Part shown: positions 1 through 64,000 of the stretch, piece after piece
How the letters are laid out: each line of letters opens with the position of its first letter
Numbering within the stretch: position 1 is the stretch's first letter
Assembly: GCA_945910395.1 (NCBI GenBank)
Contig: CAMDYX010000002.1
Span: 1-64,000 of the forward strand
Length of the DNA stretch: 64,000 nucleotides
Direction of reading: 5' to 3'
Source: an uncultured Agathobacter sp.
GTDB lineage: Bacteria; Bacillota; Clostridia; Lachnospirales; Lachnospiraceae
Program-made: the position numbers and the translations under genes
Notes under the pieces: model-generated
Seen by the model: the letters and a program-made list of their open reading frames with translations, nothing else
The model's database searches: none
Told to the model about the DNA's origin: nothing

Positions 1-94
1 TCGCAATAAATTGCTCATTAAGTGCCGACGCTTTTTAAACGTTCTGATTCCAATATGCAAATTCATTCTTAGGAGTTCTTTTACGAAATGGGAG
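1..94. repeat. long-hairpin intergenic repeat (family 1), copy A, truncated by window start
   Basis: tcgcaataaattgctcattaagtgccgacgctttttaaacgttctgattccaatatgcaaattcattcttagga...gaaatgggag. Confidence 0.85.
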
Positions 95-276
95 TTTTAA
101 TATGAACCTCTTGAGTAACATCATATGCTCTTTTTTGTGGAATACAAGAAATGAAACTGATCTGTTTTGGTAATTTAGCGACTTTTTATTTTTCAAATGT
201 GCTATAATACAGTTAAAATATGAAAATCGGCATTGTAAATCGGCGTACAATCCAAAAGAAGATAAGAGGTGCCTTT

Positions 277-1122
277 ATGAATGAGTCCATTGGTTTTATC
301 TTACCCTCCACAACACTTCCCACCATATCTGATGCGGATATGGCGCATATCCGCCCGCCTTACGTTCACTTTAAAAGGCAGTCCGAGGAATACATTTTAT
401 ACGTGATTCGCTCCGGTGAACTTTATCTTACCGAGGGGAACACCGAATATACGCTAAAAGAAAATGACGTTCTGCTGTTAGACCCCAGCCATGTGCATTT
501 CGGAAGGAAATCCAGCAAATGCCAGTTTTACTATGTCCATTTTCATTGGAGCAACGCACTTGCGACCTGTTCTTTTGACAAGCCCTCCGGTGAGGTTTCC
601 AATGCGTGTGTCTTTCCAAAGTTCTATCACCTGACATCCCATGAGCAGATTGCCCGGATTCTTCCCCTTCTAAAGCAGCTGGTGGAAAGCTTTCGTAGCA
701 GAAATGATTACGCAAAGACAATAGCCTCATCTATTCTTGTCCAGCTTTTGTTTGAAATTTCCTGGGATTTTTCCAAGGGTGTGGCGCTTTCCGATGCCTT
801 AGTTCCCTTCAAAGTACAGGCTACCCTAAACGATCTGAAGGGTTATCTGGAGCAGAACTATGAATCGGAAATAACCGGAGATATGCTCTCGGATTTGTAT
901 CATTATCATTTTGACTATCTTAACCGTGAATATAAAAAATGGACAGGAGAAACGATTTTCTCCTGTCTCAAAAGAATCCGAATGGAACGGGCCAAACAGC
1001 TTCTTTCCACCGGCTATTACTCCGTGGAGGAGGTTGCCCGCAAAACCGGATATAAGGATACTTCCTATTTTTCCAAAGTATTTTCCGCTGCTACCGGAGT
1101 TACACCGGGTCGATGGGTCTAG
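277..1122 (+). CDS. AraC family transcriptional regulator (cupin sensor + HTH)
   Basis: C-terminal double HTH (YYSVEEVARKTGYKDTSYFSKVFSAATGVTPGRW); ATG at 277 follows AGAGGT RBS, so the ORF start at 220 is probably too long. Confidence 0.9.
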   Translation: MNESIGFILPSTTLPTISDADMAHIRPPYVHFKRQSEEYILYVIRSGELYLTEGNTEYTLKENDVLLLDPSHVHFGRKSSKCQFYYVHFHWSNALATCSFDKPSGEVSNACVFPKFYHLTSHEQIARILPLLKQLVESFRSRNDYAKTIASSILVQLLFEISWDFSKGVALSDALVPFKVQATLNDLKGYLEQNYESEITGDMLSDLYHYHFDYLNREYKKWTGETIFSCLKRIRMERAKQLLSTGYYSVEEVARKTGYKDTSYFSKVFSAATGVTPGRWV

Positions 1123-1147
1123 CAGGTTTCACGCGCCTGCCAGAGGC

Positions 1148-2269
1148 TTACCAGATTGGTAGCTCCTTGCCCATCAGCTTCCAGATTGCCTCGATAAAAT
1201 AGTAGTCTCCGTAAATGATGGTAAATTCATGCTCCTTATCATGGTAGGCTGCCGTACATTTTTCCAACAGCTGGTCCGCATTTTCATCCCAGTTTACCCG
1301 ACAATCATAAAGGGCTTTTAATAATTGAAGTGCTGCCTCTTTATACTTATCCCCGGCTTCTTTCAGATGCCCTGCGATTTCAAGTAGCCCGCAGGCTGCG
1401 ATTGCAGCGGCGGTGGAATCCTCATAGGCTGGTTCCTTTGGCTGGCAGAAATCCACAGGAATGAGTCCGCTTTGCGGGATGCAGGAAATAAAATAGTCTG
1501 CCACTTTTACCGCTGTATCCAGATAACGCTTCTCCTTTGTGTGACGGAAGCTAAGGGCAAAACCATAGATTGCCCAGGCCTGTCCTCTCGTCCAGGAAGA
1601 GCCATGGCCATAGCCCTGTCCTCCAAGGGAGTGCAGGTATTCTCCTGTATAGGGGTCAAATTCAATAATATGCTTTACGGAGCCATCCTCTCTCACAAAG
1701 TTTTTTGCAGCGGTATCTCCGTGGCGCATTGCGATCTGCGCGTATCTTGGATCATGAAGCTCCTCACTGGCCCAATACAGAAGCGGTAGGTTCATCATAC
1801 AGTCGATGATTGCCCGTCCGGCAAAGGAGCCATCCTCGTTTCCGTCCCAGTTATTCCAGGCACGGATAAAATTCCCCACCGGATTAAATCTTCCCGCAAG
1901 ATTGTCTGCTGCAAGAAGTCCCCTGTTTCTTGCCTGCTTATCCCCCTCCAGGCGATAGTGGGCTACCGCCGTGGGAAGCCATTTAAATCCGCTGTCATGG
2001 TCCATTCCCTGATGGCTTAAAAGATTTTCATCCAGCTTTTCTTCATTTGAAATCGCGATTTCTTTAAATAAATCCTCCTTTGTTGCGGCATAAAGCTGCC
2101 ACATCATTCCGCCCCAGAACCCATTGGTCCACCAGCAGATATCCTCTGTGTGATCATCAAAAACATTCTCTTTTGTAGTGTAGGGAATCTTACCCCGGCT
2201 TCTTTTGGCAACTACACGTTCTTTTTCAATGATCTTTTCATATGCATCCTTAATCCAGTTCTGTTCCAT
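1148..2269 (-). CDS. GH88 family unsaturated glucuronyl hydrolase
   Basis: GH88-like motifs (ICWWTNGFWGGMMWQLY, HDSGFKW, GHGSSWTRGQAWAIYGFALS, EDSTAAAIAACGLLEI). Confidence 0.85.
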   Translation of the reverse strand: MEQNWIKDAYEKIIEKERVVAKRSRGKIPYTTKENVFDDHTEDICWWTNGFWGGMMWQLYAATKEDLFKEIAISNEEKLDENLLSHQGMDHDSGFKWLPTAVAHYRLEGDKQARNRGLLAADNLAGRFNPVGNFIRAWNNWDGNEDGSFAGRAIIDCMMNLPLLYWASEELHDPRYAQIAMRHGDTAAKNFVREDGSVKHIIEFDPYTGEYLHSLGGQGYGHGSSWTRGQAWAIYGFALSFRHTKEKRYLDTAVKVADYFISCIPQSGLIPVDFCQPKEPAYEDSTAAAIAACGLLEIAGHLKEAGDKYKEAALQLLKALYDCRVNWDENADQLLEKCTAAYHDKEHEFTIIYGDYYFIEAIWKLMGKELPIW

Positions 2270-2310
2270 ATTCTTTCCCCTTTATTTCAACTAATATAGT
2301 CCCATTTCGG

Positions 2311-2582
2311 AATTGTATCATTTCGCCGGTTGATTTTCTTCCAGTACCTAAAATCTATGAAAAAAGCGGCATTTTAAGCGTTTTTTATGGTCGATTGTAT
2401 GTTTTCGCTGGATCACTTTTAGCCTGTACCTAAGAAATTGCAAATATTAGGTATACCGCGAAGTCCACTCCTCAAAATAATACAATTCCCAGGAAAAATC
2501 CGCAATTTGTAGCTGTTTTTCAAGGATTTTAGGTATACGACAGTTCTAGCACCTCAAATCTTGCCAAATTCCATAATTCTGA
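2311..2582. repeat. 272-bp dyad-symmetric repeat (family 2), copy 1
   Basis: Aligns without gaps to 50929-51200 with 12 mismatches by eye. Confidence 0.92.
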
Positions 2583-2627
2583 TCCAGGTATGTCTCAAAT
2601 CAACTTAAGTCTCACTTTTCCAAATAT

Positions 2628-2804
2628 CCCATTTCTGAATTATGTTCCTAAGAATGAATTTTGCTATTTGAATCAGAACGTTTAAAAAGCGTCGGCACTT
2701 AATGAGCAATTTATTGCGAATTTAGTACCGCTACGCTTTTTACAAACGAGAGTGGGTTCTGATTCAAATATGCAAATTCATTCCGATACACAATGCAAAA
2801 TGGG
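2628..2804. repeat. long-hairpin intergenic repeat (family 1), copy B
   Basis: Terminal inverted repeats CCCATTTCTGAATTATGTTCCTAAGAATGAATTTTGC / GCAAATTCATTCCGATACACAATGCAAAATGGGA; internal AAAAAGCGTCGGCACT / AGTACCGCTACGCTTTTT. Confidence 0.92.
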
Positions 2805-2806
2805 AG

Positions 2807-4867
2807 TTAATATACCATTACATGTCCTACTTCCGTATCCTCTTTTTTATCGAATACAATTACATTTCCAAATCCGATACAGTCATCGCATACCACAAGA
2901 TCGGTGGGAGAATTTACCTCCTGATGACAGAAGATGACCACATATTCTTCTCCATCTGCGGTGATCTTTACCCCCTCCGCCATATGCTTTGGATAGTCCG
3001 TATGCTTTAGCGCAGAGGAAACCGGCAGTTTTTCACAGGCAAAGGCTTTTTTCTGATTCTTATCTCCTGTTTCAATGACAAGCAGGTTCGAGGCAAAGCC
3101 ATCCCCCTCCCAGTCCACACGAAGGGTCTTATTCTCTTCCTCCTCGTTGTATCTTCTGGACATATGTGTATCCAGAAGTGTTATTGACTCTGTCTTACTT
3201 AAATCATACAGATTCGCATAGGCTTCCTGTCCTTCAAAGGCCACTGTCACATCCCCAGAGGCTCCCTGCTCCTTTGTGGAGGCGCTTTTAAGGGTCACCT
3301 TTCCCTTACTGTCAAAGTGATAATAGGACTGATAGCTGTGGGAACCGGTTCCGTAGCACTCATCCATAATGACATAAATATCCGGTCGGATGTACACAAT
3401 CTTTCGATTTACGAACACGCCCCGATCCATATAGCCCAGGTGCCCGGCCTGCACGAACTCAAATTTGCCATCCAGCTTAAACTGCTGCTTGATGGGCTGG
3501 GACAGCTTACTGCATTCCCAGGAGTCCTTACAGATGGTAAAAAGCTCATGGTCCACGGTGATGGTGTTATGAGCCATGGGGTCCTTATATTCTCTGCGCT
3601 TCTCATTATATACATAGGTATACCTTCCGGAATCCACCAGCACATCCTCGCCTTTTGCCACAAGATCAAAATGAAGCTGATCCGAATGGCCATGCCCCGC
3701 ACCGATGGTTCCGCAGTGAAAATGCATCAGATTTGCCCTTCTGCTCCAATCCGAGCGGAAATAGTGGTTGCCCGTATCCGAAAGGGTTGCTGAGGTAAAC
3801 TTTGGTTCTTCCGCTGCCAGTTCTTCGTATGCTTTGATTCCGTCTGCCCCATAATCCCATACGGTCTCATAGTCCGGTGTCCTGCTTGCTCCAAATTTGA
3901 ATACCGGGTCTAAAAATGTACATGCGGCACGGCACAAAAACTGTCCGATGTCCATATCGTCACTATCCCCCATCATAAATTCGTGATGGTCCGGTTTCTG
4001 CCAGATGACATTTGCCATTGACATCCTTCTCGTTGTTTCATAAAGCGCCTTGGGAACCGGAATGTCATTTCTTTCTGCAATGAGAATCACATCCAAAAGA
4101 TCTTTCAGTACCTCGTTGTGATAGCTTGGTGACTGCTCCCATTCCACACCATCCGGCATAATCGCCATCCGGCATAGCTTTTCCAGATGACCTAATGCAA
4201 CCTCTATGTAATGAGCAGATTTTTCGCTCTTTGGTAAGCTTGTTGCAAACATAAAGAGACCGTGATTTTCAATCACGCCCCAATTGCTGATCAGACGATA
4301 GGGTGAATGCATTGCCATAATGTACTCACAATGCCTGTGAAGACACTCCTCATATAGCTTTAGCACTTCCTCTGTCACATAGGGACTGTCTAAAAAGTAG
4401 TAAAATGCCTTTGTCCAGTATTCTCCCCGAAATCCCGCTTCCAATATTCTCCAGGTAGTTCCCATGCGGTGCTTTGTCTCTTCATCCCCGAAGCGAAATG
4501 GATTTCTTTTGATCCAGTCCATGAGCATATCCACATAGCATCTGGCGTATTTTTCATCCCCTGTCAGCTGATATGCCTGACCAAGGGTAATAAAGCACCT
4601 GTGTCTGTTGAATTGATAGACATACTCCTGGTCCACCCCCGGCTTGTATTCCCAGTCGATTTGCTCTCCATATTCGATGGGTGTTCCAAGATGATCCAGG
4701 TCGTTTTCTGTGTTGAATAAAAACTTATGCTCACAGAACATATCTGCATAAGGGATTACGGCAGAAACAATCTTTGGAAAATGCTTTTTACAATATTCGG
4801 CTGTGGCTTTCATATCATCTGCAAAATGATGTGCATATCCGCGTTCTAGGTATTCCTTCTTTGTCAT
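2807..4867 (-). CDS. heparinase II/III family protein (alginate-lyase-like N-domain)
   Basis: N-terminal helical domain followed by FHCGTIGAGHGHSDQLHFDLVAKGEDVLVDSGRYTY typical of heparinase II/III; no signal peptide. Confidence 0.85.
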   Translation of the reverse strand: MTKKEYLERGYAHHFADDMKATAEYCKKHFPKIVSAVIPYADMFCEHKFLFNTENDLDHLGTPIEYGEQIDWEYKPGVDQEYVYQFNRHRCFITLGQAYQLTGDEKYARCYVDMLMDWIKRNPFRFGDEETKHRMGTTWRILEAGFRGEYWTKAFYYFLDSPYVTEEVLKLYEECLHRHCEYIMAMHSPYRLISNWGVIENHGLFMFATSLPKSEKSAHYIEVALGHLEKLCRMAIMPDGVEWEQSPSYHNEVLKDLLDVILIAERNDIPVPKALYETTRRMSMANVIWQKPDHHEFMMGDSDDMDIGQFLCRAACTFLDPVFKFGASRTPDYETVWDYGADGIKAYEELAAEEPKFTSATLSDTGNHYFRSDWSRRANLMHFHCGTIGAGHGHSDQLHFDLVAKGEDVLVDSGRYTYVYNEKRREYKDPMAHNTITVDHELFTICKDSWECSKLSQPIKQQFKLDGKFEFVQAGHLGYMDRGVFVNRKIVYIRPDIYVIMDECYGTGSHSYQSYYHFDSKGKVTLKSASTKEQGASGDVTVAFEGQEAYANLYDLSKTESITLLDTHMSRRYNEEEENKTLRVDWEGDGFASNLLVIETGDKNQKKAFACEKLPVSSALKHTDYPKHMAEGVKITADGEEYVVIFCHQEVNSPTDLVVCDDCIGFGNVIVFDKKEDTEVGHVMVY

Positions 4868-5649
4868 ATGATATCCCTTCCAAAAACCTGTAATTGGGTA
4901 AGCGCCGGAAATGGCGAAGGCTCCTCAGACTTTATAAGGTCTTTTAGCTCCAGCCATTCAATCTTTTTTTCCGCAAACGTGATTTCCTGTCCCTGATCGG
5001 TTTTTATAAGTTCACATTTCATCTGCGTTCCATCGGAAAAAGCAACCGTAAGCTGCTTCCACCAATTATCATGGGGGAAATCCGCGCGCTCATAGATTAC
5101 CAGTTTATCAACCAAAACATTTCTTCCGAAATCTAAGCGAAAGCAGGCATCCTCCCTTCGATTGATTCCCCAGGAAGCATATGGCCATTCTCCATGGGCA
5201 TGGTTTTCTGTAATTCCATCGATGGCATTGCGCGCTGCAAATACCGCTTCCCCTCTGGTTTCAACATTCGCACTGGCATGTGGATAAGTACTGTCATTTT
5301 CATGGCTGTCGTTTACGTTTACTGCCAGATTCCGGTATTGTCCGATTTCTTCTTTTGTTGCATACCTTGCATACAAATAATGCCGGTTTCCGGAAAAAGC
5401 ATTTGGCGCATAGCTGATATGTTTTTCTCCAAATGGCACATGGAAATACAAATTTCCCTCCATATAAAGGAGGGACGAGCCTAAACACTCGTCCACCTGT
5501 ACCCATACATATGCTCCTTTTTCTGCCTGTTCCAAAACGATAAAATCGCCCTCCTCATAAGCATAGGTGCTTACAAGTCCAACCTCACGTTCTCCGTGAG
5601 CGACCATTTTGGTATCTCCGTTTTTACTCTGTATTTTCCAGGTCAGCAT
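4864..5649 (-). CDS. F5/8 type C (discoidin)-like carbohydrate-binding protein, stand-alone
   Basis: C-terminal segment with NAIDGITENHAHGEWPYASWGINRREDACFRLDFGRNVLVDKLVIYERADFPHDNWWKQLTVAFSDG resembles F5/8C fold; ATGA overlap with downstream lyase gene. Confidence 0.6.
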   Translation of the reverse strand: MLTWKIQSKNGDTKMVAHGEREVGLVSTYAYEEGDFIVLEQAEKGAYVWVQVDECLGSSLLYMEGNLYFHVPFGEKHISYAPNAFSGNRHYLYARYATKEEIGQYRNLAVNVNDSHENDSTYPHASANVETRGEAVFAARNAIDGITENHAHGEWPYASWGINRREDACFRLDFGRNVLVDKLVIYERADFPHDNWWKQLTVAFSDGTQMKCELIKTDQGQEITFAEKKIEWLELKDLIKSEEPSPFPALTQLQVFGRDII

Positions 5650-5657
5650 ATTTTCTC

Positions 5658-7403
5658 CTAGCCGATGTCCGGCTCATCCTTTAAACTAATATGGTCACTT
5701 ACTTTTCCGTCCGTCTCAAAGAGAATAATTTCATTTCTTCCGGTCTTTAAGAGGGGAGCCGGGATATACAGACGCTTCTGCGGTCCAATCTCCCAGTATC
5801 TTCCCAGATTAAAGCCATTTAAAAATGCACAGCCCTTTCCCCAGCCTTCAAAATCGAGGAAGGTATCTGCTTTTTCTTCCACATCAAAACTAAATCGATA
5901 GAACCCCGGGACGCCTTCCTTATATTCCTTGGAAAAATCAATTTTTTCCACATTATCCAGAGGAAGTGTGTAAATCTGCCAATGATTATGCATGTGTCCA
6001 TTGATCTGCACACATTGGTCAATTCCTTTTCTCTGATGCTCCAGGTGCGGACCAAAATTCACACGTCCCATGTTCTCTACAAGTATATCAAAATCTGCAC
6101 CTTTTTCAATCGGTAAATCCAGCTTTACCGGAGATAAAAGCTGTCTGTCATACAGAACCGCCACCGGCTTATGATCCACAAAAATATTGGCACGGTCATT
6201 GGCTCCCCAAAGACGAAGCTCATCCACCTTTGTTTCCGTATCTAAAGTAGAATGATACAGTATATATCCGTAGTACTGACCCAACCGCTCCATGGAAACC
6301 GGATAGATGCTTTCTTGCGGAGCGGAAATATCTGTGAGTACAGAGCTTAAGCTGACTTTATCTTCCACCTGCAGGGTTCCGTAGGCTTTACGCTTAATTT
6401 CTGTCGTAAAAGTCACCTCCGGAATACTGCGGTATTTTGCCACTACTTCCTTGTATCTTCTGTACTTCTCGGTAATCTGTCCATCCTCGGTAAGAACGGC
6501 ATCATAGTCATAGGAGGTAACATCCGGTGTCAGCTCATCATAATAATTCGAGCCATTCATAAATCCGAAGTTCGTACCACCCTCAAACATGTAAATGTTT
6601 ACATGTCCCAGCTCCAGCATTTTGTCCAGATCTGCGGTGCTCTCCTCCAGATTTCCGGTCATATGTCCGCCATTTCCCCAGTGGTCGAACCATCCGACCC
6701 AGAATTCCGCACACATCAGCGGACCATTCTTTACATACTTTTTTAATACCTCAAAGCGCTCCGTTGTCCTTGATCCGAAGTTTCCGGTAGGCAAAACATC
6801 CGGCAGGCATCCTGCATTTAAGCTTTCCTCAAAAGGCCCGTCTGAAGTAATCATCGGAACAACCACGCCCCGGTCCTCCATCATTTTCTTCAGATGACCA
6901 AGGTATTCCTTGTCATTGGCATAATATCCATATTCATTTTCAATCTGCATCACGATAATCGGACCGCCATGATCTACCTGAAGCGGTACCAGTTTTTTCA
7001 TGAGCACATCATAGTATTCTTCCACATGCTTTAAGAACGGTGGATAGGAGATTCGATACTTCATTCCATCCTCCGCCAAAAGCCATGCCGGAAGTCCGCC
7101 GAATTCCCATTCTGCGCAGATGTACGGTGACGGACGAATAATGACATATAATCCCAGCTGCTGCGCCATTCGGATAAACCGCTCTACATCAAGCATGCCC
7201 TCAAACACAAACTGTCCCTTTCTAGGCTCATGCATGTTCCATGGAATATACGTCTCCACTGTATTGCAGCCCATAGCCTTCAGTTTTTCCAATCGATCCT
7301 GCCAATACTCCGGTACTGTACGAAAATAATGTATGGCCCCGGAAATAATCTGGTATGGCTCTCCATTCAAATAAAATGTGTCTCGAATTTCAAATTTGCC
7401 CAT
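5658..7403 (-). CDS. GH35 beta-galactosidase
   Basis: GAIHYFRTVPEYWQDRLEKLKAMGCNTVETYIPWNMHEPRKGQF, GGPIIVMQIENEYG, CAEFWVGWFDHWG. Confidence 0.95.
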   Translation of the reverse strand: MGKFEIRDTFYLNGEPYQIISGAIHYFRTVPEYWQDRLEKLKAMGCNTVETYIPWNMHEPRKGQFVFEGMLDVERFIRMAQQLGLYVIIRPSPYICAEWEFGGLPAWLLAEDGMKYRISYPPFLKHVEEYYDVLMKKLVPLQVDHGGPIIVMQIENEYGYYANDKEYLGHLKKMMEDRGVVVPMITSDGPFEESLNAGCLPDVLPTGNFGSRTTERFEVLKKYVKNGPLMCAEFWVGWFDHWGNGGHMTGNLEESTADLDKMLELGHVNIYMFEGGTNFGFMNGSNYYDELTPDVTSYDYDAVLTEDGQITEKYRRYKEVVAKYRSIPEVTFTTEIKRKAYGTLQVEDKVSLSSVLTDISAPQESIYPVSMERLGQYYGYILYHSTLDTETKVDELRLWGANDRANIFVDHKPVAVLYDRQLLSPVKLDLPIEKGADFDILVENMGRVNFGPHLEHQRKGIDQCVQINGHMHNHWQIYTLPLDNVEKIDFSKEYKEGVPGFYRFSFDVEEKADTFLDFEGWGKGCAFLNGFNLGRYWEIGPQKRLYIPAPLLKTGRNEIILFETDGKVSDHISLKDEPDIG

Positions 7404-7410
7404 CTGTGCT

Positions 7411-8103
7411 TTATTCTCCCCAATAAATATATGTTACAAAATCCTCCGCCCTGTCTAACCGCTTGCTGTTTGATATAAAAACAAGATAACAGTCCTTTGG
7501 CGAAAGCTGATATTCCTTTACCAGATAGCTGTCCGTAATCCGAATCGCCGCAGGATACTCCTCCATGGTCTCATCATGCTGCGCGCACTCAATATAATCC
7601 GACAGCTCCTCCATCAGTTCTTCGGAAAGACAGGTCGTAAGATCCGCATAGGTATCCCCCGGCTCTAAATTTTCCAACGCCTCTTTGGACACAATCATAT
7701 AGTCCAGCTCCTGGGCTGCCATAAGGGACATCAGCTTTACGCGGTTTGCATACATGTACTGGTCCAGATTTTCCTCATCCACACTGATATTAATGGCAGT
7801 ATTTAAGTAGACCTTTCGGTACTTACCTGTTCCAAGATGATTAAGGTACCCTTCTCCCAGATAATTTTCTCCCTCCGTTGAGATGTAAGTATTTACCAAC
7901 GCACCCTCAAACAAATTCTCGGTTTTTTTACTTTTGATAATACTTGATGTAATGCTTACAATTGCTACAATAGCCAAAATAATCGCAATGACCCATTTTA
8001 AATAATAGGTCTTAAAATAAGACCATCGCTTTTTTGCATCCATCTTTGCCCATTTTTCTTTTTCGATCTTTACGCCTTCCTTAAATCCGATTCCATCCGG
8101 CAT
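7411..8103 (-). CDS. hypothetical single-pass membrane protein
   Basis: TM segment YLKWVIAIILAIVAIVSITSSII followed by an extracytoplasmic-looking domain; embedded in GH35/GH2 operon. Confidence 0.65.
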   Translation of the reverse strand: MPDGIGFKEGVKIEKEKWAKMDAKKRWSYFKTYYLKWVIAIILAIVAIVSITSSIIKSKKTENLFEGALVNTYISTEGENYLGEGYLNHLGTGKYRKVYLNTAINISVDEENLDQYMYANRVKLMSLMAAQELDYMIVSKEALENLEPGDTYADLTTCLSEELMEELSDYIECAQHDETMEEYPAAIRITDSYLVKEYQLSPKDCYLVFISNSKRLDRAEDFVTYIYWGE

Positions 8104-8144
8104 ACCGCAACTTCCTTTCTCTTATGAGCCTCCTACTACAGTTC

Positions 8145-10733
8145 TTACTTCGTGGCAAGATAGCTCTTTAGGCTCTTCTTAAGCTGTCCCGTCACAACAT
8201 CAGACCCACTTAAGTCGATGCCGCAGAAAACAATGATTGCCTCTCCTATTTTCCTTTCAAACAGAAGTGCATTCCTTGTATTGTCCACATAGTTTGGAAC
8301 AAGCTCCATAATCGGAGTGATATTCGTCTGCTTCGTCAAATCAAGTGCTACTGATTTTTCTAAAAGCTCCTTCCACTGGTAGTCCGGATACTTTCCGGTA
8401 GGAAACTCCCCGAAAACCGGATGCGTTTCATCAATGATCGCTCCGCAGGGCTTTTTCGACGGAAAATGTACCGGAGACCAAAATACCGGGATGAAGCTTC
8501 CCTCTATGGTATTCCCCATAAGGCGGATATCGGCAATCGCCTTTCCTCCATTTTCAATAACCTGATCTAACTCCTCTTTTGTCCGTATCACAGATATGGT
8601 TTCCTCTTCGTTTTCCTTCGGATATACGAAGATTCTCCAGCTGTTTACAAACTCCTCCACCGCTACCGTAACCAAAAGCTGTGCTGCTTTTGTGATACCC
8701 TGTAACGGAATTTTAATTTCAGATGCCCTCGTATTTTCTTCATAGAAGATTTCTTTTGTCCCATCATTCTTTACCTGGTACAGTTTTACCCGAAACAGCG
8801 GTTTTTCTATCTCTTCCTGTCCAAAATTGTAAAGAGAAAGCTTTGCACAAATCTCTTCCTCGTTGCTATAGATTCGCTTCGCATTCCAAAGCGGAACCTG
8901 CGGCCCGCAAAAGCATCTCCACTCCTTGGGTGTAACAACCCCCTTACTTCTTGCAAAAACATCCAGCACACCTATGGTTGCGGTGCTTTGTCCGGTGTAA
9001 TCCGTAAGGGACAGAAGCTCAAATCCTCCCATTCCCTTTGTCCGAAGGACCGCTTCGATATCTTCCTTGTAGAGCTTTACTGCCAGATCCCCGGAAGCCT
9101 TTATATAGTCTTCCTTTCTGTCGTAAACGCCTTTTGCCTTCATTTCCTTTCGAATGACATCGAAGTTCACCGGTAACATATTCCCGGTATAATCCTCGAT
9201 GATATCCACATCCGGGTAGACGCAGTACTGTCCTACTTCAAAGGTAACAATCGGCGCCGGAACATCTGATACCGCTTTATCATAACATAGCCCGGTGTCT
9301 TTTGCTACCTCATCCTGCAAATCCTGGATACGTGCCATGTTGTGATACGCGCGAAAAGCGCTGAAATAATCCTCATATGGTGACATGGGATGATCAAAGT
9401 TTGAGGTCATGGTGTACAGATGGCGGTCATCATAGCTTTTCGCAGCCCGAAGAATGTCCTCTAAGGTCTCAAAGTCTCCGATATTCTCATTTCCGTTGGA
9501 AAACAAAAAGAAGCTTGGATGATTTCCGTAGGATTTTAGGATGGTGTACATCTGCCGCATATAATAGTCACGATGCACCGGGTCATCCCCGAATTCGATT
9601 CCGCAGACATCCCGGTTTAACCACAGTGGCATTTCGATGGAATAGTACATTCCCACTTCGTCCGCTGCCGCAAATGCTGCCTCGGGTGGGCACCATGCAT
9701 GAAAACGGATATGATTGATTCCGTACTCCTTGATGGCAAGCAGGCGCTTTTTCCAGAACTCCTCATCTGTTGGCGGATATCCCGTAATCGGAAACTGCGC
9801 ACAGTCTATGGTTCCCCGAAGGGATAATCCATGTCCGTTCAGGCGAAACTGCTTCTCTTCTACCGAAAGATAACGCATTCCAAAGGAAAACATTTTTTCA
9901 TCCGTTACGTTTTTATCCTGATCGGCTAAGGTTATCTGCAGTCTGTATAAGTCCGGATGAAACTCATCCCACAAGCGGATATTTTTTACCGGATAGAAAA
10001 GGTAATCCGTCTGCTTCGAGGTCCAGGTTGTAATTTTTACCGTAAGCTCTTCCTTTGCCTTTCCATCCGGGTCAATCAGGCAAAGCGTAACATAAGCCTC
10101 TTCCTCCTCCAAGGGAACGTGCTGATTCGTTGCGGTAACAAGGCGAACCCTTATGCCGTCCTCCTTCGGGAAAATTTCTGCCCGTTCAATATGCAACAGC
10201 TCCTGTGCAACAAGCTTTAACTCTCCGATTACGCCGTTCCAGTACCCCTGGGTATCCACCGAATATCCGCTTGCCATCTCATACATACTGACAAGATTTC
10301 GATTATCGATCCGAAGTGTAAGGGTATGTGTCCCTTTAGAAAGCTTTCCGGTCAGATCATAGCTATGAGGGGCGGACAGATCAATGATTTCCCGTCCGAT
10401 CTGTACCCCGTCAATCCAAAGCATGGAGGAGATATTCACCCGCTCCAAGGACAGCCGGATGCTTTTCCCCTCAAAGGAATCCGGTATGTCAATTTCTCTC
10501 TGCAGCCAAAGCGGTGCGATGTACTCATACCGTTCGATGGGGGCACGGACCGCTTCCTTGCAGTAGCTGTCATAATATTCTTTTTTTACCCCGATTTTGT
10601 TGTCACAGGTGGAACCCGGAAGCACAAAGGTGCTCTCCGAAAATACCTGCTTATAGTATTCCTGCGGGATTCCCACATCCTGCTCATCTGTTTTATAGCG
10701 CCAGTTCCCGGCTAATGATAATATTTGTTCCAT
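8145..10733 (-). CDS. GH2 family glycoside hydrolase
   Basis: sugar-binding N-domain (LWLQREIDIPDSFEGKSIRLSLERV), acid/base region LFSNGNENIGD, nucleophile-like TFEVGQY. Confidence 0.85.
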   Translation of the reverse strand: MEQILSLAGNWRYKTDEQDVGIPQEYYKQVFSESTFVLPGSTCDNKIGVKKEYYDSYCKEAVRAPIERYEYIAPLWLQREIDIPDSFEGKSIRLSLERVNISSMLWIDGVQIGREIIDLSAPHSYDLTGKLSKGTHTLTLRIDNRNLVSMYEMASGYSVDTQGYWNGVIGELKLVAQELLHIERAEIFPKEDGIRVRLVTATNQHVPLEEEEAYVTLCLIDPDGKAKEELTVKITTWTSKQTDYLFYPVKNIRLWDEFHPDLYRLQITLADQDKNVTDEKMFSFGMRYLSVEEKQFRLNGHGLSLRGTIDCAQFPITGYPPTDEEFWKKRLLAIKEYGINHIRFHAWCPPEAAFAAADEVGMYYSIEMPLWLNRDVCGIEFGDDPVHRDYYMRQMYTILKSYGNHPSFFLFSNGNENIGDFETLEDILRAAKSYDDRHLYTMTSNFDHPMSPYEDYFSAFRAYHNMARIQDLQDEVAKDTGLCYDKAVSDVPAPIVTFEVGQYCVYPDVDIIEDYTGNMLPVNFDVIRKEMKAKGVYDRKEDYIKASGDLAVKLYKEDIEAVLRTKGMGGFELLSLTDYTGQSTATIGVLDVFARSKGVVTPKEWRCFCGPQVPLWNAKRIYSNEEEICAKLSLYNFGQEEIEKPLFRVKLYQVKNDGTKEIFYEENTRASEIKIPLQGITKAAQLLVTVAVEEFVNSWRIFVYPKENEEETISVIRTKEELDQVIENGGKAIADIRLMGNTIEGSFIPVFWSPVHFPSKKPCGAIIDETHPVFGEFPTGKYPDYQWKELLEKSVALDLTKQTNITPIMELVPNYVDNTRNALLFERKIGEAIIVFCGIDLSGSDVVTGQLKKSLKSYLATK

Positions 10734-10745
10734 AAAAATCCCCTT

Positions 10746-12776
10746 CTAAAACTCCCTGTAAAAATCATCCTTCATCTCTGAGGTAACCAGATATGCTTCT
10801 TTTCCATAAATGAGACTTGCGGGGAGTCTCCAGATACTTCCATGGTAAAATTCATCTGCCACCAATTCCCCGTTCGCATAAACCTGCGCTGCATCGCAGA
10901 CATCCGGGATTTCCACAAAGCCCTCTGCCGTATCCACCCTTAGCTTATACCAGCTTCTTTCCCGCTGCCCTCCAATGGAAAGCTCATAGTCATATTTTAA
11001 TGCAAAGGGTTCCTCGCAGGATTCTCTCTTTAGCTCTACCGTCTTGGATGGCGAAATGCGTTTTACCTCGCCCTGGTCTAAATACAGATCCTGTCCATCT
11101 CCCAGGCACAATTTGTTGTTTAGCTTTCTTGCATATCTGGCCTGATCAAAGGTCAGAAGAACGAAGGTCACTTTCCCCTTTTTAAATCCATCAATCTTTC
11201 CTGCATGGGGCTCTAGCACGCTTCCGTCATCAAATTCAAAGCGGGCTTTTACTCCCGGAATCTCGATAAAGTAGTAGGTGCTTCCCACCTTGCAAAGCGG
11301 CTGGGCCGTTGCAGTCTTTAGCACTTCTGTTCCACATTTCATATAAAATGGCATAAAGAAGCAGACTTTTCCACATACATCAATGGGCGGAAATACCGCA
11401 CTTCCTGTGTCTATGACAACATCCTTGATATCTGCTATCGGAGTGTGTCTCTGGTGATGATTGATAAACACAAATCCGCTTTTTCCATCGGTTCGCATGC
11501 TGTAGCGAAGGGATGTACAATCATCCCTTTCCACAAACTCTTTTGCCGCAACATACTCCATAGGAGCAAGCACATCCCCAAAGTCCGCAACAAACAGATT
11601 GAGTAAATGAAACAGACGATAATGCTCCCGGATTTCTCCAAACTCCGAGATGGGAGCCTGAAAATCATAGGAAATCGTTGGATAATCGTTTGGATATCCG
11701 CACTGCTTGTCCTCATTTAGGGCATGGAATTTGCCCAGCTTATGCTGGCCTCCGTGATACATATAATATCCGATCAGATTGTTCCCACAGCCCAGCTTTA
11801 TGAGGGATGCCGCATATACATCAAAGGGATCAATGATGGATCTTCTGTGGTGGGTGCTTTCGATTCCTCCCCCCATCTCACAGGTTGCAAATGGAAAGTC
11901 CTCATAGGGCAGCCGTCCAACCGGCGGAATCAGGGAATCGCCAAATTCTGTAATCTCCCTTAAATCTGCCCCGACTGCCCCTTCATTTCGCATTGGCTGA
12001 AAAAAGAAATGCATGGAGGGTGGAAGTAAATCGGTATGAGGCTCCCAGGGGTATTCCACGTAACCGCCAAATACGGGAAGTACTTCCTTAAGGGGAAGTC
12101 TTGCTCCGTCCGGCCGGTTCCATCCGGTAGCTGTATATATTGGCGCACGGAATCCAATCTCTAATGCCAGTTCCTTTAAGGCAGCGATATAGTCTGCGTT
12201 ATCCACACATTCGTTCTCAATCTGGATTGCAATGATATTGCCTCCCTGATCGTAAAACAGCCCATCCACCTGCTCGTAGATTTTCGTCCAATATCGTTTT
12301 ACCTGATTCATGAAGCCCTCATTTGTATCACGAAGAGCATATTTTTTTTCATTCAGCCAGTCCGGAAATCCTCCGTTTCTCGCCTCCCCATGGGACCAGG
12401 GGCCGAAGCGAAGCACCAGATCAAGGTCTAAATTCTTACATTCTTCGATAAAGGCACGAATATCCTGATTGCCGGAAAAATCAAAGATTCCCTCCTCCTC
12501 TTCATGATAATTCCAGAAAAGATAGGTTGAGATTACCCCGATTCCACCTGCCTTCATTTTGCATAGCTCCCTATGCCAGTTCTCCCGCTTATCTCTGGAA
12601 AAGTGGTACTCTCCCATTGCTCCGATCCAGGGTTTTCCATTCCTTTCCAAATACAAGCTGGTCACATCTATGGTCTCACCGGAGGGATTGCTGCCTCCCA
12701 TATGAAGATGTCCCCGTTTGATTTTGGATTTGTGATACTCCTTAAACTGATACTTCATGACTTCCTCCAACATCAC
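10746..12776 (-). CDS. GH35-like glycoside hydrolase (divergent beta-galactosidase); probable start MKYQF near 12758
   Basis: GEYHFSRDKRENWHRELCKMKAGGIGVISTYLFWNYHEEEEGIFDFSGNQDI and GGNIIAIQIENECVDN. Confidence 0.8.
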   Translation of the reverse strand: MMLEEVMKYQFKEYHKSKIKRGHLHMGGSNPSGETIDVTSLYLERNGKPWIGAMGEYHFSRDKRENWHRELCKMKAGGIGVISTYLFWNYHEEEEGIFDFSGNQDIRAFIEECKNLDLDLVLRFGPWSHGEARNGGFPDWLNEKKYALRDTNEGFMNQVKRYWTKIYEQVDGLFYDQGGNIIAIQIENECVDNADYIAALKELALEIGFRAPIYTATGWNRPDGARLPLKEVLPVFGGYVEYPWEPHTDLLPPSMHFFFQPMRNEGAVGADLREITEFGDSLIPPVGRLPYEDFPFATCEMGGGIESTHHRRSIIDPFDVYAASLIKLGCGNNLIGYYMYHGGQHKLGKFHALNEDKQCGYPNDYPTISYDFQAPISEFGEIREHYRLFHLLNLFVADFGDVLAPMEYVAAKEFVERDDCTSLRYSMRTDGKSGFVFINHHQRHTPIADIKDVVIDTGSAVFPPIDVCGKVCFFMPFYMKCGTEVLKTATAQPLCKVGSTYYFIEIPGVKARFEFDDGSVLEPHAGKIDGFKKGKVTFVLLTFDQARYARKLNNKLCLGDGQDLYLDQGEVKRISPSKTVELKRESCEEPFALKYDYELSIGGQRERSWYKLRVDTAEGFVEIPDVCDAAQVYANGELVADEFYHGSIWRLPASLIYGKEAYLVTSEMKDDFYREF

Positions 12777-12780
12777 ATCC

Positions 12781-12815
12781 AGCCGCCTGCAAAAACAGGC
12801 GGCTTTCTTTTTTCT
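12781..12815. other. intercistronic GC-rich hairpin with T-tract on + side
   Basis: AGCCGCCTG-caaaaa-CAGGCGGCT followed by TTCTTTTTT on the + strand. Confidence 0.6.
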
Positions 12816-12819
12816 ACTT

Positions 12820-15800
12820 CTATTCTACTTCCTTTAAATACATGGTTGCCATCATGTGGGATGGCTCCAGCTCTAGTGCCTGATGCAAAAATTCCCTTGC
12901 CTTATCCCTGTTTCCAAGTCCCAGATTTCCCAGGGCCATCAGATAGTAGCAATGGGCTTTGTTTCTGATCGTATAGTCCTCATCAAAGATCATAAACTCC
13001 GGAAGGGAAACAGCAAAATATTCGATTTTCATTTCGTCCCACAGGTGTTTTTCACCATAGTCGATGAGCCGGTAGAATCTGGCTTTACTCTGGGCATCTG
13101 CTCCCAGCTCCTTCTTCGCCAGTCCCTGATACATAATCATATCTGCCGGCTGATCATTATAATACATCATTCCCGCCGGTTCGTCAGTCCCTATTGTGGC
13201 AAGCTCAAAATATGCTTCCGCCTCCCTGGTCTTTCCCTGCATGTTACAAGCAAGTCCCAGATGATAAAAAATGTGATTATCCTTTGTTCCCTCCAGCTTT
13301 CCTTCCCCCAGGTTTTCGGGATACACAAGTGCTTTTTTCAGCAATTCCTCTGCCTTTTGCGGCTCCTGTCGCAAAAGAGCTTCTTTTGCAAGGGAAAGAA
13401 GCGCCAGCACATACTGGGTGGTAACCTTTCCTTCCCCGCCTTCCCAGGCATGAAAATGGCGGCTCATGCAAAGCTCATAGGCTCTTTTATGTTCTCCCAC
13501 CATATTACAAAGGGTAATGTATTCCACAAAGAGATCATCTCGTTTTTTTACCACCTCTTTGTGTAGCTCGTAGTTTAACAGCCGCTCCTTGAAGGTATAA
13601 TTTAACTTCTTATACAGCTGGTCCAGCTCTAAGAATATCCGGGCATCCTCCATGTCCAGCTCAAAGGCCTTTTCCAATTCCTTTTTTGCTGCCTCCTTAT
13701 CGGAAAGCTTGTTGTAATATGCCAGTGCAAGGTTACGATGTACCGTAGCAAATCCCGGATACTGCTCCTTTGCCATTTCCCACAGGGTGATGGAGCGCTT
13801 CCACTGCAGCTTATCAAAATAAAGATTTCCGAGATAGTAAGCCGCCATTCCTGCATCATACCAGTCTACTGCATAGCTTAGTACCGCGATGTCCTCCAGC
13901 TTATTGGGGAAGCAGTAGGAAGAGTCCGTCTGTTCTGCAATACGGATCCATTGCTCTGCCTTAGCTTCCTCTCCCAGCTTATGCAGATAAAAAGCTTTAT
14001 AATAGGCTATAAGCGGTGATTCCTCCTTACAGAGCGTAAGAATTTGAAGCGCCTCCTCGTATGCCCCAAACTCCCCATAATCTCTTGCGATCATCAGGAA
14101 GTTCTGATAAAAATCACGCATCAGATTGCATAAGGCCTCCTTCTTTTGCAAATCCTCCCCAGGCTCCATTTCTCCCGGAGCAGCTTCCAGAAGAATCTGC
14201 TCATAGCGGCTCATAAAATCAAAGGGATCGATTTTTAAGCTCTCGGATACTGCAAGCTTTGCCTCCTGCGTTTTTCCCATCTTTCGCAGAAGATGGGTCC
14301 GAAGTGCTCTTGCCTTGATGTTGTGGGCATTTTTCACAAGAGCCTTCTCCACCATTTCCAAGGCATGGTCATAGTCCTTGTTTTCTGTGTCAATGGCTGC
14401 CAGATAGTAGAAGCTCATCTCCTGCTGCTCGTTGCTCCAGGTTGCCTTAAAGAAAGCGTCATAGGCTTCTTTCTTTTCTCCAAGATAAAAATTTGTAAGC
14501 CCAAGATTATAGTATGCCTCGCTATCGTAAGGATTCGGATTTCGCTTTGTAAGCCGTTCAATGGCTTTTTTAAAATAACTCTTTGCCTCCAAAAAACAGC
14601 CCCGTCTGAAAAGCAGCATTCCATAGGCATTATTGATCCGGATATCCCCCGGGTCCCGCTTTAATCCTTCCAGATAATACGGGTCAGGCAGATACGTGGC
14701 ATGGCGGTACTGCTCGATATGTAAACCGGCCAGATACAGCTCCTCGTTGGTTTGGATGGTTTCTGGGTCCCCAATGGCTTCTGCCGGGTCCGGGAGTTTT
14801 TCAATCTCCTGTTTCTTTTTTGTGTAGGAGACCAGTTCCTTATCCCCCTCCATTACAGAAACGGTAAGCTTCGTCTCATCCTCTATGACTGCTGCAATCT
14901 CATCCTCAAAAATTTCTGTGGGAGAAATCTGCTGCTCTTTTTTGTAGATTTCCTTTCCCTCATAATGCAGAAGAACCTCTGCCTGATGTACGCCGGTGGC
15001 ATATACAATAACCCGGATCGTCTTTTCTGTTACCTCAAGATTTACCGCAGCATCAATGGTTGCATTTTTTACCTGCCCCACCGCCTTGTAGGGCATAAAA
15101 TACTGGTGAAAGGTCTTCTCCTCATAGGGCTTTAACCAGGTAAAATCCGGCTGATTATCCGTATAGACACCGGTCATAAGCTCCACATACGGGCCGTCTT
15201 CATCCGTCAGATTCCGATCCCAGGCTTTTCCGAAATCCCCGTTTCCCCAGGTCCATTGCTTTTTCCCCGGAGAAATGTGATGGTCTGCCACATGAAGGAT
15301 TCCTGCCTCCTTTTGATAATCATAGCCTCCGACAAAATTGTAATCGGACTTTTCCGCCATGTAGCTGGTGGGAACCGGAATGTTTTTATAGCGGGAGATA
15401 TCCACACCCTCGCTGTAATCCTTTTTATAATATACACCGGTGGCAATGGGGAACCTGGACACATCCCGCTTTCCATGGTCCATCACCGCATGAACATCCG
15501 GTGGAAAAATTGACTGGGTATAGTCATTCACCGACACCGCAGGATTTGCCCACCACAGGAAGGTCTGTGGCATCGGGGTACGATTATAAAGCTGTCCGGT
15601 AATCTCGATATATGCTTTTCCCGGATAAAGGGTAAATTTTGTAATCCCTTTTGTTCCGTACATCTGATCCACATCATGGCACATGACGGTTTTACTTCCA
15701 TCCTCATTTTCAAAAAGACTGTAATCCACCGGTAAAAACGTGGTTGGTCTGTGATGCTGCGGCCAGTTAAACTCAATTCCGCCGGAAATCCACGGTCCTG

Positions 15801-16119
15801 TCAGTCCTACAAGAGCCGGCTTGATTACCTGATTATAGTAAACAAAATCATAATCGTTTGTCTTGTCGTAGGCTCTTTGAATTCTTCCACCCAGCTCCGG
15901 GAGAATCATAATTTTCAGATATTCATTTTCCAGAAAAACGGCGTGGTATTCCTTATCCTTTTTCTCATCCTCTATTTTCTCAATGGTGGGATAGGGATAC
16001 ACCTTTCCCGAGCTTCCCTGATACACTCGTTTATCCAGAAAAATCGGATTTTTCTCTGCCTCCCCAATCTCATAGGTCGGTATCACAACGACCTCTTCCC
16101 ATACCCTTACTTCTTCCAT
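12820..16119 (-). CDS. DUF5107 domain + tetratricopeptide repeat protein (1099 aa)
   Basis: N-terminal KIMILPELGGRIQRAYDKTNDYDFVYYNQVIKPALVGLTGPWISGGIEFNWPQHHRPTTF (DUF5107-like), then multiple TPR-like repeats. Confidence 0.85.
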   Translation of the reverse strand: MEEVRVWEEVVVIPTYEIGEAEKNPIFLDKRVYQGSSGKVYPYPTIEKIEDEKKDKEYHAVFLENEYLKIMILPELGGRIQRAYDKTNDYDFVYYNQVIKPALVGLTGPWISGGIEFNWPQHHRPTTFLPVDYSLFENEDGSKTVMCHDVDQMYGTKGITKFTLYPGKAYIEITGQLYNRTPMPQTFLWWANPAVSVNDYTQSIFPPDVHAVMDHGKRDVSRFPIATGVYYKKDYSEGVDISRYKNIPVPTSYMAEKSDYNFVGGYDYQKEAGILHVADHHISPGKKQWTWGNGDFGKAWDRNLTDEDGPYVELMTGVYTDNQPDFTWLKPYEEKTFHQYFMPYKAVGQVKNATIDAAVNLEVTEKTIRVIVYATGVHQAEVLLHYEGKEIYKKEQQISPTEIFEDEIAAVIEDETKLTVSVMEGDKELVSYTKKKQEIEKLPDPAEAIGDPETIQTNEELYLAGLHIEQYRHATYLPDPYYLEGLKRDPGDIRINNAYGMLLFRRGCFLEAKSYFKKAIERLTKRNPNPYDSEAYYNLGLTNFYLGEKKEAYDAFFKATWSNEQQEMSFYYLAAIDTENKDYDHALEMVEKALVKNAHNIKARALRTHLLRKMGKTQEAKLAVSESLKIDPFDFMSRYEQILLEAAPGEMEPGEDLQKKEALCNLMRDFYQNFLMIARDYGEFGAYEEALQILTLCKEESPLIAYYKAFYLHKLGEEAKAEQWIRIAEQTDSSYCFPNKLEDIAVLSYAVDWYDAGMAAYYLGNLYFDKLQWKRSITLWEMAKEQYPGFATVHRNLALAYYNKLSDKEAAKKELEKAFELDMEDARIFLELDQLYKKLNYTFKERLLNYELHKEVVKKRDDLFVEYITLCNMVGEHKRAYELCMSRHFHAWEGGEGKVTTQYVLALLSLAKEALLRQEPQKAEELLKKALVYPENLGEGKLEGTKDNHIFYHLGLACNMQGKTREAEAYFELATIGTDEPAGMMYYNDQPADMIMYQGLAKKELGADAQSKARFYRLIDYGEKHLWDEMKIEYFAVSLPEFMIFDEDYTIRNKAHCYYLMALGNLGLGNRDKAREFLHQALELEPSHMMATMYLKEVE

Positions 16120-16164
16120 AGCGACCTCCCTTTTGTTTCCTTTTCAAGTATACTCTTTCATCCT

Positions 16165-16340
16165 CCCTTACGGGAAACTGTTCTTGAATGAATTTGCGTA
16201 TTTGCATCAGAACCCACTTTCGTTTGTAAAAAGCGCAGCGGTACTAAATTCGCAATGAATTGCTCATTAAGTGCCGACGCTTTTTAAACGTTCTGATGCA
16301 AATAGCAAAATTCATTCTTAGGAACAGTTTCCCGAAAGGG
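16165..16340. repeat. long-hairpin intergenic repeat (family 1), copy C
   Basis: CCCTTACGGGAAACTGTTCTTGAATGAATTTGC ... GCAAAATTCATTCTTAGGAACAGTTTCCCGAAAGGG with same core. Confidence 0.92.
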
Positions 16341-16474
16341 ATTTCTAATTAGTGTAAATATAGCACTTAGTCCTAAGATTATGAATGAGAAAAAGTATCC
16401 ATTTATTTAGAAAAATTGCTTTCCTTTATTCTTCCATATTATTATAATATTCCATATATGAAAGGAGTTTTATT

Positions 16475-17323
16475 TTGAAATCTTGCGAATCACATGTTCA
16501 TAGTTCTTCCAATTATTATAACTACACCCCCAGCCTGATCGGAAAAGAAACGTTCTTTTATCCGATTGCCATCGGGCACTTCATTTATGAACCGGGATAT
16601 CATCAGAGGCGCAGCTCCTTTGACAGCTTTCTTCTTTTATACATCAAGTCCGGCTCCATGAATTTTTGCATAGGGGATCAGACTATTACCGCAGAGACAG
16701 ATAGCTTTGTCTTCCTCGACTGCTATCGCCCCCATGAATACTTTACAGACAACACCTGCGATTGTCTCTGGATTCATTTTGACGGACCGGTAGCCCGTGG
16801 TTACTATGCCCTGATAGCAGAAAAACTGGGAAATCATTTTATGCTTTTGGATGGCTTTCCTGCCTACTCCCATATGCAAAAGCTCTACGACATCTTTGCG
16901 CACAGTATGCCGATCCGTGAGGCAGAGCTTTCGAAACTGATTTCCGACACTCTTACCCTGTTCCTGCTGCATTCTTCCGAAAGGGATCAACAGAATACTT
17001 CTGTTTTTGACGAGATCCGTTCCTATATCAACGAGTCGTATTGGGAGGATATTACCACTCCATACCTTGCGCAGCTTGCACATCTAAGTCCTTACCATTT
17101 TATTCGTCGTTTCAAAAAAGAAACCGGCTTCACCCCTCATGAGTACCTTCTTCAGACGCGGATTGGCGCCGCCAAATATATGCTCATGAACACGGCTCTG
17201 CCGGTAAAAGATATTTGTTTTGCATGCGGTTTTTCCTGCGAAAGCATCTTTTGCACCGCATTCAAAAAGATGGTGGGAGTATCTCCCTTACAATACCGCA
17301 GAAAATCCTATCCTGCGATATAG
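16475..17323 (+). CDS. AraC family transcriptional regulator (TTG start)
   Basis: C-terminal LAQLAHLSPYHFIRRFKKETGFTPHEYLLQTRIGAAKYMLMNTALPVKDICFACGF; AAAGGAG RBS upstream of TTG. Confidence 0.9.
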   Translation: MKSCESHVHSSSNYYNYTPSLIGKETFFYPIAIGHFIYEPGYHQRRSSFDSFLLLYIKSGSMNFCIGDQTITAETDSFVFLDCYRPHEYFTDNTCDCLWIHFDGPVARGYYALIAEKLGNHFMLLDGFPAYSHMQKLYDIFAHSMPIREAELSKLISDTLTLFLLHSSERDQQNTSVFDEIRSYINESYWEDITTPYLAQLAHLSPYHFIRRFKKETGFTPHEYLLQTRIGAAKYMLMNTALPVKDICFACGFSCESIFCTAFKKMVGVSPLQYRRKSYPAI

Positions 17324-18156
17324 GTTTCCCCTGGTTTGATTTCTACGGTCTTACCATCCACCAAAAGCCATACCGGCATTGCCGATGGATTCTTGATCAT
17401 GGTCCGATCCGCACTATACTCCAGATTCTGCAAAGCCTGCTCATAGAAGAAAATCTCGATGTTCGTTGCATACCATACATCCGGCTGTCCGGACAATCTC
17501 TGTAAGGTCTCTTCCATAAGCTCCCAGGTCTCATGTCCATCCAGCTCGTAGCTATGTCCCCAGATGTACAAAAGCTTTTGATAGTTATAGTGGCTCTGTT
17601 CGGTTTTATCCTTTAAAAACCGGGTAATTAACATTTCCATCGTATCGTCGCCGAAATGACAGCTCGGATGCCACGCCATAAAGTCTCTTGGCACACCAAG
17701 GGTTTTGGTAGCAACCGTAGTGCGGCTATAGTGAATTCCGCATTCCTTTAAGACAGAAATCACCGTATCGTCATAAGTTCCAAAAGGATATGCCATTCCT
17801 GTAACCGGATAACCCACCAGACGCTCCAGGTTCTTGCGATCCTCCATGACCTCATAACGGATGGCATCCTTATTCAGATACACCAGATTTGGATGGGAAA
17901 TCGTGTGAACCGCAACCTCATGGCCTTTATATAGCTGTGCCACTTCGCTTTCTTCAATCTTGTTGTGTGTGGTTTCTTTGATGAAATTTCCGTTGGCCTT
18001 TGCCAGCTTTCCAAAGCATCCGGAGTCCAGATTAAAGGTTCCACGAATGCCGTATTTATTGAACAATTCCACCAGACGACGGTCCTGGGTCACTCCGTCA
18101 TCGTAGCTGAAGGTCAGACATTTTTCTTTTCCGTTATAAAATAATGGTTTCATCAT
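17308..18156 (-). CDS. polysaccharide deacetylase family protein
   Basis: CLTFSYDDGVTQDRRLVELFNKYGIRGTFNLDSG, HEVAVHTISHPNL, GMAYPFGTYDD. Confidence 0.9.
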   Translation of the reverse strand: MMKPLFYNGKEKCLTFSYDDGVTQDRRLVELFNKYGIRGTFNLDSGCFGKLAKANGNFIKETTHNKIEESEVAQLYKGHEVAVHTISHPNLVYLNKDAIRYEVMEDRKNLERLVGYPVTGMAYPFGTYDDTVISVLKECGIHYSRTTVATKTLGVPRDFMAWHPSCHFGDDTMEMLITRFLKDKTEQSHYNYQKLLYIWGHSYELDGHETWELMEETLQRLSGQPDVWYATNIEIFFYEQALQNLEYSADRTMIKNPSAMPVWLLVDGKTVEIKPGETYIAG

Positions 18157-19145
18157 TTTGCCTCCACAATTGCATCAATCTGTCTTAATTCATCCTCTGT
18201 AAATTCCGGACTAAAAAGGACTCCAAGGTTTGTAATAATCTGTTCCGGGCGACTTGCCCCGATTAGCACACTTGTTACAATGCCATCCTTTAAAATCCAC
18301 TTAAGCGCCATCTGGGATAGGGTTTCTCCACGATTTTTCGCAATCTCATTTAATTTCAAAAGCTGTCCTGTTTTTTCTTCCACAGTTTCTGCCTTTAGGA
18401 ATCTTCCATCTGTATGAATCCGGCTGTCCTCAGGGATTCCCTTCAGATACCGATCGGATAACAGTCCCTGGGCCAGAGGAGAAAAACAGATCAGTCCCAC
18501 TTTATTCTTTGCCACCGCATCCTTAAGTCCATTCTGTTCGATGGTCCTGTCTAACATATTATACCGGTTCTGATTGATCACAAAGGGGCAGTGCAGCTCA
18601 TCCAAAATGGCCTTTGCCTGCTCCATTTTCTCTCCCGTATAATTGGAGATGCCAACATATAATGCTTTTCCGCTTCGTACGATCTGCGCCAGCGCCTCCA
18701 TGGTTTCCTCTAATGGTGTTTCCGGGTCCATTCTGTGATGGTAGAAAATATCTACATATTCCAGTCCCATTCTCTTTAAGCTCTGATCAATGCTTGCAAT
18801 CAGATACTTTCTGCTTCCCCAATCACCATAAGGGCCATCCCACATGCCATATCCGGCCTTTGTGCTGATGATCATCTCATCCCGGTATGCGGACATTTCT
18901 TCCTTTACGATCTTTCCAAAATTGCGCTCGGCACTTCCCGGCTCGGGGCCATAATTATTTGCAAGGTCAAAATGCGTAATTCCATGATTAAATGCGGTAA
19001 AACACATCTGCTTCATATTCTCGTAATCGCCGGTATCCCCGAAATTATGCCAAAGCCCAAGGGAAACCTCCGGAAGCATGAGTCCGCTTGCTCCGCATCT
19101 GTGATATTTCATAGTTTCATATCTGTTCGCTGCTGCAGTATACAT
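18153..19145 (-). CDS. aldo/keto reductase (L-glyceraldehyde 3-phosphate reductase/YghZ-like)
   Basis: LPEVSLGLWHNFGD, GITHFDLANNYGPEPGSAERNFG, VDIFYHHRMDPETPLEETMEAL. Confidence 0.9.
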   Translation of the reverse strand: MYTAAANRYETMKYHRCGASGLMLPEVSLGLWHNFGDTGDYENMKQMCFTAFNHGITHFDLANNYGPEPGSAERNFGKIVKEEMSAYRDEMIISTKAGYGMWDGPYGDWGSRKYLIASIDQSLKRMGLEYVDIFYHHRMDPETPLEETMEALAQIVRSGKALYVGISNYTGEKMEQAKAILDELHCPFVINQNRYNMLDRTIEQNGLKDAVAKNKVGLICFSPLAQGLLSDRYLKGIPEDSRIHTDGRFLKAETVEEKTGQLLKLNEIAKNRGETLSQMALKWILKDGIVTSVLIGASRPEQIITNLGVLFSPEFTEDELRQIDAIVEAK

Positions 19146-19189
19146 ACTTTTTCTCCTTTATATTTCCAATTAGTACTGTTTATTGATTT

Positions 19190-19363
19190 GAAACTCCATG
19201 AATTTGCATATTCCATTCAGAACCCGCTTTCGCTCGTAAAAAGCGTAGCGGCACTTAATGAGCAATTCTTGCGAATTTAGTACCGCTACGTTCCGTCCCA
19301 AGCGAAAGCGCGTCTGCAATAAAATATACAAATTCATTCGGGAACACTTTTCCGAAATGGGAG
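19190..19363. repeat. long-hairpin intergenic repeat (family 1), copy D
   Basis: Same core (gtaaaaagcgtagcggcacttaatgagcaattcttgcgaatttagtaccgctacg) and outer arm ggaacacttttccgaaatgggag. Confidence 0.88.
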
Positions 19364-19370
19364 AATCAAA

Positions 19371-20183
19371 TTATTGCATAAGCTTGCGCATAAATGCAAG
19401 GTCATGCGCTGCGGTAGCAGGATTCATCTCCTCCCGCATCACAGGCATATCCGGCCGCGTCTTAAGCCATTTCTTAAATACTTCATAGTCCATGATGCCC
19501 TCTCCCAAAAGTGTGGGCTGGTATTCTCCCTTGGGTCCAACGGTAAAATCTTTCAGATGAATGGTCTCGATGTAATCGCCAATCATGGAGAAGCATTTTT
19601 CCCAATATACCGGCTGATTGATTTCATCCGGTCTCTCCAGTACATTTGCCAGATCAAAAATCAGCTTCACATGATCGCTGCCAAGCTCATGAAGCACCTC
19701 CAATGTGGTCTCCACGTCCTCAAGGGGATGCCAGGCAACCGGCTCGATTGCCATCCACACATCCTGTCTTTCCGCCTCCTCGGCAAGGCGCTTTAAGCTG
19801 TCCATCATATAGGGAAACCAGATATGCTTCTGGAGCTTGGTAAGATGGGCGTAGGAGGTCTCAGATCCTACCAGCCGAGCTCCCACCAGTTTGCTGTAAT
19901 ACAAATACTTTTTAAAGGTATCCACTGCCTTCCCCCGAATCTCATCATCCGGATTTCCAAGATCCTGATAACAGCTTAAGACTGCAATTTCTATGTTTCT
20001 TGCTTCAAAGGCTTCCTTCATGCGATAAAGCAGCTCTTCACTTATATCCTCGAAGCCTTCCACTCCGGCAAAGGATCTTGGAATCGCAATCTGCGCTGCC
20101 TCATATCCTTCTTTCTTTAAAATATCCGCAAGAACATCTACCTCATGCTTCCCATAATCATGTGCTCGAACACCAAGCTTCAT
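19371..20183 (-). CDS. sugar phosphate isomerase/epimerase (xylose isomerase-like TIM barrel)
   Basis: AIEPVAWHPLEDVETTLEVL, IFDLANVLE, ETIHLKDF. Confidence 0.85.
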   Translation of the reverse strand: MKLGVRAHDYGKHEVDVLADILKKEGYEAAQIAIPRSFAGVEGFEDISEELLYRMKEAFEARNIEIAVLSCYQDLGNPDDEIRGKAVDTFKKYLYYSKLVGARLVGSETSYAHLTKLQKHIWFPYMMDSLKRLAEEAERQDVWMAIEPVAWHPLEDVETTLEVLHELGSDHVKLIFDLANVLERPDEINQPVYWEKCFSMIGDYIETIHLKDFTVGPKGEYQPTLLGEGIMDYEVFKKWLKTRPDMPVMREEMNPATAAHDLAFMRKLMQ

Positions 20184-20194
20184 AAAACTCCTCC

Positions 20195-21127
20195 TTACTC
20201 TTCCATATACTGCTTCTCTAATCGAAGGTACTCTTCTTCTGAAATCGGAATAATTCCTCCATGGCGCTTTTTGATTTCTCCAAGGTCATAGCTTCCCTCT
20301 TCTAAAATTACAAGCTCTCCCTTATCCAGATTTTCGCACAGAATCGGAAGATATCCCTTTTGAGTAGCAAAACGATCCACAATCAGGCACCACTTTTGCC
20401 TGTCATGTAAATAATAGCATTCCGGGCCCTCCACGCCATAGAGATTTTGCAGCGTTTCCGACGGCACACTTACAAATTCACCCATAAGATCTGTTCCCTT
20501 ATCCAGGGTAATCACCTTATCTGTTTCATCCTTGGAAAACCGGTAGTACGTCTTTCCATCAAAAATAATGGTGGTATCGATGACATGATTTTCACGCTCA
20601 ATATAAATCTTTGGTGCTGTAAACTCTTTAAAATCCCTGGTATAGGTGGCATAAATTCTCTGCTTTGCATTTTCGTCCCCCTCAAGCTTTACCATGGAAG
20701 CGAAAAAAACCAGATAGGCCTCCCTCTTTTGATCATAGATTGCCTCCGGTGCCCACACACAACCGGCCTCCTTTACGCCAATTTCCACGCTTCTAACCTT
20801 CGTCCAATTGATCAGATCCTCGGACTCCCAGATCAGTAGGCTTTTACTTCCTGCGTATTGTGCCACATCCCAGCCTTTTCCATTTGCAATTCTAAGATCC
20901 GTTGCAATCAGGTAAAAATGAGAGGGATTCCATACATCCCGTATGATAAATGGGTCCCTTGCTCCCAATTCCCCAATATCGGATATTAGAATTGGATTTC
21001 CACCGTTTAGATCCTTATAATGTAATCCGTCTTTACTGATTGCAAAGTAAATCTGCTCTCCATCCTCTCTTCCATCTGTAAATGTAACAAAGAGGTATCC
21101 ACCTGTTTCTATTGTATTGTCACCCAT
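20195..21127 (-). CDS. GH43-like glycoside hydrolase
   Basis: GARDPFIIRDVWNPSHFYLIATD, SLLIWESEDLINWTKVRSVEIG, CVWAPEAIYD. Confidence 0.8.
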   Translation of the reverse strand: MGDNTIETGGYLFVTFTDGREDGEQIYFAISKDGLHYKDLNGGNPILISDIGELGARDPFIIRDVWNPSHFYLIATDLRIANGKGWDVAQYAGSKSLLIWESEDLINWTKVRSVEIGVKEAGCVWAPEAIYDQKREAYLVFFASMVKLEGDENAKQRIYATYTRDFKEFTAPKIYIERENHVIDTTIIFDGKTYYRFSKDETDKVITLDKGTDLMGEFVSVPSETLQNLYGVEGPECYYLHDRQKWCLIVDRFATQKGYLPILCENLDKGELVILEEGSYDLGEIKKRHGGIIPISEEEYLRLEKQYMEE

Positions 21128-22449
21128 AATTCTACCTTTCTTGCACTCTCCGGCAGTTCCTCCTCCGGTGTCATATGAAGCACCGGGATTCCTTTTTCGT
21201 CAAACAAAATGGCTTTTGCCCTGGCGTGTCTGCAGGGATCGGAAAGTGGATTCTTTCCGGGCTCCACATACTCACACTCCCCATAATGTCCCTCCGCGTC
21301 CTGGGCATTGGAGCAGGCAAACGGTCTCGCGTGATATACCAGCACATCATTTCCGTTTTCATCCTTTGTAAAGGAATTGTGGCCGGGTCCGCATTGATCC
21401 AAAAAATCCTCGCTTCTTAAAAAAGGATGATCAAATTTTTTCCAGTTCTTCTTATCCAGTAAATCGGCATTGCAATCCGCCATAAGCATTCCAATGCAGT
21501 AGGTATAATCTGTGGCAGACGCTGAAAAAGCCACAAAAAGCTTATCCCCATGCTTTAATACCGAAGGTCCCTCATCCACCTTTACACCGCCACGCATTTC
21601 CCAGTCATATTCCGGATTGGTTAACAGCATCGGTTTTGAGATAATCTCCCAGGGCTTCCTGGGATTAATTTCCGCAAGGAATAAATCCGACAGCTGGTCC
21701 TCCCCTTTTTGTGCCCAGATCAGATACCATCTTCCTTTATTTTCAAAGCAGGTCATATCCAGAGAAAAGTCGCTAAAGGGTACAAAGGTTCTTCCCTCCC
21801 CCTTTAAGTCCTCCCTTTCGATCAGACGATAGAGATTGGACTCATCCTCAGCATACCAGCTCTTTGGGTCCATCAGATTCTTTCCGACACATTTTAACAT
21901 ATGGGGGCGGATGCTCCATACATTTTCCGGATCAACGCTTCCCGTAAAAAGAATATAGTAGCTGTCCCCGATCTTATGCAGCTCCGGAGCCCAAATATAG
22001 CGATGTAACCGCTTGGAGTCCTTCTGGTGCCAAATGGTAACCTCCTCGGCTTCTTTCAGTCCCTGAATTGTCTTTGCCCGGCGAAGAACAATCCGGTCGT
22101 ATCCGATTCCCTCTTTGTTTTCTTTGGTTCCCCTTACCGGATAGGAGGCGGTAAAATAGTACCATCCATCCTCAGCGAGAAGAATGTAGGGATCAGCCCG
22201 CTCCTCCACCAGCACCTTATCATACTCCGGGAAAACTACCTGTCCATGAAGCTGCAACCTGCCGTTCTTTTCGTTGGCTAACGCCTCTACTTCCCCTGCA
22301 TCCCACCGGATTTTATATTCCTTACTGCTTCCATCATCATAGCTTGCGGTAAGCTTCACATTCTTAAGTGCCAAGCTCACAGCATCTTTCCCCTCTGACG
22401 GAGTAATTTCTATTTCGTTTTTATTTAATGTAGAACCTATAAATTTCAT
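21109..22449 (-). CDS. GH43 glycoside hydrolase
   Basis: ERADPYILLAEDGWYYFTASYP, YIWAPELHKIGDSYYILFTGS, CGPGHNSFTKDENGNDVLVYHARP; start MKFIGS at 22449. Confidence 0.88.
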   Translation of the reverse strand: MKFIGSTLNKNEIEITPSEGKDAVSLALKNVKLTASYDDGSSKEYKIRWDAGEVEALANEKNGRLQLHGQVVFPEYDKVLVEERADPYILLAEDGWYYFTASYPVRGTKENKEGIGYDRIVLRRAKTIQGLKEAEEVTIWHQKDSKRLHRYIWAPELHKIGDSYYILFTGSVDPENVWSIRPHMLKCVGKNLMDPKSWYAEDESNLYRLIEREDLKGEGRTFVPFSDFSLDMTCFENKGRWYLIWAQKGEDQLSDLFLAEINPRKPWEIISKPMLLTNPEYDWEMRGGVKVDEGPSVLKHGDKLFVAFSASATDYTYCIGMLMADCNADLLDKKNWKKFDHPFLRSEDFLDQCGPGHNSFTKDENGNDVLVYHARPFACSNAQDAEGHYGECEYVEPGKNPLSDPCRHARAKAILFDEKGIPVLHMTPEEELPESARKVELWVTIQ

Positions 22450-22522
22450 AATGCTGTCCCTCCACAAATATAAGCAGAAAATGGATAGCATGTTCCCACA
22501 CTATCCATTCTCTTTTCACATT

Positions 22523-22834
22523 TTAATCTAAATGGAACAATGGCTTTAGATCGATGGATACCGGGCTGTTATCCGGATTCGTCTCCATAATGTCCGCCAT
22601 GAAATCCCACCATTTGCGATTGATGGCAGTATCGGCGCCCTTTGCCCAGAGCTCTTCGTCCTCAATCTCAATATATCCGAATAAAGTTAATGTCTCCTTA
22701 TCCAAAAAGATGGTGTAATTTTTTCCACCGTGCTCATGAATCATGTCTTTCATTTCCTGCCATAACTCATTATGACGCTTTTCATACTCTGCCTCCTGAC
22801 CCGGATACAGCTTCATTTTAAATCCCTTTACCAT
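22523..22834 (-). CDS. rhaM: L-rhamnose mutarotase
   Basis: 104-aa-class protein: MKLYPGQEAEYEKRHNELWQEM...LFGYIEIEDEELWAKGADTAINRKWWDFMADIM. Confidence 0.9.
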   Translation of the reverse strand: MVKGFKMKLYPGQEAEYEKRHNELWQEMKDMIHEHGGKNYTIFLDKETLTLFGYIEIEDEELWAKGADTAINRKWWDFMADIMETNPDNSPVSIDLKPLFHLD

Positions 22835-22873
22835 GGCTCTTTTCTCCTTCCATTAATTCTGCTAAGTTTTTTA

Positions 22874-22912
22874 AACTCCCATTTCGGAAACACAATTCCG
22901 AAAAGGCTTTTA
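22874..22912. repeat. minimal remnant of family 1 outer arms, copy H
   Basis: actcccatttcggaaacacaattccgaaaagg. Confidence 0.6.
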
Positions 22913-22923
22913 TGAAAAGAAAC

Positions 22924-25119
22924 TTATTCATCTACAATCTGGGTTTCAAACGGATTTAAGAAAAATTCCTTGGTTCCGTTATTGGTTTTTACCGTTGTAG
23001 TAAGTGCCTTGTCGCTATTGTTGATTACAACAAGCTTCTTACTTGCCGGATAGTATGCACACTCTGCATCCGGATGGCTTGTCAAAAACTTCTGGTCTAA
23101 ATCCATGCCCCTTGCATACAGCATCAGATTTAGAAGCATACGGTTGTTTGCGTTGTTCTTCTCAAATTTGGAGAGATAAACACCCTTTCCCTTTCCAAAA
23201 TCGTGGACTACCGCAACCGGAATACCATCCTTTTCCACCAGAACCTTTGCTGTCGGGTCGGTGAGATACAGATTGGCTGCTGCCGGAACATCTGCTCCCT
23301 CTGGGAATATCACTTTCTTTGTTTTCTCATCCACATCAAACTGCCATCTTCCATGGCATACCTTCGCGCCGGTATCCTTATCAATACCCAGTACAGAGGC
23401 CATTCTAAAGTAGGTATCATATCCTTCTACTGCAGATGGGTCCTCCACGCCAATCAACACGCCGCCTTCATAAACCCATTTCTGAAGCGTTGCCACAAGA
23501 GCAGCATCTTTCCATGCATCTCCGCCACTCCATGCCGTTCCTGCACGTCCGGCATTGATTACAATATCCACATCCTTCAGAGCCCCGTTCTTTACATCAT
23601 TAAAATCAATGAAGGCAACATCCACCGGAAGTCCGGAAAGAGCCTCATTAATGTGAATCAGGGTATGCATGTAGGTCTCATGGAAATGTCCGGAGAGACT
23701 CCAGGAACGAAGCTTTCCCCAGCTGTGAAGAACAGCGACCTTACATGGCAAAGTATATACTCCACCGTCTGCGTGCATTGCCTTTACCTTACGGAATTCC
23801 TTCATAAGCTCTTCGATATAATCCTGGAAATCCGGAAAATCCTCTGTCAGATGCAGGTATCCGCCAAGACCGAGGCGGTCTACCGGCTGGCGAAGCAGCG
23901 CTCTTCGGATACTGATCCAGTAATTTTTTGCGTCAAGAGTTGGATTTCCACCCTCCATAAAGGTTGGTGCTCCACCAAGTCCTACCGGGAAAAGATACGG
24001 ATGCAGACGCAGCTCGTGAGTTTCTACCTTTGCATTCGCGCAAAGTCTCGCCTCATATCCTGAGAATACACACTTGATCAATCCATCAAATCCAAATTCT
24101 TCAAAATGCTCACTGTATGGCTCTACGCCAATCCAGCTATCATCATAAAATACATATGCCTTCTTGCCATAACGGTGTACCAGCTCCACAAGCTGCTTAC
24201 CGAATTCAACCACAAACCGGTTGGTAAATTCCATGTAATCTCTCTGCTTTTTGCCTGCCGGCATATGGGTTACATGTAGCTTCCCCTGATTGATAAAATC
24301 CTCTGAGGTAAGAGCATATCCGTATTCCTTTTCAAAATCATCCAACGCCTTTGGACTTACCGTAAAATCATAGGAGCCCCAGTCTGAATAGAGATTTCGG
24401 TTTCTCTCATCGCTTCCCCAAATCCATACAAAATTGTAAAACATGGAGGTAAAACGGACAACCGTTGTGTCCGGATGGCTCTTGCACCAGTCCTCCATCC
24501 ACTTATACATATAATTCTGGGCTTCTTTGCTTCTTGGATCGATTGGCATTAAATGCTCTTTATTCCAGTTGTTTGTCACATGATTGTACATGGAAATCTC
24601 TTCCCAGATACGGTATGCCAGGAAGTTTACCGTATAATTGTGAAAAGGAATCGCCCCCTGAATAAATACATTGCCTGCCTCTGACTCATAGTGCCATTTC
24701 TCAGCAGGGACCTTTTCGTTTGCAGTCCGGTCATAGACCTCCCAATATTTCACGGAATCTTCACTGCTGTTTACAACAAACTGTTCCTCAAAATATCCAT
24801 CCATTAAGTGAATGGTAAGGATTTCATCCTTAGCCATAACCCCACGGCTCATAAGGAAGCTCTGCTGTAGGTTATCCATGTGCTTTTTTGCCCACTCATT
24901 ATGGTCACGAATGATACATATAGTAGAATAAATGCCATATCCGGCTTTTGTGATTTCATCTGATAACACGGTTCCGTCACTATCACGGATCACATCCGCT
25001 CCCCATTTCTCTGCCATCTTAAGTGTCAGTTGTTCATAACCGGCCTCTCCCGGCAGGGTAAAGCTACCCTTTTCTTCTACCATAGCTGTTGCTCCTCCTA
25101 TATCTGCATTTGTCTGCAT
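22924..25119 (-). CDS. GH112 phosphorylase (1,3-beta-galactosyl-N-acetylhexosamine / D-galactosyl-1,4-L-rhamnose phosphorylase family)
   Basis: NWNKEHLMPIDPRSKEAQNYMYKWMEDWCKSHPDTTVVRFTSMFYNFVWIWG, KAYVFYDDSWIGVEPYSEHFEEFGFDGLIKCVFSGYEARLC, VDRLGLGGYLHLTEDFPDF are characteristic of GH112. Confidence 0.9.
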   Translation of the reverse strand: MQTNADIGGATAMVEEKGSFTLPGEAGYEQLTLKMAEKWGADVIRDSDGTVLSDEITKAGYGIYSTICIIRDHNEWAKKHMDNLQQSFLMSRGVMAKDEILTIHLMDGYFEEQFVVNSSEDSVKYWEVYDRTANEKVPAEKWHYESEAGNVFIQGAIPFHNYTVNFLAYRIWEEISMYNHVTNNWNKEHLMPIDPRSKEAQNYMYKWMEDWCKSHPDTTVVRFTSMFYNFVWIWGSDERNRNLYSDWGSYDFTVSPKALDDFEKEYGYALTSEDFINQGKLHVTHMPAGKKQRDYMEFTNRFVVEFGKQLVELVHRYGKKAYVFYDDSWIGVEPYSEHFEEFGFDGLIKCVFSGYEARLCANAKVETHELRLHPYLFPVGLGGAPTFMEGGNPTLDAKNYWISIRRALLRQPVDRLGLGGYLHLTEDFPDFQDYIEELMKEFRKVKAMHADGGVYTLPCKVAVLHSWGKLRSWSLSGHFHETYMHTLIHINEALSGLPVDVAFIDFNDVKNGALKDVDIVINAGRAGTAWSGGDAWKDAALVATLQKWVYEGGVLIGVEDPSAVEGYDTYFRMASVLGIDKDTGAKVCHGRWQFDVDEKTKKVIFPEGADVPAAANLYLTDPTAKVLVEKDGIPVAVVHDFGKGKGVYLSKFEKNNANNRMLLNLMLYARGMDLDQKFLTSHPDAECAYYPASKKLVVINNSDKALTTTVKTNNGTKEFFLNPFETQIVDE

Positions 25120-26723
25120 AATTCTACAGCATCTTTTCTCTTTATTTCTTTCTGCAAAAGAACTTTTTCCTTTAGCTTTTCTTTCCCTGCTTCATCTATC
25201 GTTTTTCTGCTCATGTAACCATTTAAAAGGATTGCTATAAATTCTTCTCCGGTCACTTTTTTCTGTGGCAGAAATTTATGATTGCAGATCATGGACTCAG
25301 GAATCAACCCATTCTGCCAGGCACATTCCACGGTTCCCGCATAGGTCTCATGACCGATTACATCCTCAAACATATCGTTGTACACATTGGTTGGAAAAAA
25401 TTTCATGGTCTGGATTACCATCTCTAAGGCTTCCACCCTTGTCAGGGCATCCTCCGGTCTCTCTAAATCCGCAAACAGATTCTGATCAAAGGGGTTCTTT
25501 TTGTCTGCATATTCCTTTGGAATTACAATTTCCGGAAAAACGGCCGCCGGAATCCACTGCTTGTAAGGCTCTGCTTCCAAAAGCCCTGCCGCTTTCATCT
25601 CTTCATACACATATCCCGCAAACAAATATGCTCCATAATCATTGCTATGCGTAAAATCAGAAGGGAAAAAGAATCTTTTTGCATCCTCTCTTCCATGCCG
25701 GGTTACGAAACTCATACTTAACTGATGTAAATCAAGGAACGGTATATGCTGCTCTGCGGCGATGTCCCTGCAGGCATCTGCATACTCCTCCAGCAAATCG
25801 TTGTACTCTCCGCTTACCAGCCAGGAGTTTCTTGCAAGGGGTGACACGATGACCGGGACTCCCCCTTTTTCCTTAATCTCTGATATATAGGTCAGCATAC
25901 GGGTTTTGTAGCCTTCGTATGCTTTCAGTTCCGCCAGCTTCTGATCATTATGTCCAAATTGAATCAGACAGATATCACCCTTTTGAATCCGATCAATCAG
26001 CACCTGGTAATGTCCTTCTGTCCGAAAGCTTTCTGTGGTAAGACCGGAATGAGCATGATTGGAAACCGCCATCTGCTCCTTCAAATACGCGGAAAGCATC
26101 TGTCCCCATCCGCAATAGCTGTTCCAGGGGTAATAAGGGTATGCGGCACTTTGGTCGGTTACTGTAGAATCGCCTGCAATATACAGGGTGCGTCCCTCCC
26201 AGGGCTCTATACATATGGAAGACACGTGGACACCTTTACCGATTACTGTCACATCAACAGTTTTATCCTCCATTGCCGTCGTGTAGGTTCTTGGAATCAC
26301 AGGGCATACATTTACAAGCCCACTCACTGTTACTGTTTCCCCAGCCTGAAGAGGTTCCCGGTAAATCATTCTTCTTCTACCTAAGCAAACGAATACCTCT
26401 TCCTCCTGGTCTGCACACAAATCTACCGTGACTTTATAATTCCCCTCCGATACCTCCTGCACAAAGGTAAGTGGCATCCCGCCATCCTTCTGCCAATCCA
26501 GAAAGCAGCCCCTTTCATCCTGACAAATTTTTGCTAAAATTTCGTCCTGACACCAATAGGAGGGCTCCATTCCATGGTTCAATTCAACAATTTGAAGTTC
26601 TTTATAGGCATTACGATTTTCTTCTGTCAGAAACCCGTAATTTTGATTTTTCTTTTTTAAGTACAGGTCATCTTTGGATACAAATGTATATCCGCTTCTT
26701 TCTTTATCAAAGGAAAAACGCAT
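25098..26723 (-). CDS. rhamnogalacturonan acetylesterase-like SGNH/GDSL hydrolase (CE12-like)
   Basis: LYIAGDSTVTDQ, AVSNHAHSGLTTESFRTEGHY, IQFGHNDQK, DFTHSNDYGAYLFA; start MRFSF at 26723 right after the upstream stop. Confidence 0.88.
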   Translation of the reverse strand: MRFSFDKERSGYTFVSKDDLYLKKKNQNYGFLTEENRNAYKELQIVELNHGMEPSYWCQDEILAKICQDERGCFLDWQKDGGMPLTFVQEVSEGNYKVTVDLCADQEEEVFVCLGRRRMIYREPLQAGETVTVSGLVNVCPVIPRTYTTAMEDKTVDVTVIGKGVHVSSICIEPWEGRTLYIAGDSTVTDQSAAYPYYPWNSYCGWGQMLSAYLKEQMAVSNHAHSGLTTESFRTEGHYQVLIDRIQKGDICLIQFGHNDQKLAELKAYEGYKTRMLTYISEIKEKGGVPVIVSPLARNSWLVSGEYNDLLEEYADACRDIAAEQHIPFLDLHQLSMSFVTRHGREDAKRFFFPSDFTHSNDYGAYLFAGYVYEEMKAAGLLEAEPYKQWIPAAVFPEIVIPKEYADKKNPFDQNLFADLERPEDALTRVEALEMVIQTMKFFPTNVYNDMFEDVIGHETYAGTVECAWQNGLIPESMICNHKFLPQKKVTGEEFIAILLNGYMSRKTIDEAGKEKLKEKVLLQKEIKRKDAVELCRQMQI

Positions 26724-26724
26724 C

Positions 26725-27780
26725 TTATAACGCTCCGTCACTGCGGGTATTGGCATAATCAAGGGCTCCCGCAAATAACGCAAGGGCCATTCCTTGTCCC
26801 CATCCCTGAATCCATTTCTTGGAAATATTGCGGTATCCGTCACGATCCTTCATAACTGCCGTTCCTCCGGAAACATTCATAACCCTTCCGTCCGGGGCAA
26901 CATTGTCAAGTACGCCTTGGATTGCCTTGTTAATATATTCAATATGAAGTGGATTTCCCTTATCGATCATTGCTGCTGCAATACCTGCGGAAGCTGAAAT
27001 TTCTTCATAGCTTTCCTCATCATCCAGAATCGTTCTCCATAATCCATTCTCTGTCTGAACAGTCTTAAGAGAACCCAAAAGCTCATTTAGGGATCCTACA
27101 ATCTCTAAGAACTGCGGATACAGATATGCTTCCGGAAGGATTTTCCCCACCTGTGACATGGTATAGGCTGCCCAGCAGTTTGCGCGTCCCCAGTAAAATC
27201 CTGACATGTGGTCCTTATGGATATTATCATATCCGTGATACCAGAATCCGGTATCCTCATTCTGCAGGTACTGGATATGCCAATAATACTGATTTAATGC
27301 ATCGTCAATGATTTCTGCATCCTTTAACATGACACCAACCCGGAGCAAAAACAGGGCTGCCATAAACAGGGTGTCACACCAGCACTGCTCCGGAAAATCA
27401 TTGTTTGCGGATACCGTATGCTGCAAAACATGGTCTCCAAAGCGGAGTGCATCCTTCCTAAGATACTCCACCTTGCTCATAATAATATCCATGTAGGTCT
27501 GGTCCTTTGTGGCATTATATAATGTAATCAGGCAGTGACCCATAGCACAGGTATTTACTGTCCATACAGAAGGAAGCCCGATTTCATGGATATACTTATC
27601 CACACGCTCCTTCATGACGTTTAGGTATTTCTCATTTCCGGTAACCTCATAGGCTTTACTGATTCCATAGTAGGCTACTCCGCACGGCCAATCCCATGTG
27701 AGATCCATTTTCATGGTACGCTCTACAATTTTATCAATCACTTCCTCTACCTGCTTTTGATTAAATGAAAGTTCTGCCAT
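26725..27780 (-). CDS. GH105 unsaturated rhamnogalacturonyl hydrolase
   Basis: TWDWPCGVAYYGISKAYEVTG, QCWCDTLFMAALFL, FYWGRANCWAAYTMSQV; start MAELSF at 27780. Confidence 0.9.
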   Translation of the reverse strand: MAELSFNQKQVEEVIDKIVERTMKMDLTWDWPCGVAYYGISKAYEVTGNEKYLNVMKERVDKYIHEIGLPSVWTVNTCAMGHCLITLYNATKDQTYMDIIMSKVEYLRKDALRFGDHVLQHTVSANNDFPEQCWCDTLFMAALFLLRVGVMLKDAEIIDDALNQYYWHIQYLQNEDTGFWYHGYDNIHKDHMSGFYWGRANCWAAYTMSQVGKILPEAYLYPQFLEIVGSLNELLGSLKTVQTENGLWRTILDDEESYEEISASAGIAAAMIDKGNPLHIEYINKAIQGVLDNVAPDGRVMNVSGGTAVMKDRDGYRNISKKWIQGWGQGMALALFAGALDYANTRSDGAL

Positions 27781-27894
27781 ATCTTTTTCTCCTCTTTGTT
27801 TTTTGGCTTTTTCGTATTTTGCAACACTTTTCTTCAAACTCTCATAGCAAAGTTCTTAGGAGAGCTCCAAGAAAAATATTGCCTTTTTTAAATA

Positions 27895-27922
27895 CAGCCC
27901 TCCAGCCAAAGCCGGAGGGCTG
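27895..27922 (-). other. stem-loop between solute-binding-protein gene and downstream GH105 operon
   Basis: CAGCCCTCCaGC-caaa-GCcGGAGGGCTG; no strong U-tract on the transcribed strand. Confidence 0.6.
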
Positions 27923-27948
27923 CAAATAAATTTTACCTATTTAAGTAA

Positions 27949-29646
27949 TTACTGTGGAAGCTTAGAGGTATATCCGTTGTTGTATGCCTCTCCTCTTTCA
28001 TCGATAATTGCCTGGTAACCAGCATCTAAGTATTCCTGGCTGTACTGATCGTAAAGAGCATCAAACTCATCTGCAGAGCAGGTGGTAAGCTTTGTTCTGT
28101 ACTCTGTGTACTTGTCAAGAAGTACCTGCTGATATTCTGACTGAGCAGAGATTACAACTGCGAAGTTACAGTCAGAGTTTACATAACCGGAATCAGCCAT
28201 AGCAACCATTCCATTGTAGTTTTCAAGCAACTGTGTATAGAAATCATCGCTATCCGGATAGTTAACCGGTGCATTTAACTTAACATCATCTTCAATGTTT
28301 CCAAGAGTCTTAGACTCAACTACGATACAGAAGTAATCCTTGTTGTTGTTTGCCATAGCGTACTCTGTTCCGGTAAGATCCCTCATTACAGGAAGTCCGT
28401 CTACGTAATCGAAGGTTTCTCCTTCAAATCCATACTGGAATGTGAAGAGATTTTCTGGCTGCATTAACCACTCCATGTACATCATACCGGCTTTAACCTG
28501 ATCTTCTGTAGCAGTAGCGGAGAAGGATACCATCATACCAAAGCTGTTGTTTGGTCTGTATGAGTTAGAAACGCCCTCGTCATCAACTACAAGACCTGGG
28601 CAAACAGCGATTGCAAGCTTTCCATCTGGGTTCTGCTCATAGAAGGAGTCAAGAACTGCGATAGAAGGTGCAATGTATGCTCTGTACTCGAAGCACTTTC
28701 CAGCGATGAAATCTGCCTCATTATCGGTAGCTTCTCTTGTATAGAACTCTGGATTTAAGTATCCTTCGTTGAATAACTGATTCTGTCTCTTAACTAACTT
28801 CTTGTTTGCCTCAGTAGAAAGAGCCGGGATAGCATAGTCACCGGTAGTAGCCCACTCATACTCATCCTGTGGGTAGGTTCTGAAGCCGTAGTTCTGGTCA
28901 ACACCAGCGCCTGTAACCTTAGATCCGCCTGCCGGATAATCGCAAAGTCCAGCGTCCTTGATTGCCTTATAAACTTCAAGAGTCTCAGCAAATGTTGTAG
29001 GATAGCTTAATCCAAGCTCCTCTAACCAGTCTGCACGGTAGAAGGTTGCATAATTGTATGTATTGTTCCAGTACGGTCTCTCAGCAAGAGCGAAATAGGT
29101 TACTCCGTTAAGAGAGGTGTTCTGAAGATTTCCCTGATCTACGATCATCTGATAGTAGGTAGGTGCAATCTGAGCAAGCTGGTCTAAATCAAGCTCCTGA
29201 AGATATCCTTCATCAGCCCACTGTGCCTGCTTCGGGAAGTCATACTCCATAAGAATTGTTGGAAGTGTTCCTGAGTTTGCAAGGTTTGCATATGCATTCA
29301 GAACATCTCCACGTGGGATTGCTACATACTCAACATTAATGTTGTAAGCATCACCGAAGTTTTCCTGAATCCAGTTTGTCCAGTAGTTAGAGGTTACGTC
29401 AACCTCTCCACCTCTGTCATATACAGGAACCTGTAATGTTACAGTCTCCTCGAATGGTGTCCAGGAAGCCATTCCTGCTTCTTCCTGAACCTCAACCTGC
29501 TCAACCTCTGCAATCGGAGCTGACTCTGTGGCCTTCTCGGTTGGCTCAGAAGCTGTCTCGCTGTTTCCACAGCCTGCTAACATGGTAACTGCCATAGCAC
29601 CAACTAAGGATGCTGACAATACCTTCTGAAGAGTATTCTTCTTCAT
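27949..29646 (-). CDS. ABC transporter extracellular sugar-binding lipoprotein (LplA-type)
   Basis: Lipobox MLAGC after signal peptide; large ~560-aa family-1-like SBP; followed by two permeases. Confidence 0.92.
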   Translation of the reverse strand: MKKNTLQKVLSASLVGAMAVTMLAGCGNSETASEPTEKATESAPIAEVEQVEVQEEAGMASWTPFEETVTLQVPVYDRGGEVDVTSNYWTNWIQENFGDAYNINVEYVAIPRGDVLNAYANLANSGTLPTILMEYDFPKQAQWADEGYLQELDLDQLAQIAPTYYQMIVDQGNLQNTSLNGVTYFALAERPYWNNTYNYATFYRADWLEELGLSYPTTFAETLEVYKAIKDAGLCDYPAGGSKVTGAGVDQNYGFRTYPQDEYEWATTGDYAIPALSTEANKKLVKRQNQLFNEGYLNPEFYTREATDNEADFIAGKCFEYRAYIAPSIAVLDSFYEQNPDGKLAIAVCPGLVVDDEGVSNSYRPNNSFGMMVSFSATATEDQVKAGMMYMEWLMQPENLFTFQYGFEGETFDYVDGLPVMRDLTGTEYAMANNNKDYFCIVVESKTLGNIEDDVKLNAPVNYPDSDDFYTQLLENYNGMVAMADSGYVNSDCNFAVVISAQSEYQQVLLDKYTEYRTKLTTCSADEFDALYDQYSQEYLDAGYQAIIDERGEAYNNGYTSKLPQ

Positions 29647-29739
29647 AAATTTTTCCTCCTTTAGCTTTACGCTTAAAATAGATTATATAGTTATGCCCGC
29701 CCCATGCGGGAATACTATCAAGATTAATAAGCTTTCCGA

Positions 29740-30660
29740 TTAGCCCTTTACAGCGCCAACCATGGTTCCTTTTACAAAATACTTCTGAACGAAAGGATAA
29801 ATAACAATAATCGGAATCGTTACAAACATAATGGATGCTGCCTGAAGCACTTCAGGAGTAGAGGTAACGTTGGTTGCCTCGGTGAGAGCCGTCTGTGCAG
29901 CTTCCTGGGCATTTAAGATCATCTCATACAGTTTGTACTGTGCCATCTTTAATTTGTTCGAATTAATGTAGTACATATTATCAGAATATGCATTCCAACG
30001 ACCAACCGCATAGAACAAGGACAAGGTTGCAAGAATTGGTTTCGAAAGTGGAAGCACAATCTTTCCAAGAATCTGGAAATTGGATGCTCCGTCTAAGAAT
30101 GCAGATTCCTCCAGTTCATCCGGAATATTACTCATGAAGTTGTTCTTCATAATAAGCATATTGTACGGAGAATAAATCAGCGGCAAAATAAGTACCCACC
30201 AGTTGTCAATCAGGTGCAGGTTAAAATATAAAAGGTAGGTTGGTAAAAGTCCTGCCGAGAAATACATAGGAACCATCAAAAGGAAGGTCATTACACTTCT
30301 TCCCTTTAATCTCTTTTTGGAAAGCGGATATGCTGCACAGGTACAAACCAGCATACCAAGCAATGTAAATACTGCGGTAATAAAAACGCTGTATTTCATG
30401 GAATATGTAAGGCTTCCGTCTTCAAACAGTGATTTGTATGCATCAAAGGTTACACCCTTCGGCCAGAGGAATACTGCTTTTGCCTGTACAAAGCTGTTTC
30501 CGGAAATGGACTTTACAAGCACATGCCAGAAAGGAATGATACAGGTCAGACAAAGGAGCGTAATCACAACGATAATAACAATATCGCTGATATGGACCTT
30601 CATAATAGCGCCGGAGCCATCATTCATGGTAGCATCGAGTTCTTTCTTTTTCTTTGCCAT
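29740..30660 (-). CDS. carbohydrate ABC transporter permease (YtcP/LplC-type)
   Basis: ELEESAFLDGASNFQILGKIVLPLSKPILATLSLFYAVGRWN; start MAKKKK at 30660. Confidence 0.93.
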   Translation of the reverse strand: MAKKKKELDATMNDGSGAIMKVHISDIVIIVVITLLCLTCIIPFWHVLVKSISGNSFVQAKAVFLWPKGVTFDAYKSLFEDGSLTYSMKYSVFITAVFTLLGMLVCTCAAYPLSKKRLKGRSVMTFLLMVPMYFSAGLLPTYLLYFNLHLIDNWWVLILPLIYSPYNMLIMKNNFMSNIPDELEESAFLDGASNFQILGKIVLPLSKPILATLSLFYAVGRWNAYSDNMYYINSNKLKMAQYKLYEMILNAQEAAQTALTEATNVTSTPEVLQAASIMFVTIPIIVIYPFVQKYFVKGTMVGAVKG

Positions 30661-30673
30661 TTTCGTCCACCTC

Positions 30674-31627
30674 CTATAGTAATCCGTCTTCGCCAAGAGC
30701 CTTGGCTATCCGGTCAGATATCAATACCAACGCCAGTCCAACCAACGACTGGAAGAAGTTCGCCGCAGTACCAAGTGAATAATGCTGGCTCTTCAAACCG
30801 AACTGGTATATGTACACCGCCAGCTGGTAAGAGAAGTCTTTTACCATCGCATTATCCAATGCTGTCAGACGTTCCAGGTTTGATCCCATAATCTTACCAA
30901 GATTCATAATAAGAAGTGTTACGATTGTACTTCTGATTCCCGGAAGTGTTACGTGGATCATTCTCTGCCATCTGGTTGCTCCGTCGATCATGGCTGCTTC
31001 ATAAAGCTCGCCGCTGATACTTGTGATGGCTGCAAGGTAGAGGATTGTTCCCCATCCCATTGTCTGCCATACATTAATCAATAAATAGGTGACAGCCCAA
31101 TGCCATTTTTCCGTCAGGAATGGGATTCCCTGTTCAATCACGCCCCACTTCATCAGTGTCATGTTAACAAGTCCTGTAGAAGGGCGGAACATTGCATATG
31201 CAATAGAACCGATTACTGCCCACGAAAGGAAGTGAGGAAGATAAAGAACGGTCTGCGTCACTTTCTTAAAGGTCTTAAAGCGAAGCTCGTTTAACATCAA
31301 AGCCAGAATAATCGGCATTGGAAATCCAAGTAATAAATCCAACAAGTTAAATACAATAGAGCTCTTTAATGCTCTCATGAAATCCGCACTGGTAAATAAT
31401 GTAACGAAATTCTGCATGCCTACCCAGTCGCTTCCGTCATATCCTTTCATTACTTTATAATTCATGAAAATCATTCGAAGTCCCGGATAAGCGGCATAGT
31501 TAAAAATGAAAACCATTGCCAGAGGGAAAAGCAGCATCAGATATAATTGCCAGTCTCTCCTCATTGCACTTTTCCAGGAAGTTGTTGTTTTTACCCCAGG
31601 TCTAATATTTGCTTTTTTTGCTTTCAT
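30674..31627 (-). CDS. ABC transporter permease (LplB-type)
   Basis: LYLMLLFPLAMVFIFNYAAYPGLRMIFMNY, ELYEAAMIDGATRWQRMIHVTLPGIRSTIVTLLIM. Confidence 0.93.
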   Translation of the reverse strand: MKAKKANIRPGVKTTTSWKSAMRRDWQLYLMLLFPLAMVFIFNYAAYPGLRMIFMNYKVMKGYDGSDWVGMQNFVTLFTSADFMRALKSSIVFNLLDLLLGFPMPIILALMLNELRFKTFKKVTQTVLYLPHFLSWAVIGSIAYAMFRPSTGLVNMTLMKWGVIEQGIPFLTEKWHWAVTYLLINVWQTMGWGTILYLAAITSISGELYEAAMIDGATRWQRMIHVTLPGIRSTIVTLLIMNLGKIMGSNLERLTALDNAMVKDFSYQLAVYIYQFGLKSQHYSLGTAANFFQSLVGLALVLISDRIAKALGEDGLL

Positions 31628-31707
31628 AACCCGTCTCCCTTTCTCTCGAAATCTAATTGTATTATACAGCCATTATGCTTCTATCTCTATTTCTTTTCAA
31701 CTTATAC

Positions 31708-31946
31708 TGTGCATTTTTGACCACTTATTTTTTGCTTCCATAACCATTTTGTATGATATGTCCTATTATAGCGCCTTTATTTTGTGCATTATTACTATAA
31801 CGTTTTCTCGAAATTTTACGATATTTTTATTTTTCGGGTCATTTTTTGCTCGTTTAGTACTATTTCTCCATTTCGTTTCCTTTTTGGCTACTTTAAACTT
31901 AAAAAAAATGCCAATTTCGCATTGTGCATTTTTGGTCCGTTTTTTG
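31708..31946. promoter_or_regulatory. divergent regulatory region with direct repeats TGTGCATTTTTGRYC (31708, 31923; partial 31793)
   Basis: TGTGCATTTTTGACCACTTATTTTTTG at 31708-31734 and TGTGCATTTTTGGTCCGTTTTTTG at 31923-31946 in the intergenic region between the ABC importer and AraC gene. Confidence 0.6.
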
Positions 31947-31973
31947 ATTCTTATATTATAGAGGTGTCGATTC

Positions 31974-32921
31974 ATGGCAAAGCACAAAAAAGCAATCATT
32001 GAATACCGCAATTACAACCTGCCTACCTTTTTCCCGGTTCTTCTGTTATCCGGAGAGGAATGGCGGATCTCCGATGTTCCATCCGGAAGACTTCACTTTC
32101 ATAATTGTATGGAAATCGGAATCTGCGAAAGCGACAGCGGCACAATGGAATTTATGTCCTCCACCGATCATTTTTCCGAGGGAGACATCACCATCGTTGG
32201 AAGCGACATTTCCCACACAACCTATTCTTCTCCCGGAACCGCAAGCAAATGGTCCTATCTGTTCATTGACTTTGAGGAGCTTCTGGCACCGTATTTCCCA
32301 ATGAGCCTGTTTACCGATCAGGATTCTTTGCACCACTTTATCCACAACTACTATGCAATTCTTCCCCGGGGCAATCATCCTGACCTTTACCAGCTTGTCC
32401 TTCAGATTATTCATGAATTAAAGCAGAAGGACAATAATTACCAGTTTTTGGTAAGGGGATTAATTCTGTCCCTTCTAATTAAACTGTTAAATCTTTCCGA
32501 AGCTGCGGCAAACAAGAAGATCTCTTCCATTGAGGGGTCCGGCAATTCATTAGTTATAGCGCCTGCGTTGGATTATATCCGCATCAACTACGCCCAGGAT
32601 TTTCCCATGGATGACCTTGCAGCCCTATGCGACATGAGTCCCACCCATTTCCGTAGAACCTTTACCAATATTATGGGGGAAGGGCCTCTTTCCTATTTGA
32701 CACATGTCCGGATTTCAAAGGCTTCCGTTCTTCTTCGTACAACGGAGATGCCCGTGCTCGATATATCAGAAGAGGTGGGTTTCCACTCTGTCTCAAGCTT
32801 CAACCGTCATTTTGCGGAAATCATGGGAATTCCGCCACTGAAATGGAGAAAGCAGATGTCCTATATCCATGATCAGTCCGTATTAAAATACACCGGATGG
32901 CTCGTGCCACCAAAAGCATAA
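31974..32921 (+). CDS. AraC family transcriptional regulator
   Basis: C-terminal MDDLAALCDMSPTHFRRTFTNIMGEGPLSYLTHVRISKASVLLRTTEMPVLDISEEVGFHSVSSFNRHF; divergent from ABC importer. Confidence 0.93.
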   Translation: MAKHKKAIIEYRNYNLPTFFPVLLLSGEEWRISDVPSGRLHFHNCMEIGICESDSGTMEFMSSTDHFSEGDITIVGSDISHTTYSSPGTASKWSYLFIDFEELLAPYFPMSLFTDQDSLHHFIHNYYAILPRGNHPDLYQLVLQIIHELKQKDNNYQFLVRGLILSLLIKLLNLSEAAANKKISSIEGSGNSLVIAPALDYIRINYAQDFPMDDLAALCDMSPTHFRRTFTNIMGEGPLSYLTHVRISKASVLLRTTEMPVLDISEEVGFHSVSSFNRHFAEIMGIPPLKWRKQMSYIHDQSVLKYTGWLVPPKA

Positions 32922-32940
32922 GTTTCATATTCTTTTTTCC

Positions 32941-32968
32941 GGGGAGCTTTAAGCTCCCCTCTTTTTTG
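32941..32968 (+). terminator. rho-independent terminator
   Basis: GGGGAGC-TTTAA-GCTCCCC followed by TCTTTTTTG just after AraC stop. Confidence 0.85.
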
Positions 32969-33041
32969 TTTTCTCTCAGGCATTCTCCGGTTTCCGGTCA
33001 GTAATATTCTCTTCTTGTCCCGCTTCTTTTACTGATTTCTC

Positions 33042-33113
33042 TTGACATTTATATCGCACCACGATATAGTTTAACTATCGAAGTACGATATATCGTAGTA
33101 ATATGTAAAGGAG
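33042..33113 (+). promoter_or_regulatory. PadR-operon promoter with overlapping dyad operators
   Basis: TTGACA (33042-33047), 17-nt spacer, TATAGT (33065-33070); dyads ATATCG-cacca-CGATAT (33051-33067), TATCG-aagta-CGATA (33076-33090), TACGATATATCGTA (33084-33097); RBS AAAGGAG. Confidence 0.8.
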
Positions 33114-33121
33114 TAGATTCT

Positions 33122-33439
33122 ATGGATGCTCATATAAAGAAGGTTTACGTTCCTATGACAGAAACAGGATTTTATATTCTTCTATGTCTTCAGGAAGAAA
33201 ACCATGGCTATGGAATTGTTCAAAAAGTAAAGGAAATGACAAATGGAGATATTGTACTTGCACCGGGAACCATGTACGGTAGCTTGTCAAAAATGGAAAA
33301 GGACGGACTCATTCGTTTTATCAGAGAAGAGGAAAAACGAAAGCTCTACATCATCACTTCTTTGGGAAAAGAAGTGTTAGACATTGAAAAGAGAAGAATC
33401 GAACGATTGTATCGGAATATGAAGGAGATGAGATCATGA
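33122..33439 (+). CDS. PadR family transcriptional regulator
   Basis: FYILLCLQEENHGYGIVQKVKEMTNGDIVLAPGTMYGSLSKMEKDGLI. Confidence 0.93.
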   Translation: MDAHIKKVYVPMTETGFYILLCLQEENHGYGIVQKVKEMTNGDIVLAPGTMYGSLSKMEKDGLIRFIREEEKRKLYIITSLGKEVLDIEKRRIERLYRNMKEMRS

Positions 33440-34389
33440 GTAACAAAAAAACTACTTTAAAACTTTTTACAATTGCCCAATATCAACAGGAGGAAGAATA
33501 TTTAAGCTCCATGCATGAGAACGGATGGAAGCTTTCAAAAATTACGTTTCCGGGGATCTATCATTTTGAAAAATGTGACCCCAAAAAGGTTACCTATCGT
33601 CTCGATTATAACAAAGACGGTATCAAGCATAAATCAGAATATGTGAAAATGTTTTCTGATTGCGGTTGGGACTACTTATTTGATTTCGTTGGATATAGCT
33701 ATTTTTGCAAAGAAAGCGACAATCAGCCGGAAAAGGAGGAAATCTTCTGCGATGATGCATCCAGACTTGACATGATGAAACGTGTTCTAAAGGGCAGAAT
33801 ATATCCACTTATTATTCTCTTTCTATGCGTTATTCTGCCACAGTTTCTTGAATACACGGTAGGTGGCGGGTTTGGAGGCGGAGGTCCTGTGCAAACCATA
33901 CTTGCAGTTGTGTTTTTACTTCTCATCTTCCTCTATCTTGTGTTATTTGGTGCAATGGCTTATCAATTTTATCAATACGAGAAAAAAATACTGCCGGATA
34001 CCGCCGGTGTAAAATATAAATATGCCGGCATAGCCCTTCTTATTTTATTAATGATTATTTGTACCGGAAGCTTATTCTATGTTTCAAATCGTTCTGTTTA
34101 TACGGTTTCAGAAAGAGCAGACGGTTTTACGATTGAAGCAGAGAATCTGAACAAGTCCGTAGAAATGGAGTATAATCTTAAGAAAGGTGACAAAATTGAG
34201 GTTAGCCATGAGTACGAAGACGGCGAAATATATATTTCCGTAGGAGAAGAAAACAAGGAGCCGATTTTCTATGGAAATAGCTATAGTGAAATGGATGATT
34301 TTACTTTAACAATACAGGAGGATGGCTGTTACAAGATTAAGTGCTCCGGTAGAAGGGCAAAAGGTGTTATCAATTTTGTTATAAAGTGA
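33436..34389 (+). CDS. DUF2812 domain-containing membrane protein
   Basis: YLSSMHENGWKLSKITFPGIYHFEKCDPKKVTYRLDYN, two TM segments; ATGA overlap with padR. Confidence 0.85.
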   Translation: MSNKKTTLKLFTIAQYQQEEEYLSSMHENGWKLSKITFPGIYHFEKCDPKKVTYRLDYNKDGIKHKSEYVKMFSDCGWDYLFDFVGYSYFCKESDNQPEKEEIFCDDASRLDMMKRVLKGRIYPLIILFLCVILPQFLEYTVGGGFGGGGPVQTILAVVFLLLIFLYLVLFGAMAYQFYQYEKKILPDTAGVKYKYAGIALLILLMIICTGSLFYVSNRSVYTVSERADGFTIEAENLNKSVEMEYNLKKGDKIEVSHEYEDGEIYISVGEENKEPIFYGNSYSEMDDFTLTIQEDGCYKIKCSGRRAKGVINFVIK

Positions 34390-34528
34390 TGAAAAGTCGG
34401 CATTCCCCTTCAAGTGGGCATTTATTTCCCCGCTTTTCGTTTAGCTGCTATCAACAATACGTTGTTTTACGAGCTGCATGTTTACTGTTACGATAAACAC
34501 ATAAAATCAATATTGGAGGATATGTTTT

Positions 34529-35272
34529 ATGGGTTGCGATTTAGGTGAGATTATTTGTCAATACAGACAGAACAAAAAAATGACGCAGGAAGAGTTTGCC
34601 TCAAGATTGGGTGTAACACCACAAGCCGTCAGCAAGTGGGAACGGGGAAATGGTCTGCCGGATGTATCGCTGATTGAGGGGATCTGCAATGTGCTGGGTG
34701 TTGATGCGGATACCTTATTCGGAATTACAGAAAAGGTCGTGGAGAATGGAAATTCCATCGATGACACGGAAATCAAATCGAATCTGATTTCTGATCCAAT
34801 CATGGTAGAATTTTCCGAAAGCCTGATTCCGCTCATTTGTGATGGTCTCAAAACCCCTGCTGTGCAGGAAAGCCGCAAACGTCTTGCACGAGAAAACGGT
34901 ATGCTATTACCTATGATTCGATTCAGAGATAACTGTGCCTTAGCCAAGGATCAGTATCGGGTACTGGTATACGACAAGGAGATATTGACTGGTTCTACAA
35001 AAACCAATAGTGAAGCCTTTTATCAGGAGCTGATTGCCAAAATTGAAGGTTATTGTAAGGAGCATTACTCCAAGCTTTTGAATAAACACACCGTAAAAAT
35101 ACTGATTGATAATCTAAAGAATCAGTATCCCGGAGTGGCAGACGGCGTAATTCCGGAGCAGATTCCTTACATAAAAGTGGAGCAAAGGCTGAAAGAAAAA
35201 ATCAGAGCCGGTGAGTCGATCAAGGATTTGATACATATTGTTGAAGAGCTGGAAGCAGAAAATACAATTTGA
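34529..35272 (+). CDS. XRE family transcriptional regulator
   Basis: N-terminal HTH MTQEEFASRLGVTPQAVSKWERGNGLPDVSLIEGICNVLGVDADTLFG. Confidence 0.92.
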   Translation: MGCDLGEIICQYRQNKKMTQEEFASRLGVTPQAVSKWERGNGLPDVSLIEGICNVLGVDADTLFGITEKVVENGNSIDDTEIKSNLISDPIMVEFSESLIPLICDGLKTPAVQESRKRLARENGMLLPMIRFRDNCALAKDQYRVLVYDKEILTGSTKTNSEAFYQELIAKIEGYCKEHYSKLLNKHTVKILIDNLKNQYPGVADGVIPEQIPYIKVEQRLKEKIRAGESIKDLIHIVEELEAENTI

Positions 35273-35321
35273 CAAAAATGAAAAAACAAGTTTTTCGTCT
35301 AAATCGATTATTCTATATTTG

Positions 35322-35630
35322 TTATACGTAATTTCCGGCTTGGTTTAGTCTTTGAAAAAGTGTCGTTTACAGATAAACACTTTGTTTTCTCTCTGCTTAT
35401 CTGTAAACTCCGACCCTTATACGTCGCTGGAGAAAGCTTGATTACATATAAGCGCACTGATTTCTTGTCTCTTATATGTCATTTCGAGTTGAAAATGGGC
35501 TTTTAGAAGGAAAAGCTTACATATAACTTCAAAAAAATCTGATAGATTATATGTAATTACAGAAAAAGCACAATTACAAAAGGCCTATGTCTACGGATAA
35601 ATCCATCTATTTCTTTTCGCTTATATGTAA
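35322..35630. repeat. 75-bp-period paired inverted-repeat array, copy b
   Basis: Arms at 35322, 35367/35397, 35442/35472, 35517/35547, 35591/35621; left flank GTTATACGTAATTTCCGGCTTGGTT shared with copy a. Confidence 0.9.
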
Positions 35631-35721
35631 ACTTCTGTTTCTTCGTCTTTATTTGTCATTCGAAACCATTTAAGATGTGAAACCTGACATAAGCCGAGCA
35701 AAACACACTTCATCTACGCAA

Positions 35722-35756
35722 AGACCCCCGCCTGTTTATGAAACAGGTGGAGGTCT
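35722..35756. terminator. probable bidirectional terminator hairpin
   Basis: AGACCcCCgCCTGTTT-atg-AAACAGGtGGaGGTCT. Confidence 0.6.
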
Positions 35757-35791
35757 ATTTTACTCTTCATAAAAAAAACAATGTACATCAA

Positions 35792-36427
35792 CTATAATAA
35801 AGTTTTTACATATGCAGCCAGCTCTTCATCCTGACAGGATGCAAAGAAAAGATCTGCAAATTTTTCTCCTGCAACAGCTCCCTTTACAAGCTCCTGATCG
35901 AGATCCGGCAAAATGTCAATCAGCTTGCGGTAGGTGGAAAGCTTTACCTCATCCAGAATCTTCTTATTGCGCTTTTCCGGAACCGCACGTTCTCTTGGAT
36001 ATCCCTGTCCGCTCTCCTCGCAGAACAGCTTCTCAAAGATATACTCCAGATTTAAATCTCCGCCCCAGCCAAAGCCTTTTGCAAATGGAATGGCAATTGC
36101 ATTACCATCATTGATCTGTGCAAAGGTATAGGCATCCAGCGGGTCCTCCACATGTCCGCAGATCACTCCCGGGAAAGAATTACATGCAAGCATTGCTCCC
36201 TCTCCGGTTCCGCATCCGGTAATGACATAATCTGCAGCCTTTGAGTTTAAGAGGATTGCAGAAAGAATTCCGACCTGTACATAAGTAAGCTGTGCAGCAT
36301 CATCAGCAGCATACATTCCATAATTTACAACCTCATGTCCCATTGGTTCCACAACCTTCTTAAGGGCATTTTCAATTACAGAATTCTTTGCAGCCTGACT
36401 ATTTTCATTAATAAGTGCTATTCTCAT
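35792..36427 (-). CDS. RpiB/LacA/LacB family sugar(-phosphate) isomerase, DhuI-like candidate
   Basis: MRIALINENSQAAKNSVI...YVITGCGTGEGAMLACNSFPGVICGHVEDPLDAYTFAQINDGNAIAIPFAKGFGWGG. Confidence 0.85.
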   Translation of the reverse strand: MRIALINENSQAAKNSVIENALKKVVEPMGHEVVNYGMYAADDAAQLTYVQVGILSAILLNSKAADYVITGCGTGEGAMLACNSFPGVICGHVEDPLDAYTFAQINDGNAIAIPFAKGFGWGGDLNLEYIFEKLFCEESGQGYPRERAVPEKRNKKILDEVKLSTYRKLIDILPDLDQELVKGAVAGEKFADLFFASCQDEELAAYVKTLL

Positions 36428-36494
36428 ATTTATGTTTCCTTTTCCTATATGATGAGCCAGACAAATCAGCCTGTGATCTGCCTGGCCTGTTTAG

Positions 36495-36540
36495 ATTCAA
36501 ATAAGCAAATTCATTCAGGAACACAATTCCGAAATGGAAT
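36495..36540. repeat. half-copy of family 1, copy G
   Basis: attcaaataagcaaattcattcaggaacacaattccgaaatggaa directly abutting kduD stop. Confidence 0.8.
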
Positions 36541-37410
36541 TTAATCATTTACCTTGATATCCGGTGTTTCTTCAATCTCATCTGCAAATTTTGATGCATC
36601 CAGATTGTTCGGGTCCTGTCCGATATATGCGGAAATACCACCATCAATATAAACTACCTGGCCATTGATGAAGTCAGATGCCGGAGAAGCAAGGAATACT
36701 GCAAGTCCCATAAGGTCCTCGGTACGTCCCCATCTCTGTGCCGGTGTCTTTGAACGGATGAAACGATCGAATGGTGCCATAGATCCGTCCGGTCCCTTCG
36801 CACGAAGCGGAGCAGTCTGTGGAGTTGCAATATATCCAGGTCCGATAGCGTTACACTGAATATTGTACTGACCATACTCAGAACAGATATTTCTGGTGAG
36901 CATCTTAAGTCCTCCCTTTGCAGCTGCATAAGCGGAAACAGTTTCACGACCAAACTCTGACATCATAGAGCAGGCATTGATAATCTTTCCGCTCTTCTTT
37001 TCGATCATGTCAGGCAAAACAGCCTTTGCACAGATGAATGGACCGGTAAGGTCTACATTGATTACCTGATTCCACTCATTGAGAGTCATCTCTGTCATAG
37101 GGATTCTCTTGATGATACCTGCATTGTTTACAAGAATATCAATGGAGCCAACCTTTTCCTTTACATCAGCTACAAATTTCTGAACCTGCTCTTCATTTGT
37201 AACATCACATACAGCACCATAAACCTCGATGCCTCTCTTCTTGTACTCCTCAAGGCCTCTGTCCACGAGCTCCTGCTTGATGTCGTTGAAAACGATCTTT
37301 GCTCCTGCCTCATGATATGCTACGGCATATGCAAGTCCAAGACCATAGGAAGCTCCTGTGATCCATGCTACTTTTCCTTTTAATGAAAACTTGTCAAGAA
37401 TATTACTCAT
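36541..37410 (-). CDS. kduD: 2-deoxy-D-gluconate 3-dehydrogenase / gluconate 5-dehydrogenase (SDR)
   Basis: WITGASYGLGLAYAVAYHEAGAKIVFND, NNAGIIKRIPMTEM, YAAAKGGLKMLTRNICSEYG; next to kduI. Confidence 0.85.
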   Translation of the reverse strand: MSNILDKFSLKGKVAWITGASYGLGLAYAVAYHEAGAKIVFNDIKQELVDRGLEEYKKRGIEVYGAVCDVTNEEQVQKFVADVKEKVGSIDILVNNAGIIKRIPMTEMTLNEWNQVINVDLTGPFICAKAVLPDMIEKKSGKIINACSMMSEFGRETVSAYAAAKGGLKMLTRNICSEYGQYNIQCNAIGPGYIATPQTAPLRAKGPDGSMAPFDRFIRSKTPAQRWGRTEDLMGLAVFLASPASDFINGQVVYIDGGISAYIGQDPNNLDASKFADEIEETPDIKVND

Positions 37411-37510
37411 TTTCTTTCCTCCAATTTATATGTTATCTCTATTATAGTTTTTTGGGCTATCCATTTCTTCGCACCACCCCATAAGAGCTATGCAAAAATA
37501 ACCAAATTCC

Positions 37511-38374
37511 TTATCTCAATTCCCGAAGATCCACATTATCCATATCATCGAAATCCTGATTTTCTCCAACCATACCCCAAATAAAGGTGTATGCACAGGT
37601 CGCACATCCACAGTGGATTGACCAGCTTGGAGAAATGACAGCTTCCTCGTTTCTCATGACAATGTGACGGGTTTCTGTAGGCTCTCCCATAAAATGCATC
37701 ATGACTGCATCCTCTGGAAGTTCAAAATACAAATACACTTCCATTCGTCTGTCATGGGTGTGACATGGCATAGAATTCCATACGCTGCCCGGCTCTAAGT
37801 GGGTCATTCCCATCTCCAGCTGACAACTCTCAACCTGTCCCGGTAAAATGTACTTGCAGATGGTTCTATGGTTGGAAGACTCTAATGCCCCAAGCTCAAC
37901 CTTATTCTCATCCTTTACAATCACAACTCCCTCTTCCGGAGTTCCTTCCGGCTTAATAAGTACCGTAGGATAGGTCATATGCGCAGGTGCACTATTGATG
38001 TAGAATTTTGCAGGATTCTTTGGATCATCGCTCTCGAAGCTGATATCCCTTGCTCCCATTCCGATATACATTCCCTCTCTGTGCAATACGTGATAGGTCT
38101 TTCCATCAATGGTGATACTTCCGTTTCCACCGATATTGATGACGCCCATCTCCCGTCTCTGTAAGAAATATTCTGCCCGAAGCTCATCGCCTGCGGTAAG
38201 AACCAGCTTCTTTGAAACCGGGGTGGCCGATCCGGTAATGATGCGGTCAATATGGCTGTATACCAGATAAATCTCGTCCTCACGGAATACCTTTTGAATT
38301 AAAAATTCTTCTCTTAATCTGTCTGTATCATAATGCTTTACATCCTTCGGGGATGCTGCTGTACGAAGCTCCAT
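37511..38374 (-). CDS. kduI: 5-dehydro-4-deoxy-D-glucuronate isomerase
   Basis: TDRLREEFLIQKVFREDEIYLVYSHIDRIITGSATP, FEIN-type cupin with MPCHTHDRRMEVYLYFELPEDAVMMHFMGEPTETRHIVMRNEEAVISPSWSIHCG; start MELRTA at 38374. Confidence 0.95.
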   Translation of the reverse strand: MELRTAASPKDVKHYDTDRLREEFLIQKVFREDEIYLVYSHIDRIITGSATPVSKKLVLTAGDELRAEYFLQRREMGVINIGGNGSITIDGKTYHVLHREGMYIGMGARDISFESDDPKNPAKFYINSAPAHMTYPTVLIKPEGTPEEGVVIVKDENKVELGALESSNHRTICKYILPGQVESCQLEMGMTHLEPGSVWNSMPCHTHDRRMEVYLYFELPEDAVMMHFMGEPTETRHIVMRNEEAVISPSWSIHCGCATCAYTFIWGMVGENQDFDDMDNVDLRELR

Positions 38375-38375
38375 G

Positions 38376-39011
38376 TTACTGTGCTCCTCCTTCCTTTTTC
38401 TTCTCGAAATGTCGAAATACCGGCCGATACAAATAGACACATATGTACGCCGGAAGAGAAAATCCAATCAGTGCCGCAAAAATGCCGAAATACTGGAATA
38501 ATGCGGTAAGTACCCAGGGCAGTGCAGTAATAACAATCATTGCCAGAGTACGGAAAATACCGTAAAAGCCAAGTGCATAAGCGCTCTTAAAGGTATTTTT
38601 TATACTATCTTCATAACGGGCGGTTACCGGGAAAATATAAATGATTCCAATGGAAGCCAGCACAGAAATGATCCAGATTACAACCTGAAAAAGCAAAGAG
38701 TAATGCCCCGGGTCTGCCTGGTACATCGCCACATAATCGCCGCCTAATATAAATACCATAAACAAGACAATCAGCCAGCACAACGTGGACTGCTTAAAAT
38801 TCTGCATGAAGGCTCTTCCAAAGTCCTTCAGAATATATCCCTCTTCACCATGCACCATCAGGTACACCACATGGTGCAGCGCACTAAACGCCGCACCTGC
38901 GGTAAAAATCGGAAGGCACAGGACGATGACAACCAGATTTAAGATAATCAGGTTGGTCAGCGTATCCATAAATCTCATGAAGGGACTTTCCAATCCAAAT
39001 ATTTTTCCCAT
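38376..39011 (-). CDS. YesL family (DUF624) membrane protein
   Basis: MGKIFGLESPFMRFMDTLTNLIILNLVVIVLCLPIFTAGAAFSALHHVVY, multiple TMs. Confidence 0.9.
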   Translation of the reverse strand: MGKIFGLESPFMRFMDTLTNLIILNLVVIVLCLPIFTAGAAFSALHHVVYLMVHGEEGYILKDFGRAFMQNFKQSTLCWLIVLFMVFILGGDYVAMYQADPGHYSLLFQVVIWIISVLASIGIIYIFPVTARYEDSIKNTFKSAYALGFYGIFRTLAMIVITALPWVLTALFQYFGIFAALIGFSLPAYICVYLYRPVFRHFEKKKEGGAQ

Positions 39012-39030
39012 AAATCAAACCACCTTAATA

Positions 39031-40128
39031 CTATCTCTGAACCCGGGCTCCTGCTCCACCCATGATAGCTTCTACTTCCTTCTTGCTTGCCATGGTTGTA
39101 TCACCAGGAGTAGTCATAGCAAGTGCGCCGTGTGCTGCACCATAATTTACAGCAAGCTCAGCATCTTTGGTAGTCATAAGACCATATACAAGTCCTGATG
39201 CGAAGGAATCTCCTCCACCTACACGGTCCATGATCTCAAGTCCGTCATACTGCTTAGCCTTGTAGATCTCACCATCTGCCCAGCAGATTGCAGACCAGTC
39301 ATTGATGGTTGCAGTCTTAACCTGACGAAGAGTGGTTGCAACAGCCTTAAAGTTCGGATAGGTTGCAGCAGCCTCGTTGATCATCTTCTTGTATCCCTCA
39401 AGATTTAAGGTCTTAAGGTTCTCATCGTTGCCCTCGATCTGGAATCCAAGGCAGGCGGTAAAGTCTTCCTCGTTACCGATCATAACATCTACATACTTCG
39501 CAATTTCCTTATTTACTTCCTGTGCCTTCTCAAGACCGCCAATTGCGCTCCACATAGAAGGACGGTAGTTCAAATCGTAAGAAACGATGGTTCCGTATTT
39601 CTTAGCGGTCTTGATTGCTGCAAGAACGGTCTCGCAGGACTGCTCGGAAAGTGCAGCATAGATTCCGCCTGTGTGCAGCCAGCGAACACCTAAGGTTCCG
39701 AAGATGTATTCAAAATCAAAATCCTCAGGAGTTGCCTGGGAGATTGCAGTATTTGCTCTGTCTGAGCATCCTACTGCACCACGGATACCAAATCCGCGCT
39801 CTGTAAAGTTGATACCATTACGGCAGATACGGCCGATACCATCGGTCTTCTTCATATAAATAAGATCTGTGCTGACACCACCCTGCTCGATAAAGTCTTT
39901 CATAAGAAGTCCTACTTCATTATCGGCAAAAGCGGTAATAACAGCAGTCTTCATACCAAAGCACTTATGAAGTCCGCGGATAACATTGTACTCTCCGCCG
40001 CCTTCCCAAGCTCTAAAAGATCTTGCGGTGCGGATACGTCCCTCGCCCGGATCCAAACGTAACATTACCTCTCCAAGAGATACGGCGTCAAATGCGCACT
40101 CCTCTGCTGGTCTTAAATTTAATTCCAT
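39031..40128 (-). CDS. kdgK: 2-keto-3-deoxygluconate kinase (PfkB family)
   Basis: SLGEVMLRLDPGEGRIRTARSFRAWEGGGEYNVIRGL, DRVGGGDSFASGLVYGLM. Confidence 0.9.
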   Translation of the reverse strand: MELNLRPAEECAFDAVSLGEVMLRLDPGEGRIRTARSFRAWEGGGEYNVIRGLHKCFGMKTAVITAFADNEVGLLMKDFIEQGGVSTDLIYMKKTDGIGRICRNGINFTERGFGIRGAVGCSDRANTAISQATPEDFDFEYIFGTLGVRWLHTGGIYAALSEQSCETVLAAIKTAKKYGTIVSYDLNYRPSMWSAIGGLEKAQEVNKEIAKYVDVMIGNEEDFTACLGFQIEGNDENLKTLNLEGYKKMINEAAATYPNFKAVATTLRQVKTATINDWSAICWADGEIYKAKQYDGLEIMDRVGGGDSFASGLVYGLMTTKDAELAVNYGAAHGALAMTTPGDTTMASKKEVEAIMGGAGARVQR

Positions 40129-40186
40129 TTTCGTCTCCTTCTGCTACTTTTTGTAGCTTCCATTTTTATACTTATAAAAAATATTT

Positions 40187-40825
40187 TTATCCACGGATAT
40201 CCTTAACGATCTGTGCTGCCTCTGCAGTAAGCTCCTTGATCTTCTCAAAATCACCGGCTTTAATAAGGTCTCCCTTAACCATCCAGCTTCCGCCGCAGGC
40301 AAGGATACGGTCATATTTTAAGTAATCCTTTACGTTCTCTGCGTTGATTCCACCGGTAGGCATGAACTTCATTCCTACATACGGAGCTGCGATTGCCTTG
40401 ATATACTTTAAGCCTCCTGCCGGCTCAGCCGGGAAGAATTTTACAACATCAAGACCAAACTCAAGTGCAGTCTCAACGTTGCTTGGATTGCAGGTTCCCG
40501 GAGTGATCGGAATATTCTTCTTTACACAGTACTCCACAACCTTTGGGTTAATTCCAGGGCTTACGATAAATTTTGCCCCTGCTGCAACTGCACGGTCTAC
40601 CTGCTCGGTAGTAAGCACAGTTCCTGCTCCCACAAGCATATCCGGGAATTTCTCAGACATGATACGGATAGACTCCTCTGCTGCTGCTGTACGGAAGGTT
40701 ACCTCTGCACAAGGAAGTCCACCTTCCATTAGTGCGCGTCCAAGTGGCTCTGCGTCCTTTGCATCATCAAGTACAACTACCGGAATGATTCCGATTTTCT
40801 GAAACTGTTCTAATACTGCGTTCAT
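40187..40825 (-). CDS. kdgA: 2-keto-3-deoxy-6-phosphogluconate aldolase
   Basis: EVTFRTAAAEESIRIM, VGAGTVLTTEQVDRAVAAGAKFIVSPG, FFPAEPAGGLKYIKAI. Confidence 0.93.
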   Translation of the reverse strand: MNAVLEQFQKIGIIPVVVLDDAKDAEPLGRALMEGGLPCAEVTFRTAAAEESIRIMSEKFPDMLVGAGTVLTTEQVDRAVAAGAKFIVSPGINPKVVEYCVKKNIPITPGTCNPSNVETALEFGLDVVKFFPAEPAGGLKYIKAIAAPYVGMKFMPTGGINAENVKDYLKYDRILACGGSWMVKGDLIKAGDFEKIKELTAEAAQIVKDIRG

Positions 40826-40880
40826 TTTTTTCTCTCCTTCTCTACTTTTCTACATGAAGCTTGCTTCATGGTTGTGTTAA

Positions 40881-43208
40881 TTAAAAAATCATTACCGAAA
40901 CAGAATGGGGTGGGAAGGAATACAGACAGCTTGTCTGCACTTCTGCCCTTCTGTCTGTGGTAACCACTGACATCTCCGGAGCGATGGCATCCGGCTTTTC
41001 AAAAGTGTTCTCTAAGTCTAAAGAACTGCTCTTTAATTGTATCACAGAACCCTTATCCTTGGAAACACCATGAAGCGTTATTTCGCATTGTTTCGTATCT
41101 CCGGTAAGGTTTACTGCCTTAAGAATTGTGTGTCCATTTCCCTTGTCTACGCTGGCTGCTACATACAGCTCCTCGATTTCCGGCAAATGGTCGGTGGTGC
41201 TATTGTAAAGCACACCATTTACATAGGTTTCGATTTTCCTGCCCTCTACCTTTAGCTGCAGGTCATACTCAATATCCTCCACGTGAAAAATCCGGTGGGA
41301 AATCGTTGAGGCCCTTCCGCCCCGCAGGGTACTGATATTGCAGTCCCAGTTATCCCATCCGCCAAATTCCCACAAAACAGAGGTTCCTTCGCTTTGTCTT
41401 CCGAAAAAGATCTTTAGTCCCTTTCTTCCTGAGTTTCTCTTGAATTTAAACCGCAGTGTATATGCATCGCTTTTTATCTGTCCAAGAGAAATTGTTCCAT
41501 GCTTCTCATCGAGAATAGTATCCTCAAATATCTTTTTCTCTCCTGTCGCATCATTCGAAAGTTCGATATTCCAAAGGGTTCCGGAAATCTCATTTCTTTC
41601 GATACAAAGCTCTCCGCAGATGGAAGACTCATCCAGCAAAGAAATCCGCTCCTCCATCCCCTTACAGCAGACTTCCACTTCATCAGTTCCCTGATACTCC
41701 ATGAACATTTTCTGTACGTGGTAATTCGGTGTTTTTACAATGGATGCATTGTCAAACCAGAGCATGTCCGGTTTCCAGTTTACATAATTCACATTGCACA
41801 GCATCGGTGCATAGCAGGCAAGGGCAACCGCCTTTGCTTTTTCCAGATGCGTCATGTATGCCGCTTCCACAAGGGCATTGTAAAAAGTATTTCCCCAGGA
41901 AGCGTACTCACCCAAAAATACCTTCGGCCCGTCCTCCGGGAAATCATCATAGTGATGCATATTGGCAAGAAACCATTCCGGAGATGAATAGTAATGTTCA
42001 TCCACCAAGTCCGAGCCATACTCATTTGCACAGCTCCAACCGGCTTCGTAGCCTTCTCCCACCGCAAAAGGTCCGGCAGTATTTATGATTTTGATATTGG
42101 GATATTTCTCCCTGATTGCCTTATGAAAATAAGGATATCGTTCAAAAAAGCCCTCTCCGATCTCCTCGTTTCCAATTCCGATATAGATAAGTCCGAAGGG
42201 CTTGCTATGACCAAGTTCGGCCCGGATGCTTCCCCATTTTGTAGACGGCTCTCCGTTGGCAAACTCAATCAGATCTAGGGCATCATCCACCCATTCTTTC
42301 AGTTGTTCTATGGGAACGCCTTCTCCCTTGTGGGGATTGAATCCTCCCGGAAGTACCGGAAGGGGTTTTGCTCCAATCTCTTCACAGAAGCAGAAATACT
42401 CATAATATCCAAGTCCAAGAGTTTGATTGTAGCCCCAATTATTTCTCCAGCTCGGCCGCGCCTCTATGGGCCCGATGGTTCGCTTCCACCGGTACATGGA
42501 ATTTCTGTCATGGTCATTTAGGCTTCCGTCATGGGTAAGGCACCCGCCGGGGAAGCGCATAAATTTCGGATGCATGTCCCGCAGGGCTTCTGCGAGATCT
42601 CTCCGAAGTCCGTTTCTTTTTCCAAGGAAGGTATCTGTCGGAAACAGGGAAATCATATCCAGATCACATTCTGTCTCAGTTTCAAAGGATAACCTTAGAT
42701 TTCCACAGTTGCTCTCCCCTGTTGCGGTAATTTCTGTTTCCGCAAAAGTCCAGTTTCCGGATGCTGCTTTCGTCTCAATCACAGCTACTCCCAGCACCTT
42801 TCCGGTCTCATCACAGAGGTTCGTTTCCAGCTTTACGGATTCGTTTTCCCTGCACCGGATGTACACGCAGAAGCGGTATGCTTCGTCCTTTTTAAAGTAC
42901 ATTCCCGGCAAAAAACCCACATTTTTAATAAATCCGCCCTTTTGTGACTTAATATGAAGATAATGGGAGTTGTCCGGATGAATTGGATTCTCCGTCTTAA
43001 CCTCCCATTCGACATATTCGTTCTTTTCCCATGCATACAGGCTGTGATATTCCGGCCGGTCAATAGGATCAAACTCGAAGGATCGATTCTGCACCATCTC
43101 TGCGTAGAGACCACCATCTGCCGCATGGTTAATATCTTCGAAGAAAAGTCCGTACAAATCCCCCAGAGACTTGTACGGTTTTTCACAATATATATGAATT
43201 TCCTTCAT
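40881..43208 (-). CDS. GH51 alpha-L-arabinofuranosidase with C-terminal LamG/concanavalin-like region
   Basis: YGLFFEDINHAADGGLYAEMVQNRSFEF, RFPGGCLTHDGSLNDH, IGIGNEEIGEGFFERY, LGEYASWGNT. Confidence 0.92.
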   Translation of the reverse strand: MKEIHIYCEKPYKSLGDLYGLFFEDINHAADGGLYAEMVQNRSFEFDPIDRPEYHSLYAWEKNEYVEWEVKTENPIHPDNSHYLHIKSQKGGFIKNVGFLPGMYFKKDEAYRFCVYIRCRENESVKLETNLCDETGKVLGVAVIETKAASGNWTFAETEITATGESNCGNLRLSFETETECDLDMISLFPTDTFLGKRNGLRRDLAEALRDMHPKFMRFPGGCLTHDGSLNDHDRNSMYRWKRTIGPIEARPSWRNNWGYNQTLGLGYYEYFCFCEEIGAKPLPVLPGGFNPHKGEGVPIEQLKEWVDDALDLIEFANGEPSTKWGSIRAELGHSKPFGLIYIGIGNEEIGEGFFERYPYFHKAIREKYPNIKIINTAGPFAVGEGYEAGWSCANEYGSDLVDEHYYSSPEWFLANMHHYDDFPEDGPKVFLGEYASWGNTFYNALVEAAYMTHLEKAKAVALACYAPMLCNVNYVNWKPDMLWFDNASIVKTPNYHVQKMFMEYQGTDEVEVCCKGMEERISLLDESSICGELCIERNEISGTLWNIELSNDATGEKKIFEDTILDEKHGTISLGQIKSDAYTLRFKFKRNSGRKGLKIFFGRQSEGTSVLWEFGGWDNWDCNISTLRGGRASTISHRIFHVEDIEYDLQLKVEGRKIETYVNGVLYNSTTDHLPEIEELYVAASVDKGNGHTILKAVNLTGDTKQCEITLHGVSKDKGSVIQLKSSSLDLENTFEKPDAIAPEMSVVTTDRRAEVQTSCLYSFPPHSVSVMIF

Positions 43209-43217
43209 ATCTCTCCC

Positions 43218-44624
43218 TTAGATGTCAAATTTAAAATAATTTACCGCATTGTTATAAGAAATATTCTTTACAATGTCTCCTAAGATTTCGAAGTCCTGTG
43301 GAAATTCTCCGTTTTCAACCCATCCGCCAATCAGGTTGCAGAGAATTCTGCGGAAGTACTCATGTCTGGTGTAGGATAAGAAGCTTCTGGAATCTGTAAG
43401 CATTCCCACAAATCCGGATAAGTTTCCGAGGTTTGCTAAGGAAATCATCTGATCCTGCATTCCGGTCTTGTGATCGTTGAACCACCAAGCGGAGCCCTGC
43501 TGAATCTTGGCAACTGCCGTAGAATCCTGGAAGCATCCAAGGATGGTTCCGATTGCCTGATTATCGTTTGGATTTAAGCTGTAAAGAATTGTTCTCGGAA
43601 GGCCGCCTGCTTCATTCATGGCATTTAAGAAATCTGCCATCTGCATGGATGGTGCATAGTTGTTGATGCAGTCATATCCTGTATCCGGTCCAAGCCTGTT
43701 GTACATGGTGGTATTGTTATCGCGCTTGCAGCCATAGTGTAGCTGCATAGCCCAGTCACGCTTTGTGTACTCGCTTCCTACAAACATCATAAATGCCGTC
43801 TTAAACTTCAGCTCCTCATCCCTTGTAATGGTTCCGCCGGAAAGTCTCTTGGCAAAAATTGATTCAATCTCAACCTCATCGGCCGGAGCATACATGACAT
43901 ACTCTAATGCGTGATCGGATACTGAGCAGCCCATGGAAGCAAAGAAATCCATGCGGTTGGAAAGAGCTTTCTTTAAATCTTCAAAATTCTTGATTTCAAC
44001 ACCGCTTACTGCAGAAAGCTTATTCAGATAATCGATATATTCCGGCTTCTCGATATTCATTGCCTTATCCGGTCTCCATGCCGGAAGAACCTTAACATCA
44101 AAGCTTGCATCCTCAGCAATCATCTTATGCCACTCAAGGGAATCGATGGGATCGTCTGTGGTACAGATCAGCGTTACATTGGACTGCTTGATAATATTTC
44201 GAACACTCATTGACGGCTCTGCCAGCTTTTTGTTGCAAAGCTCCCATACTTCCTCTGCGGTCTTTGCGGAAAGTGCACCATGATATCCAAAGTATCTCTG
44301 GAGCTCTAAGTGTGACCAATGGTAAAGCGGATTTCCGATTGCTTTTCCCACACACTCTGCCCACTTCATAAATTTTTCCTTATCAGAGGCTCCCCCTGTG
44401 ATATAGTACTCATCTACTCCACAGGAACGCATAAATCTCCACTTATAGTGGTCTCCCCCAAGCCATACCTGGGTAATGTTCTCAAACTGTCTGTCCTCAG
44501 CGATTTCCCGGGGATTGATATGACAGTGATAATCCAGTACCGGCATTTTTTCTGCGTATTCATGATACAATGTCTTCGCAGTTTCCGTTGAAAGTAAAAA
44601 ATCCTGATCCATAAATGCTTTCAT
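43218..44624 (-). CDS. uxaC: glucuronate (uronate) isomerase
   Basis: LDYHCHINPREIAEDRQFENITQVWLGGDHYKWRFMRSCGVDEYYITG. Confidence 0.97.
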   Translation of the reverse strand: MKAFMDQDFLLSTETAKTLYHEYAEKMPVLDYHCHINPREIAEDRQFENITQVWLGGDHYKWRFMRSCGVDEYYITGGASDKEKFMKWAECVGKAIGNPLYHWSHLELQRYFGYHGALSAKTAEEVWELCNKKLAEPSMSVRNIIKQSNVTLICTTDDPIDSLEWHKMIAEDASFDVKVLPAWRPDKAMNIEKPEYIDYLNKLSAVSGVEIKNFEDLKKALSNRMDFFASMGCSVSDHALEYVMYAPADEVEIESIFAKRLSGGTITRDEELKFKTAFMMFVGSEYTKRDWAMQLHYGCKRDNNTTMYNRLGPDTGYDCINNYAPSMQMADFLNAMNEAGGLPRTILYSLNPNDNQAIGTILGCFQDSTAVAKIQQGSAWWFNDHKTGMQDQMISLANLGNLSGFVGMLTDSRSFLSYTRHEYFRRILCNLIGGWVENGEFPQDFEILGDIVKNISYNNAVNYFKFDI

Positions 44625-45304
44625 CTTCTATTCTCCTTTTCCTCTGTTATTTCTGATTCCTGTTCCTCTTGTTCTCTTTGTGTCTCAGACTGCTTTTCCT
44701 CAAAATCCGCAAAGGTCTTATTATATAAGAAGACACATACATATGCAGGAAGCGAGAAGCCAAAAAGGAAGTTAACCAGAATAAAGTTCGGTACAAAAAA
44801 AGCTGCCACCCATGGTGCTATCGTGACAGCCACCATCAGAATGGATTTAAAAAATGCGTAAAACGCCATTGCAAGTGCATTTTTCAGTGCACGCTTTATC
44901 GTTGTCTCATAGCGTGAAATAATCGGAAAGACATAAACCACACATAGACATAACGTAAAAAACAGAGCATAGATTGCAAGCTTATAATAGGCTGCAAATT
45001 CTAACCCCTTTTCCATAAAGATATAAATATCGATTCCGAGGATTCCCCCTACCAGAAGAATACCAAGCCAGATGATCGTTGCCTGTTTAAAATTCTTACC
45101 GAATTCTTTAAAAAAATCCTTAACAATATATCCCTCGTCATTCGTCCTCATTTTAAAAAGCTGCTTATGCATTGCCGTATAGGCAGCGCCAATCGTAAAA
45201 ATCGGTAGCGAGCAGATGACCGTTAACACGTTTAAAACCAAAAGATTCGCTATGATATCAAGAGCCCGCATAAACGGGCTCTCAAAATTTAAACCTTTAC
45301 TCAT
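44621..45304 (-). CDS. YesL family (DUF624) membrane protein
   Basis: MSKGLNFESPFMRALDIIANLLVLNVLTVICSLPIFTIGAAYTAMHKQLF; ATGA-type overlaps with neighbours. Confidence 0.9.
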   Translation of the reverse strand: MSKGLNFESPFMRALDIIANLLVLNVLTVICSLPIFTIGAAYTAMHKQLFKMRTNDEGYIVKDFFKEFGKNFKQATIIWLGILLVGGILGIDIYIFMEKGLEFAAYYKLAIYALFFTLCLCVVYVFPIISRYETTIKRALKNALAMAFYAFFKSILMVAVTIAPWVAAFFVPNFILVNFLFGFSLPAYVCVFLYNKTFADFEEKQSETQREQEEQESEITEEKENRR

Positions 45305-46791
45305 AGAGTAACACCCTTCTTGAAAATTGCCATATCATGGAAGCCTGCCCGCTCGCTGGCTACCTTTTCGCCGGAAGCCACAGCCACAACATAGTCGAAC
45401 AGCTTCTGGGCCGTTTCATTCATTTCCCGGTCTTCCACCAGCACTCCGGCATTGAAATCAATCCAGTTGTTTTTCTTGCCTGCTAGGGTACTGTTGCTTG
45501 AAATCTTCACGGTAGGAACCGGTGAAGCAAATGGTGTTCCCCGTCCTGTGGTAAACAACACAATGTGCGCTCCACTTGCTGCAAGTGCTGTGGAAGCCAC
45601 AAGGTCATTTCCCGGTGCACTTAAGAGATTCAGTCCCGGTGTCTTCACACGCTGTCCATAGGAAAGCACGCCCTTTACGGCAGAGCTTCCGGACTTCTGT
45701 GTACATCCTAAGGACTTATCCTCCAAAGTGGAAATTCCACCCTTTTTATTTCCCGGAGAAGGATTCTCGTAAATGGTCTGATTATTATCTTTAAAATACT
45801 GCTTGAAATCATTGATCAGCTTTACGATTTCCTCAAACAGCTCTTCGTTCTCACATCTGTTCATAAGGAGTGTTTCCGCTCCGAACATTTCCGGTACCTC
45901 GGTAAGAATCGTGGTGCCACCCTTGCTGATTAAAAGATCCGAGAATTTTCCAACCAGCGGATTTGCCGTAATTCCTGAAAATCCATCGCTTCCGCCACAC
46001 TTCATTCCGATGATCAGCTTTGAAACGCTGATGGGCTCACGCTTAAAGGTGGCTGCATAGGAAATCAGCTCATCCAGGATTGGTTCTGCTGCCGCCATCT
46101 CATCCTCTACCTCCTGGCAGATCAGGAATTTGACACGTTTTTCATCATAATCACCGATGTACGGTTTTAATACATCAATATTGCTGTTCTCACATCCAAG
46201 TCCCAGCACAAGTACTCCGGCAGCATTTGGATGATTGATCAGATCACTTAAGATTGCTCTTGTATTTTCCTGATCGTCCCCCATCTGGGAGCAGCCATAG
46301 GGATGAGGGAAAGCGATTACTTCTTCTACCCGTTCCCTTGTGGTCTCATCCATTACGGATAATCGTTCATTTGCAGCCTTTGCCATTGCAGTTGCAATAT
46401 TATTCACACATCCGACGGTAGGAACGATCCAGATTTCATTTCTTACACCGACTTTTCCATCCGGGCGGTTATATCCCATGAAGGTCACATCCTCGGTGGT
46501 CTCCTTCGGTGTCTCAACCGGATCATAGGTATATTCCAAAAGGTCGCCAAGGGCGGTCTTTACATTATGAGTGTGAATCCAGGAGCCTGCGGCGATAGCT
46601 TCCTTCGCGTTTCCGATACGGAAGCCGTATTTTACGACCTCGCCCCCTTCCGGAATATCCTTGATTGCCATTTTATGTCCGGCAGGAATGTCGCAAAGGG
46701 CTTTTACGCCCTCCACAACAGTACCTTCTTTTATTTCCTGTAATGCAACGATTACATTATCATTTTCATGAATCTTAATGTGATCCTTCAT
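45301..46791 (-). CDS. uxaA: altronate dehydratase
   Basis: SAF-domain N-terminus plus FMGYNRPDGKVGVRNEIWIVPTVGCVNNIA, GMKCGGSDGFSGITANP. Confidence 0.96.
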   Translation of the reverse strand: MKDHIKIHENDNVIVALQEIKEGTVVEGVKALCDIPAGHKMAIKDIPEGGEVVKYGFRIGNAKEAIAAGSWIHTHNVKTALGDLLEYTYDPVETPKETTEDVTFMGYNRPDGKVGVRNEIWIVPTVGCVNNIATAMAKAANERLSVMDETTRERVEEVIAFPHPYGCSQMGDDQENTRAILSDLINHPNAAGVLVLGLGCENSNIDVLKPYIGDYDEKRVKFLICQEVEDEMAAAEPILDELISYAATFKREPISVSKLIIGMKCGGSDGFSGITANPLVGKFSDLLISKGGTTILTEVPEMFGAETLLMNRCENEELFEEIVKLINDFKQYFKDNNQTIYENPSPGNKKGGISTLEDKSLGCTQKSGSSAVKGVLSYGQRVKTPGLNLLSAPGNDLVASTALAASGAHIVLFTTGRGTPFASPVPTVKISSNSTLAGKKNNWIDFNAGVLVEDREMNETAQKLFDYVVAVASGEKVASERAGFHDMAIFKKGVTL

Positions 46792-46816
46792 ATCGCTCTC
46801 CTTTATTTCAAGACGA

Positions 46817-48280
46817 TTAGTTGAAAGTCTTCTCCATAGCCTTTCTCATTCCAAGCTCTCTGATGTCAGCAAGATATCCTGCCACAGCGTCCAGAACGCC
46901 ATCAATAGCGGTAAGATCCTGTCCCCAGAAATCTATATTGGAAAGTACAGCCTTTGCGTATTCTGCAGCCGGCTTTCCGCTGTTTGCTGCGCAAAACTCC
47001 AATACGAACATATCATCTAAAATGTTGTATTCCTGCTCTCCTCTGTGTCCGATCAAAGCCTTGTCTCGAATCTCTGAGCCGGTATAGAATGCCAGAAGCG
47101 CTGCCAGAGAGAAGGTAAGGTGAGTCGGAAGCTTTCCTTCGTTCTTAATGTAATCTAAAAAGCTTGGCATACATCTTGCTCTCCATTTGGAAACAGAGTT
47201 TAAGGAGATGGACAGATGTGCATGCTTTACATACGGATTGTTAAATCTTGTAAGTACTGCCTCAGCGAAATCCAAAAGATCCTGCTTTGGAAGGGTAAGT
47301 GTAGGAATTACCTCATCGAAAAGAGTTCCCTTAATGAAGTTAAGGATCAGTTCATCCTGCATAGACTCCAATACAATGTCATTTCCGCAAAGGTAAGAAG
47401 CAAGTACGAAAGAGGTATGTGCACCGTTTAAGATACGAACCTTTCTCTGCTTGTATGGCTTCTGGTTGTCTGTAAAGATTACCGGAAGACCTGCCTTTGG
47501 AAGAGGAAGCTCATCGCTGATATCCTTAGGGCTCTCAATTACCCAGAGAGCAAACGGTTCTCCTGTTACAATCAGGTTATCCTGATATCCGAATTCTTTG
47601 CAAAGCTGTTCTGCCTCATCTCTTGGATATCCGGTTACAATACGGTCAACAAGTGTGGAGGTAAATACGCAGGCCTCATTGATCCAATCAACGAACTCTT
47701 TTTCAAGGCCCCAGTTTTCTACCTGCTTTAACACGCATTCCTTTAAGTGAATACCATTATCATCAATAAGCTCTACCGGAAGCATAACAAGTCCTTTATC
47801 CATTGCCCCGTTGAAGTGCTTATATCTCTCATATAAAAACTTGGTAAGCTTTCCCGGATATGACTTTGGAGGAGTCATTTCCAGACGGTCGGATGCGTCA
47901 TATACGATTCCTGCCTCGGTTGTATTTGATACGATAAAACGAAGGGTATCTAACTTCGCATAGCTTGCGTACTTCTCATATTCTTCATGTGCTGCAACAA
48001 CATCCGTAACACTTGTCACGATACGGTTAATGCGCTTCGCTTCTCCATCCACGATTCCGCGAAGCTGTACGGTGTACTGGCACTCCTGCTTATGGAAAAG
48101 ATCTAAAGAACCAAATTCGATGGGCTTTACCAATACAATATCTCCGTCGAACTCTCCGGATTCATTTGCGATATCGATCATGTAATCCACAAATGCGCGA
48201 AGGAAATTACCCTCACCGAACTGTAATACCCGAATCGGTCTTTCTACTTTGTTTGTCTTTGCCTTGCTTAATAATTCCAT
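46817..48280 (-). CDS. uxaB: tagaturonate reductase (altronate oxidoreductase)
   Basis: RVLQFGEGNFLRAFVDYMIDIANE, NTTEAGI, RILNGAHTSFV; start MELLSK at 48280. Confidence 0.95.
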   Translation of the reverse strand: MELLSKAKTNKVERPIRVLQFGEGNFLRAFVDYMIDIANESGEFDGDIVLVKPIEFGSLDLFHKQECQYTVQLRGIVDGEAKRINRIVTSVTDVVAAHEEYEKYASYAKLDTLRFIVSNTTEAGIVYDASDRLEMTPPKSYPGKLTKFLYERYKHFNGAMDKGLVMLPVELIDDNGIHLKECVLKQVENWGLEKEFVDWINEACVFTSTLVDRIVTGYPRDEAEQLCKEFGYQDNLIVTGEPFALWVIESPKDISDELPLPKAGLPVIFTDNQKPYKQRKVRILNGAHTSFVLASYLCGNDIVLESMQDELILNFIKGTLFDEVIPTLTLPKQDLLDFAEAVLTRFNNPYVKHAHLSISLNSVSKWRARCMPSFLDYIKNEGKLPTHLTFSLAALLAFYTGSEIRDKALIGHRGEQEYNILDDMFVLEFCAANSGKPAAEYAKAVLSNIDFWGQDLTAIDGVLDAVAGYLADIRELGMRKAMEKTFN

Positions 48281-48333
48281 GTTTCCCGCCCTTTCTCTTG
48301 TTAAAAATATTTTCAATTCCGGTTCACTCCCCG

Positions 48334-48355
48334 AAAATGTAAGCGTTTACATTTT
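48334..48355. promoter_or_regulatory. LacI-type operator in uxaB leader (AAAATGTAA-GCGT-TTACATTTT)
   Basis: 22-bp perfect inverted repeat around 4-nt centre. Confidence 0.8.
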
Positions 48356-48486
48356 CTATTTTTGCACCTTTTTCAAGATAAGTCAACTCAAATTATCCTT
48401 AACCCATATTTTCTATCTTTTACCCATATTTTAGCATGCTTTTTTGTATATTTCCACTAATATTTTATATTAGCCATTTTGGCTCA

Positions 48487-48545
48487 TTGCATTTTTCTCG
48501 TCTAAATTGTATAATGGCTTTGGATTCAATGTAACTGTTTACATT
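48487..48545 (+). promoter_or_regulatory. LacI gene promoter and operator
   Basis: TTGCAT (48487-48492), 17-nt spacer, TATAAT (48510-48515); operator AATGTAA-CTGT-TTACATT at 48528-48545, same half-sites as at 48334. Confidence 0.8.
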
Positions 48546-48586
48546 TCCAGAAACGCTTGATTTTACAATGTTTAGGAGTTATAAAA

Positions 48587-49603
48587 ATGCCACTTACAAT
48601 TTACGACATCTCAAAAAAGGCAAATGTCTCCATTGCAACGGTTTCCCGTGTTCTAAACGGAAGTGACAATGTCCGGGAATCCACAAGAAAAAAAGTAATG
48701 GACATTATCGAAAAGTATGACTATACTCCAAATGCTTCCGCAAGAGCCATGTCCCTAAGGTCCTTAAAGACCATCGGTATTCTTTGTGCAGATTCTTCCG
48801 ACATCTTTTTGGCAAAAGCAGTGTACTACCTGCAGCAGGAGCTTCAGGCCCGGGGTTATGAATCCTTGTTATGCTGTACCGGATATAATCTGGATTTAAA
48901 GCAGAATTACGTGAACCTGATTCTTTCGAAAAAAGTGGACGGGCTGATTCTGGTTGGTTCAAATTTCATCGGAACTACCGAAGAGGAAAACCAGTACATT
49001 ATCGACGGCTCCGCACAGGTTCCGGTCATGGTTTTAAATGCTTCCTTTGATTATCCAAATGTATACAGCACCTTATGCGATGATTCTTCTTCCATGCTAG
49101 AGGCCACCATCGAGATGGTGGAGTCCGGAATTTCCGATATCCTGTATCTGTACAATTCGGATTCCTATAGCGGAAAGAAAAAGTTAAGCGGATTTGAGAT
49201 GGCAATGAAGAGTAAGCATATTGCAAACTATGAAAATCTCATCGTCCGCATCGACTCTTCCCTTACCCAGATCGAAGATATCGCAAGCCACATAGAAGAA
49301 TTTGCAAAAGCAGGGCATACCTTCCATGGTGTGATTGCCGCCGACGATACCCTTGCCATTGCAGCAATCAAATATGCCCAGCGCAACGGTCGCAGCGTTC
49401 CGGATGATTTATCTGTCATTGGATACAACAATTCCATCCTGACCAGCTGCTGTACCCCGGAGCTTACTTCCATCGACAATCATCTTGAAACCCAGACCAC
49501 CCAGCTGGTAAAAACACTGATCGGAGTCCTCTCCGGTGAGGAAATGCCAAAGAAATCCATTTTCTCAGGAAAGCTTGTAAAAAGAGGAACTACCAATTTT
49601 TAA
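48587..49603 (+). CDS. LacI family transcriptional regulator
   Basis: MPLTIYDISKKANVSIATVSRVLNGSDNVRESTRKKVMDIIEKYDYTPNASARAM; start at 48587 with TAGGAG RBS. Confidence 0.96.
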   Translation: MPLTIYDISKKANVSIATVSRVLNGSDNVRESTRKKVMDIIEKYDYTPNASARAMSLRSLKTIGILCADSSDIFLAKAVYYLQQELQARGYESLLCCTGYNLDLKQNYVNLILSKKVDGLILVGSNFIGTTEEENQYIIDGSAQVPVMVLNASFDYPNVYSTLCDDSSSMLEATIEMVESGISDILYLYNSDSYSGKKKLSGFEMAMKSKHIANYENLIVRIDSSLTQIEDIASHIEEFAKAGHTFHGVIAADDTLAIAAIKYAQRNGRSVPDDLSVIGYNNSILTSCCTPELTSIDNHLETQTTQLVKTLIGVLSGEEMPKKSIFSGKLVKRGTTNF

Positions 49604-49615
49604 AACACAAAAAAT

Positions 49616-49639
49616 AGAGCAGGCCTAAAAGCCTGCTCT
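49616..49639 (-). terminator. rho-independent terminator of the minus-strand GH105 gene
   Basis: AGAGCAGGC-ctaaaa-GCCTGCTCT; on the minus strand followed by ATTTTTTG. Confidence 0.75.
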
Positions 49640-50752
49640 TCGCATTTCTGTATAAGCCAGAAGGAATGGTCCGACACCCTTGGCATCATCCTTTACAATC
49701 GGCTCAGACATATAATAGTCATAGGTTCCCGGCCTGTGTGCCGCGCCTCCAAGTCCGGCCACAAGACAGATTCCATCCAGATGCAAATCTCCCTTTTCAT
49801 CGGTGGTGAGATACTTTTCACAGACACCATCAAATGCTTTCTTTCCGTACTGCGCATATTCTGCCGGAAGATAACCGAGGCGAACCCCCTTAAGAAGGGC
49901 ATAGGCCATGATGGAGCTTCCGCTGGTCTCTAAGTAGTTTCGATCCATTCCACCAAAGTTTACAACCTGATACCACATTCCACTTTCATCCTGATACTTA
50001 AGCATTGCATCCATCAGATCCACAAAGGCATCCTTTAAAAGTGTACAGATTTTTTCTTCTGATTTGTCCGCTTTATCAAGGGTATCCAGCAAAGCCATGG
50101 AATACCACCCCAGTGCACGCAGCCAGAAGTTCTGACTAAGTCCCGTCACCTTATCGCACCAGAACATCTCTCTGGAGGAGTCATAGGCATGGTAGTAAAG
50201 ACCGGTCTTAGGATCTCTCATGGTTTCTATCACATTCTTAAACTGATTGTAGATATCCTCATAGTTCTTCTTATTGTTAAATCTTGTCTCATACTCCATA
50301 TAGAAGGGCTGTCCCATATACATGCCGTCCAGCCAGACCTGATTGGGGTAGATATTCTTATGCCAGAAATTTCCCGCTTCTGTACGGGGCATATCCTTTA
50401 TCTGACTATAAATCAAATCAATTGCTTTTCTGTATTTTTCCTTTCCGGTCAGATCATAGAGCTCGAATAAGGTTTTTCCTGCATTTACATTATCAATGTT
50501 CTTTTCTTCTACCTTGTATCCTTCAATGGAGCCATCCTCAAATACCTTTGCGTCAATAAAGGCATCCGCAAAAGCAAAGTATTTCTCATCCTTTGTGATG
50601 GCATACATCTCCATAATTGCTTTAATCATGCATCCGTCAATGTAATCCCATGTAGATTTTTTACCGGCAAGAATTTTCTCGATATTCCAGACCGGGCGGT
50701 CCGGAGTGCTCTTTTCCATCAATTCTTCCATGTACTTTTCAATTTTATCCAT
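49625..50752 (-). CDS. GH105 unsaturated rhamnogalacturonyl hydrolase (YteR/YesR-like)
   Basis: TWDYIDGCMIKAIMEMYAITKDEKY, NQVWLDGMYMGQPFYMEYE, QNFWLRALGWYSMALLDTLD; start MDKIEK at 50752. Confidence 0.93.
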   Translation of the reverse strand: MDKIEKYMEELMEKSTPDRPVWNIEKILAGKKSTWDYIDGCMIKAIMEMYAITKDEKYFAFADAFIDAKVFEDGSIEGYKVEEKNIDNVNAGKTLFELYDLTGKEKYRKAIDLIYSQIKDMPRTEAGNFWHKNIYPNQVWLDGMYMGQPFYMEYETRFNNKKNYEDIYNQFKNVIETMRDPKTGLYYHAYDSSREMFWCDKVTGLSQNFWLRALGWYSMALLDTLDKADKSEEKICTLLKDAFVDLMDAMLKYQDESGMWYQVVNFGGMDRNYLETSGSSIMAYALLKGVRLGYLPAEYAQYGKKAFDGVCEKYLTTDEKGDLHLDGICLVAGLGGAAHRPGTYDYYMSEPIVKDDAKGVGPFLLAYTEMRRAGF

Positions 50753-50796
50753 ACTTTGCTCCTTTATGTATTTCATATTTTTTATATTTGTACAAC

Positions 50797-50920
50797 TAAA
50801 AATGAATTTTGCTATTCGAATCCAAACTCTTAAAAAGCGTCGGCACTTAATGAGCAATTCATTGCGAATTTAGTACCGCTACGCTTTTTACGAAGCGGGA
50901 GCGGATTCTGCTTCATGCTT
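50797..50920. repeat. long-hairpin intergenic repeat (family 1), copy E; right arm displaced to 51195-51223 by family 2
   Basis: aaatgaattttgctattcgaatcc...aaaaagcgtcggcacttaatgagcaattcattgcgaatttagtaccgctacgctttttac. Confidence 0.88.
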
Positions 50921-50928
50921 GATTGGTA

Positions 50929-51200
50929 AATTGTATTATTTCGCCGGTTGATTTTCTTCCAGTACCTAAAATCTATGAAAAAAGCGGCATTTTAAGCGCT
51001 TTTTATGGTCGATTGTATGTTTTCGCCGGATCAATTTTAGCCTGTACCTAAGAAATTGCAAATATTAGGTATACTGCGAAGTCCACTCCTCAAAATAATA
51101 CAATTCGCATGAAAAATCCGCAATTTGAAGCTGTTTTTCAAGGATTTTAGGTATACGCCAGTTCCGGCACCTCAAATCTTGCCAAATTCCACAATTCTGA
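50929..51200. repeat. 272-bp dyad-symmetric repeat (family 2), copy 2
   Basis: Ungapped match to 2311-2582. Confidence 0.92.
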
Positions 51201-51348
51201 TTCGAATATGTAAATTCATTTTAAAATATAAATCCAAAATGGTGGATATTTTATTCTTTTTTCATTCGATTGAATGGTATAACTATGCTATAATGTCGTT
51301 AAGCATTATATATGCATAGATTTCATTATAGAAAGGATGATTTTTCCT

Positions 51349-52344
51349 ATGAATCAAACTATCTATGTATCAAAAACACGCTCTGGTGCAGATATTTTTC
51401 AAAGTCTAGCAGCAGCGTTGTCTTCTTTAGATAATTCCTCTCAAGAGCTAGTTACAATAGAGATTGCTCCCGGCATCTATCACGAAAAAATTGAAATTCA
51501 CCGAGACAACCTTACCATTGTCGGAACCGGGACAGCGCCGGAGGAAGTGGTGCTTACCTACGCCGATTTTGCTTTCGATGATATGCCCGATGGAAGCAAG
51601 CGCGGAACCTTCCGTTCCTATTCCGTTTTTCTTGATGCAAGCAACGTCACCATGAAGAATCTGACTATCGAAAATGCTTCCGGTGACGAAAATACACACG
51701 GTCAGGCAATTGCCCTCTATGCAGAAGGGGATCATCTATATTTTGAAAACCTTCGATTGATCGGAAGGCAGGACACCCTGTTTACCGGCCCGCTGCCTCC
51801 AAAAGAGCTGCAGCCAAACGGTTTCATCGGTCCAAAGCAATTTGCCCCCCGTATCAATGGGCGCCAGCATTATAAGGACTGCTATATCTGCGGCAACATT
51901 GATTTCATTTTCGGAAGTGCAACCGCTTACTTTGAGCATTGCAGGATAGAATCATTATCTCACAAATCAGAGCAGGATGCAATTCAAGGATACGTTTCTG
52001 CACCATCCACCCCGGAAGGTCAGGAATATGGTTACGTTTTTTATAACTGCAAATTTCTTTCAACAGAATGTGCCGCATCCACCTGTTACCTGGCAAGGCC
52101 CTGGCGAGATTTTGCAAAGGCAGTTTTTATCCGGTGCGAGGTAGGCCCCCATATTCATACGGAGGGTTTCCACGATTGGAACAAGCCAAACGCAAGGGAG
52201 CATGCCTTCTTTGCAGCCTATGGCAACTACCGTCCTTCCGATAGTTCTTCGGAGCCTGAAATATTTTTCCCAAAAGCGCCTTTTGCGAAGAAGCTTTCCA
52301 CAGACGAATCAGCAAAATATAAAAAAGACGAGGTACTCTCATGA
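51349..52344 (+). CDS. pectinesterase (pectin methylesterase, CE8-like), no signal peptide
   Basis: VSKTRSGADIFQSLAAALSSL, ALYAEGDHLYFENLRLIGRQDTLFTG, YKDCYICGNIDFIFGSATAYFEHC, YLARPWRDFAKAVFIRCEVG. Confidence 0.93.
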   Translation: MNQTIYVSKTRSGADIFQSLAAALSSLDNSSQELVTIEIAPGIYHEKIEIHRDNLTIVGTGTAPEEVVLTYADFAFDDMPDGSKRGTFRSYSVFLDASNVTMKNLTIENASGDENTHGQAIALYAEGDHLYFENLRLIGRQDTLFTGPLPPKELQPNGFIGPKQFAPRINGRQHYKDCYICGNIDFIFGSATAYFEHCRIESLSHKSEQDAIQGYVSAPSTPEGQEYGYVFYNCKFLSTECAASTCYLARPWRDFAKAVFIRCEVGPHIHTEGFHDWNKPNAREHAFFAAYGNYRPSDSSSEPEIFFPKAPFAKKLSTDESAKYKKDEVLS

Positions 52345-52940
52345 AAAAGCAAACAACAATCCTTTTACTTGGGCTTTTAGCTCTCTACGCAGTTTTTACC
52401 ATCATAAACGGCCGTCTGGAAAACCATACCGTAAACGATTCCTCCTATCAGAAGGTGGACCTATCCTCCTGCTCCTTAGTGGACCTCGACGATGACCGTG
52501 TTGCCCTGACCATTCCTTCCGAATATGTATATGGCGCCACTCCCTCGGATCTTGAAAAAACAGCAAATGAGCTTGGATATGAGTCCATTATCCTAAATCA
52601 GGACGGAAGCGCAACCTACACCATCACCAAGGAGCAGCATCAGACAATGTTAAAGGATCTTGCAAAAGGAATCAACGAAAAGCTTGCTGCAATTCCCGGT
52701 TCGGACAAATATGACGATATTTCTTCCATAGAAGCAAACGAGGATTTTACCCAGTATAAGGTTTATCTTTCCACCTCCACCGCCGAATTCAACGAATCCA
52801 TGTCCGTGATGCTATTCAAAATGTACGGCACCATGTATAATTGCTTTAACGGTGTCACGGATGAGACCATTGTAATCGAATATTACAATAAAAACGGCGA
52901 CCTGATTGCGTCCTATGATTCAACACCAATAGAAGAATAA
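52341..52940 (+). CDS. hypothetical secreted/membrane-anchored protein, translationally coupled to pectinesterase
   Basis: N-terminal hydrophobic MKKQTTILLLGLLALYAVFTIING; ATGA overlap (52341-52344) with pectinesterase stop. Confidence 0.75.
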   Translation: MKKQTTILLLGLLALYAVFTIINGRLENHTVNDSSYQKVDLSSCSLVDLDDDRVALTIPSEYVYGATPSDLEKTANELGYESIILNQDGSATYTITKEQHQTMLKDLAKGINEKLAAIPGSDKYDDISSIEANEDFTQYKVYLSTSTAEFNESMSVMLFKMYGTMYNCFNGVTDETIVIEYYNKNGDLIASYDSTPIEE

Positions 52941-53761
52941 ATGTTTAAAATGTGGTCCTTGGAAAATACTGCGGTTTCCGGTGTGGTATTTTCCAGGGTT
53001 GCATGGATATAGGGCTTTCTGTTCTTGATGAAGGAAAGAATCTGTTCATAGTTCATCTCTCCTTTTCCGCATCCAACGGAAACCAGCTTTCCGTCCTCCA
53101 CAACAAAATCCTTCAAGTGAACCACTGCAATATCGTCCCCGAGAGCTTCGATGGTTTCTTTAAAAATTTCTTCCCGTTTTTCATAATTACTGATATCCAA
53201 AAGATTTACCGGATCGAAAATAATCTGAAGATTCGGTGAGCCAATCTCATCCAAAACCCTTCTTGCACGCTTTGAATTGCAGACAATATGCTTGTAAACC
53301 GGCTCAATTGCCATGATTACTCCCATTTTTTCTGCATATTCCACAACAGGACGAAGATTTCTGATAAAAATCTCAAGAGCCTCCTCGGAATGATTTCTCT
53401 CCTCAAAGGTATAGGCTTCGTTTACTGCGCCGGTTTCGGTTCCCACAACTCCCACATCCAGAAGAGATGCAAAACGGATATGTGCCATATAGCGTTTTGT
53501 AATCTTCTTCAAGCTCTCCGGATTTGGATTTGCCAGATTCAGATAGCAGCCTAACACAGCCACATCCAGTTCATTCTTTTCAAACAGATGCTTTAAGTAA
53601 AGTGCCAGGCCTGGTGTAAGGGCACCGTCATCCGTGGCATACTCACTGATTACTTTTCCCAGCGCCAGATGTCCGCAGGTAAATCCCTGTTCATGGGCAA
53701 TGGCAAGACGCTCCTCAAGGGGAGCCTTTTTGATATCATGTAAGCGAATTCCAATCTGCAT
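52913..53761 (-). CDS. sugar phosphate isomerase/epimerase
   Basis: MQIGIRLHDIKKAPLEERLAIAHEQGFTCGHLAL, MAIEPVYKHI, IIFDPVNLLD, VVHLKDFVVEDGKLVSVGCGKGEMNY. Confidence 0.87.
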   Translation of the reverse strand: MQIGIRLHDIKKAPLEERLAIAHEQGFTCGHLALGKVISEYATDDGALTPGLALYLKHLFEKNELDVAVLGCYLNLANPNPESLKKITKRYMAHIRFASLLDVGVVGTETGAVNEAYTFEERNHSEEALEIFIRNLRPVVEYAEKMGVIMAIEPVYKHIVCNSKRARRVLDEIGSPNLQIIFDPVNLLDISNYEKREEIFKETIEALGDDIAVVHLKDFVVEDGKLVSVGCGKGEMNYEQILSFIKNRKPYIHATLENTTPETAVFSKDHILNIYSSIGVES

Positions 53762-53787
53762 GTTCTCTCTCCAATCTAATGTATTTA

Positions 53788-53892
53788 TTTAATCCCATTT
53801 CAAAATTGTGTTCCCGAATGAATTTGCGTATTTGAATCAGAACGTTTAAATAGCAAAGTTCATTCTCAGGAACACAATTCCAAAAAGGGATT
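53788..53892. repeat. internally deleted family 1 element, copy F
   Basis: cccatttcaaaattgtgttcccgaatgaatttgcgtatttgaatcagaacgtttaaatagcaaagttcattctcaggaacacaattccaaaaaggga; core hairpin missing. Confidence 0.85.
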
Positions 53893-53953
53893 TTATTTAT
53901 GAGCTTTATGAAATGAATTTTCATATGCTCAAATTTAGAAGAAAAATATTCTT

Positions 53954-55909
53954 CTATTTTAAAATTTCATCAACCTCTTCCAGTACTACCGCGTCGCCGT
54001 CCTGACCTTCTATGGAAACATTGTCAAGCACAATCTTTTTGATATTTCTTGCGAAAATTCCTTTTCTGGTGCAGGCATCCACGCCGTTTGACATTGCAGG
54101 CACATCGCACTTTGGATTGTCTGCATAGCCTACCTTGATATTGCGCATCACAATTTCATCGATCTTCTGTTCCGGAAGTCCCTCCAGATATGCCGCTGCA
54201 ACATGGCAGTTCTTAGCGTCAATATCTTCAAAGACCAACGTTTTTATGTATGGAGTGCGGTCATCTACCGGATACGCTTCTCTGCTCTGGACATACTCTG
54301 TCTTACCATCCGGGTCACAGAAATAAAAACTGTTTGCAACAAACGGGGTCATCACATGGTCCATGTCGATTCTTCGGAAAACAATCTGGTCTAAGACGGC
54401 ATCCTTTCCTCTTCCTCGTCTCGTCTTAATGCGAAGTCCTCTGTCAGTATGGGAAAATACACAGTCCTCTACGATAAGGCTCTTCACACCTCCCGCCATC
54501 TCACTTCCCACAGTCACGGCACCGTGTCCGTTCTCCATCAGGCAGTGCTGAATATGGATATCCTCGGACGGCTGCTTGCACTTCTTTCCCATATAAATTT
54601 TTCCGGATTTAACAGCAATGCAGTCGTCTCCCAAGGAGAACTTCACTCCTGCAATCTCTACCCGGCGGCAGGATTCCGGATCAAGTCCATCGGTATTCGG
54701 AGAATCGGATGGATTTTGCACATTGACATTATAAAATCCAAGATCATCACTAAAATACGGATGGATGGTCCAGCTCGGGCTATTCTTAAGTGTTACTCCC
54801 TGCAGTACTACATGGTTACAATGATTGATATAGAAAAGTCTTGGGCGGTATGCTCCATTCATCTGCTTCGGATTTTTCCACCAATCCTCCTTGGATGCAT
54901 TTCCATTTATGGTTCCTTCTCCATAGATGGTTACATTGCTAATCTCCACACCGGTAATGATGCCTGCATACATCGGGAGCGGATTGCCCTCCCAGGTTCC
55001 CAGATTATATTCATCACTTCCGTCGCTAAGCGGAATAGTTCCCTCAAAAATCGGAAACTGGGTGCGGTCTGTCATAGCGCGAAGCTCTGCATCCTTTTCA
55101 AGCTCGATGTTTGCGCCGCTCTTTAAGAAAAGACTGGTAATGGAATATACACCTTTTGGAATCAGCACTCTTCCATCCTTTGGACAGGATAAAATTGCAG
55201 CCTGAAGGAATTTTGTATCATCCTGCACACCGTCGCCCTTTGCACCATACTGCTTTACGTTCAGGGTAACGGATTCATGTCTGGTTGAAACAGAAATCCT
55301 TCCGCAGATATTCTTATCGGCATTTAGCACAACCACATCATAGCTGTGCTCCGGTTTTAAATCATAGATACTGCATACAACGGTTTTTGCATCCTGAGTC
55401 TTTACCCCATTTACATAAATCTCGTACCGGTCCGTGGTCTGGTACAATCCGGCTCCGCAGATCTTAAGAGCAGCACTTCTTGCCGTTACATGTAAAAGCT
55501 TAAGTGTCAGTTCCTCCGGTATTTCGGAAAAATCCTTCTTCTCCTTTTCCTCTCTGAAAAGACTCTCTACCTGCTCCTTCAGCAAAAAGCCCTTCTCAAT
55601 GGCTCTTTGGGCAAGCCTTACAAGACATTCCTTTTTGTCCGCTTCCTGCGAGCAGGTACAGGCGGCCAGCTCTTTGATCAGAAAAACCAGACGATCCTGC
55701 AGGGAACGATACAGCTCATATATCTGAAAATCCATAAAATCCAAAGTATCCGCAAGGGCTTCCATATAGTTAAGCTTCTCTTCTTTTGCAAGCTCCTCTG
55801 GATTTACCGAAAGAAGAGTCTGTGTAATTTCAATATAACAATCCTTTTTCCCTTCCTCCTTCTGTTTTTTCATTAACATTGGCATTGACTGATAATTCAT
55901 ATTTCCCAT
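53954..55909 (-). CDS. GH28 polygalacturonase family protein, no signal peptide
   Basis: NVKQYGAKGDGVQDDTKFLQAAILSCPKDGRVLIPKGVYSI, NTDGLDPESCRRVEIAGVKFSLGDDCIAVKSGK, GHGAVTVGSEMAGGV, RGLRIKTRRGRGKD; start probably ATG at 55909 after GGAGGA. Confidence 0.95.
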   Translation of the reverse strand: MGNMNYQSMPMLMKKQKEEGKKDCYIEITQTLLSVNPEELAKEEKLNYMEALADTLDFMDFQIYELYRSLQDRLVFLIKELAACTCSQEADKKECLVRLAQRAIEKGFLLKEQVESLFREEKEKKDFSEIPEELTLKLLHVTARSAALKICGAGLYQTTDRYEIYVNGVKTQDAKTVVCSIYDLKPEHSYDVVVLNADKNICGRISVSTRHESVTLNVKQYGAKGDGVQDDTKFLQAAILSCPKDGRVLIPKGVYSITSLFLKSGANIELEKDAELRAMTDRTQFPIFEGTIPLSDGSDEYNLGTWEGNPLPMYAGIITGVEISNVTIYGEGTINGNASKEDWWKNPKQMNGAYRPRLFYINHCNHVVLQGVTLKNSPSWTIHPYFSDDLGFYNVNVQNPSDSPNTDGLDPESCRRVEIAGVKFSLGDDCIAVKSGKIYMGKKCKQPSEDIHIQHCLMENGHGAVTVGSEMAGGVKSLIVEDCVFSHTDRGLRIKTRRGRGKDAVLDQIVFRRIDMDHVMTPFVANSFYFCDPDGKTEYVQSREAYPVDDRTPYIKTLVFEDIDAKNCHVAAAYLEGLPEQKIDEIVMRNIKVGYADNPKCDVPAMSNGVDACTRKGIFARNIKKIVLDNVSIEGQDGDAVVLEEVDEILK

Positions 55910-55924
55910 TGAATCTTCCTCCAA

Positions 55925-57286
55925 CTATTTCTTTTTTATTACTTCCTTTTTCCAAAAGCCAAACAAATACAAAATATACAGAACGACTGCAGCGATTCCG
56001 TTACTTATTACAACGGAAAACCATACGCTTCGCACTCCCAGCATCAGGAAATTCTCACAGATATACAGAGTTCCCAATCGAAAAATCCACAGTCTTGCTA
56101 TATCAATTCCCATATTCACAAGCGTATGACCGCTTCCTCTGAAAAGTCCGCTTGTTGCATCATGGACACCATTCGTAAAACACCAGAACGCCATGATACT
56201 GAGGAAATCAGCGGCGTAAGCAATCACCTGGGGGTCGCTGCTAAAAATGCTTACAATTGCTGTGGATACCGCCTGCATCGAAAGAATTCTTCCGCCGACA
56301 AACAAGAACACTACTGACATATTTCGTGCCATCTTGTATCCCTTTGCAGCCCGGTCGAATTGCTTTGCCCCACAATTCTGTCCCACAATTATGGATGTGG
56401 CTGCTCCGATTCCGTTTGACGGAAGAGAGATCAGCCCATTCACCTTATTACCGATTCCATAGGCTGCCATTGCCTGGGTCCCATAAGAAAAGACACTTTT
56501 ACTCATAAGCAGAAATCCCAACTGCATGGTACTTCCTCCTATTGCGCTTGGAAGTCCTACCACCAAGATATTTTTCAGCTTTTCTCTCTCAAACCGAAGC
56601 ATGGACAGCTCTAAATAAATTAAATTCTTCCTGTTATGCAGCATGACAAATGCAATCCCGGCGGGAATCGCTTTGGCAATTACTGTGGCAAGGGCCGCAC
56701 CGGAGACTCCCCAATGAAGCACCAGCATAAGAATCGGGTCAAGCAGCATGTTTATGAGGATTCCCATAAGATTAAGAAGCATTGGCCGAACCGTATCCCC
56801 GGTCGCCTGATGAATTGCCACATACATATTCACAATATACAAAAAAGGCATATCCATAATCACCAGCTGCAGATAGGTTTTGCTTTTTAGGAAGGTATCT
56901 CCCTCTGCCCCCAGCCACGATACAATATTCGGTGCAAACACTGCGCAAAGCACTCCACAGGTAACTGAGAAAATCATTGCACATGCAAAAATCTGATTTG
57001 CCATGGACTTGGCATCGTCGTCCTGCCTTGCACCCAAATACTGGGAAATCAAGACAGAGGCAGCTACTGTAAGTCCGGATCCAAAATTGATAATCATATT
57101 CTGCACCGGTGTAACCAGATTGATGGCTGCAAGCTCCGTAGTTCCCAGCTTTCCCAACCAGAAGGTATCGGTAAGGTTGTACATGGTTTGCAGAAAACTA
57201 TTGATCACAACCGGAATCGCCAGCATCAGGATAACCTTTACCATATTTCCGGATAAAATCTCTTCTCGATCTAAATTTTGTTTCAT
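55925..57286 (-). CDS. MATE family efflux transporter
   Basis: 12-TM pattern; FLQTMYNLTDTFWLGKLGTTELAAINLVTPVQNMIINFGSGLTVAASVLISQYLGA. Confidence 0.93.
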   Translation of the reverse strand: MKQNLDREEILSGNMVKVILMLAIPVVINSFLQTMYNLTDTFWLGKLGTTELAAINLVTPVQNMIINFGSGLTVAASVLISQYLGARQDDDAKSMANQIFACAMIFSVTCGVLCAVFAPNIVSWLGAEGDTFLKSKTYLQLVIMDMPFLYIVNMYVAIHQATGDTVRPMLLNLMGILINMLLDPILMLVLHWGVSGAALATVIAKAIPAGIAFVMLHNRKNLIYLELSMLRFEREKLKNILVVGLPSAIGGSTMQLGFLLMSKSVFSYGTQAMAAYGIGNKVNGLISLPSNGIGAATSIIVGQNCGAKQFDRAAKGYKMARNMSVVFLFVGGRILSMQAVSTAIVSIFSSDPQVIAYAADFLSIMAFWCFTNGVHDATSGLFRGSGHTLVNMGIDIARLWIFRLGTLYICENFLMLGVRSVWFSVVISNGIAAVVLYILYLFGFWKKEVIKKK

Positions 57287-57290
57287 CTTC

Positions 57291-59210
57291 CTACTCTATG
57301 TATTCAAAATTATAAAAGTGTGCTGTCAGTGGTTTCTCTTTTGAATAGGCGTACATTCCAACCAGAGCCCCTGTAAAGCGTTTTCCCATGCGAATACCTT
57401 CATCACAGAGATAATACACATTGGAAAGCGTGCAGATCTTTGCCCGCAGATTTTCCTGCACCAGAAAAAAGCTTCGCTCTAGTCCAATTGTTTCTACGCA
57501 AAAAATCAAGTCTTCCTGCGTTTCAAGCCCATAGGATTTTAGTTCCTTCTCTATACAGATTTTTGTATCTGTTCCGATATGCTCAGCTACTTCTATGTTA
57601 TACCTGTCATCCTTTTTGCACAGACAGCATTTTACCCAGGTGTTCTCATCGTAATAGCAGCAGATTCCCACCTCTTGTCCATCATAAAGCTCCTGCCACT
57701 TTAAATGCGCGGATGCTGAAAAATTAAACGCGGTCTGCCTTCTTAGCAGCACATTTTGTGCTCTAACCGACCATAGCGGTTTTTGACTTGCCCTGATATA
57801 AAAACCGTCCTTTTCGATTCTTATGGCATCCAATGCGCTGGGCTCTCTTGGAGTCATCCATTCATATCGATTTATGCTTTCCGGTCCTCTGCAATCACCT
57901 GCTGCCTGAGTCGGAAGCTTTGGAGCAATCTGAAGCACACTTGGTCCCTTAAGATGATTTACCATCGGCCAGCCATCCTCTGTCCAGGTAATCGGATCAA
58001 TGGCAGTCTCTCTTCCCAGCATACTGTACTTCCCTTCGTATGCTCTTCCGCACAGATACACCATGTACCAGTCCCCGTTTTGTGTACATACCGGTTTTCC
58101 ATGGCCGCATCTTTGAATGGTGGCCTGTTCATCCATCTGCCGCATAATCGGATTGTAGGGGCAGGGTGTATAGTTTCCCATAAGCTCCCTGCTTCTTGCC
58201 ACCGTAATGCGATGTCCGGGTCCTGTGCCTCCCTCTGCAAGAAACAGATAATAGTAACCATCCTTTTTTAACAGATGGGGCCCCTCCGGGGCTCTCTTGT
58301 GATCCCCGTAATAGAGCAGCTTTGCTTCGGAGATTTTTCTCGTGCAATCTGAAGAAAGCTCAAAAATCCGTGCGCCACGGTTTAATAGCATATAGTGTCT
58401 TCCGTTCTCATGGAAGATAGATGGATCGATTCCGTCCTCCTCAATAATCGCAGGCTTGCTGTATGGTCCCTCCGGCTTTTTGGATGACACCACAATCTGC
58501 TTGCGATATACCGTCCCGGTATCATTCAGCCGGTAGGTTGCCGTTATGTAAAAGGTTCCATCATCATAAGAGATATCTGGTGCCCAATAGCCTCTTCCGC
58601 CTTCCAGCTCCGACAGCATGGACCACTGGGGATCTGTGATTGCATGCCCGATGATTTCCCAATGAATCAGATCTTTAGAGTGGGAAATCGGAATACAGGG
58701 AAAAAATATAAAAGAGGAATTGACCATATAGTAATCTTCCCCCACCCGCACAATCGACGGGTCCGGGAAGAAGCCTCTTCGGATCGGATTATGATACATC
58801 TTCTCATAGGGTGCGCCTACTACAGATTCGTAGTAGCTCAGAAGCTTACTGTCCTGTCGTTCCCAGGCAATCTGATAAGGGGTTATGAGGTTTTTGTCTC
58901 CGGCAAGGATATCCATTCCCACCTTTTCCACCAGATACCGGTTTGTCTCTAAGTTTCCGGACTCTGCTGCATAGTGCAGAATATTTCGATTCTGCGCATC
59001 TGTAAGATTCATGCTCGCTCTGGTGTATTCCACGATATATTTTACGAGGTCGGTATCTGACACCCTTGCTGCGTAAAGAGCCATCGGTTCGCCCGCATCT
59101 GTAAGCTCCTCAATGCGTGTCTGGTCCTTCTCATTGATTCTACGAAAGCCTTCTAAATCACTTTTTTCTATTACACCCTGTAAATCTGTCATTTCATTTT
59201 CCTTTATCAT
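57291..59210 (-). CDS. ankyrin-repeat / GH43 fusion protein
   Basis: N-terminal ankyrin repeats (NRNILHYAAESGNLETNRYLVEKVGMDILAGDKNLITPYQIA), then NPIRRGFFPDPSIVRVGEDYYMVNSSFIFFPCIPISHSKDLIHWEIIGHAI (GH43). Confidence 0.9.
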   Translation of the reverse strand: MIKENEMTDLQGVIEKSDLEGFRRINEKDQTRIEELTDAGEPMALYAARVSDTDLVKYIVEYTRASMNLTDAQNRNILHYAAESGNLETNRYLVEKVGMDILAGDKNLITPYQIAWERQDSKLLSYYESVVGAPYEKMYHNPIRRGFFPDPSIVRVGEDYYMVNSSFIFFPCIPISHSKDLIHWEIIGHAITDPQWSMLSELEGGRGYWAPDISYDDGTFYITATYRLNDTGTVYRKQIVVSSKKPEGPYSKPAIIEEDGIDPSIFHENGRHYMLLNRGARIFELSSDCTRKISEAKLLYYGDHKRAPEGPHLLKKDGYYYLFLAEGGTGPGHRITVARSRELMGNYTPCPYNPIMRQMDEQATIQRCGHGKPVCTQNGDWYMVYLCGRAYEGKYSMLGRETAIDPITWTEDGWPMVNHLKGPSVLQIAPKLPTQAAGDCRGPESINRYEWMTPREPSALDAIRIEKDGFYIRASQKPLWSVRAQNVLLRRQTAFNFSASAHLKWQELYDGQEVGICCYYDENTWVKCCLCKKDDRYNIEVAEHIGTDTKICIEKELKSYGLETQEDLIFCVETIGLERSFFLVQENLRAKICTLSNVYYLCDEGIRMGKRFTGALVGMYAYSKEKPLTAHFYNFEYIE

Positions 59211-59252
59211 TCTTTCGCATCAAATTTATCTTCCTAAATGGAATCTGGTAAT

Positions 59253-60368
59253 CTATGAATCATACTCTCCGTATTCACAGCCCACGTTTTCGCAGATAAC
59301 CTCATCAATGAGCTTTTTGCCATGGTAGAGCTTGACCGTACCTTTTCCGTTACCGCCGTTCCAAAGTCGATTATGCAGCTTCTTTCCGTTGGGCGCTTCG
59401 TAATTAACAAGAAGCATATCCTTTTTCTCACAGGTAATATCCGTTACCATTCGATTTCGCCATGTTTTCTGTTCTACGTGCCAGATAATCTGCGTATCGG
59501 TTTCTTGGCAATCAAATTTAGTTCGTGTAAATGTCCAAAATTTTGAGAAGTTAAACTCGTAACACTTGCCTTCATACCAATAGGCAGATAATAGCTTTCG
59601 TTTGAGTGCGATAGGACCAATTTTCGGGCATCCGCCACCGATATCAAAAACACTATCCGTCAATTTCTTTCCTGTAATTTTGCTTGTCAAATTATTAGAT
59701 GAAAGCCACACCCAAGGCGATGTAAAATCCTTGCCCCAGTTTTTGTCGGAATAGCCGTAACAGGTTTCGGGAGAAACGATATATTTTTCGCCATTCCAAA
59801 TGACCTCGCCCGAATAGGCGGTTTTCATTCCTTCTGCATGCCAAAACATTTCAAATAGCTGCATTTTGCGGAATAGCCTTCCAGCGCCGTAGCCTACGTT
59901 GAAAGCAACCTTTTTATCAATTTTTAGATTCCACGACATTTCGCCGTTTTGGCACATCCATTCGGGGTGCTCCTCGGCATTCTCTATCTTAACATGCCCG
60001 CGCATTTCGTTTTCGGTGCAGTAGCAATCTTCTGCCTTAACCGAGAAGGGCACCTTAAAGGACACTCCAATATTGTTCCACCCAAAGAACCTATGTAGCT
60101 GTGCAGCATCTTCACCCCAAGTGCCTGCTTTTACCATCAAATAGGACGGCTTGACTTTGCTATTTTTGTTTTCTTCAAGCTGACCAAACACGGGTACATC
60201 ACCGCCACTTTGCGGATTGCAGAGGAAGTATTCGATGAAGAAGGACTTTTCCTTGCCCGTTTTTTCATTTATCGCAGTAAAGGAATGCCACCACCAATCG
60301 TAGCCGCGCTTCGCTTGACCATTGTATAATTGACACGCATCACGTGATATTTCGTGTTTGTTGAACAT
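59253..60368 (-). CDS. tocopherol cyclase-like family protein
   Basis: AKRGYDWWWHSFTAINEKTGKEKSFFIEYFLCNP, CYGYSDKNWGKDFTSPWVWLSSNNL. Confidence 0.7.
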   Translation of the reverse strand: MFNKHEISRDACQLYNGQAKRGYDWWWHSFTAINEKTGKEKSFFIEYFLCNPQSGGDVPVFGQLEENKNSKVKPSYLMVKAGTWGEDAAQLHRFFGWNNIGVSFKVPFSVKAEDCYCTENEMRGHVKIENAEEHPEWMCQNGEMSWNLKIDKKVAFNVGYGAGRLFRKMQLFEMFWHAEGMKTAYSGEVIWNGEKYIVSPETCYGYSDKNWGKDFTSPWVWLSSNNLTSKITGKKLTDSVFDIGGGCPKIGPIALKRKLLSAYWYEGKCYEFNFSKFWTFTRTKFDCQETDTQIIWHVEQKTWRNRMVTDITCEKKDMLLVNYEAPNGKKLHNRLWNGGNGKGTVKLYHGKKLIDEVICENVGCEYGEYDS

Positions 60369-60410
60369 AGAATTATCCCCTTCTATCTATAGTGAAACTC
60401 TATAAAATCG

Positions 60411-60719
60411 TTATACGTAATTTCTGGCTTGGTTCATTCTCCGAAAAAAGAGGGTTACAGATAAGCACTTTGTTTTCTCCCTGCTTATATGTAAATTACA
60501 GCTCAAATGCATCGCAGGAGAGAGGGTAATTACAGATAAGCGGATTAATTTCTAGCCTCTTATATGTAATTTCAAGTAGAATAATGCTTTTCATGAGGTC
60601 AAGGTTACGTATAACTTCAAAAAATTCTGACTGTTTATATGTAAATGCAGGAAAAAACATCTTCTCAAAGGAACGATAGCTACAGATAAATTCATTAATT
60701 TCGCCTCTCTTATATGTAA
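60411..60719. repeat. 75-bp-period paired inverted-repeat array, copy a
   Basis: Arms at 60411, 60455/60485, 60530/60560, 60605/60635, 60680/60710; conserved tail GTTTGTACACGAAAGAGTATGAAAAATCG from ~60742. Confidence 0.92.
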
Positions 60720-60774
60720 TCCCTTGATTTTTATCTTTACCGTTTGTACACGAAAGAGTATGAAAAATCGTTTT

Positions 60775-61242
60775 TTACTTCAACACATCTATCCATTCAT
60801 TATTTTCTTGATAGAAAAAGTATTCACTTAAATTTTCATTTAAGAATACTTCAAGCATTTTATCCATTCCTTCTGCTAGATTTGTTTTTTTCATCTCGTC
60901 CAATTCAATCCAATGGACATCTCCCTCATCCGACGAAGATAATTCGCCCTCATATTTGTTGGTTTTGTAGAATAGTACCATGTATCTTGAACCGTCTTCA
61001 TTTGACCAATCTTTTATTCCACACAATCTAGGAGAAGAAATTTTTAATCCAGTTTCCTCTAGCACTTCACGAATTACCGCATCCGTAAAAGACTCTCCTT
61101 TTTCAACATGACCTCCAGGGAATGTGATTCCACAGTAATCATCATCATTTTTTTCTTGTACTAAAACCTTGGTGCCATTATATATCATACACATATTTGT
61201 TATAGTTACGATTTCAGTTCTTGCCATTGTCTGCCTCCGCAA
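60775..61242 (-). CDS. NUDIX hydrolase (MutT-like)
   Basis: Nudix box GGHVEKGESFTDAVIREVLEETGL. Confidence 0.93.
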   Translation of the reverse strand: MRRQTMARTEIVTITNMCMIYNGTKVLVQEKNDDDYCGITFPGGHVEKGESFTDAVIREVLEETGLKISSPRLCGIKDWSNEDGSRYMVLFYKTNKYEGELSSSDEGDVHWIELDEMKKTNLAEGMDKMLEVFLNENLSEYFFYQENNEWIDVLK

Positions 61243-61254
61243 ATTTTGATTTGT

Positions 61255-61788
61255 CTAATTCATTAAATCATAATTATGTAAAATAATCTTTTCTGCTTTT
61301 TCTATGTCTTCAAGAGTAAGTCCTATCGTTTGGTCAGGCATCACCTGATGTTTTTCAATATCGGCATTGTGCAAATCAAGGTCATCAAGAACTACCCACC
61401 CTATAACTTCATTGTGCTGTTTTAGCCACAAAAGAATTTCATCCGCTTTTACTAAACTGAATTTTTTAGTTCTTTTTATCTCTTCTGTAGTCAAGTCTGG
61501 GGTTACTCCATCAATAGATAATCCTTCTTTATTAAGCATTTCAACCAGTCTTTTGGACTCAGGACGAAGTGGCTTCAAGTCTTGGTCAAACCAAATTCTC
61601 CAACCAGAATGGAGTACCACTTTGGCATCCGTTCTTTTTATCAAAGGTGCTAATATCTTAATTCTTTCTTCGTCGATTAATGTTCCATCACTTATTTCTT
61701 TTTGATGACTGTCATTCCAGAAATTAGAATTTAGAACCCCATCTATATCTAAAAACAAAACCCTTTTCAATATATATTCCCTCATCAA
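61255..61788 (-). CDS. HAD-like domain protein
   Basis: RVLFLDIDGVLNSNFWND, KVVLHSGWR, GWVVLDDLDL. Confidence 0.8.
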   Translation of the reverse strand: MMREYILKRVLFLDIDGVLNSNFWNDSHQKEISDGTLIDEERIKILAPLIKRTDAKVVLHSGWRIWFDQDLKPLRPESKRLVEMLNKEGLSIDGVTPDLTTEEIKRTKKFSLVKADEILLWLKQHNEVIGWVVLDDLDLHNADIEKHQVMPDQTIGLTLEDIEKAEKIILHNYDLMN

Positions 61789-61851
61789 ATGCTTGATTTC
61801 CTTTGTCTCCCTTGCTCAAAGAACTCGGTTAATTGGGATTCGATGAACTAA

Positions 61852-62418
61852 CTATTGTAATAAATGCCCATCTGTTATTTGTATTAGGTTTTCTACAATC
61901 GCTTTGTAATATTTTGAAAACCTACTATCTGTCTCTGTTATACTATTTAAATCTATCTCAAATCTAATAAGTCTATCAACAATGTGATTCGAAATAATTT
62001 TTCTGTATTCAGCAGAATACTCATAACGATGGATAATGAGTTTTTCATTTTGTTCTTCATTCAACAATCTATTATACAAATCATCGATTACAAGCTCGTC
62101 AATAACCATTACTTCTTTTTCACATACAAGTTCAGCACTCCATGATGTTCTATTTCTTTGAAAACCGTCATCGTTCAAAAGATATACTGAACAATTCTTT
62201 CCTTGATACACTGATTTCAGAGCATCTGGATAGCATTCGTATATAATAGGAGTTCCTTTTTCGTCAGTATAGAGAAGAAAATCAAAATCATCTTTTTTTA
62301 CTCCAAATAGGAGAGCTGTCACCATATTCTCTATAGCATATACATACTCTTTTCCATGTGTTGATACACGAGGTTGTAGAGTTTTTAGTCCAGCGATTGG
62401 CGATACATGATATAACAT
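61852..62418 (-). CDS. hypothetical protein
   Basis: 188-aa ORF with intact start; MLYHVSPIAGLKTLQPRVSTHGKEYVYAIENMVTALLFG. Confidence 0.6.
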   Translation of the reverse strand: MLYHVSPIAGLKTLQPRVSTHGKEYVYAIENMVTALLFGVKKDDFDFLLYTDEKGTPIIYECYPDALKSVYQGKNCSVYLLNDDGFQRNRTSWSAELVCEKEVMVIDELVIDDLYNRLLNEEQNEKLIIHRYEYSAEYRKIISNHIVDRLIRFEIDLNSITETDSRFSKYYKAIVENLIQITDGHLLQ

Positions 62419-62487
62419 TATTTCCCTCCGGCAAATTCTGCCAGCCCTTTCTCAGGTTCTATATTGTAATTTTATCCTTACACCGCC

Positions 62488-62955
62488 TTACTTCCTTTTC
62501 TCGTATTCATGCGGTGAGTACACTTCAATTTGATTTATATAATCCTCATCAAACACAAGTGTTTCACGATACATTTCTCCACCAATGGAAGGATTATAGT
62601 TCCAGATAACAAGCGGCTTTATGATATACAATTCATTTCCTACTTTTTCAAACATTTCCACATACTGTGGAAATCTGCTATCATAATTTGCACGTCCAAT
62701 TTTATACGCTTCTGTACCATACTCGACGATGCTTGCTCTACCATGAATCTGCAATGTTCCAACCGTAATCGCTACATTACAATTGTAAGCGATATTTTTA
62801 CATTTTAATGTATCGGAATAACTTCCAAAATAGAGATTGCAATCCTCGTCATATGAAAAACATACGATGGAATTATCAGGAAGCCTTTCCCCTGCTGTTC
62901 CTAAGCTCATTAGCTTTTGTGGTGACAACAATTTACAAACATCCTCTTTTGTCAT
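62488..62955 (-). CDS. pyridoxamine 5'-phosphate oxidase family protein
   Basis: LMSLGTAGERLPDNSIVCFSYDEDCNLYFGSYSDTLKCKNIAYNCNVAITVGTLQIHGRASIV. Confidence 0.85.
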   Translation of the reverse strand: MTKEDVCKLLSPQKLMSLGTAGERLPDNSIVCFSYDEDCNLYFGSYSDTLKCKNIAYNCNVAITVGTLQIHGRASIVEYGTEAYKIGRANYDSRFPQYVEMFEKVGNELYIIKPLVIWNYNPSIGGEMYRETLVFDEDYINQIEVYSPHEYEKRK

Positions 62956-63022
62956 GTCTCCTCCGTTTGCAAATAAGAATACCGATAGATTTCATTTTCT
63001 TAAGTGTTCCATATCATAAAAA

Positions 63023-63409
63023 CTATATAGAAATCCACCAACACACTCCATATTTGTCAATTATAGTTGCGTTATATCTGCTCCATGGAAGTTCATGAAT
63101 CGGTTCGATAACCACACCTCCGTCACTAAGTACTTCAAAGGCATTATTGACAGCCTCTTCACTCCCCATCTCAAACACATTAAAGGTCATTGTTTCCCAT
63201 TTATTCTTATGTACCACCTCAATATCACAAGGATTTGAGGCTTCAGCTAAGGCCAGGAAGCCTTCCCCATTTACAGACAATTCACAATGTTCATAGGCAG
63301 TATCTGCTTCATTTTTGAATTCTCTCGTAATTTCTGCTCCAAATGCTTTACAATAGGTTTTCGCTGCTTCATAACTGTTCTTCACATATACCTGAGTATA
63401 ATTCTTCAT
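63023..63409 (-). CDS. VOC family (PhnB/glyoxalase-like) protein
   Basis: MKNYTQVYVKNSYEAAKTYCKAFGAEI...VFEMGSEEAVNNAFEVLSDGGVVIEPIHELPWSRYNATIIDKYGVCWWI; start at 63409. Confidence 0.87.
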   Translation of the reverse strand: MKNYTQVYVKNSYEAAKTYCKAFGAEITREFKNEADTAYEHCELSVNGEGFLALAEASNPCDIEVVHKNKWETMTFNVFEMGSEEAVNNAFEVLSDGGVVIEPIHELPWSRYNATIIDKYGVCWWISI

Positions 63410-63565
63410 AACTTCTCTCCGGCAAAAAAATATACCTTTTTTCAATTCTTTTAAATCCTGTTCTGTCGTCAAATATTTATCATGTTTCATCTCTGTAACA
63501 TCTAATTTCCAAACAGGACCAAGCGTCGGGGTATTACCTCCTTGTGAATGTGCTTTTTCCTGAAA

Positions 63566-63799
63566 TTACATATAAACTATTAGAAAGCGTAAGCCTCTTG
63601 ATAAGTGAAGTTTACATATAAAACTCTTATTATCTCAGAACCTATATGTAATCATAAGCTAAAAAAATTTCTAAAAAGACAGATGCTACATATAATTTAA
63701 TGAAATTCTGATAGTATATATGTAATTGCCCCAAAAACACATTCGAAAAAGGCCGATAATTACAGATAAATCCGTCTATTCCTCTTCGTGTATATGTAA
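63566..63799. repeat. 75-bp-period paired inverted-repeat array, copy c (degenerate left end)
   Basis: Arms at 63566, 63612/63642, 63686/63716, 63760/63790; tail GTTTGCACACGAAAGAGTTTGATAAATT at 63858. Confidence 0.85.
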
Positions 63800-64000
63800 C
63801 TGCCTGATTTTCATTTTTCTTGTTATTCAAACCTATTTATGCAAAAATACTGAAGTAGTTTGCACACGAAAGAGTTTGATAAATTGGGGTATATCGAAAC
63901 GTCAAACTGGAGGCTTCCTTTTATAACCTTTTTAGACAAGAATGCTTTTTGTCAATTTCAAAACCATTATTTCTGTAAAAGTTCAAAGTACTTTCTTTGT

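What the first reader, a model, noticed from the sequence alone, without database searches (positions are those of the whole stretch)
2311..2582. 272-bp repeat with four TACCTAA sites in exact dyad symmetry
TACCTAA occurs at 2345 and 2427, and TTAGGTA at 2447-2453 and 2525-2531 (within the outer GATTTTAGGTA 2525-2535). Outer-to-inner distance is 82 bp on both sides, centred near 2440. The outer pair is an 11-bp perfect inverted repeat (TACCTAAAATC / GATTTTAGGTA). A further hairpin AAAAAGCG...CGTTTTTT lies at about 2360-2388. There is no ORF. The architecture resembles a regulatory-protein or recombinase target, or a structured RNA.
Basis: seen in the sequence. Interest (0 to 1): 0.75.

Follow-up and report, generated by a model that had tools for sequence, protein, structure and literature searches.

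The report
Dispersed helically phased four-site DNA element
The repeat is one of about 65 scattered copies of a roughly 263-base DNA element in which four identical short sites sit on the same face of the double helix, and this pattern is preserved while the bases between change, which suggests that an unknown protein bends or wraps the DNA there.

Summary
The repeat is not one of two copies. About 40 BLAST-detectable copies and about 65 profile-detectable loci lie in this 3.1-Mb genome. None was found in the relatives searched, in GTDB contigs, or in phage, plasmid or viral collections. About 33 close copies, both window copies included, are tied to a separate 180-bp MITE whose ends flank many of them. 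The rest are diverged copies, mostly without MITE ends. Intact copies keep one architecture: TACCTAA-82-TACCTAA-20/21-TTAGGTA-82-TTAGGTA. In 32 close copies the heptamers show 3 changes where about 45 are expected, almost none on terminal branches, so selection acts on copies in place. Arms do not co-vary, so a conserved RNA hairpin is not supported. A/T content is periodic at 10.2-10.3 bp in 13 of 13 diverged copies tested. The heptamers then fall at 0, 8, 10 and 18 helical turns, on one face. Best explanation: a DNA-level nucleoprotein element, bent or wrapped by an unidentified sequence-specific protein. Protein and purpose are inferred, not shown. A second family in the window has four 38-bp palindromes at 75-bp spacing.

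The parts
2309..2571 (.). Complete four-module element (dyad centre 2440); window copy 1
   Evidence: Profile R1 match 2308-2573, E 1.8e-63; strongest 10.2-bp A/T periodicity in the 64-kb window
2345..2351 (+). Heptamer 1 TACCTAA (outer left)
   Evidence: invariant in 32 of 32 copies
2427..2433 (+). Heptamer 2 TACCTAA (inner left), 82 bp = 8.0 turns from heptamer 1
2447..2453 (-). Heptamer 3 TTAGGTA (inner right), 20 bp = 2.0 turns from heptamer 2
   Evidence: first base C in 5 of 32 copies
2529..2535 (-). Heptamer 4 TTAGGTA (outer right), 82 bp from heptamer 3
   Evidence: invariant in 32 of 32 copies
2311..2351 (+). Module 1: ATTGTAT-box to TACCTAA, about 40 bp
   Evidence: Consensus of diverged half-elements
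2393..2433 (+). Module 2: ATTGTAT-box to TACCTAA
2447..2487 (-). Module 3 (mirror): TTAGGTA to ATACAAT-box
2529..2571 (-). Module 4 (mirror): TTAGGTA to degenerate box CCAAATT
2300..2311 (+). Fragment resembling the left MITE terminal repeat (TCCCATTTCGG) abutting module 1 in this copy
2624..2804 (+). E2, about 180-bp MITE copy next to the element (terminal repeats TCCC(A/T)TTTCGGAATTGTGTTCC; 8-9 bp target duplication as a family)
50927..51189 (.). Window copy 2 of the element (profile match 50925-51191)
   Evidence: second strongest 10.2-bp periodicity in the window

Best explanation
The repeat is a DNA element of about 263 bp (about 26 helical turns) that acts as the scaffold of a nucleoprotein complex. 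Four 40-bp modules, each an ATTGTAT box and a TACCTAA box, are arranged >> << so that all four heptamers lie on one face of the helix (0, 8, 10 and 18 turns). A/T-rich stretches recur every 10.2-10.3 bp on the opposite face. An unidentified sequence-specific protein, probably acting as a multimer, binds the four modules and the DNA is bent or wrapped around it. About 65 copies are dispersed between genes. About 33 near-identical copies, including both in the window, belong to a recent expansion associated with a MITE (E2) whose ends flank many of them. Shown: architecture, copy number, flanking MITE ends, in-place conservation, phasing, lack of arm covariation. Inferred: that a protein binds and wraps it, that the MITE moved it, and its purpose (local chromosome architecture or topology, or silencing of the loci it occupies).
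For: In 32 close copies the four heptamers show 1 terminal-branch and 2 internal changes over 28 columns, against 33.5 and 11.4 expected; no random set of four 7-column windows of 20000 is as conserved. The same architecture occurs in copies that have otherwise diverged. Spacing is fixed at 82 (71 cases, against 2 at 81 and 1 at 80). Each of 13 diverged copies is periodic in A/T at 10.3 bp: mean power 11.5 against 0.95 in 354 flanking windows, Mann-Whitney P 5e-10; heptamer centres at 0, 8.0, 10.0, 18.0 turns and A/T maxima half a turn away. Phasing persists with heptamers masked and in weakly conserved columns alone (P 0.0095); displaced windows and E2 lack it. In an unbiased scan the two window copies are the two most periodic 263-bp segments of 64 kb. 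Arms are no more alike within an element than between elements (0.43 vs 0.45), so pairing is not what is preserved. No single functional class of neighbouring gene.
Against: No binding protein was identified and no binding data exist. The diverged copies share ancestry, so their phasing is not fully independent. Most diverged copies were first found by exact heptamers or by a profile built from such copies, so heptamer invariance among them is partly ascertained; the 32 BLAST-found copies do not have this problem. Some loci carry only one or two modules, so loss is tolerated at places. Phased A/T could reflect intrinsic curvature without a protein.
Confidence: 0.62

Rival explanations
1. Miniature transposon in which each end carries two recombinase-binding sites (as in IR/DR or Tn7/Mu-like ends) and the interior is deleted; the heptamers are transposase sites.
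For: The >> << layout with two same-direction modules per half is what two such ends joined head to head would look like; the recent copies lie within MITE ends.
Against: The mobile ends of the recent copies belong to the unrelated E2 MITE (8-9 bp duplication). Thirteen old copies show no target duplication. Partial copies on shared contigs are not arranged as ends of a longer element (coordinates). Sites needed only for transposition should decay in resident copies, but terminal-branch changes are almost absent.
Confidence: 0.18
2. Structured RNA: transcripts fold into a long hairpin recognised by a protein or nuclease.
For: The + strand of the window copy folds better than shuffles (z -3.2); inner palindromes after the enolase-like and MtlD-like genes look like terminators.
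Against: 50 predicted pairs give a covariation term of only -0.13 and 3 pairs with two-sided change; no arm-to-arm covariation; no Rfam match; spacing and A/T phasing follow the DNA helix. The orientation bias of close copies (19:2) is shared by E2 (19:5) and is not seen in old copies.
Confidence: 0.1
3. Strong DNA gyrase sites: phased arms wrap around the enzyme, and the dyad centre is cut.
For: The gyrase motif of E. coli has A/T-G/C phasing in arms on both sides of a central cleavage region and gyrase cuts in BIME-2 repeats (PMC6379681).
Against: That motif is about 130 bp, degenerate, 10.75-bp periodic, with a non-periodic centre; this element is twice as long, 10.2-10.3-bp periodic, and has invariant heptamers.
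Confidence: 0.12
4. Ordinary neutrally decaying MITE without function; conservation is a by-product of recent spread or gene conversion.
For: About 33 copies are recent and MITE-associated; E2 also shows conserved and variable stretches.
Against: Near-zero change in heptamers next to variable columns is not expected from young age or conversion tracts; the same architecture persists in copies whose halves are 56% alike on average.
Confidence: 0.06

Closest known systems
BIME/REP elements of E. coli (IHF- and gyrase-bound types)
   Same: High-copy intergenic palindromic repeats with binding sites for chromosome proteins
   Different: REPs are 20-40 bp palindromes, many with GTAG/CGTC tags (abstract and title of PMC3733652); here four 40-bp modules at fixed helical spacing over about 263 bp and no hairpin constraint
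Correia elements of Neisseria
   Same: MITE-type intergenic repeats, some with a DNA-bending-protein (IHF) site (PMC10969869)
   Different: Here the conserved part is separable from the MITE, has four sites, and shows in-place conservation
DNA gyrase binding motif / strong gyrase sites
   Same: Dyad-symmetric, helically phased A/T that wraps DNA
   Different: About 130 bp, degenerate, 10.75-bp period (PMC6379681) versus about 263 bp, invariant heptamers, 10.2-10.3-bp period
Second family in the same window ('E3')
   Same: Four sites at fixed spacing (75 bp), dispersed, not found in the 39 relatives searched
   Different: Each site is a 38-bp palindrome TAC(A/G)(G/T)ATAA-N20-TTAT(A/C)(T/C)GTA; period nearer 10.6-10.7

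Membership tests
MITE (E2-type) | Terminal inverted repeats and target-site duplication | tested here: met
   Met for E2 (8-9 bp duplication). E2 ends flank many recent copies of the element; only 9 copies had both ends recognisable and their duplication signal is weak (0.54 vs 0.42)
MITE (E2-type) | Same features in the old, diverged copies of the four-site element | tested here: not met
   No E2 ends on most; no duplication in 13 copies
REP/BIME | 20-40 bp hairpin with maintained stem pairing | tested here: not met
   No pairing covariation; module size and spacing differ
Rfam RNA families | Match above gathering score | tested here: not met
   0 matches in eight copies with flanks
Gyrase strong site | About 130-bp motif, about 10.75-bp periodic arms, non-periodic centre; cleavage in vivo | tested here: inconclusive
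   Phasing present, but period 10.2-10.3 and about 263 bp; cleavage not testable with these tools
IHF/HU-type bound repeat | Protein binds and bends the element | not testable with these tools
   Needs a binding assay
IR/DR or Tn7-like transposon end | Transposase gene between such ends | tested here: inconclusive
   No suitably arranged pair of half-elements among profile hits on shared contigs; assembly is 127 contigs, 89% complete

The most novel reading that the evidence does not exclude
A bacterium uses dispersed, nucleosome-like DNA scaffolds: 26-turn elements with four identical sites on one helix face, maintained in place at dozens of loci, recognised by an unknown wrapping protein, and a second family (four palindromes, 75-bp spacing) built on the same logic for another protein.
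Probability: 0.35. Interest if true: 0.88.

Novelty: new variant of a known kind. Interest (0 to 1): 0.72.

Why it matters
Most bacterial dispersed repeats are studied as selfish hairpins. Here a repeat shows sequence constraint in resident copies and geometry that matches whole helical turns over about 263 bp. If a dedicated protein binds it, this would be a sequence-defined chromosome-architecture system confined, as far as searched, to one species, and would make the question of how such systems arise and spread (here apparently with the help of a MITE) directly testable.

Tried and rejected
Long RNA hairpin with compensatory changes: rejected. Local A5/T5 hairpin between modules 1 and 2: T5 is lost or replaced in several diverged copies, so not a defining feature. 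Orientation relative to genes as evidence for RNA: close copies are biased 19:2 but E2 shows the same bias and old copies do not. Regulon of one gene class: 40 neighbours of old copies, 72 Pfam families, none in more than two proteins. Presence elsewhere: no BLAST match in 59 relatives; profile best E 0.0017 in 59 other same-genus genomes, background level; the one exact hit in GTDB contigs is a tandem-repeat sequence in a Treponema MAG; no match in viral contigs, phages or plasmids. Literature: the papers listed for TACCTAA look unrelated. The third most periodic segment of the window (13973-14235) is coding, so periodicity alone does not define the element.

Full report
Observation. The four heptamers are where described, except that the last lies at 2529-2535. 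Spacing is 82 bp on both sides of a centre at 2440.

Copies. Against its own genome (G000, 3.14 Mb, 127 contigs, 89% complete) the core gives about 40 places. A sequence-only profile from 20 members finds about 65 loci down to E about 1e-5 or weaker, some partial (the count merges the two strands by hand). Relatives give background only. GTDB contigs, viral contigs, phages and plasmids give nothing relevant.

Two layers. About 33 copies are 82-100% like the window copy in the left arm. Many of them carry, outside the element, the terminal repeats of E2, a 180-bp MITE present in at least 40 copies with an 8-9 bp A/T-rich duplication. In nine copies both ends could be recognised; several of these composites are 371 bp long and the duplication signal is weak. 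Some copies are instead flanked by larger pieces of E2. The remaining copies are strongly diverged and mostly lack E2 ends. The simplest reading is that a pre-existing element was captured by the MITE and spread with it; this is inferred.

Architecture. Pattern searches recover TACCTAA-75-TACCTAA about 80 times. In the fetched loci, same-strand spacing is 82 in 71 cases, 81 in 2, 80 in 1; the inner pair is 20 or 21 bp apart. Diverged half-elements average 56% identity and share an ATTGTAT box 34 bp before TACCTAA, TTT runs between, a GAAAAA tract after the outer heptamer, and TACCTAA itself. The layout is module 1 >, module 2 >, < module 3, < module 4.

Selection in place. On a tree of 32 close copies, changes average 1.19 terminal and 0.41 internal per column. 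The 28 heptamer columns have 1 and 2 changes against 33.5 and 11.4 expected. None of 20000 random sets of four 7-column windows is as conserved. Terminal-branch changes arise after the last duplication sampled, so resident copies appear to be under constraint. These copies were found by whole-length similarity, not by heptamer.

DNA, not RNA. Alifold of the 32 copies gives a covariation term of -0.13 and three pairs with two-sided change. Among ten diverged elements, a left arm is no more complementary to its own right arm than to those of others (0.425 vs 0.449). Rfam gives nothing. Close copies are oriented relative to tandem genes (19:2), but E2 shows the same bias (19:5) and old copies do not, so this belongs to the MITE. 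ORF calls used for this are mechanical.

Helical phasing. The mean A/T profile of 28 half-elements peaks at 10.4 bp (power 14.2; column-shuffle and block-shuffle P from below 0.0005 to 0.004). It holds with heptamers masked (14.4) and in the 65 weakly conserved columns alone (P 0.0095). Displaced windows at the same loci give 1-3.6, E2 2.6. Whole elements peak at 10.24-10.30 bp (power 24-29 against a null maximum of 16-18). At that period the heptamer centres fall at 0, 8.0, 10.0 and 18.0 turns, with A/T maxima half a turn away. Taken singly, 13 of 13 diverged copies exceed the 95th percentile of 354 flanking windows (mean 11.5 vs 0.95, P 5e-10). In an unbiased scan of the window the two copies rank first and second (12.1, 11.8), the third peak being coding.

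Interpretation. Four identical sites on one face plus phased A/T on the other is the expected sequence signature of DNA bent or wrapped around a protein assembly (general knowledge of nucleosome and gyrase wrapping; for gyrase PMC6379681). The protein and purpose are unknown. Neighbouring genes share no function, which argues against a dedicated regulon and leaves local topology, architecture or silencing as the more likely roles; this is inference.

Limits. The diverged copies are related, so they are not fully independent tests. Most were first found through exact heptamers or a profile built from such copies. The organism could not be named with the tools; gene content looks like a polysaccharide-degrading Firmicute (inference). 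No binding or transcript data were available.

Noticed in passing
window 35367-35632, 60455-60720, about 63567-63790: Second dispersed family: four 38-bp palindromes TAC(A/G)(G/T)ATAA-N20-TTAT(A/C)(T/C)GTA at 75-bp (sometimes 74) spacing; about a dozen loci in this genome, none in 39 relatives; A/T periodicity near 10.6-10.7 bp.
   Followed up: partly
window 2624-2804; related pieces at 1-98, 16186-16340, 50796-50894, 53805-53854: E2, a 180-bp MITE present in at least 40 copies genome-wide, 8-9 bp duplication; its terminal repeats seem to change in a coordinated way on both sides in some copies (by eye); its core is more conserved than its ends. No autonomous partner was looked for.
   Followed up: partly
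L124:1480-1535 and L121:1460-1515: Downstream of an enolase gene and of an MtlD-like gene the inner heptamer pair is extended into a long hairpin resembling an intrinsic terminator.
   Followed up: no
L003, L057, L064 left flanks: Some diverged copies have extra upstream units resembling ATTGTAT..CGCCGGTTGATT about 28-30 bp apart before module 1, as if part of a module had been duplicated.
   Followed up: no
window 48557-53761: The second copy lies between genes that look like carbohydrate-utilisation genes (LacI-type regulator, glycoside-hydrolase-like, pectin-esterase-like), similar to the GH88 and heparinase-II/III neighbours of copy 1 (names for copy 2 are by eye).
   Followed up: no

Follow-up and report, generated by a model that had tools for sequence, protein, structure and literature searches.

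An inverted-arm repeat array in an Agathobacter genome and the PD-(D/E)XK-type nuclease family associated with such arrays

Described repeat systems and array b

REPINs were presented in 2021 as the only stably maintained intragenomic sequence population in prokaryotes known to the authors of that paper (PMC8049555). With their RAYT enzyme they share several traits with the arrays reported here, namely short non-autonomous inverted-repeat populations in intergenic DNA, a dedicated enzyme gene and tandem copies (PMC8049555). As in REPIN-RAYT, dispersed copies have motifs in common with an enzyme-linked copy; for the TTATATGTAA family described below, the enzyme-linked copies lie in other genomes. 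The differences are substantial: the RAYT is an HUH tyrosine transposase, whereas the enzyme here is a PD-(D/E)XK-type nuclease; a REPIN is a pair of REP hairpins, whereas our arrays carry up to ten phased arms at 30/45 bp, without hairpin constraint; and several families with different arms are present per genome here. The arrays resemble REPIN-RAYT in their apparent working but, differing in both enzyme and element, do not belong to it. In the genome under study (89% complete), a search for PF01797 (RAYT, Y1_Tnp) gave no match, while positive controls matched.

Regular arrays adjoining a nuclease-type gene also recall TIGR-Tas and CRISPR. Here, however, the arms are conserved and the interspaces drift, without a unique-spacer pattern, and searches with the protein found no known effector family. 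With interspaces homologous between copies, the unique acquired spacers and Cas or Tas protein that define CRISPR/TIGR were not found. PDC-S68, a candidate defence protein in PADLOC, has its C-terminal nuclease domain in common with the array-linked nuclease, but its models are ~1200 aa long, while in our case the domain is array-linked and fused to a different, short N-terminal region. BOX elements of pneumococcus are modular, with repeated internal units, and we know of no enzyme linked to them and no helical-phase rule. BOX and RUP are like the arrays in being dispersed intergenic repeats (PMC3049150). A search of open PMC text returned no description of a nuclease-array system, and the nuclease family with its private phased arrays is apparently undescribed.

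The DNA analysed, called the window throughout, is a 64,000-nucleotide stretch from an uncultured Agathobacter sp. (contig CAMDYX010000002.1). Array b is built from ~10-bp TTACATATAA/TTATATGTAA arms that alternate in orientation at a spacing of 45/30 bp. Its parts, its neighbour and its relatives in the window are:

34529..35272, + strand: XRE regulator with HTH and an FlhA-resembling piece; chance neighbour of b, outside the element
35293..35630, + strand: array b, five inverted-arm dyads, period 75 bp, ten arms; first left arm degenerate, identified by eye
35293: arm L1, TTTCGTCTAA, degenerate left arm, identified by eye
35322..35331, + strand: arm R1, TTATACGTAA
35367..35376, - strand: arm L2, TTACAGATAA
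35397..35406, + strand: arm R2, TTATCTGTAA
35442..35451, - strand: arm L3, TTACATATAA
35472..35481, + strand: arm R3, TTATATGTCA
35517..35526, - strand: arm L4, TTACATATAA
35547..35556, + strand: arm R4, TTATATGTAA
35591..35600, - strand: arm L5, CTACGGATAA
35621..35630, + strand: arm R5, TTATATGTAA
60411..60719, + strand: array a, same family as b
63566..63799, + strand: array c, same family as b, partly decayed

A preliminary description of this DNA had listed the arms from 35322 to 35621, and we found every one of them at its coordinates, with the claimed 45/30 alternation held to within 1 bp. Matches to the arm pattern (at most one mismatch) number 27 in the window against 5.4 expected, a count that 0 of 100 shuffles reached, and array b is thus confirmed as a real repeat array. 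The same description had placed an XRE regulator directly upstream. For b this is correct (the regulator's stop is at 35272), but it does not extend to the element, as array b itself sits between convergent genes and the neighbours of other TTATATGTAA arrays, judged from sequence, are prfA-, araA-, polC-, flgM-, ppiB- and transporter-like genes. Since these copies adjoin unrelated genes, no neighbour gene type is favoured, the XRE gene is incidental and its candidacy as the partner of the array is ruled out. The regulator does contain a segment matching FlhA (PF00771 positions 321-406), an odd fusion for a regulator.

Constraint on the arms and distribution of the family

When arrays a and b are aligned, the arms differ at 5 of 90 positions (5.6%), the 20-nt loops at 18 of 80 (22.5%) and the 35-nt spacers at 52 of 139 (37%), with two single-base gap columns in all that cancel each other. 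The clear arm deficit, the strong divergence of the spacers and the shared unit order (the units align collinearly, without rearrangement) all agree with what had been proposed for the two arrays. In an alignment of four homologous arrays, arm divergence is 0.185 times that of the remainder, and 0 of 311 shifted masks do as well. We conclude that the arms are constrained and that their spacing is retained while the spacers drift. The earlier suggestion of selection on geometry, as opposed to recent duplication, is thus supported by the substitution test, and also by recurrence of the geometry in other genera.

Changes within the arms are one-sided: of the 86 non-consensus positions in 60 dyads of the window family, 75 carry a change on one side only and 4 are compensated. 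Because of this, the arms look as if they are read as DNA by a protein and not paired as RNA. We found neither a covariance-model match nor compensatory stems, the features of a structured RNA, and the Rfam search gave no match for the array; the uncompensated changes and the missing Rfam match led us to reject the RNA hairpin reading. Together with a B-DNA period, described below, the uncompensated changes favour a double-stranded protein-binding array.

The genome contains 21 dyads, against 0 for the reversed control pattern. By DNA search and arm mapping, there are at least 16 arrays of TTATATGTAA type on 14 contigs, typically with four or five dyads; in other copies L1 is often TTACGTCTAA or TTACCTCTAA, and L5 is often CTACAGATAA. 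One copy (L040 near 9044-9105, contig C57) is split by a palindromic insert of ~62 bp (AGTTACGTCCGTATAATGGTGTAA...). Between arrays a and c, at 60775-63490, lies an accessory cluster of five small minus-strand genes (NUDIX, HAD, unassigned, PNPOx-like and glyoxalase-like). The idea that a and c bracket these accessory genes, in the manner of attC-like cassettes, is disfavoured by the housekeeping genes that lie on either side of other copies. Another dispersed repeat, MITE-like and with a long hairpin (GAATTTTGCTATTTGAATCAGAACG...GTTCTGATTCAAAT), is found in the window at 36480-36545 and 50880-50920, at L131:940-1070 and 2345-2400, and in the flanks of arrays on C8, C9, C63, C82 and C95; it is often near arrays and flanks one nuclease gene on both sides.

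Outside this genome the family is scattered. The TTATATGTAA dyad was found in 0 of 146 related genomes, of which 62 are congeners, and an array similar to the TTATATGTAA type in 0 of the 62 congeners. The gene pair bracketing the contig-6 array lies close together without an array in several congeners; in G013 the genes are ~140 bp apart, compared with ~470 bp here, a difference of about the array length at the one array locus compared. Neither a target-site duplication nor an exact empty site was readable at this locus, the array junction being unreadable because the congener flanks and intergenic DNA are too diverged. Transposition events were not observed. A dyad scan of 85,488 species genomes returned 38 stretches, mostly single dyads, and most of these single-dyad matches look like chance. 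In-phase arrays were nevertheless found in Treponemataceae MAG Horse_feces314, Ca. Treponema equifaecale, Butyrivibrio SIG348, a Roseburia MAG, Blautia parvula and one uncultured bacterium. The same arms occur at 75-bp phase in Treponema, Butyrivibrio, Roseburia and Blautia, with interspaces mostly unrelated to those here. Departures from 30/45 spacing elsewhere are few and amount to about one helical turn (30 to 41; 45 to 34 or 55). In Blautia parvula, L059:5784-6340 is a tandem run of 74-bp units that are nearly identical and have the same left arm, and no nuclease gene was detected in the genome.

The nuclease family and its arrays

Homologous genes lie beside the same arms in Butyrivibrio (L060) and Treponema (L104); they encode proteins of 261 and 273 aa that are 33% identical. 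These proteins belong to a family of ~265 aa in which an N-terminal region of ~145 residues precedes a PD-(D/E)XK nuclease domain; neither Pfam nor NCBIfam gave a match for the family. In 22 of 22 members scanned, the C-terminal ~115 residues match the nuclease domain found at the C-terminus of PDC-S68 (best 1.2e-31), and RSK-x-E, PDF (P-D-F) and EHxG motifs are invariant, or nearly so, in the alignment. Active site and alpha-beta core place the family in the PD-(D/E)XK superfamily, with the active-site K replaced by H. A single-sequence fold reached pLDDT 40, and a nine-sequence fold about 85 for the C-domain. The best Foldseek structural matches of the C-domain model are Bax1, DrdV and the R2 retrotransposon, all weak and none below E 0.001; we take these endonucleases to be of PD-(D/E)XK type. 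The N-terminal half is poorly modelled (helix, three strands, long helix) and matched no known domain; that it binds DNA is our guess.

The nuclease is present in 6 of 7 array-bearing genomes tested, this one included, the seventh being that of Blautia parvula, where the array is present and the nuclease was not detectable. Within the genus it occurs in 30 of 63 genomes, in 1-6 copies, several of them with stops. The present genome has five loci, one broken by stops, and none of its TTATATGTAA copies stands beside a nuclease gene. Of the four intact nucleases, that on C51 is the closest to those with TTATATGTAA arms elsewhere (33% and 31% identity, versus 22-29%), and on this sequence similarity G000:C51:2478-3269 is the best candidate for the cognate nuclease of b; it has no recognisable array of its own. 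Cargo of phage or plasmids was rejected as an account of the family, as viral and plasmid matches cover the C-terminal part only; the one match over the full length is to a 4.2-kb faecal contig that is labelled phage and carries no annotation.

Searching beside the nuclease genes without an assumed arm sequence, we found alternating inverted-arm arrays, each with different arms, at 47 of 89 nuclease loci with a fixed detector, as compared with 5 of 100 control tiles taken from elsewhere in the same genomes; the 5 positive tiles look array-only, since no nuclease gene is nearby. With the cut-off relaxed, 3 of 92 shuffled sequences were positive. In a second set of congeners, mostly genomes unused before, 13 of 31 nuclease loci had arrays versus 0 of 87 controls (Fisher p 3e-9). 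At roughly half of the nuclease loci the fixed detector found no array. In the 48 cases with an unambiguous side, the array precedes the gene 41 times, mostly within 200 bp. In the present genome the nuclease-side arrays are TTGGGTGTA (62/83 bp) at C48, TCGGGGTAT (52) at C31 and GTCAGTAAA (53) at the broken C43 gene, and other genomes hold many more arm types. Two orphan arrays (GTAGAGTGG, 53 bp) lie 4 kb apart in genome G396 (L228:3348-3571 and 7790-8119), with no nuclease gene detected between them.

The periods of the arrays cluster at ~42, 53, 63, 74, 84 and 94 bp, corresponding to 4 to 9 helical turns. The best-fitting period is 10.50 bp, with a vector length R=0.86 for n=43 arrays. The surveyed genomes are related, and plain Rayleigh p-values therefore overstate independence; with one array per nuclease cluster (<40% protein identity) R is 0.815 (n=18, Monte Carlo p 5e-4), and the second set alone gives R=0.79. 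Nearest nuclease relatives agree in turn class in 30 of 44 cases against a shuffled mean of 13.6 (p 2e-4, a nearest-neighbour value subject to the same overstatement), while arm sequences differ even between nucleases 60-70% identical. Geometry thus changes slowly and arm sequence fast.

At least two nuclease-linked array types have array-only copies in this genome. About nine array-only loci of the TTGGGTGTA type show its 62/83 alternation. A further 35 or so sequences resemble the stretch that precedes the nuclease gene G000:C1:297365-298093 (arms GTACCTAAAA/TTTTAGGTAT). Two members of this second family are in the window:

2311..2583, + strand: array-only copy of the second family
50929..51201, + strand: second array-only copy of the same family

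Over 273 bp these two share 95.6% identity; their ends are constant and their flanks unrelated. MITEs are defined by terminal inverted repeats plus a target-site duplication; in the second family the ends are constant, with arm-like termini, and no target duplication was seen, the empty sites being too diverged. Dispersed array-only copies, nucleases in 1-6 copies and several broken genes make up the picture expected of a self-propagating, decaying element family.

Readings of the nuclease-array association

From the association we infer that the nuclease binds the arms. We lean towards the view that array b is a non-autonomous copy, and that the nuclease would bind the arms and drive the spread of the array as the RAYT does for REPINs. 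In such a scheme, nuclease molecules would occupy the arms cooperatively, all from one face of the DNA, and would assemble on the array. A cut or nick in the array or close to it would then promote its copying to new intergenic sites, and the outcome would be intragenomic array populations like those of RAYT and REPINs. With arm specificity changing fast, the array families within one genome would not cross-react. The broader claim, that this is a second class of self-propagating repeats, unrelated to REPIN-RAYT, in which the site sequence co-diversifies with a PD-(D/E)XK enzyme, represented by several families per genome in Lachnospiraceae and by related arrays in Treponema, seems to us evenly poised between right and wrong.

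The chief rival to mobilisation is that the array is the operator of its own nuclease gene and that dispersed arrays are extra operators or titrating decoys, the protein being a domesticated regulator or a toxin-like nuclease restrained by the array. The predominantly upstream position (the 41 of 48 above), in most cases near the start codon, would be expected of an operator, and helical phasing fits cooperative binding. We still think this account unlikely, as array-only copies occupy many types of intergenic position, b lying between convergent genes, as array copies differ between close species, and as the catalytic residues of the nuclease are conserved. An account in which an unrelated transposase moves the arrays as ordinary MITEs, with the nuclease genes as passengers, would explain why some copies have constant ends and high identity and would suit the separate hairpin repeat often found nearby. 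It is improbable, however, given that the arm type varies between nuclease loci, that nuclease lineage is associated with array geometry, that this genome has no Y1 (HUH) transposase gene and that target duplication was not seen.

Phased multi-site arrays at many chromosomal loci might also be chromosome-organising sites, either centromere-like or bound by a nucleoid protein. To this we give very little credence: 62 genus members lack the TTATATGTAA family, arm sequence varies by locus and one genome holds several array families. Finally, the arms are inverted repeats in every family despite their differing sequences, as would be expected of hairpin stems in RNA or single-stranded DNA (structured RNA, attC-like or REP-like), but arm substitutions are almost never compensated, the full period comes in steps of the B-DNA turn and Rfam has no match, all of which makes hairpin stems highly improbable.

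In summary, the arrays and their nucleases have the look of a repeat system of a new kind, selfish or self-propagating, in gut bacteria. If the mobilisation reading is true, there would be a second kind of intragenomic population, with another enzyme and a measurable helical-turn rule, that would allow ideas on the origin and persistence of such populations to be tested independently. A further gain would be a nuclease family whose target specificity changes fast and can be read; since the likely target motif is written beside each nuclease gene, protein-DNA recognition may be learnable from pairs of sequences.
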